From a virus: DNA of 24,418 nucleotides. Location: positions 1 to 24,418 of the IMG/VR virus record IMGVR_UViG_3300024348_000240; one strand, written 5' to 3'. A program made the translations under genes and the position numbers. Under the pieces are notes generated by a model that saw only the letters and a program-made list of their open reading frames with translations, ran no database searches and was not told the origin of the DNA. Shown here in pieces: positions 1-24,418 of this stretch; the first letter of the stretch is position 1, and every line of letters begins with the position of its first letter.

Positions 1-561
1 GTACAAAATATTCAAGGAACTGCTAACGAAGTAACAGTATCTCCTACATCGGGCGAAGGCACAACAGTAACAATTGGCCTTCCAGATGATGTAACAATTA
101 CTAATGATTTAAATGTTGGTGGAAACCTTAACGTAACAGGAACAATTAACTCTGTAAATACTACAGAAATTAATATTGTTGACAATAAGGTAAACCTTAA
201 CTCAAATGCAACTGGCACACCAACAGCAAATGCTGGAATAAAAGTAGAGCGTGGGGATTCTGCGGATGTTGAAGTTCTATGGAATGAAACAGATGATCGA
301 TGGACATTAACAAATAATGGAACTAACTACCATGCAATTGCAAGAAAATATGCAGCTGATTTAGCAAATCCATCAAGCTTAACTTATATTCAAGTAAACC
401 ACAACTTAGGGTCTCTAGACGTAACTGTTCAAGTTTTTGAATCAGCAGGATCAAAAGCTCTTGTTGAAACAGATGTAGAGCGCACATCTACAGATGCAGT
501 AACATTAAGATTTGCAACAGCACCAGCAAGTGGAGCATACAGAGTCGTAATTACTGGTTAA
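1..561 (+). CDS. Tail fibre protein, C-terminal part (5' end outside window)
   Basis: The reading frame is open from base 1 and stops at TAA 559-561, so only the last 186 residues are present. The visible part has beta-rich repeats of the kind NVGGNLNVTGTINSV (about residues 38-52), then NATGTPTANAGIKVERG and VLWNETDDRWTL. This series is typical of trimeric tail fibres in T4-like and other aquatic phages. The last 70 residues (from LTYIQVNHNLGSLDVTVQVF) look like a small beta-sandwich tip domain. By context it is a virion fibre acting at the cell surface. The next gene begins 10 bases downstream behind an AAGGAG ribosome site, so the two are probably co-transcribed. Confidence is high for a fibre and low for its exact position on the virion. 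Confidence 0.8.
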   Translation, partial: VQNIQGTANEVTVSPTSGEGTTVTIGLPDDVTITNDLNVGGNLNVTGTINSVNTTEINIVDNKVNLNSNATGTPTANAGIKVERGDSADVEVLWNETDDRWTLTNNGTNYHAIARKYAADLANPSSLTYIQVNHNLGSLDVTVQVFESAGSKALVETDVERTSTDAVTLRFATAPASGAYRVVITG

Positions 562-571
562 GGAGATTTAA

Positions 572-873
572 ATGTCTGTAAAAAGATTAGTCCCCCTTAA
601 CGCCGTTGAATTATTAACAGATCCAGCACCAGGTCGTGTTGGAGATATATACTATAACACCACAGCCTCAGAACTCAGAGTTTGGTCAGGCACAGAGTGG
701 CTAGCAGTTGGATCAGCTGGCGATCAATATACATTAGAAAATCATGTTCACACATATGACGGAGATGTTCACACCGTTTACGCAGGAAACTATAATCCAG
801 CACTTACAATATTTGACGGTGGAACTTCTGCAGCCCAATACGATGAAACAAAAGATATTGATGCAGGTTCACT

Positions 874-877
<4 letters not shown>
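572..877 (+). CDS. Small fibre-associated protein with WDGxxW-like module
   Basis: A 101-residue protein with start ATG 572 behind AAGGAG, seven bases upstream. Residues 20-47 contain [20 protein letters not shown] followed by TEWLAVG. This is the '[14 protein letters not shown]' module common in phage fibres, and it recurs here in the 894-residue protein and in the last gene. The C-terminal part has acidic and histidine-containing segments ([15 protein letters not shown]) and no clear domain. It overlaps the next gene by four bases (ATGA), which implies translational coupling with the collagen-like fibre. The likely role is a fibre subunit or connector; the specific function is not recognised. 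Confidence 0.75.
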
Positions 878-2288
<1,411 letters not shown>

Positions 2289-2289
<1 letters not shown>

Positions 2290-3461
2290 TGGCAATTAGA
2301 CTACAGCTTAGAAGAGACACATCTGCAAACTGGGCAGCAAATAATCCAATTTTACAAATGGGAGAATTTGGTTTTGACACTACTGTAAATAGATTTAAAA
2401 TTGGAATTGCCTCAAATGAAACATCTAGATGGTCAGCTCTTTCTTATTTAAATGTTATTCCAAGCGAACTGGCGGAGCTTGCACAGGATGCAGTAGAGCT
2501 AGCAATTACGGCGGGAACAGGAATTAGCAAAACTTATAACGACATAGCAAACACCATTACTCTTGGAGTAGATACTACAATTGCAAGTAAAGTTTACGTA
2601 GACAATGCCGTAGATGGATTAGGAAATACCTTACCAGAAACTTATATTCCACTGAGCCTACTTGGTAACGCAGACGGAGTTGCCGAACTTGACGCTACAG
2701 GATATGTTCCACAAACACAATTAACCAATACAATAACAGAGGTTAAAGGTTATACAGATACAGCAATTTCTGGATTGGTTAATTCCGCACCAGCTACGCT
2801 AAATACTTTAAAAGAATTATCAGATGCTTTAGGGGCAGATGCAAATTTTGCTACCACAACAGCTACAGCCCTGGGAACAAAAATTACTGCTTCAAGTACA
2901 GAGACGCTTACAAATAAATCAATTAGTTTGGGTTCAAATACATTTACTGGAACAAAAGCACAATTTAATACTGCAATGTCAGATGCTGACTTTGTTACCT
3001 TGGCGGGAACAGAAGAGCTAACAAACAAAACATTAAACTCACCAATTCTTAATTCTCCAACAGGTTTATTAAAAGCCGATGTAGGTTTAAGCCTTGTTGA
3101 CAATACATCAGATGCTAGCAAGCCAGTATCAACTGCAACGCAAACCGAGTTAGACACTAAATTAAACAAATTAGTTCAAACAAATGCACAGGCTGCAGCA
3201 TATCAACTTGCAGTAGGCGATGCTTTTAAATTAATTGAAATGAGTGGCGGCGGGGCCCTAACAATAGTAGATTCTGGGCTATTCCCAGTAGGGTATACTG
3301 TAGATGTTTTACAAACGGGATCTTCTCAAGTAACAATTCAAGGTAGCGGGTTTACTCCAAATGCTACGCCAGGATTAAAATTAAGAACACAGTGGAGTTC
3401 TGCAACTTTGATTAAAAGAGCATTAAATTCGTGGGTTGTTCTTGGCGATTTAACCGTTTAA
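2289..3461 (+). CDS. Mtd-type N-domain tail fibre
   Basis: A 390-residue fibre. Residues 1-52 (RLQLRRDTSANWAANNPIL, MGEFGFDTTVNRFKIGI) are a second copy of the Mtd-like N-terminal domain found in the upstream gene. Residues about 60-95 contain the 'AQDAVE...ISKTYNDIANTITL' module repeated in the 894-residue protein. Residues about 117-145 carry TYIPLSLLGNADGVAELDA, and about 164-192 carry a LNTLKELSDALGAD segment, both typical of phage fibre shafts. TLTNKSI and ELTNKTLNSPIL mark beta-helix-like shaft repeats at about 205-265. Residues about 300-390 are a beta domain ending in WVVLGDLTV that is widespread at fibre tips. The ATG overlaps the preceding stop by one base (TAATG), so re-initiation is likely. 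Confidence 0.88.
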
Positions 3462-3476
3462 AAGAAAGATACATAA

Positions 3477-4418
3477 ATGGCAATTAGAAACTCTGGAAAA
3501 CATGGCAGACGCAAAGTGTCTGTTCCAAATGTGACTGGATCAAGCAGATCTAATGCCCAAACATCAATTACTGCAGCTAGCTTAACATATTCAGAATCTT
3601 CAACAAATACATCCGACTCTGGTCTTTCACAAATAGTTCAAAGTCAAGGAATTTCTTCAGGATCTGTTGTTTTAATAGGAAGCGATGTTCCATTTACTTA
3701 TTATAACTACGTTGCACCTCCTCCGCCAATTATTGCAACTCCACCGCCTATCATTGCGGTAACACCGCCTATCATTGCGGTAACACCGCCTATCATTGCG
3801 GTAACACCGCCTATCATTGCGGTAACACCGCCTATCATTGCGGTTCCTTCTCCTGTAATCAACTCAATTACAGAAAATAGATCATGTACTACCATTACTA
3901 TTGACTTTACAACAAGTGATTCTGCTTCTTGGTACGTATTTACTTCAACTGGTTGGGCTGCCGCCTCGACTGGTAATGGCTCCAGCGGTTCATGGACAGG
4001 AAACGTAGGAACTTGCGGAACCACTAGGTCTGGAACTTTAAGAGCCTATCAAAGTGCAAATCAAGGAGGAACATTTGTTTCACAAGCCTTTAGCATTTCA
4101 ACTTTATCATGCTCCAGCTGTACTCCACCGCCTATCATTGCGGTAACACCGCCTATCATTGCGGTAACACCGCCTATCATTGCGGTAACACCGCCTATCA
4201 TTGCGGTAACACCGCCTATCATTGCGGTAACACCGCCTATCATTGCGGTAACACCGCCTATTATTGCGGTAACACCGCCTATCATTGCGGTAACACCGCC
4301 TATCATTGCGGTAACACCGCCTATCATTGCGGCAGTAGATTGTTCAACAGCATCTTGCGGTAATGACCCAGGTAGGGCCTGCTGCTTCTACTTAAGAGGA
4401 GTTTGCCGTGCTTGCTAA
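3477..4418 (+). CDS. Proline-rich PPIIAVT-repeat protein with beta domain and Cys-rich C-terminus
   Basis: A 313-residue protein with start ATG 3477 and only a weak purine-rich AAAGAAAGA upstream. The basic N-terminus (MAIRNSGKHGRRKVSVPN) is followed by a Ser/Thr-rich region. Six PPIIAVT-type heptads lie at about residues 83-124. A beta-sandwich-like domain (about 125-217) contains four cysteines and a WYVFTSTGW segment. Ten more heptads lie at about 218-287, and a 27-residue tail holds six cysteines. I do not recognise a family. The position among fibre genes and the stalk-domain-stalk layout suggest a virion surface fibre, with repeats forming an extended proline-rich stalk and cysteines forming disulfides or binding metal. 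It sits immediately upstream of the oxygenase block, so its prolines and threonines are candidate modification sites; that is inference. Confidence 0.75.
   Translation: MAIRNSGKHGRRKVSVPNVTGSSRSNAQTSITAASLTYSESSTNTSDSGLSQIVQSQGISSGSVVLIGSDVPFTYYNYVAPPPPIIATPPPIIAVTPPIIAVTPPIIAVTPPIIAVTPPIIAVPSPVINSITENRSCTTITIDFTTSDSASWYVFTSTGWAAASTGNGSSGSWTGNVGTCGTTRSGTLRAYQSANQGGTFVSQAFSISTLSCSSCTPPPIIAVTPPIIAVTPPIIAVTPPIIAVTPPIIAVTPPIIAVTPPIIAVTPPIIAVTPPIIAVTPPIIAAVDCSTASCGNDPGRACCFYLRGVCRAC
3723..3848 (+). repeat. 21-bp tandem repeat block 1 (six units, PPIIAVT)
   Basis: Six in-frame 21-base units begin at 3723, 3744, 3765, 3786, 3807 and 3828. The middle four (3744-3827) are identical; the first is diverged (PPIIATP) and the last ends PPIIAVP. 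Each unit encodes PPIIAVT, and 21 bases keep the frame whatever the copy number. Every perfect unit holds the inverted repeat ACCGC, eight bases, GCGGT. Confidence 0.97.
4128..4337 (+). repeat. 21-bp tandem repeat block 2 (ten units, PPIIAVT)
   Basis: Ten in-frame 21-base units start every 21 bases from 4128 to 4317. The only internal change is a silent T for C in the seventh unit (4254), and the last unit ends PPIIAA. The consensus is the same as in block 1 some 280 bases upstream, so the blocks probably arose by duplication and are prone to unequal exchange. Confidence 0.97.
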
Positions 4419-4435
4419 AAATAAATTAAAAGATA

Positions 4436-4464
4436 TTTACTATTTTTGTTGTATATGCTATACT
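4436..4464 (+). promoter_or_regulatory. Promoter, -35 TTTACT / extended -10 TGCTATACT
   Basis: The 70-base gap after the PPIIAVT gene contains TTTACT (4436-4441), a 17-base spacer, then TATACT (4459-4464) with the extended -10 TG at 4456-4457. A start near 4471 would leave a short leader with an AAGGAG site before ATG 4489. This is the best sigma70-like promoter in the window and would drive the small genes and the oxygenase block. The 12 bases TATGCTATACTA recur exactly at 17845-17856. Confidence 0.6.
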
Positions 4465-4488
4465 AAATATTAAAGTCAAGGAGATATA

Positions 4489-4704
4489 ATGCCTAATAGA
4501 AAAATTGCTATGATTAATAACAATAACGTTGTTAGCCAAATTATAGTTTTTGATGAAACAGATATTGCCGAGCAGGGAGTAATTGCTGGGATGCTTTCTG
4601 AGCCAAAATGTTTTGAAATAAATCCTAACTCAGAAGCAACAATGGGATGGACTTATATTAACGGAATAGCATATCCCCCAGAAGAAATAGTGGAGATTAT
4701 ATAA
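4489..4704 (+). CDS. Small GW-motif protein, fibre-chaperone-like
   Basis: A 71-residue protein with start ATG 4489 behind AAGGAGATATA. An N-terminal beta hairpin (KIAMINNNNVVSQIIVFDE) is followed by a C-terminal motif MGWTYINGIAYPPEE. The downstream 63-residue gene has the same plan, ending in KGWTWDGNNFYPP. Short proteins with a 'GW.y..g.f.pP' ending are common among phage tail genes, next to or fused with fibre-assembly chaperone domains. The role is therefore inferred as virion assembly or a small fibre accessory. No catalytic motif is seen. Confidence 0.7.
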   Translation: MPNRKIAMINNNNVVSQIIVFDETDIAEQGVIAGMLSEPKCFEINPNSEATMGWTYINGIAYPPEEIVEII

Positions 4705-4896
4705 ATGGTAAAAAAGTTTATTTTAGTTGTAGGGGAAGATGTTGTTACAGAAATGACTATGCCAGATGTAAATAAATTTAGTGGACTAATTGATACTTTA
4801 TCAAATAACCCCAGGTTTGTTGAAATACCAATAGATTCTGAGATAGATAAGGGCTGGACCTGGGATGGAAATAATTTTTATCCCCCACAAAATTAG
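4705..4896 (+). CDS. Small GW-motif protein, paralogue of the preceding gene
   Basis: A 63-residue protein with ATG 4705 directly after the preceding stop, behind GGAG nine bases upstream. It shares with its neighbour the FILVVGEDVV N-terminal strand-turn-strand, a middle segment with PRFVEIPIDSE (compare PKCFEINPNSE), and the C-terminal GWTWDGNNFYPP. The two look like a tandem duplication. The function is unknown; a chaperone or accessory role in fibre assembly is inferred from similar short proteins at 19543-20066. Confidence 0.7.
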   Translation: MVKKFILVVGEDVVTEMTMPDVNKFSGLIDTLSNNPRFVEIPIDSEIDKGWTWDGNNFYPPQN

Positions 4897-4907
4897 ATTG
4901 GAAATTG

Positions 4908-5150
4908 ATGTCAGACAGCAAAAAATCTTTATGGCAACAATATAAAGAAAATCTAGGTGACACCAGGCCTTGGGATTTGATTAATCCAAATTCTGAATGG
5001 GCATCTGAAGAAAAAGCAGACAACAGATTTTCTATTTGCAAAGCATGCCCAGAGCTTATTCAAGCAACAAAGCAATGCAAAAAATGTGGGTGCTTTATGG
5101 CAGCAAAAACTAAATTAGAGAAAGCCTTGTGCCCTCTTGGGAAATGGTAA
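4908..5150 (+). CDS. Small zinc-ribbon protein
   Basis: An 80-residue protein. I use ATG 4908; a TTG directly before it at 4905 is also possible. Six cysteines fit a zinc ribbon: C44-x2-C47, C57-x2-C60-x-C62 and C75, in the context FSICKACPEL, QCKKCGCFM and CPLGKW. This 'CxxCPEL...CKKCGCFM..K..L..A.CPLGKW' pattern belongs to an uncharacterised family I recall from aquatic phages, often near structural genes. The N-terminal 35 residues are hydrophilic with two tryptophans. The gene is the first of the tightly packed set leading into the oxygenases, and its stop lies one base before the next ATG. It could bind nucleic acid or act as a protein adaptor; neither can be decided here. Confidence 0.8.
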   Translation: MSDSKKSLWQQYKENLGDTRPWDLINPNSEWASEEKADNRFSICKACPELIQATKQCKKCGCFMAAKTKLEKALCPLGKW

Positions 5151-5151
5151 T

Positions 5152-5712
5152 ATGTTTAAAGCAAATATAATTCAAGATTTTATTTCAAAAGAAAATTGTG
5201 AATATTTAATTAATACTGCAATTGCTTCAGATTTATGGGAAAGCGGCGGTTCCACATTTTGGGATAACCGTGTTATTAATTATCATAAAATTGGCGAATA
5301 CGATAAAAAGTCTGCATCCATAATGTTAGACGCAAATGTTCGTTGCGGAGAAAGAATTAAAAACTTGTTTAGCGTAGAAGAAATATACTCTGACACATTA
5401 CAAATAATTAGATGGTTTCCAGGAATGGAACAGCCACCACATGCAGACGACATGAGCAACACCGATATGATAGGATTCGAGCACAGGTCCTTTGGGTCTA
5501 TTATTTATTTAAACGATAACTATACAGGCGGACACACTTATTATCCAAATTTTGATTTTGAAATTATTCCTAAGTCTGGCGCTTTAGCAATTCATCCAGG
5601 GGATCCAGAACACCTTCATGGAGTAACAAAAATTGAAAATGGAATGAGATATACAATTGCTTCGTTTTGGACACAAGAAAAAGAGAAAAGTCATGGCTGG
5701 CCAGTATATTAA
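5152..5712 (+). CDS. 2OG-Fe(II) oxygenase, prolyl 4-hydroxylase-like
   Basis: A 186-residue enzyme with start ATG 5152; an in-frame TTG at 5137 lies inside the previous gene and is less likely. The double-stranded beta-helix signature is complete: H97-x-D99 in EQPPHADD, the distal H156 in HLHGVTKI, and R166 in NGMRYTIASFW for the 2-oxoglutarate carboxylate. The GSIIYLNDNYTGGHTYYPN stretch between them is diagnostic of the P4Hc/PKHD superfamily. Such enzymes couple oxidation of 2-oxoglutarate to succinate and CO2 with hydroxylation of a substrate, often proline in a peptide. The length fits a single catalytic domain. The next gene overlaps by 20 bases. The substrate is unknown; fibre proteins nearby are the obvious candidates. 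Confidence 0.88.
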   Translation: MFKANIIQDFISKENCEYLINTAIASDLWESGGSTFWDNRVINYHKIGEYDKKSASIMLDANVRCGERIKNLFSVEEIYSDTLQIIRWFPGMEQPPHADDMSNTDMIGFEHRSFGSIIYLNDNYTGGHTYYPNFDFEIIPKSGALAIHPGDPEHLHGVTKIENGMRYTIASFWTQEKEKSHGWPVY

Positions 5713-6448
5713 TGATAAGGGTAACGAAGTCCCTGAAAATACAATTGTAGTAATTCCACACGCACTAGACTCGGATGGTTCATACAAAGAAGTTTTGCTT
5801 GACTTAAAGGGCAACCCTAAAAGAGAATGGTTTAATTCTCATTTTTACTATTGCTTGCCATTAACTATAGGAAATCAGTATGGCTATGTAATTAAATCTC
5901 TTAGAGACTTTACTGCTATTTGGGACGGAACTAATAACAATGCACAAATTAATTTTATTAATAATGACAACGAAGATTTGCAAGTAATTAAAGATGGATT
6001 TGGTCAAGGAATTATAACAATACAAAACAAATTTGGATTTAAAACTCCACCAGGAATAAATCTTATGACAATACAGCCACCAAATTGGTTTATACCAGGA
6101 ACCGCTGCGATGACGGGTGTTATTGAGACGGATCAGATTAGGCGTGATTTTACATTTAATTTAAAAATAACAGTTCCCAATATAGAAATATCTGTAAAAA
6201 AAGGTGACCCCCTGGGTGCATTTATTCCAATACCAAGATACTTTGTTGATAGGTTTAGCATAAAGCTTGTGTCAGATATTTTTGATAAAGACTCACACTC
6301 CTTAGAATTAAACGAGCTGATGTCTTTAGGCAAAGAAAGAACTACAATAGATTTGGCAAAACCTCACCAGTCTGGCCGCAGATATTTTAACGGTTTGCAT
6401 ACTAATGAAACTGAATACCCCGATCATCAGAAAAGAGTACCAAAATGA
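5693..6448 (+). CDS. DUF6065-like protein of unknown function
   Basis: A 251-residue protein. ATG 5693 (MAGQYIND) is preferred over an in-frame TTG at 5657, because it follows a purine-rich stretch and overlaps the previous gene by only 20 bases. The core has TPPGINLMTIQPPNWFIPG, then a GVIETD segment, FTFNLKITVPN and KKGDPLGAFIPIPRYF. This arrangement matches, from memory, the uncharacterised DUF6065 family, which occurs in bacteria and phages. No HxD metal motif is seen, so it is not another oxygenase by this criterion. It overlaps the next gene by four bases (ATGA), so it is part of the same translational unit. It may supply or present a substrate to the enzymes, which is inference only. 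Confidence 0.75.
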   Translation: MAGQYINDKGNEVPENTIVVIPHALDSDGSYKEVLLDLKGNPKREWFNSHFYYCLPLTIGNQYGYVIKSLRDFTAIWDGTNNNAQINFINNDNEDLQVIKDGFGQGIITIQNKFGFKTPPGINLMTIQPPNWFIPGTAAMTGVIETDQIRRDFTFNLKITVPNIEISVKKGDPLGAFIPIPRYFVDRFSIKLVSDIFDKDSHSLELNELMSLGKERTTIDLAKPHQSGRRYFNGLHTNETEYPDHQKRVPK

Positions 6449-6993
6449 AAAATCCAATAGTTATAAACAATTTGTTGTCACAAGAAGAGTTTAAAGAATT
6501 GCAAGATTATGTTAAAAATTTAGATAAATCAACATTAGGACATTCTGCTGAATTTAGTAGATACGAATTTGGGGGATCTGAAATATTAGATTCTTTACAC
6601 AAAAAGCTAATGCCCCTTGCTATGGATTTTTTTGAAAGCCAAACCCTAGTTCCATCATTTAATTTTGGCTCTTGGTACTATGGGCAAGCATCCCTAGAAA
6701 AGCATAGAGATGTTGCCCCATGTACTTACAGTATAGATTTATGCGTGTATCAAAATACGCCGTGGGATTTATATGTTGAAGGGGTTCCTTACACACTGCA
6801 AGAAAATGAAGCCCTTTTATATTATGGCGAGGGTCAGAAGCACTGGAGAGAAGAGTTTCCAGATTCAGGAAATAATGTTGTTTGTAATGTTTTTTTCTTT
6901 TATGTTGAGCCAGACCATTGGTCAATTATTGAGCCTGAAGAAAAACACGATATAATTAGAAGACAGAATGCTATTGAAAGGAATTTATCATGA
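6445..6993 (+). CDS. 2OG-Fe(II) oxygenase-like protein (divergent)
   Basis: A 182-residue protein with ATG 6445 coupled to the upstream stop. The N-terminal 'IVINNLLSQEEFKELQDYV' is the typical opening helix of prolyl-hydroxylase-like enzymes. Metal ligands are probably H87-x-D89 (LEKHRDVAPC) and H133 (EGQKHWREEF). The segment YSIDLCVYQNTPWDLYVEG provides the central strands, and VVCNVFFFYV the final strand. The arginine that usually binds 2-oxoglutarate is not at its standard place after H133, so co-substrate binding may differ or activity may be lost. The gene is flanked on both sides by four-base overlaps. It is probably a hydroxylase of the same superfamily, with less certainty than its two neighbours of P4H type. 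Confidence 0.75.
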   Translation: MKNPIVINNLLSQEEFKELQDYVKNLDKSTLGHSAEFSRYEFGGSEILDSLHKKLMPLAMDFFESQTLVPSFNFGSWYYGQASLEKHRDVAPCTYSIDLCVYQNTPWDLYVEGVPYTLQENEALLYYGEGQKHWREEFPDSGNNVVCNVFFFYVEPDHWSIIEPEEKHDIIRRQNAIERNLS

Positions 6994-7772
6994 AAATTGA
7001 AAAACACTGCGATGGAAATGTAATAATAGTTGAAGATTTTTTGAGTCAAGAAGAAATTACGCAGCTAGACTCTTTTATGAGAAATTTTGACTATAACAAT
7101 TTGCAAGAGCACGAATTTAAATATTGGGGAAAACGTTTAATTAATGATTATCAAATGAAATTAAACCCAGGGTATGAAAATGTTATGGATGGCGTTTTAC
7201 CTACTTTAAATTCTATAATACAAAGAACAACAAACTTTTTAAATGAGCAAGACTATCAAGCCGAGTGGATCCCTTCTCCACATAATTTAATTAAAATGTT
7301 TAATGGCTCAAGTAACATGGAGTTTGATGGAGACAAAGAATTAGAAATGTTTATCCACATAGACAATCAAGGACACATGGAAAGCCCAATTATGTGGGGT
7401 AGCGTACTTTATCTTAATGATGATTATGAGGGCGGAGAGATTTATTATCCAGATTATGATTACCTGTATAAGCCCAAGGCTGGCTCAATGGCATTGCATA
7501 GAGGCAACACCCGTCACGGAGTCAAAAAAGTAATTTCTGGTGAACGTTTTTGTGCAGCCTCTTTAGTTACAATAAAAGGAAATTGGAATAATAATCCTTT
7601 GCCAACTAGAACTGATAACGCAGACAACCCTTACCATTATCCAATAGGGTACTGGGGAAAAAGATACAGGCTTGATCCTATTCAAGGAGAAATTAAAAAC
7701 CTTAGAAGCGACGGATCTACAGCAGAATATAACCCAGATCCTGAATTAGGAAGGGCGGATGGAAATGGTTGA
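6990..7772 (+). CDS. 2OG-Fe(II) oxygenase, prolyl 4-hydroxylase/PKHD type
   Basis: A 260-residue protein with start ATG 6990 overlapping the previous stop (ATGA). Motifs in order are NVIIVEDFLSQEEITQLDSF (entry helix), H123-I-D125 in MFIHIDNQGH, GSVLYLNDDYEGGEIYYPD, GSMALHRG, then H176 in TRHGVKK and R186 in SGERFCAAS. All four active-site residues are present. The C-terminal 60 residues (GYWGKRYRLDPIQGEIKNLR and a polar tail) extend beyond the usual domain and may bind the substrate or another virion protein. It resembles the 186-residue enzyme at 5152 in the central motif, so the two are likely diverged paralogues. Substrate unknown. Confidence 0.88.
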   Translation: MKIEKHCDGNVIIVEDFLSQEEITQLDSFMRNFDYNNLQEHEFKYWGKRLINDYQMKLNPGYENVMDGVLPTLNSIIQRTTNFLNEQDYQAEWIPSPHNLIKMFNGSSNMEFDGDKELEMFIHIDNQGHMESPIMWGSVLYLNDDYEGGEIYYPDYDYLYKPKAGSMALHRGNTRHGVKKVISGERFCAASLVTIKGNWNNNPLPTRTDNADNPYHYPIGYWGKRYRLDPIQGEIKNLRSDGSTAEYNPDPELGRADGNG

Positions 7773-8334
7773 TCAATTACTTATAGAAGAAGCAATAAGA
7801 GATAGAAAGATACATGTATTTAGAAATGCGTTTCCAGATACCCCTAAATGGGAAACCATGTTAGCAATTATTGCAAAGTATGTATCTAGAGATCTAGAAG
7901 AGTTTCCAGACAAGAGTCATTTAAGCACTTCAAATCTAGGAGAAGCGTATCTTAGCTTTCAATTACGATGCAGATTTTGGTCTAGACTCACTTATCAATT
8001 ATTTGATCCAAAAGATCCACTTGAGTCGGATGTAAAAGAGCTAATCCCCATACTAGACTGGGCTAATGATACTTACGGTAGCCGCCTTGCAAATACATTT
8101 TCTCTTGTAAGTTTAATGGCTAATAGAGGACAAGTGGGATTAAAACACAGCGATGATGTTGATCAATTTCAATGGAATTGTAGAGGCACTTCACTGTGGA
8201 GGACTGGAGAAGATCTAGAGGTTGAAACTCACATCGAACCTGGAGATTTTATTTTTATTCCAAAGGGCATAAACCATGAAATTGAAACATTGACCCCTAG
8301 GTTTGTAATAAATTTGGTATTGAATAATGAATAA
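7759..8334 (+). CDS. Cupin/JmjC-like 2OG-Fe(II) oxygenase
   Basis: A 191-residue protein. ATG 7759 overlaps the previous gene by 14 bases; a second ATG at 7765 is better spaced from AGGAAGGG and could be the true start. Residues 128-183 hold the cupin core: H130-x-D132 in LKHSDDVDQF, WNCRGTSLWRTG, then IEPGDFIFIPKGINHEIETL with distal H173, and R181 in PRFVINLVL. This 'PGD.ifiPkG..H' arrangement is the Cupin_4/JmjC-like branch, whose known members hydroxylate ribosomal proteins (ROXA type) or histones. The family is thus distinct from the P4H-type genes upstream. It is a putative protein hydroxylase with unknown substrate. Confidence 0.8.
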   Translation: MEMVDQLLIEEAIRDRKIHVFRNAFPDTPKWETMLAIIAKYVSRDLEEFPDKSHLSTSNLGEAYLSFQLRCRFWSRLTYQLFDPKDPLESDVKELIPILDWANDTYGSRLANTFSLVSLMANRGQVGLKHSDDVDQFQWNCRGTSLWRTGEDLEVETHIEPGDFIFIPKGINHEIETLTPRFVINLVLNNE

Positions 8335-8905
8335 TATTATATATATAGATAAAAATCATGTCAGCCAACAGGACATTTTAAATGCTAAGCAAAATGTTGA
8401 CTTGCTTTACATTGCAAATTTAATTCCCTCAACCACGGGTTGGTCAGAATTTATTGATCATTGTGATTACACCGTTAAGCATCCAGAAGTTACTTTACCA
8501 AGCCCAGTAAAAGTTATAGGCGCATTACAAATATGGGATGATCTTTTTATGGCAGGATACAATGTTAGCAGTGGCAATTGCTTTAGCCAACTTGAAGAGG
8601 TCTTTGCAAAAACAACAGAGCTTTTTGGCAGAAGACCAAACAACGGCTGTACCCTGATAAACTTTGTTGGGCAGCAAAAAACAATACCAGTTCATACAGA
8701 CATAAGAGATTCATTTTTGTGGCAAGCAATAGGATCGGTTGAATGGAGAATTTGTGAAACACAAAGCGAAGACTCTGTGTATCAAATTTTAACGGTAAAT
8801 CCAGGAGATGTTTTGTTTGTCCCCTCTGGACTTATTCACACAGTCTTTTGCAAAGACCCTAGAGCTGGAATATCTATATTCTATGACAAAGAGACCCACC
8901 AGTAA
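8327..8905 (+). CDS. Cupin/JmjC-like 2OG-Fe(II) oxygenase, second copy
   Basis: A 192-residue protein whose ATG 8327 overlaps the preceding gene by eight bases. The active-site set is H123-x-D125 in TIPVHTDIRDSF, WQAIGSVEWRICE, VNPGDVLFVPSGLIHTVF with H171, and R179 in DPRAGISIFYD. The layout (HTD, tryptophan-rich middle strand, PGD...PxGxxH, then R) is the same as in the 7759 protein, while overall identity is low, which points to an old tandem duplication. It is the last gene of the oxygenase block; a 77-base gap with promoter-like boxes follows. The substrate is unknown. Confidence 0.8.
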   Translation: MNNIIYIDKNHVSQQDILNAKQNVDLLYIANLIPSTTGWSEFIDHCDYTVKHPEVTLPSPVKVIGALQIWDDLFMAGYNVSSGNCFSQLEEVFAKTTELFGRRPNNGCTLINFVGQQKTIPVHTDIRDSFLWQAIGSVEWRICETQSEDSVYQILTVNPGDVLFVPSGLIHTVFCKDPRAGISIFYDKETHQ

Positions 8906-8934
8906 GTAAATTAGATTCAGTTAATCTTTAGCAA

Positions 8935-8978
8935 GGTATAATATAGAATAGCCGTAAAGGGTTTGGGGGTATAATATA
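8935..8978 (+). promoter_or_regulatory. Tandem TATAAT boxes, dual promoter with possible leaderless start
   Basis: The gap before the 894-residue fibre gene holds an 11-base direct repeat GGTATAATATA at 8935-8945 and 8968-8978, 33 bases apart, each containing a perfect TATAAT (8937-8942, 8970-8975). No good -35 lies 16-18 bases upstream of either. A transcript from the second box would start at or next to ATG 8983, giving a leaderless message. A transcript from the first would carry GGGGG (8965-8969), which is rather far (13 bases) from the ATG to act as a ribosome site. Confidence 0.45.
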
Positions 8979-8982
8979 ATAT

Positions 8983-11667
8983 ATGGCAACAGCATTCCCT
9001 ACCTCCAAAGATGACTTTGTAAATCCTCAATCGACGGATTCTGTACAAACGGTATCTCATGCTGCCCAACACGCAGACGCAAATGATGCTATTGAGGCTC
9101 TTGAAACAAAGGTTGGTGTTAATAATTCTACCGACCCAGCCTCTATTGATTATAAAGTAAAACAACTTGAGCTTAACTTCCTAGACACTGAAGAAGTTCA
9201 AGATATTGCCGCAGCTCTTTTAGACCATGCTGATCATTCTAACGTAAGCGTTACCTTCAATGATATTTCTAACAAATTAATTTTATCTGTTTCAAATGCC
9301 CCGTCAGCCAACTATACTTCTGTTGTTAAGCATGAGGTAAGAGCAGGAGAAGGCCTAGTAGCTGGAATACCCGTCTACGTAAGTTCCTCTAATGGAACAA
9401 ACATGATTGTTTCAAAGGCTAGCAATGCTGGAGATGCAACTTCTAAAACTCTAGGGCTGCTTGCTCAAAATTTAAACGTAAATACAAACGGATTTGTTAT
9501 TACGGAAGGTCTACTTGCTGGTTTAAATACTGGCACTGCGGTGGCGGGAGATCCAGTATGGCTAGGGCCTACAGGAACATTAATATATGGATTAGCAAAT
9601 AAACCAAAGGCGCCAGCTCAATTAGTATTTATTGGTATAGTAACAAAAGCAAATGCAAGCAGCGGTGAAATTTTTGTTAGAATTCAAAATGGCTTTGAAC
9701 TTGAAGAACTTCATAATGTTAACATAACCGCACCAGTAACAGGCGAAGTATTAATATATAACGCAACTACAGGCCTATGGACTAACACAAATACAATGGC
9801 TTCAAAGTCATATGTAGATACAGCAGTATCAGGTCTTTCAAATACAGTTGGAACAACATATATTCCCCTCGCTTTACTTGGAAACGCAGACGGTGTTGCA
9901 GAACTTGACGAAGCTGGATTTGTACCCGCATCTCAATTAAACATCGATGAAAAGATTCAAGACGTAGCAGCAAAGCTAATTACAGACGGAACCCACTATA
10001 ACATTACCGTCTCATATAATGATACTAATGCAACATTAAGCTTAAGCGCAAACTATGACGACGAAGAAGTAATGGACGCAATTGCCACATCTTTAACGGC
10101 GGGCAATGGAATAACAAAGACTTATGACGATGTTGCTAATACAATAACCCTAGCGGTAAACACATCTGTAATTGCTGATCAGGCATATGTAAATCAAAAG
10201 ATTGCCGACTTAGTTGCTTCCGCTCCTGCTGTACTAGATACATTAAAAGAGATTGCAGACGCTTTAGGAAATGATGCTAGTTTTGCAACAACAATAACTA
10301 CCGCCCTATCTTCCAAACTAAATATAACTACTGCCGCAAGCACCTATCTAGCACTTGCCGACACAGATGAAAGAGTTCAAGATGTTGTTGGCGGTATGGT
10401 TTCTGGAAATACAGAATCAACAGGAGTTGCCGTAACATACGATGACCCAACAGGCAAACTAAATTTTGAAATAACAACAGCAAACCTTCCAGGATTTACT
10501 GAGGCAGCACAGGATTCCGTAGCAGGCCTATTTACACACGCTGGCCATACAAATGTAACAGCTACATATGATGACGTAGAAAATAAAATTAATTTATCTG
10601 TAATAGCCCAGCTAACACAAGAGCAAGCTCAAGATTATATTGCTCCATTATTTACACACGGTCTAAACCCTAATATAACAGCAACTTATGATGACACCGC
10701 TAATAAGCTTATTCTTGAAACAATTATTCCTCCGTCAAAAGCTATTATGTCTGCTTTTGCTCCAACGTCACCAGCAGATGGAACATTCTGGTTTGATACA
10801 GATGAATATAGAAGCGGTAACACATGGGCACTAAAAGTTTGGCAAGCATCAACATCATCCTGGCAGTACGTATCTTCAGATCTTTCATTATCAACAACAA
10901 ACACATGGACATCTAAAAACACATACACTAATGGTGTAATTATTGGATTAGATGCAGCACCAGCATCTCCAGTTCACGGACAAATTTATTACAACAAGCC
11001 ATTAAATAAGTTAAAGGTTTGGGACGGCCTACTGTGGCAAGATATTCAAGGAGCAGGAGGCGGTGGAGGATTAACATTAATTCCAACAGATGCATCTGCC
11101 CCACCAAGTACATTTTTTGTAGGTTTAATTTCACCCCCATCAGGAGCAACAGCAGAAGGAGATCTATGGATTGATGTTGATGACATTGATACTCCATTTA
11201 ATCAATTCTATACAGGTGGAGTCTCACCAGATCCCGCACAATATGAATTTTGGGTTGACAATGTTGAGCCAATTCAAGAATTAATTTACAGCGCAAATGA
11301 ACCAGCTACGCCATCATACCCAGGAGAACTTTGGATTGATACAGATGAGTATGATGGAGCAATTGTAGAATTTGGAGCAACCGCCCCAAATCCAGATAAT
11401 GTTCAGCTATGGGTAGACATAAATGAAAATGAATCTCCAAGTTATTATAAAGATTTAACATTTACCAACTATGCAACCGTTGCAGATTTTCCAGTCTCTG
11501 CTCCAAATGGCTATGTTGCTTCAGATGCATCAAGCGGAATGGCTTATGTAAGAAGCCAAGGACAGTGGTTGGCAATAGTAACTTCGTCAAATATAAATAC
11601 TATTATTTCTTCAAACTCAACAGTATTTGAAGATTTAAAAGCTTTAGCCTGGATGGGATTTGAATAA
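8983..11667 (+). CDS. Large modular tail fibre protein (894 aa)
   Basis: ATG 8983 follows the tandem TATAAT boxes with no well-placed Shine-Dalgarno. At least six copies of a module opening 'E(E/K/R)xQD' and closing 'YDD..nkl.L' begin near residues 70, 322, 360, 462, 506 and 546 (for example EEVQDIAAALL, ERVQDVVGGMV, EQAQDYIAPLF). Residues about 110-245 form a beta domain (VRAGEGLVAGIPVYVSS, VRIQNGFELEELH). About 288-315 repeat the TYIPLALLGNADGVAELDE element of the 2289 gene. The C-terminal third has repeated GDLWIDVDD/GELWIDTDEY and KVWDGLLWQD modules, then YATVADFPVSAPNGYVAS and a final tip. This is a long, probably trimeric, virion fibre. Repeats alternate with unique domains, which suggests growth by module duplication. 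Confidence 0.88.
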   Translation: MATAFPTSKDDFVNPQSTDSVQTVSHAAQHADANDAIEALETKVGVNNSTDPASIDYKVKQLELNFLDTEEVQDIAAALLDHADHSNVSVTFNDISNKLILSVSNAPSANYTSVVKHEVRAGEGLVAGIPVYVSSSNGTNMIVSKASNAGDATSKTLGLLAQNLNVNTNGFVITEGLLAGLNTGTAVAGDPVWLGPTGTLIYGLANKPKAPAQLVFIGIVTKANASSGEIFVRIQNGFELEELHNVNITAPVTGEVLIYNATTGLWTNTNTMASKSYVDTAVSGLSNTVGTTYIPLALLGNADGVAELDEAGFVPASQLNIDEKIQDVAAKLITDGTHYNITVSYNDTNATLSLSANYDDEEVMDAIATSLTAGNGITKTYDDVANTITLAVNTSVIADQAYVNQKIADLVASAPAVLDTLKEIADALGNDASFATTITTALSSKLNITTAASTYLALADTDERVQDVVGGMVSGNTESTGVAVTYDDPTGKLNFEITTANLPGFTEAAQDSVAGLFTHAGHTNVTATYDDVENKINLSVIAQLTQEQAQDYIAPLFTHGLNPNITATYDDTANKLILETIIPPSKAIMSAFAPTSPADGTFWFDTDEYRSGNTWALKVWQASTSSWQYVSSDLSLSTTNTWTSKNTYTNGVIIGLDAAPASPVHGQIYYNKPLNKLKVWDGLLWQDIQGAGGGGGLTLIPTDASAPPSTFFVGLISPPSGATAEGDLWIDVDDIDTPFNQFYTGGVSPDPAQYEFWVDNVEPIQELIYSANEPATPSYPGELWIDTDEYDGAIVEFGATAPNPDNVQLWVDINENESPSYYKDLTFTNYATVADFPVSAPNGYVASDASSGMAYVRSQGQWLAIVTSSNINTIISSNSTVFEDLKALAWMGFE

Positions 11668-11673
11668 GCATTC

Positions 11674-11682
11674 TGGTATACT
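11674..11682 (+). promoter_or_regulatory. Extended -10 promoter element TGGTATACT
   Basis: The 36-base gap before ATG 11704 contains TG-G-TATACT, the same hexamer and extended TG as at 4456 and 17847. The TATACT-to-ATG distance is 27 bases, against 30 and 26 at the other two sites. A GGAGGG ribosome site lies between it and the ATG. No clear -35 is visible, since that region is coding sequence of the upstream gene. Confidence 0.5.
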
Positions 11683-11703
11683 TTAGGATAGGAGGGTCAT
11701 AAT

Positions 11704-12324
11704 ATGTCACTAAAAAGATGGAACGGTACCTCATGGGTTACCGTCGCTGGTTCAAGACCAGGACCCCAAGGTGCTACAGGACCTACAGGTTCTGCAGCAA
11801 CTATTTCTGTAGGAACAGTAACAACTGTTTCAGCAGGAACATCAGCAGCAATTTCAAATGGTGGTTCGTCATCAGCTGCAATATTTAATTTTCAAATTCC
11901 AGCAGGACCAACAGGATCTGCAGGATCAGCGGGAGCACAAGGTGTGGCGGGACAAAGAGGTTCTTATACTTTTACAGGAATCAATAACCCTACAGGATCA
12001 AATCCAGCAAGCAAGCTAGGACTAGACACATATTTAAACACAACAACTGGAGATTACTTCCAATACAATTCTTCAAACACTACATGGGTACTTCAAGGAA
12101 ATTTAAAGGGCCCAGTCGGAACAGCAGGAACACAAGGTATAGTTGGTCCAACAGGAGCAACGGGCCCAGCAGGAGAAACAGCAGTAAATAATGTTATAGC
12201 AGAATTAAATAGTTGGAAGGCAGACCAGATACTTAATCTTGGTGTATACTATCCAAAGTATGAATTCTTAACAAATATGTCACAAAACAATGCAACACTT
12301 TTAGCAACAAGCATGATATTCTAG
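11704..12324 (+). CDS. Collagen-like small fibre protein
   Basis: A 206-residue protein with ATG 11704 after GGAGGG. It opens with MSLKRWNGTSWVTVAGSRPG, then short collagen-like stretches ([40 protein letters not shown]) separated by globular modules. The module 'ATISVGTVTTVSAGTSAAIS...FNFQIPAGPTG' (about residues 30-72) occurs three more times in the last gene of the window. A second module contains GLDTYLNTTTGDYFQYNSSN and WVLQGN (the 'd.y..t.tgd.y.y....W...G' type). The last 40 residues look helical, with LNSWKADQILNLG, and may form a trimerisation element. It is probably a short fibre or a connector to the 1162-residue protein that follows 11 bases downstream. Confidence 0.82.
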   Translation: MSLKRWNGTSWVTVAGSRPGPQGATGPTGSAATISVGTVTTVSAGTSAAISNGGSSSAAIFNFQIPAGPTGSAGSAGAQGVAGQRGSYTFTGINNPTGSNPASKLGLDTYLNTTTGDYFQYNSSNTTWVLQGNLKGPVGTAGTQGIVGPTGATGPAGETAVNNVIAELNSWKADQILNLGVYYPKYEFLTNMSQNNATLLATSMIF

Positions 12325-12335
12325 GAGAAAAAAAC

Positions 12336-15300
12336 ATGGCCAGAAAAATTTTAACCCCAACAGGAATTGAGTTTGCACCACTAACAGGAACTCTAAAGCT
12401 TCCAATACTTATTCGCAGAGAAAAGCTTTTGTTAATTACTAACGTGACAGTAAACAAGATTGTTTACAATTTTGCAGACCCATCCCTTGGCCTATACGAC
12501 CACATCCTAGATACTACTACAGATCAAGCAAGAGGATCTACAACACTTGTTTTGCAATACAATACAGCAAACATGCTTTCAACAGATAGATTCCAGATTG
12601 TATATGATGATAAGTCTGAAAGCTTTGAGCCAGCAGATTACATGATTGATGCGGTAGGAAAGCTTCGTACAGCTAATCCAAAGTCTCTTATTGATACTGA
12701 CTTTGAATACGGTATTCAGAACTCTAAGTGGGAAACACTTACAATGATTCAAAATTATCCAGGTTTTTATGGAAGATCAACTGGAGGAAACGCTATTGAT
12801 CTTCAGCTTCTTTCAGGAGATGGAACAGCAACATCATCTAGATTTTCAAAGATTTCAGGAGTATGTAACTCTCCACACGGACTTAGCGCAGGAGATGTTA
12901 TTTCTGTTCAGGAAACAACAACAGACAATGCAGACGGAACATTTTTAGTTACACCAACAGGATCAACTACATTTGAATACACAGCAAAAGGTATTGTAAG
13001 CGGAAGCATCCTTGATGGAACACTAACATCAATTTATGGTGGAGGTATTTTTGATAATGCTCACATAATGGGTGGAATTGTTGGAAACCTAGGAGCATTT
13101 TCTGCAGTATCAGATCAAGCTACTCCATCAAGAATTACTATTGTTTCTCCAAAACCTCACGGTCTTCTTCCAGGAACACCAATTCTTGTTACACAAAAAG
13201 AGGGCAGCACTTTTTACGGAAGCTTCTTTATTGATGGGGTGGATACACCAAATTCAATGACATTTTTAGCAGCAGGACAAATAAACAATCCAATTAATAC
13301 AACATCCCAAGGTGTTTATGCAAAACCAGAAGGTTATGTAAACCACAGACCACACGACGGCGGAGTTATTCTTTCAACAGGAAATAACGTTTGTGGAACA
13401 CAAACAATGCGTCAGACACGTAGATATTTTAGATATCAGTCTGGTAAGTCAATTCAATTCTCAACAGGAACAAAGTTTACACCAACATTCCAGGCAGAAT
13501 ATATTGCTTCAACTGGCCTAGTACCAGGGTCACAAAATATTACAGTAACAACAAATGCTTCTCACAACTTACAACCAGGCGCTTATGTAAAAATTGATGG
13601 CGTTGAAGTTTCAGGTACATATAATCCATTTAATGGTATCCACCTTGTTACAGCAATTATTGATGCTACAACATTTAGATATAACGTTAACTTTACAAGC
13701 ACACTATCAGCAATTGATCAGATCCCAGGCGGCGTAAATGTATTCGTTACAGCTTACCGATGGAAAGGTGCATCAACAAGAGCAGGTCTTTATTCAGAAC
13801 AAGATGGATTCTTCTTTGAATATGACGGATCTGGAATTTTTGCTTGCCGTCAATGGGCAACAAATACCTTAAGAGGAAATGTTGGAGTTACACAATATAG
13901 CTCAACAGTTACAGGAGATGCAACAATATTTAGAAAGCAGTTGGTTTCAGGAGATAAAATTGTAATACGTGGTCAAACCTACAGAGTGATTCAGATTGCA
14001 TCAGATTCAGCTATGACAATTGCACCAGCATACCGAGGAGCTTCTCAACCAAGCGTTAAGGTCCGTAAAGTACAAATTATTAAAGTTCCACAATCAGAAT
14101 GGAACCTAGATAAGTTTGACGGTACAGGCGCTTCATCACACAAGTTTGACCCTTCAAAAATGCAGATGACATATATTGATTATTCTTGGTATGGTGCTGG
14201 AACAATTAGATATGGATTTAGAGGACAATCAGGTAAGATCACCTGGTGCCATGAAATTTCAAATAACAATAATAATTATGCAGCATATCAAAGATCAGGT
14301 AACCTCCCTGGAAGATATGAAGCTATTAATGAGCCAACAAAGTTTTCAAAGTTGGTTGCTGGTGGAACTTCAGTAAGAGGATCTAATCTTTTGCCAAATG
14401 ATACTGTTATGTACATTGACAATGTTGATTATTGGCCAGCAGATGGATATATTAGAATACAAGATGAAAACTATGTTGAAATTGCACGTTATACATCTAT
14501 AGGTGCGTATAACCAAACAGCAAAGGGCTATGCTATGAATCTTATTCGTAGACAGCCATATGTGACATACTATGCTGGACAGGCCTATAGCTTAAACGGA
14601 ACTTATGTTTCAGCAACATTTAGACCAGATGCAACTATTCCTGGAGGATCAGGATCTGCACAAGTTTCAGTCCAAGTTATTTCTCAAGAATGTGCTCCTG
14701 TTATGAGCCACTGGGGATCTTCAGTAATTATGGACGGAGGCTTTGATGATGATGCTTCCTTTATCTTTACAGCTGGTATGCAGCGCTACTTGCAGGTCGG
14801 TGGTTCTGGATCTGTTTCAGCAACTATCGTTTCTAGAGTAAGAGCATCGGGAGTTGCAACAGTTACAACTTCAGCACCTCACTCATTGCTTGCAGGATAC
14901 AATGCAACAATTTCAGGCATAGATGATATATCTGTAATTACTTATAAACAGCTTACATCAAATACAGCAAGCTTAACAACATCTGTTGCTCACAAACATA
15001 GAACAGGACAGACTGTCACCATCTCTGGTGTAGATTCAGTATTTAATGGCACATACACAATTACAGGTACAACATCTACAACAATTCTTTATACTAGAGC
15101 ATCAACAAATATTCCATTCCAAGCAGCAGTGGGTTCAGCCCTTACGTCAAGTTTTTACAATGGAACATTCCTAATAAGCAACGTAGGAACAAATACAATT
15201 ATGTATGCAGTTGCACAGGTTGACGAAACCTCACAATCTGTTAGCCCAAATGGTGCCGCTGTTCAAACATTCGGTGCTACACAGCAAGCACGTCCTCTAA

Positions 15301-15824
15301 TTTCTCTTAGAGTGGCTCCTTCTGTAGATAACGGTACTGGACGTAACTTCGGTCTTCGTGAATTATCAAATAACATGCAGCTAAAATTGTTTAATATTAA
15401 CATTCTTTCACAAGGTCAGTTCTTGATTGAAGGAATTTTAAATGCACAGTCACTTAACGGTGTTGCAGTTCCTACAGCTTGGGCAACCTCAAGAGTGGGT
15501 TCTGGATCACTAGCACAAATTATTTACCATGATGGTACAGGAACTACTGGTTCACCAGTTCTATCTCCTACAAATACCCTTTCTGGAGGTGACCGTGTGT
15601 TTGCATTCTACACAGATAATGCTGGTGGTACTAACTACTCAGTTACTCGTGTAGATCTTACAAAGGCTCGTGATCTAGGAAACTCAATTCTTAATGGAGA
15701 TGGAAGCGTGGCTTGTCCAGGTTTCCCAAACGCTCCAGACATTCTAACAATCTTAGCAACCAACCTCGGTTCATCAGCAGCTAATATTTCAGCTACGCTG
15801 TCATGGACGGAAGCACAGGCTTAA
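12336..15824 (+). CDS. Large virion structural protein with repeated PHGLxxG modules (1162 aa)
   Basis: ATG 12336 follows AGGAGA. The N-terminal part (res about 110-160) contains LIDTDFEYGIQNSKWETL and NYPGFYGR, a signature I associate with large structural proteins of T4-like marine phages. A beta module of the form '(S/A)PH.L..G..v.(i/v).....FNGty.v....TTF.Y' recurs about five times (near residues 173, 268, 404, 840 and 877), in SPHGLSAGDVI, KPHGLLPG, ASHNLQPGAYVKIDG, APHSLLAG and HKHRTGQTVTISGVD. The centre (about 480-760) has aromatic-rich sequence such as WATNTLRGNVGV and WYGAGTIRYGFRG. The C-terminus is beta-rich. It is the longest gene here and probably forms a major tail or baseplate appendage. 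Its precise location on the virion is unknown. Confidence 0.85.
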   Translation: MARKILTPTGIEFAPLTGTLKLPILIRREKLLLITNVTVNKIVYNFADPSLGLYDHILDTTTDQARGSTTLVLQYNTANMLSTDRFQIVYDDKSESFEPADYMIDAVGKLRTANPKSLIDTDFEYGIQNSKWETLTMIQNYPGFYGRSTGGNAIDLQLLSGDGTATSSRFSKISGVCNSPHGLSAGDVISVQETTTDNADGTFLVTPTGSTTFEYTAKGIVSGSILDGTLTSIYGGGIFDNAHIMGGIVGNLGAFSAVSDQATPSRITIVSPKPHGLLPGTPILVTQKEGSTFYGSFFIDGVDTPNSMTFLAAGQINNPINTTSQGVYAKPEGYVNHRPHDGGVILSTGNNVCGTQTMRQTRRYFRYQSGKSIQFSTGTKFTPTFQAEYIASTGLVPGSQNITVTTNASHNLQPGAYVKIDGVEVSGTYNPFNGIHLVTAIIDATTFRYNVNFTSTLSAIDQIPGGVNVFVTAYRWKGASTRAGLYSEQDGFFFEYDGSGIFACRQWATNTLRGNVGVTQYSSTVTGDATIFRKQLVSGDKIVIRGQTYRVIQIASDSAMTIAPAYRGASQPSVKVRKVQIIKVPQSEWNLDKFDGTGASSHKFDPSKMQMTYIDYSWYGAGTIRYGFRGQSGKITWCHEISNNNNNYAAYQRSGNLPGRYEAINEPTKFSKLVAGGTSVRGSNLLPNDTVMYIDNVDYWPADGYIRIQDENYVEIARYTSIGAYNQTAKGYAMNLIRRQPYVTYYAGQAYSLNGTYVSATFRPDATIPGGSGSAQVSVQVISQECAPVMSHWGSSVIMDGGFDDDASFIFTAGMQRYLQVGGSGSVSATIVSRVRASGVATVTTSAPHSLLAGYNATISGIDDISVITYKQLTSNTASLTTSVAHKHRTGQTVTISGVDSVFNGTYTITGTTSTTILYTRASTNIPFQAAVGSALTSSFYNGTFLISNVGTNTIMYAVAQVDETSQSVSPNGAAVQTFGATQQARPLISLRVAPSVDNGTGRNFGLRELSNNMQLKLFNINILSQGQFLIEGILNAQSLNGVAVPTAWATSRVGSGSLAQIIYHDGTGTTGSPVLSPTNTLSGGDRVFAFYTDNAGGTNYSVTRVDLTKARDLGNSILNGDGSVACPGFPNAPDILTILATNLGSSAANISATLSWTEAQA

Positions 15825-15827
15825 AAA

Positions 15828-16496
15828 ATGCCAGACTACTCATCCTTAACTACTCAGATAACTCAATTTAAAACAGCAGCAACTGCTTTAATGACTGATC
15901 CTGCTAACCCACTAGATGCAAATGAGCTACAACTTGTTGGAGCAGCATTAAATCAAATGGGTAATACTTTAGGAGTTGCTGATATTAATAACTCAGTTGT
16001 TGATGGCGTTGCAACAATAAATTATTATAAAGATAATGCAATAACCGCATTTAATACAGGCACAAATGGAACAAGATTAACTTCAGCAGAATCAAATATT
16101 ACAAACTTGCAGGGCAGAGTTACAAATGCTGAAGGATTTATTTCTACAAATGGAGCTCAATACACAACACTTCAATCTACTGTATCTGCCCTTCAAACAT
16201 CTTTATCAACAGTACCATCATCTTGGCAAATTACAACAACAAGCATGACTGCATTAAATAATGCTAGAATCTTTGTTAACTTCGGCGGAGTTGTGGTCAC
16301 TCTTCCACTAAACCCAACATTAGGATACCAAGTACAGCTTATTGACATGACTGGCACTGCAGCAACAACCAACTGGACGGTTGGAAGAAACGGACAAAGA
16401 ATCCAGGGCCTTGCAGAAGACCTAGTGGTTAATATTAACGGAGCTAGAATGACATTAGTTTATTCAGATGCCGTGAGAGGATGGACACTAACATAA
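15828..16496 (+). CDS. Fibre protein with MPDYxSLT N-terminus and beta tip
   Basis: A 222-residue protein. ATG 15828 lies three bases after the previous stop with only a weak AGG upstream, so re-initiation is likely. The N-terminal 50 residues (MPDYSSLTTQITQFKTAA ... MGNTLGVADI) closely match the start of the 110-residue protein at 17876. Residues about 85-130 have heptad spacing (LTSAESNITNLQGRVTNAE, LQSTVSALQTSL) and probably form a trimeric coiled coil. Residues about 140-222 are a beta domain (VVVTLPLNPTLGYQVQLIDM, GRNGQRIQGLAEDLVVNI, SDAVRGWTL) widespread at fibre tips. This is a compact docking, coiled coil and tip fibre. The TAA overlaps the next ATG. Confidence 0.85.
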   Translation: MPDYSSLTTQITQFKTAATALMTDPANPLDANELQLVGAALNQMGNTLGVADINNSVVDGVATINYYKDNAITAFNTGTNGTRLTSAESNITNLQGRVTNAEGFISTNGAQYTTLQSTVSALQTSLSTVPSSWQITTTSMTALNNARIFVNFGGVVVTLPLNPTLGYQVQLIDMTGTAATTNWTVGRNGQRIQGLAEDLVVNINGARMTLVYSDAVRGWTLT

Positions 16497-17431
16497 TGGC
16501 AAATTTTTCATCAGTATATATTCCAACTACGGGAGTAACTCAAACATCATTAGGAATTACAGCGGCATCACTAAACATTCAAAGTGGTCTTAGCTCAGTC
16601 CTTCCAGAAGTAACTGACGGTTCAAGAAGACCATATTCTATTCCTTCTATTTATTCAGTAAATCACAGAGGTAATGCTTTCATGAATAACTATTCATGGG
16701 ATAACTCAGATGACTGGACAAACTTTTATACATATCTAACAGGTACACAGCCATGGGATGCTGAGAGAGCATTTTGGTACGCACTTGGCGGATATAGAAA
16801 TATGAACGAAAATAGAAAGTCTTTTTGGTCAGCAGCATATAAGCGCCTAGACTTTGCTACAAACAACATGTGTGGTACCTCAAACTCACGTATGCACACA
16901 CACCCAAGAACAACATGCTACGGACCATTTGGATCTCGTGTAATGTTTATTCGTAATTTTGGATCAACCGCCTCAACCGTATCGGTTTGGGGATTAATTT
17001 CAACATACTGGTGCAGTGGATATGACGGGGCGGGGCTTCAAGTAGGAAGACCAACTTATTCATCAGGTACAAAATATGCTCAAGCAAACGGAATGTCATG
17101 GACTAACCTTGCAACATATACAGGCGGTAGCCCAACAAATGCTGGTATATCAGGATCTTTCGTATTGCAGCCAAATGAATCCTGTGTAGTTTTACTATGT
17201 AATACATTCTATTACTGGACAGATACAGGAAACCAGTATCACTGGAATGAGAATAATTCATTTTATAACCTACAAGGAACATTTACTGGATCAAATAACT
17301 TTATTCAGCCAGATATGAGATTGACACAAGCAGCACTTATATTTAATGAAGTAAATAATGCTAACTATACATCAACAATAGATTCCTATAAAATTTGGAA
17401 TTTTGCAGCTACAGCGTTTGGAGATAGATAA
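16496..17431 (+). CDS. Aromatic-rich fibre/adhesin
   Basis: A 311-residue protein. I start at ATG 16496, which overlaps the previous TAA (TAATG). An in-frame ATG at 16481 abuts its GAGAGG, leaving no spacer. The N-terminus ANFSSVYIPTTGVTQTSLGI resembles those of the glycine-rich proteins at 18548 (SSIYLPGLTTTINTAIT) and 20066 (NQIYVPGLDTAIQSATT). The body is very rich in W, Y and N (NNYSWDNSDDWTNFYTYL, WTDTGNQYHWNENNSFYN), with cysteines near SRMHTHPRTTCYGPF. The composition suggests a beta-rich receptor-binding head, perhaps with stacked aromatics for carbohydrate. I do not recognise the family. The next gene is a typical fibre chaperone, overlapping by one base. Confidence 0.78.
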   Translation: MANFSSVYIPTTGVTQTSLGITAASLNIQSGLSSVLPEVTDGSRRPYSIPSIYSVNHRGNAFMNNYSWDNSDDWTNFYTYLTGTQPWDAERAFWYALGGYRNMNENRKSFWSAAYKRLDFATNNMCGTSNSRMHTHPRTTCYGPFGSRVMFIRNFGSTASTVSVWGLISTYWCSGYDGAGLQVGRPTYSSGTKYAQANGMSWTNLATYTGGSPTNAGISGSFVLQPNESCVVLLCNTFYYWTDTGNQYHWNENNSFYNLQGTFTGSNNFIQPDMRLTQAALIFNEVNNANYTSTIDSYKIWNFAATAFGDR

Positions 17432-17838
17432 TGACAGAATTTAAAAAGTATGCTAGATTTAGCGCAGATCATAACATTCAGATTGAAACTAGAACATGGC
17501 ACGAATTTCCAACAGACAACACAGAAGATGGATCAGAGTGGTTTGAGGTTGATGAATTATTTCCAGATAGAAGACATTTAATCTATAACGATGGAAATCC
17601 ACGAGCAATGAATGACGAAGAGCATGAGGGGTGGGAAGCAGGTATCCTTTTGAGCGGAGCATTAAATGTTGCAAGAGCTAAAAGAGGTACCCTATTAAAA
17701 TTATCAGATTGGGTAGAGTCATCTACTTTATCTGATGAGAAGAAAGAAGAGTGGAGAGTCTACAGACAAGCCCTCAGAGATCTTCCAGAAAGCGTAACCG
17801 ATCATAATATTGTATATCCTACGGAGCCTACTTTATAA
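17431..17838 (+). CDS. Phage tail assembly chaperone-like protein (Phage_tail_APC type)
   Basis: A 135-residue protein with TAATG coupling to the preceding adhesin. The C-terminal half carries the tail-fibre chaperone pattern: ARAKRGTLLKLSDWVESS, an acidic turn, then EEWRVYRQALRDLPES and a final YPTEP. The R..LL..SD....W..YRQALRDLP..P element is the hallmark of the Phage_tail_APC / gp38-like assembly chaperones. It probably assists folding or trimerisation of the fibre encoded just upstream. The N-terminal 70 residues are acidic and contain WHEFP and SEWFEVDELFPD. A related but longer-tailed copy lies at 21485. Confidence 0.85.
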   Translation: MTEFKKYARFSADHNIQIETRTWHEFPTDNTEDGSEWFEVDELFPDRRHLIYNDGNPRAMNDEEHEGWEAGILLSGALNVARAKRGTLLKLSDWVESSTLSDEKKEEWRVYRQALRDLPESVTDHNIVYPTEPTL

Positions 17839-17844
17839 TGTCAT

Positions 17845-17856
17845 TATGCTATACTA
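17845..17856 (+). promoter_or_regulatory. Extended -10 promoter TATGCTATACTA
   Basis: TG at 17847-17848 and TATACT at 17850-17855 lie 26 bases before ATG 17876. The 12 bases are identical to 4454-4465. A TATAAT (17834-17839) overlaps the preceding stop and could be a second box. The hexamer 17 bases upstream (CCTACT) is a poor -35, consistent with dependence on the extended -10. AGAGGTGAT follows as the ribosome site. Confidence 0.5.
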
Positions 17857-17875
17857 TACAAAGAGGTGATCAATA

Positions 17876-18208
17876 ATGCCAGATTATGCAAGCTTAACGG
17901 CTCAAGTAGATCTATTTAAAACTAAGGTAACTAGCCTTAGCGGATCAACGCTGGGCGCACAAGAATTGGTTTATTTAGCAAAAGCTATTGAATCAATGGG
18001 AAATCTTTTGGGAGTCAACGACGTTTTGGCAGCTACAAACACAAAGCTTAACGACATCTCAACTGCAGTGACTGGCGCTGTAACAACAGTCGCTACTGCG
18101 GGAAGCACACAAGTAGCAGCAGTAGGTGCGGCAGGTGCAACACAAGTAGCAGCCGTTGCAAACGAATTAAATAATTTTACAATTTATCAGAACATGGGAG
18201 TAATATAA
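17876..18208 (+). CDS. Short fibre/docking protein with MPDYxSLT N-terminus
   Basis: A 110-residue protein with ATG 17876 behind AGAGGTGAT. Residues 1-47 (MPDYASLTAQVDLFKTKV, LAKAIESMGNLLGVND) match the N-terminus of the 222-residue fibre at 15828. The second half is alanine/valine/threonine-rich with hydrophobic heptads (VTTVATAGSTQVAAVGAAG), suggesting a coiled-coil shaft. There is no tip domain, so it is either a shaft subunit for a partner or a shortened copy. It sits one base before the 106-residue beta protein, which may supply the tip. Confidence 0.78.
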   Translation: MPDYASLTAQVDLFKTKVTSLSGSTLGAQELVYLAKAIESMGNLLGVNDVLAATNTKLNDISTAVTGAVTTVATAGSTQVAAVGAAGATQVAAVANELNNFTIYQNMGVI

Positions 18209-18209
18209 A

Positions 18210-18530
18210 ATGCCAACAACAGTCAGTTTACCAGCACGTTTTTATGCAGGAACGCTTACAAACGCAGAAGTAGGAGTTTGGACAGTTCCAGCAGCGGAAA
18301 CAGATGTGATTACATCAATCACAGCAATGAATATCACACAAGTAGCACAAACATTTGATGTTAAGATGGCAGGAACATTCTTGGCTTACCAGCTAAGCCT
18401 TCCACCACAAACATTTATGACACTAGATATTAAGCAAGTTCTTAACACAGCAGAGAGCATTCTTGTAAAAGCCTCAAATGGCTCAGCAGTTACAATGTTC
18501 ATTTCTGGCGTAAAAATAACATCATCTTAA
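18210..18530 (+). CDS. Small beta-sandwich virion protein
   Basis: A 106-residue protein with ATG 18210 one base after the preceding stop. The sequence is strand-rich: LPARFYAGTLTNAEVGVWTV, VITSITAMNITQVAQTFDVK, PPQTFMTLDIKQVLNTAESI, then ASNGSAVTMFISGVKI. The same layout (opening 'v..vP...t.ii..i...N', middle plateau, 'vLn.gesi.a......v.isGv') occupies the first 125 residues of the last gene in this window. It is probably a small tip or decoration domain used both alone and fused. No enzymatic motif is present. Confidence 0.75.
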   Translation: MPTTVSLPARFYAGTLTNAEVGVWTVPAAETDVITSITAMNITQVAQTFDVKMAGTFLAYQLSLPPQTFMTLDIKQVLNTAESILVKASNGSAVTMFISGVKITSS

Positions 18531-18547
18531 TTTAAAGGAGTAACAAA

Positions 18548-19540
18548 ATGCCACAATCCAACACCACGTCGTCTATATATTTACCAGGACTTACAACAAC
18601 AATTAACACCGCTATCACTAATGGCTTGAATGCTGGCATTACAGCACAAGCAATTGCAGCAGGTGGAGTTAGCTCTATGTACTTGCCATTAGAGTCAAGA
18701 CTATACAGCTCTGGTTCTTGGACACGTCCAGCAAACTCAGGACCAGTAATTAAACTTGTTCTTGTTGGAGGAGGCGGTTCAGGTGGGTGCGGTGTTTCAT
18801 GGAGCCATAATGGCGCAGGTGGCGGAGGAGCAGGACAGCTTGTTGAGAGATGGCTAGATATTTCATCAGTTGCAATTGGTGGAACAATTCCAGTTACAAT
18901 TGGAAATTTTGGTGCTGCTGTAGGTGGAAACTCAAACGGTAATAATGGAGGAAACTCTTCATTTGGTTCTAACGGAAACGCTTACTATGTAATTGCATAC
19001 GGTGGTGGCGGAGGAGGATACCCATACGGCACAGGAAATAACGGTAACTCAGGTTCAATGGGTCAGGGAGCAGGAAATATTAACGGTGGAGGCTCAGGCG
19101 GAGGCGGAGGAGCAGGCGGAGATTGGCAGTACGGAGCAGCAGGCGGCGGCGGCGGAGCAGGCGGTGCTGGACAAAACGGAATGAATACAACAGTTCAGAA
19201 TGGAACTGGAAGCCCAGGATATCCTGGAGGAATAGGTTTTGGTCACGGATCTTCAGGCGGAGGAACAGGATCTAACCACAGCTGGACTTCATGGATTGGT
19301 ACTGGAGGAGCAGGCGGAAATGGTCTTTATGGAATTGCAGGCGGAGGCGGTGGCGGAGGCGGAGCAGGCGGAGGAGGATCATGTGGCGGTGGCGCAGGAG
19401 GTTCTCAAACAATAGATAACACAGGTGGAACAGGCATGGACGGAACTGGTTCAGGCGGCGGAGGAAATAATCATTCAGGTGGAAATGGTCAAAGAGGAGG
19501 TACTGGCGTAGCTATTATTACATACTACGTTAAGGCATAA
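18548..19540 (+). CDS. Glycine-rich tail fibre/adhesin
   Basis: A 330-residue protein with ATG 18548 after AAAGGAG. The N-terminus is SSIYLPGLTTTINTAITNGL. A strand-forming segment SWTRPANSGPVIKLVLVGGG leads into about 245 residues dominated by glycine (runs of up to nine), broken by islands such as GAGQLVERWLDISSVAIGG, YYVIAYGGG and GLYGIAGGG. The final strand is VAIITYYVKA. Glycine-rich phage adhesins such as S16 gp38 form polyglycine II bundles whose exposed loops bind the receptor. A similar fold is plausible here, with variable loops NHSWTSWI and SCGGGAGGSQTIDN. It is paralogous to the 311-residue protein at 20066. Two chaperone-like genes lie between them. Confidence 0.85.
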   Translation: MPQSNTTSSIYLPGLTTTINTAITNGLNAGITAQAIAAGGVSSMYLPLESRLYSSGSWTRPANSGPVIKLVLVGGGGSGGCGVSWSHNGAGGGGAGQLVERWLDISSVAIGGTIPVTIGNFGAAVGGNSNGNNGGNSSFGSNGNAYYVIAYGGGGGGYPYGTGNNGNSGSMGQGAGNINGGGSGGGGGAGGDWQYGAAGGGGGAGGAGQNGMNTTVQNGTGSPGYPGGIGFGHGSSGGGTGSNHSWTSWIGTGGAGGNGLYGIAGGGGGGGGAGGGGSCGGGAGGSQTIDNTGGTGMDGTGSGGGGNNHSGGNGQRGGTGVAIITYYVKA

Positions 19541-19542
19541 CT

Positions 19543-19821
19543 ATGAGAGATTACGTATTTATTAATGAAGATGGTACAGTACACAACATACTAAACCTAG
19601 TTGGACCAGAAGCAATCGAAGCAAACGATGATCTTAAAGATCTTTTGCACTTTGACTACACAGACTGGGCAATAGAAGATAAACCAGCACCAAGCTGGAC
19701 ATACAATAAGGAAACAGAAGTCTGGACAAAAATTCTTCCGTTTATTTCACCAGTTGTTGTAACAAACCTTGTACCACTTGAGGAACCAGCAGTAGATGAA
19801 CTTACAGGGGGTAACAACTAA
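19543..19821 (+). CDS. Small fibre-accessory protein (chaperone-like)
   Basis: A 92-residue protein with ATG 19543 two bases after the adhesin stop, behind AAGG. The N-terminal strand turn YVFINEDGTVHNILNLVG and the PAPSWTYNKETEVWTKI motif resemble the small GW-type proteins at 4489 and 4705. The C-terminus is acidic (EEPAVDELTGG). It lacks the YRQALRD chaperone helix. It is inferred to be an accessory or chaperone for the glycine-rich adhesin just upstream. TAATG coupling to the next gene. Confidence 0.7.
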   Translation: MRDYVFINEDGTVHNILNLVGPEAIEANDDLKDLLHFDYTDWAIEDKPAPSWTYNKETEVWTKILPFISPVVVTNLVPLEEPAVDELTGGNN

Positions 19822-20066
19822 TGTCAAGAACATGGGCACTCTTAGTAGATAATATTATTGGTAATGTTATTGTTGCAGATCAAGAATTTATTGAATCTCA
19901 TCCAGATTTTTCTCAATTAGAAAAAATTGATATAACAGATTATAATCCACAACCAGGAGTTATGTGGAAAATAGAAGATAATAAGTTTATAGCACCAGAT
20001 CATGTTAAGCCAAAAGCAGAACATGTTTTGGATGACGGACTTCTTGAAATCGAGGTAAAAGCATAA
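19821..20066 (+). CDS. Small fibre-accessory protein (chaperone-like)
   Basis: An 81-residue protein, ATG 19821 overlapping the previous stop and preceded by GGGGGT. The layout is similar to its upstream neighbour: a strand turn (ALLVDNIIGNVIVADQ), DFSQLEKIDITDYNPQ, then the motif PGVMWKIEDNKFIAPD, corresponding to the GWTWDGNNFYPP ending of the 4705 gene. The C-terminal tail is lysine/glutamate-rich. The role is inferred as for its neighbour. Its stop overlaps the ATG of the second glycine-rich adhesin, so it may serve that protein. Confidence 0.7.
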   Translation: MSRTWALLVDNIIGNVIVADQEFIESHPDFSQLEKIDITDYNPQPGVMWKIEDNKFIAPDHVKPKAEHVLDDGLLEIEVKA

Positions 20067-21001
20067 TGGCAACATACGGAACGATTAATCAAATTTATGT
20101 ACCAGGATTAGATACTGCAATTCAATCAGCAACAACAACACTTTCAACATCTGTTGCTGTTCCTCTTATTGCTGCTAACCTTGCAGGATTTTATAATGCA
20201 TATGAAGTTTCAATTTTAAGCGGTGGAACTTGGGTAAGACCAACTAACAGCGCAGGTATAGCAGAAGTAACCCTTGTCGGCGGAGGCGGAGGCGGAGGTT
20301 GCTCTAACGGCTCAACTAACCACGGCGGAGGCGGAGCAGGCCAATTACTAAAAAGACTTCTTGATATATCATCAGTAGCAGTAGGTCAAGGAATTTCAAT
20401 TGGTATTGCATCAGGTGGAACATGTAACGCACAAGGTGGAAACTCAACATTTGGAACTTCAGGACAGCCATTCTACATGGTTGCATACGGCGGAGGATCA
20501 ACACAAGGTAACGGACAATCTGGTTCAAATGGAGCGGGAGCTCAAAATAGAACAGGAATTGGCTCAGGAGGAGGCGGCCAAGGTAACTGGCAGAACTCAT
20601 GGGGCGGCGGAGGCGGCGGAGGCGGAGCTGGAGGCGCTGGAGAGTACCCTAATATATTCTTCTATAACTCTGGAGGATACTCTGGATACTATGGAGGATC
20701 AAGAAGCTCATCAGAAGGTTCATCAGGTGGTGGACCAGGTGCAGCTAACTCAAATGACTCTGGAAGAAGATCTGCTGGAGGACGTGGAGGTCCAGGCCTT
20801 TATGGAATTGCAGGCGGCGGAGGCGGATCTGCTAGAGGTGTTGGCGGACCAGGAGCAAACGGTGGAGGACAAGGCTTCGGAGATTATATCGGAACCCCTG
20901 GTGCAGATGGAAGAGCAAATACTGGTTCAGGCGGTGGTGGCGGCGGAGGAAACACTGCTGGCTCAGGAATCTGCAAAATTACCTATTGGGTAAAAGCTTA
21001 A
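20066..21001 (+). CDS. Glycine-rich tail fibre/adhesin, second paralogue
   Basis: A 311-residue protein, TAATG-coupled to the preceding small gene. Its plan is that of the 18548 protein: INQIYVPGLDTAIQSATTTL, then TWVRPTNSAGIAEVTLVGGG, GAGQLLKRLLDISSVAVGQG, FYMVAYGGG, GLYGIAGGGGGSA and a final ITYWVKA. The loops differ clearly (FFYNSGGYSGYYGGSRSSSE, GQGFGDYIGTPGADGRA), while the frame elements are shared, as expected for adhesins diverging in receptor choice. A polyglycine II fold is plausible. The overlapping plus-strand open frame at 20400-20993 is a shadow produced by GGA/GCA-rich codons. Confidence 0.85.
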   Translation: MATYGTINQIYVPGLDTAIQSATTTLSTSVAVPLIAANLAGFYNAYEVSILSGGTWVRPTNSAGIAEVTLVGGGGGGGCSNGSTNHGGGGAGQLLKRLLDISSVAVGQGISIGIASGGTCNAQGGNSTFGTSGQPFYMVAYGGGSTQGNGQSGSNGAGAQNRTGIGSGGGGQGNWQNSWGGGGGGGGAGGAGEYPNIFFYNSGGYSGYYGGSRSSSEGSSGGGPGAANSNDSGRRSAGGRGGPGLYGIAGGGGGSARGVGGPGANGGGQGFGDYIGTPGADGRANTGSGGGGGGGNTAGSGICKITYWVKA

Positions 21002-21028
21002 TAATTAAAGAAATAAAAGGAGAATAAA

Positions 21029-21466
21029 ATGCCAGTATCAATGACCCCACAAGCTGTTACACCATCTTTGTGGACATACACATACCTTCAGGCCCCAATT
21101 AATGGCCAAGGGTTTACATACTTTAACATCCCTGTTGAGTTTTCTGATAAAGGAACAATCAACGCTGGAGGATCTGCAGCATGCGATCTAGCAGCAGCTG
21201 GTGTATTTAAGATGATTGCAAACGGTAATATGACAGTGTCATTTACAAACTATCCATCAACAGCAAAAGCTGCATTTTGGCAAGTTGAAATTAAGGCTGG
21301 CGGATCATATACAATTACATGGCCAGGAGTTATTAAGTGGGACGGTGGAGGAGCTGCAAACGTAGCACCACTCTTATCAACAAACACAACACTCTTGAAC
21401 TTCTACACAAAAGACGGTGGAACAACTGTCTACGGCGGATACGCATTCGCTGATTTATACGTATAA
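21029..21466 (+). CDS. Fibre C-terminal domain-like protein
   Basis: A 145-residue protein, ATG 21029 behind AAAGGAG. Residues about 88-145 contain SYTITWPGVIKWDGGGAA, then a strand with LLSTNTTLLNFYTKDGGTTVYGG. This is the 'yTitwP..vkW.gG..P.lt...t..l.fyt.DgGt..yG' domain seen at the C-terminus of many phage fibres. The N-terminal half has QAPINGQGFTYFNIPVEF and a NMTVSFTNYP strand. It is encoded alone, as if the tip domain were a separate subunit. It may bind the receptor directly. The chaperone-like gene follows 18 bases downstream. Confidence 0.82.
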   Translation: MPVSMTPQAVTPSLWTYTYLQAPINGQGFTYFNIPVEFSDKGTINAGGSAACDLAAAGVFKMIANGNMTVSFTNYPSTAKAAFWQVEIKAGGSYTITWPGVIKWDGGGAANVAPLLSTNTTLLNFYTKDGGTTVYGGYAFADLYV

Positions 21467-21484
21467 TAATTAAAAGGAGAATCC

Positions 21485-21928
21485 ATGTACGCAATAGTTA
21501 AGAATAATGAAGTTACAAATATTGGTGAAATAACAGTATTGTTTCCTAATACTTCATTCCCTTCTAACGGAGAATATGGAGACTTTATAAAAGAAAATGA
21601 TTTACATCCAGTTATTACTGATTTAGAGTATGATTCAAATACTGAAAGATTAGTTCCATGTGCACCATACATTAAAAGCAAAAAAGTTTATAATGTTGAA
21701 GTACAACCAATTTCTGCCGATGATCAAAAAGATATCTTGCTGGCGCATATCGATTTTGAATTAATATCTACAGAGGGACTTGAGACTAAATCAGATTTAG
21801 CTGCAAAAGATAAGCAGGCTTGGGTAAAGTATAGAGAAAAGCTTGTATTGCTAAAAGAATATTCAAATGTATCAGAGATTACATGGCCAGAAAAGCCTGT
21901 AGTCTATGGTGGAACAGAGGAAAACTAA
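21485..21928 (+). CDS. Tail fibre chaperone-like protein
   Basis: A 147-residue protein, ATG 21485 behind AAAGGAG. It opens MYAIVKNNEVTNIGEI then VLFPNTSFPSNG, the usual start of phage proteins that carry a fibre-chaperone C-terminus. That terminus is present as DDQKDILLAHIDFELISTEG, DKQAWVKYREKLVLLKEYS and ITWPEKPVV (compare YRQALRDLP and YPTEP in the 17431 protein). The middle 40 residues (VPCAPYIKSKKVYNVEVQPI) form a linker. It probably assists folding of the tip protein upstream or the lectin-like protein downstream. The stop is directly followed by the next TTG start. Confidence 0.85.
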   Translation: MYAIVKNNEVTNIGEITVLFPNTSFPSNGEYGDFIKENDLHPVITDLEYDSNTERLVPCAPYIKSKKVYNVEVQPISADDQKDILLAHIDFELISTEGLETKSDLAAKDKQAWVKYREKLVLLKEYSNVSEITWPEKPVVYGGTEEN

Positions 21929-22645
21929 TTGTTACCTAATCAGCGTTCAAATTTTCGTAGAGCTAGATTTACAACACTTGGACTAAGACTTCACCTAGAT
22001 GGAGCCCTTCCTGCCACAGTGGTTAGAGACGGATCAAACTTTGTTTCACAATGGAATGATAAGTCAGGCGCACAACGAAACATGGTTCAGGCAACACAAG
22101 CAAACAAGCCTTTGTTTTTAGCAACTGGTTTAGGTGGACTAGGAGCCCTTCAATTTGACGGTACAGATGACTTCATGACATTTTCTGATCAAACACTTGC
22201 ATATATAGCATCTCGTTCATTTACTGTTTTTTACGTTGCATCAAAGCCTGCAAACGCTAACACATGGATATTTGGCGGTACCGCTACAGGAACAAGAACA
22301 AATTTTTATGCAGGAAATTTAACCGCAAACACACATAGAACTGGATTCTATAACGATGATCAAGGTTCTATTGTCACAGCTGCAGCAGCAGGAACAACTG
22401 AAATTTATACAATTGTTTACGATTCATCAAATAACCAAAGAACTATAAGAAGAAATAGAGTTGAAGTTTCACGTGCCGTAACAAGTGGATCGGTAGCCTC
22501 TATGACTGGCCAAGCAATTGGCAGATACATCTCTTCTTATGGAAACTTTAAAATTGGAGAATTCTTAATTTACGATAGAGCTTTGCAGTTTGCAGAACAA
22601 GAAACTGTTGAAAAAGATCTAATGTCAAAATGGTCTATAATCTAA
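21929..22645 (+). CDS. LamG/ConA-like lectin-domain protein (TTG start)
   Basis: A 238-residue protein. TTG 21929 directly follows the previous stop and is well placed behind AGAGGA. The residues LPNQRSNFRRARFTTLGLRL precede the domain. Motifs VSQWNDKSGAQRNMVQATQA, LGALQFDGTDDFM, SFTVFYVASKP, WIFGGTATGTRTNFYAG and YGNFKIGEFLIYDRAL follow the concanavalin A-like/laminin G jelly-roll order used by many phage and bacterial adhesins for carbohydrate. The family normally binds glycans, so a cell-surface polysaccharide is the likely ligand. It is a short, separate protein rather than a fused tip. Confidence 0.82.
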   Translation: MLPNQRSNFRRARFTTLGLRLHLDGALPATVVRDGSNFVSQWNDKSGAQRNMVQATQANKPLFLATGLGGLGALQFDGTDDFMTFSDQTLAYIASRSFTVFYVASKPANANTWIFGGTATGTRTNFYAGNLTANTHRTGFYNDDQGSIVTAAAAGTTEIYTIVYDSSNNQRTIRRNRVEVSRAVTSGSVASMTGQAIGRYISSYGNFKIGEFLIYDRALQFAEQETVEKDLMSKWSII

Positions 22646-22659
22646 GGGGGATTTAAAGT

Positions 22660-24418
22660 ATGTCATATGCTCCAATTAGATTTGCAGGACCTTCATTAAT
22701 TCCAGTATCTCCAGCCAAAATATACACGGCTGTATCTTCAATAATTATTAAAGAGTTTACTGTAACAAATTTCAGTAGCTCAACTTTGCCATTTAGTTTG
22801 TATTTGCTTGGAGAAAATGGCGATGCAGTTATAAATCTCTACGGAGTAAATAGATCAAGTTTAGATCCATACACACTTTACGGAAATGTAGATGTACCAA
22901 ATAATACAACTCTTAAGTTAGAGCACTCATTAATTTTAAATGCTGGAGAATCGATTGCAGCAGTTACGACAACACCAAATTGTTATTCATTAACTATATC
23001 TGGCGTAGACCTTTCAGGAACCCTTTCAGGTGGCGGATCAACGGGTGGAACAACGGGAGCTTCAGGAGCAGGATACTCAGACATAACATCATTAACAACA
23101 AATGCAGTAACTACAGGATCAAAAGTATTTTATGTAAATAACAGCGGTGCATACGTTGCGGGTCAACGTGTACGTGCAATTAATCCACTTGCACTAACAA
23201 CGTATGTTGAAGGAATTATTTCACAAGTTGTAAAAAATGTAAGCATAACAGTAGCAGTTGATGCAAAAAATGGAACAGGAACATACTCTGATTGGGTATT
23301 TGCTGTAACTGGAAATCCAGGAACAAATGGAACTGTAGGAGTTAACGGAGCAGCGGGGCCTACAGGGCCAACAGGTGCAACAGGTCCTACGGGATCAAAC
23401 GGATTAACAGGCGCAACAGGGCAAGGCTTAAGTCTTCAAAACGTAGTTGCAGATGTTGCTAGTTTGCCAGCATCTGCGGCCCTTGGCGCAGCATACATTA
23501 TTTCTGCAACACAAGAAATTTACATTTATAACGGAACGGCATGGCAAAATGGTGGAACTTATAAAGGTCCAACAGGATCTACGGGAGCAACAGGCGGAAC
23601 TGGTCCAACAGGCGGAACTGGTCCAACAGGATCTAATGGAAGATCTATTAACATTAAAGGAACAAAAGCAAATGTTGCAGCACTTCCATCTACAGGAAAC
23701 ACATCAGGAGATTCTTGGATTGTACTAACAGATTTACACCTCTACGTTTGGGACGGAACGGCTTGGCTAGACGCAGGTCAATTCCAAGGACCCACGGGTG
23801 CAACAGGACCAGCTACAATTTCAGTGGGAACAACTTCTTCAACAGGTCCAACAGGAGTACCGTCTGTAACAAATTCTGGAACAGGAACGGCTGGAGTTTT
23901 TGATTTCGTATTACAGCAAGGTCCAATAGGAATCACTGGACCAACAGGAAGCGCCGCTACAGTTGCAGTTGGAACAGTTACTTCAACAGGCCCTACAGGC
24001 AGCCCACAGGTAACAAATGCTGGAACGGTTAATGATGCTTTACTTAACTTTATATTAAAACAAGGACCAACAGGCCCAACGGGCGCACCTGGCCCAACAT
24101 CCATAGCATTGGGAACAGTTACAGCAACAGGCCCAACGGGAGTTATGCAGATAACAAACTCTGGAACAGCAACAGATCTTGTTTTAAACTTTACTTTATT
24201 GCAAGGCTCCGCAGGCGCAGTTGGTGCAACAGGACCAACAGGTGCAAACAGCACGGTTGTCGGACCAACAGGGCCTACAGGTGCAACAGGCCCAACGGGC
24301 AATAACGGAGTAGCAGGTGCAGATGGAACTGGAGTTTCAATACTTGGATCTTACGCTAGTCTTGCAGCATTGCAAGCAGCACATCCATCTGGTCAAACAG
24401 GAGATGCGTATTTAGTTA
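22660..24418 (+). CDS. Modular collagen-like tail fibre (3' end outside window)
   Basis: ATG 22660 after AAGGGGG, open for 586 codons to the window end. Residues about 1-125 resemble the small beta protein at 18210. Residues about 140-225 form a beta domain. From about 225 collagen-like GPTGATG stretches alternate with globular modules. Two are of the 'vasLP......gaayii....iYiYnGtaW' type (VADVASLPASAALGAAYI; NVAALPSTGNTSGDSWIV, then YVWDGTAWLDAG); a third begins YASLAALQAAHPSGQTGDAY as the window ends. Three are 'VGT.TSTGPTG.P.VTNSGT...FDFVLQQG' modules (about residues 388-510) also found in the 11704 protein. [11 protein letters not shown] matches a cassette in the 874 gene. It is a long, modular fibre built by exchange with other genes here. 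Confidence 0.85.
   Translation, partial: MSYAPIRFAGPSLIPVSPAKIYTAVSSIIIKEFTVTNFSSSTLPFSLYLLGENGDAVINLYGVNRSSLDPYTLYGNVDVPNNTTLKLEHSLILNAGESIAAVTTTPNCYSLTISGVDLSGTLSGGGSTGGTTGASGAGYSDITSLTTNAVTTGSKVFYVNNSGAYVAGQRVRAINPLALTTYVEGIISQVVKNVSITVAVDAKNGTGTYSDWVFAVTGNPGTNGTVGVNGAAGPTGPTGATGPTGSNGLTGATGQGLSLQNVVADVASLPASAALGAAYIISATQEIYIYNGTAWQNGGTYKGPTGSTGATGGTGPTGGTGPTGSNGRSINIKGTKANVAALPSTGNTSGDSWIVLTDLHLYVWDGTAWLDAGQFQGPTGATGPATISVGTTSSTGPTGVPSVTNSGTGTAGVFDFVLQQGPIGITGPTGSAATVAVGTVTSTGPTGSPQVTNAGTVNDALLNFILKQGPTGPTGAPGPTSIALGTVTATGPTGVMQITNSGTATDLVLNFTLLQGSAGAVGATGPTGANSTVVGPTGPTGATGPTGNNGVAGADGTGVSILGSYASLAALQAAHPSGQTGDAYLV

Follow-up and report, generated by a model that had tools for sequence, protein, structure and literature searches.

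A block of 2OG-Fe(II) oxygenase genes in a freshwater phage tail operon is linked to a proline-repeat protein, its candidate substrate

In the tail operon of a freshwater phage, a block of overlapping 2OG-Fe(II) oxygenase genes follows the gene of a proline-rich tandem-repeat protein, and this partnership is conserved among related phages whether the search starts from the enzyme or from the repeat. The block is located in a window of 24,418 nucleotides (the whole stretch of DNA analyzed, IMG/VR record IMGVR_UViG_3300024348_000240), and its probable role is fibre maturation: hydroxylation of the Pro-repeat protein encoded next to it, which in many phages would prepare that protein for glycosylation. 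Aquatic phages commonly encode 2OG-Fe(II) oxygenases, which show structural likeness to human EGLN3 (PMC12774648); a survey calls the viral use of prolyl 4-hydroxylase (P4H) still cryptic (PMC9301287), and other papers guess that phage 2OG oxygenases have a role in host nitrogen metabolism (PMC3037559). The conserved partnership provides a concrete, testable candidate substrate for these enzymes. Multi-oxygenase blocks as such are already known.

To measure linkage from the enzyme side, loci were located by the sequence of C, the third gene of the block, 80 of 393 C relatives were read, and a Pro-rich tandem-repeat ORF was scored within 4 kb at each locus with at least 2.5 kb of upstream sequence. 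Such an ORF was present upstream of C in 73 of 75 loci, and in 41 of 43 after 95% dereplication, relative to 17 of 1710 (1.0%) for other ORFs in the same loci. The repeat types include PPIIAVT, PPPIIAT, APTPVAP, PTPTP and others; the repeat sequence varies among clades and the enzymes are retained. As for the two misses, L205 carries PVIIATP repeats that score below threshold, and L192 and L193 are one phage, with the repeat gene further upstream in L193. Reverse scans were made by repeat DNA alone, counting repeats that have 2.5 kb or more of sequence after them: PPIIA-type tandem repeats were followed by the oxygenase block in 34 of 34 cases and APTPVAP-type repeats in 68 of 73. L090, L140, L162 and L163 were rejected as APTPVAP exceptions, being the antisense of collagen-like GATG genes (read in detail for L090 and L163, and by shared composition for L140 and L162); the remaining exception, L103, is an 87-aa fragment without the block. 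A 1959-aa APAPIAP protein (L131/L177) has less than 2.5 kb downstream, with no block seen there. More distantly related phages have the APTPVAP repeats in one protein with a tail/virion-type domain. The sequence-only reading had proposed looking for co-occurrence with PPIIAVT-type fibres among viral metagenomes, and this check is strongly positive.

The window genes are collected in Table 1. Genes A–F are six overlapping ORFs, each with an ATG at the first position listed, and the junctions overlap by 20, 4, 4, 14 and 8 nt. Five of the six genes in 5152–8905 encode oxygenases, three P4H-like (A, C, D) and two JmjC/cupin (E, F), and PHROGs tail hits flank the block on both sides; the two structural branches and the tail-fibre operon setting claimed from the letters alone are therefore borne out. 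Since dN/dS is ~0.02–0.17 for A–F in nearly all comparisons, these are genes under purifying selection and not chance ORFs. The limits first drawn for the block hold for the six-gene set and had missed the Cys-rich DUF6171 ORF directly upstream, which in L030 is joined to an oxygenase domain in one protein. In phages of Stenotrophomonas and Rhizobium, DUF6171-like ORFs have non-tail genes as neighbours, so DUF6171 is not specific to the module. The repeat protein contains two PPIIAVT arrays with a 21-nt unit, of ~5 and ~10 copies, and a Cys-rich C-terminus. The second small ORF (4705–4896) has homologues ahead of the block in L006, L010, L012, L018 and others.

Table 1. Genes of the oxygenase module and its surroundings in the window.
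Feature	Coordinates	Strand	Basis
Collagen-like (GATG/GPTG) tail-fibre gene; context, possible additional substrate	874..2289	+	
Tail-fibre gene	2289..3461	+	C-terminal domain like the domain joined to APTPVAP repeats in L053
Pro-rich tandem-repeat protein, proposed substrate	3477..4418	+	ORF reading; linkage to oxygenase block
Small ORF like tail-fibre assembly/chaperone-like ORFs	4489..4704	+	Inferred from ...GWTYINGIAYPPE; phrog_14370, no function named
Second small ORF, same kind as 4489..4704	4705..4896	+	ORF reading, PHROGs
DUF6171 protein, Cys-rich (C..C...C..C.C...CP..KW), module member	4908..5150	+	Pfam, PHROGs, relatives
A: P4H-type 2OG-Fe(II) oxygenase	5152..5712	+	H97, D99, H156
B: DUF6065, non-oxygenase	5693..6448	+	Pfam; low-confidence model
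C: divergent 2OG-Fe(II) oxygenase	6445..6993	+	H87, D89, H133, R135 invariant; fold model
D: P4H/PKHD-type 2OG-Fe(II) oxygenase	6990..7772	+	H123, D125, H176, R186
E: JmjC/cupin-type oxygenase	7759..8334	+	H130, D132, H173
F: JmjC_2/cupin-type oxygenase, paralogue of E	8327..8905	+	H123, D125, H171
Next tail-fibre gene downstream, flanks module	8983..11667	+	PHROGs tail hits

All five HxD...H sites that had been noticed are intact and invariant in their families. The site of A (H97xD99...H156) is invariant in 34 representatives, that of C (H87xD89...H133) in 27 sequences, down to 21% identity, and that of D (H123xD125...H176) in 11 sequences, and the triads of E (H130xD132...H173) and F (H123xD125...H171) are invariant across 13 E/F paralogues; of the module's enzymes, C is the most conserved. 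As candidates for the distal Arg/Lys that binds 2OG, an arginine at H+10 is invariant in the D family (R186) and is present in the A protein of the window, in a column that is not among the near-invariant ones. In the C family R135 at H+2 is invariant. The double-stranded beta-helix is assigned from a predicted structure for C only, by Pfam cut-off for A and by sequence only for D. A scores above cut-off for 2OG-FeII_Oxy_3 and 2OG-FeII_Oxy; against JmjC_2 (cut-off 22), F scores 34.4 bits and E, just below, 20.8. Pfam recognizes neither C nor D, and PHROGs places A, C and D with 2OG families of phages, of which some are labelled 'ferrochelatase' or 'DNA endonuclease'. The model of C (pLDDT 94.9) has the 2OG fold, with VIA Z of ~15 to PHD2 and Pseudomonas putida P4H, and also matches Trichoplax PHD; a search of PDB sequences with a C profile gave chance-level matches only. 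The nearest PDB sequences of A are prolyl 4-hydroxylases, and the P4H structure of PBCV-1 (5c5t) matches C by fold and A weakly by sequence. The predicted activity of A, C and D is prolyl hydroxylation of peptides. The best structural matches of C include small-molecule enzymes, and the many substrates of the 2OG superfamily weigh against assigning fibre prolines as the target. The model of B (pLDDT 60) tentatively has a dUTPase-like beta fold.

The enzyme set appears to follow the repeat unit: E is present with PPIIAVT repeats, and only alongside proteins of that unit, and is absent with PPPIIAT repeats, and PVIIATP/PPVIIIAEP repeats are accompanied by DUF6171-C-D only. A wider scan for E gave no further lineage with a readable repeat gene. 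On the tree, E and the repeat unit show two concordant changes, which is not significant; because of phylogenetic non-independence and with only these two changes, the covariation is only suggestive. This has a bearing on the collagen-like GATG/GPTG fibre, whose hydroxylation might instead stabilize a collagen triple helix. An AMG survey guesses likewise (PMC9301287), and A does resemble collagen-type P4Hs. Short collagen-like stretches lie within 6.5 kb upstream of C in 54 of 76 loci, so collagen may be an extra substrate and is not a discriminating one. Collagen P4H acts on proline in the Y position, and the window repeats, mainly GAT and GPT, carry threonine there. No Gly-X-Pro substrate is strictly linked to the enzymes (54/76 for collagen vs 73/75 for Pro repeats), and the Pro-repeat protein is closer and covaries with the enzyme set. 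We therefore regard the collagen-like fibre as an unlikely principal target; of the earlier proposal that the enzymes modify virion fibres, the likely role stands, and the strictly linked partner is the Pro-repeat protein.

Action on host proteins, like that of ribosomal oxygenases or the EF-Tu prolyl hydroxylase, is more doubtful still, as is an effect on host metabolism, e.g., by consumption of 2-oxoglutarate. E and F are near JmjC_2 (the ROXA group), with weak PDB matches to NO66 and the L16 arginine hydroxylase, EF-Tu is a substrate of P. putida P4H (PMC7864055), and nitrogen/2OG roles were proposed in cyanophage papers (PMC3037559); such targets leave unexplained the two-way adjacency with Pro-repeat genes, the tail-operon position and the tracking of the repeat unit by E, and the linkage can be explained without the ROXA-type substrates once suggested. 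As to the host itself, the portal is 57% identical to that of Streptomyces phage BillNye, which points to an Actinomycetota host. A C pattern matched 31 times in 84,980 bacterial and archaeal genomes, and none of the matches is a relative, so no prophage or host copy of C was found; among cultured phages, neither a nucleotide search with the whole block nor a search for B gave a match. Least probable is an unrelated cargo island travelling with the tail region, its linkage reflecting common descent of one phage group: all loci are from related aquatic phages with few changes in E and repeat unit, yet C spans 39–100% identity among most rows compared, the partnership is kept with differing repeats (PPIIAVT, APTPVAP, PTPTP), and in 29 of 67 loci Pro repeats also lie upstream of P4H-like phage genes that are more distant and lack DUF6171/C.

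Under the preferred reading, maturation of the Pro-repeat protein, A, C and D, together with E and F in the window phage, would act on that protein during infection, with the DUF6171 protein as putative accessory to the oxygenases and a presumed part for B. The P4H-type enzymes most likely hydroxylate the prolines of each PPIIAVT unit, which would give the tail a stalk or tip rich in hydroxyproline. The hydroxyl groups may then, in many relatives, be the sites at which enzymes encoded nearby (GT60-type GlcNAc transferases, other glycosyltransferases and sugar epimerases) build O-linked glycans. PF11397 (GT60-type GlcNAc transferase) was found in 14 of 39 module records, compared to 2 of 35 comparison records and 0 of 14 control genomes, and in 13 of the 14 its coordinates place it beside the module, including the PPIIA-repeat phages L012, L023 and L199. 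GT60 members glycosylate hydroxyproline of Skp1 (PMC7864055, PMC8724618), and related enzymes initiate mucin-type glycans on Ser/Thr (PMC8724618). The 54.9-kb sister contig of the window phage (G006, a fragment) gave no PF11397 match; past the end of the window there is a GT2 gene. One lineage carries an apparent sulfotransferase with APS kinase. Glycans as direct oxygenase substrates, another early suggestion, are unsupported; sugars may rather be added after hydroxylation. If the module works in this way, phages would hydroxylate proteins, and probably glycosylate them through hydroxyproline, in the course of assembling their tails, which would affect receptor binding, tail diversity and the dependence of infection on O2.

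Several known systems resemble parts of this arrangement. The sequence-only reading set the block against the single oxygenases known from phages; multi-gene blocks have a precedent in cyanophage S-CREM1, with nine tandem 2OG/JmjC genes (PMC9964418), and in the S-SCSM1 genome, with 24 2OG/JmjC-type genes (PMC9602691). Like the block, S-CREM1, S-SM1 and S-SCSM1 carry several tandem 2OG/JmjC genes, distant relatives of A and C; their enzyme set and order differ, and the neighbours examined are not Pro-repeat fibres, no Pro-repeat neighbour being seen in the few examples examined of marine cyanophage blocks or DUF6171 relatives. PBCV-1 also encodes a P4H-fold enzyme, which acts on Pro-containing peptides (Eriksson et al., 1999, as cited in PMC7019647), and attempts to detect hydroxyproline in its virions failed (PMC7019647); it is, however, an algal giant virus with one enzyme, for which PMC7019647 describes no operon with a repeat-protein substrate. 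In the protist Skp1 pathway, the prolyl hydroxylase PhyA is followed by the GT60 GlcNAc transferase Gnt1 (PMC7864055, PMC8724618), a pairing of PHD-type hydroxylase and PF11397 transferase that recurs at the module in phage relatives. Skp1, a subunit of a ubiquitin ligase, is modified on a single proline, whereas the phage candidate is a tandem-repeat fibre-like protein, and no PF11397 gene was found in the contigs of the window phage. Extensins and arabinogalactan proteins of plants and algae have Pro-rich repeats that are hydroxylated by P4H and then O-glycosylated (PMC8724618); these are eukaryotic cell-wall proteins with their own transferases, and the phage glycan is a predicted one. More tentatively, many aquatic phages may carry a hydroxyproline-rich O-glycoprotein on the tail, in which dedicated prolyl hydroxylases would act on each repeat of a fibre protein and GT60-type and other transferases would decorate it; such a protein could be the bacterial-virus counterpart of the plant hydroxyproline-rich glycoproteins and the Skp1 pathway.

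Relatives of the oxygenase block were gathered from IMG/VR by scans with F and C, two of its six overlapping genes A-F, and later with a C profile, and they span 100% to ~40% identity. Among loci with at least 2.5 kb of upstream sequence, a proline-rich tandem-repeat ORF lies within 4 kb upstream in 73 of 75, or 41 of 43 after dereplication at 95% C identity, against a background of just 17 qualifying ORFs among the other 1710 in these loci; both loci scored without a repeat ORF were accounted for. In the reverse scan, the collection was searched with repeat DNA alone and only repeat genes with room downstream were counted. Block enzymes were found downstream of all PPIIA-type repeat genes (34/34, pooling loci from both the enzyme and repeat scans) and of 68 of the 73 APTPVAP-type genes, counted only from loci labelled by the repeat scan. 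Four of the five APTPVAP exceptions were collagen-like genes read antisense; the other, L103, is an 87-aa APTPVAP fragment followed by 6.9 kb without block enzymes. In two loci an ORF resembling polymerase-beta-type nucleotidyltransferases separates the repeat gene from the block. Since the units differ between lineages (PPIIAVT, PPPIIAT, PVIIATP, PPVIIIAEP, APTPVAP, PTPTP), the partnership of enzymes and repeats is longer-lived than the repeat sequence itself. More distant P4H-like genes, without DUF6171 or C, have proline repeats upstream in 29 of 67 cases; these are of other sequence, PFFPP and LPTVLP (L258-L331, e.g., L269, L279, and L295), and could represent a second kind of hydroxylated repeat fibre.

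Coordinates of features in the window and, where a locus is named, on other viral contigs
Feature	Coordinates	Remark
Cys-rich DUF6171 gene	4908-5150	one base ahead of A
Genes A-F	5152-8905	adjacent overlaps of 4-20 nt
Gene B (DUF6065)	5693-6448	
2OG oxygenases matched by probably mislabelled families	5152-7772	phrog_2954, phrog_3531, phrog_2297, phrog_274
Glycine-rich tail proteins	18548-19540; 20066-21001	
Small assembly-like ORFs	19543-20066; 21485-21928	near the glycine-rich proteins
GT2 gene, window phage	L247:8831-9889	just past the window's right end
Oxygenase-DUF6171 ORF	L030:2340-3164	
Nucleotidyltransferase-like ORF	L028:4459-4935; L205:7316-7792	
Sulfotransferase/AspH/APS kinase genes around block	L192:133-5148	

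The HxD...H sites of A, C, D, E, and F are invariant among relatives, and dN/dS of 0.02-0.17 in most pairwise comparisons shows that A-F are maintained; the DUF6171 gene has a higher ratio. A C-like oxygenase domain and the DUF6171 Cys-rich domain are joined in a single ORF in L030, which suggests that the small protein acts together with the oxygenase. A exceeds the Pfam cut-offs for 2OG-Fe(II) oxygenases, and the PDB sequences nearest to it belong to prolyl hydroxylases from bacteria and eukaryotes; D shows weak likeness to A-type families and PKHD/P4H chains. Pfam gives no match for C. Its AlphaFold2 model (pLDDT 94.9) has a 2OG fold, matching PHD2, Trichoplax PHD, and P. putida P4H with VIA Z 14.5-15.4 over ~155-165 residues, and small-molecule oxygenases match with equally high scores. 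E and F are JmjC/cupin paralogues, with F above the JmjC_2 cut-off. For B, a poor model (pLDDT 60) predicts a dUTPase-like beta fold, with dUTPases at Z 10-11. The PHROGs/RefSeq labels 'ferrochelatase' and 'DNA endonuclease (V)' on families matching these oxygenases are likely misannotations.

The enzyme set varies with the unit: PPIIAVT phages carry DUF6171-A-B-C-D-E-F, PPPIIAT phages lack E and some also B, and PVIIATP/PPVIIIAEP phages carry DUF6171-C-D only. Both changes of E on the C+D tree coincide with a unit change, a covariation that is suggestive, two events being too few to reach significance. A possible target of E is some feature of the AVT segment.

In distant relatives the repeat protein is fused to a tail/virion-type domain. 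The economical interpretation is that the block enzymes modify the adjacent repeat protein. Glycosyltransferase genes follow or interrupt the block in many relatives. PF11397, the Pfam family (GT60 in CAZy) that includes the GlcNAc transferase acting on hydroxyproline of Dictyostelium Skp1, occurs in 14 of 39 module records versus 2 of 35 other P4H-bearing phage records, and in 0 of 14 control genomes. By coordinates, 13 of the 14 genes lie directly downstream of C or inside the block, including in PPIIA-type phages (L012, L023, and L199). Because P4H-fold enzymes adjoin proline-repeat proteins together with this hydroxyproline-type family, the arrangement points to putative prolyl hydroxylation as the first step, with proline the candidate residue. 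Other relatives have GDP-mannose dehydratase-like epimerases with the block, and the L192/L193 lineage surrounds it with a sulfotransferase, an AspH-type hydroxylase, and an APS kinase, as if its fibre were sulfated.

The window, a 24.4-kb virus record, and a longer contig from this phage (54.9 kb) are 99.98% identical across their overlap. No PF11397 gene was found in that sister contig; the phage has a GT2 gene in its tail region. The phage probably infects an actinobacterium, since the portal encoded on the sister contig shares 57% identity with its counterpart in Streptomyces phage BillNye. Tail-fibre genes surround the block, and the glycine-rich tail proteins with their assembly-like ORFs suggest several exchangeable fibre-tip units.

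The Skp1 hydroxyproline GlcNAc pathway has been described (PMC8724618). For PBCV-1, viral prolyl hydroxylation of proline-containing peptides is known, and hydroxyproline was not detected in virions (PMC7019647). In searches of an open-access library we found no report tying phage oxygenases to proline-repeat tail proteins, which is not proof of novelty. Host-metabolism roles have been proposed for cyanophage 2OG oxygenases (PMC3037559), and cyanophages are already known to carry multi-gene 2OG clusters (PMC9964418, PMC9602691).
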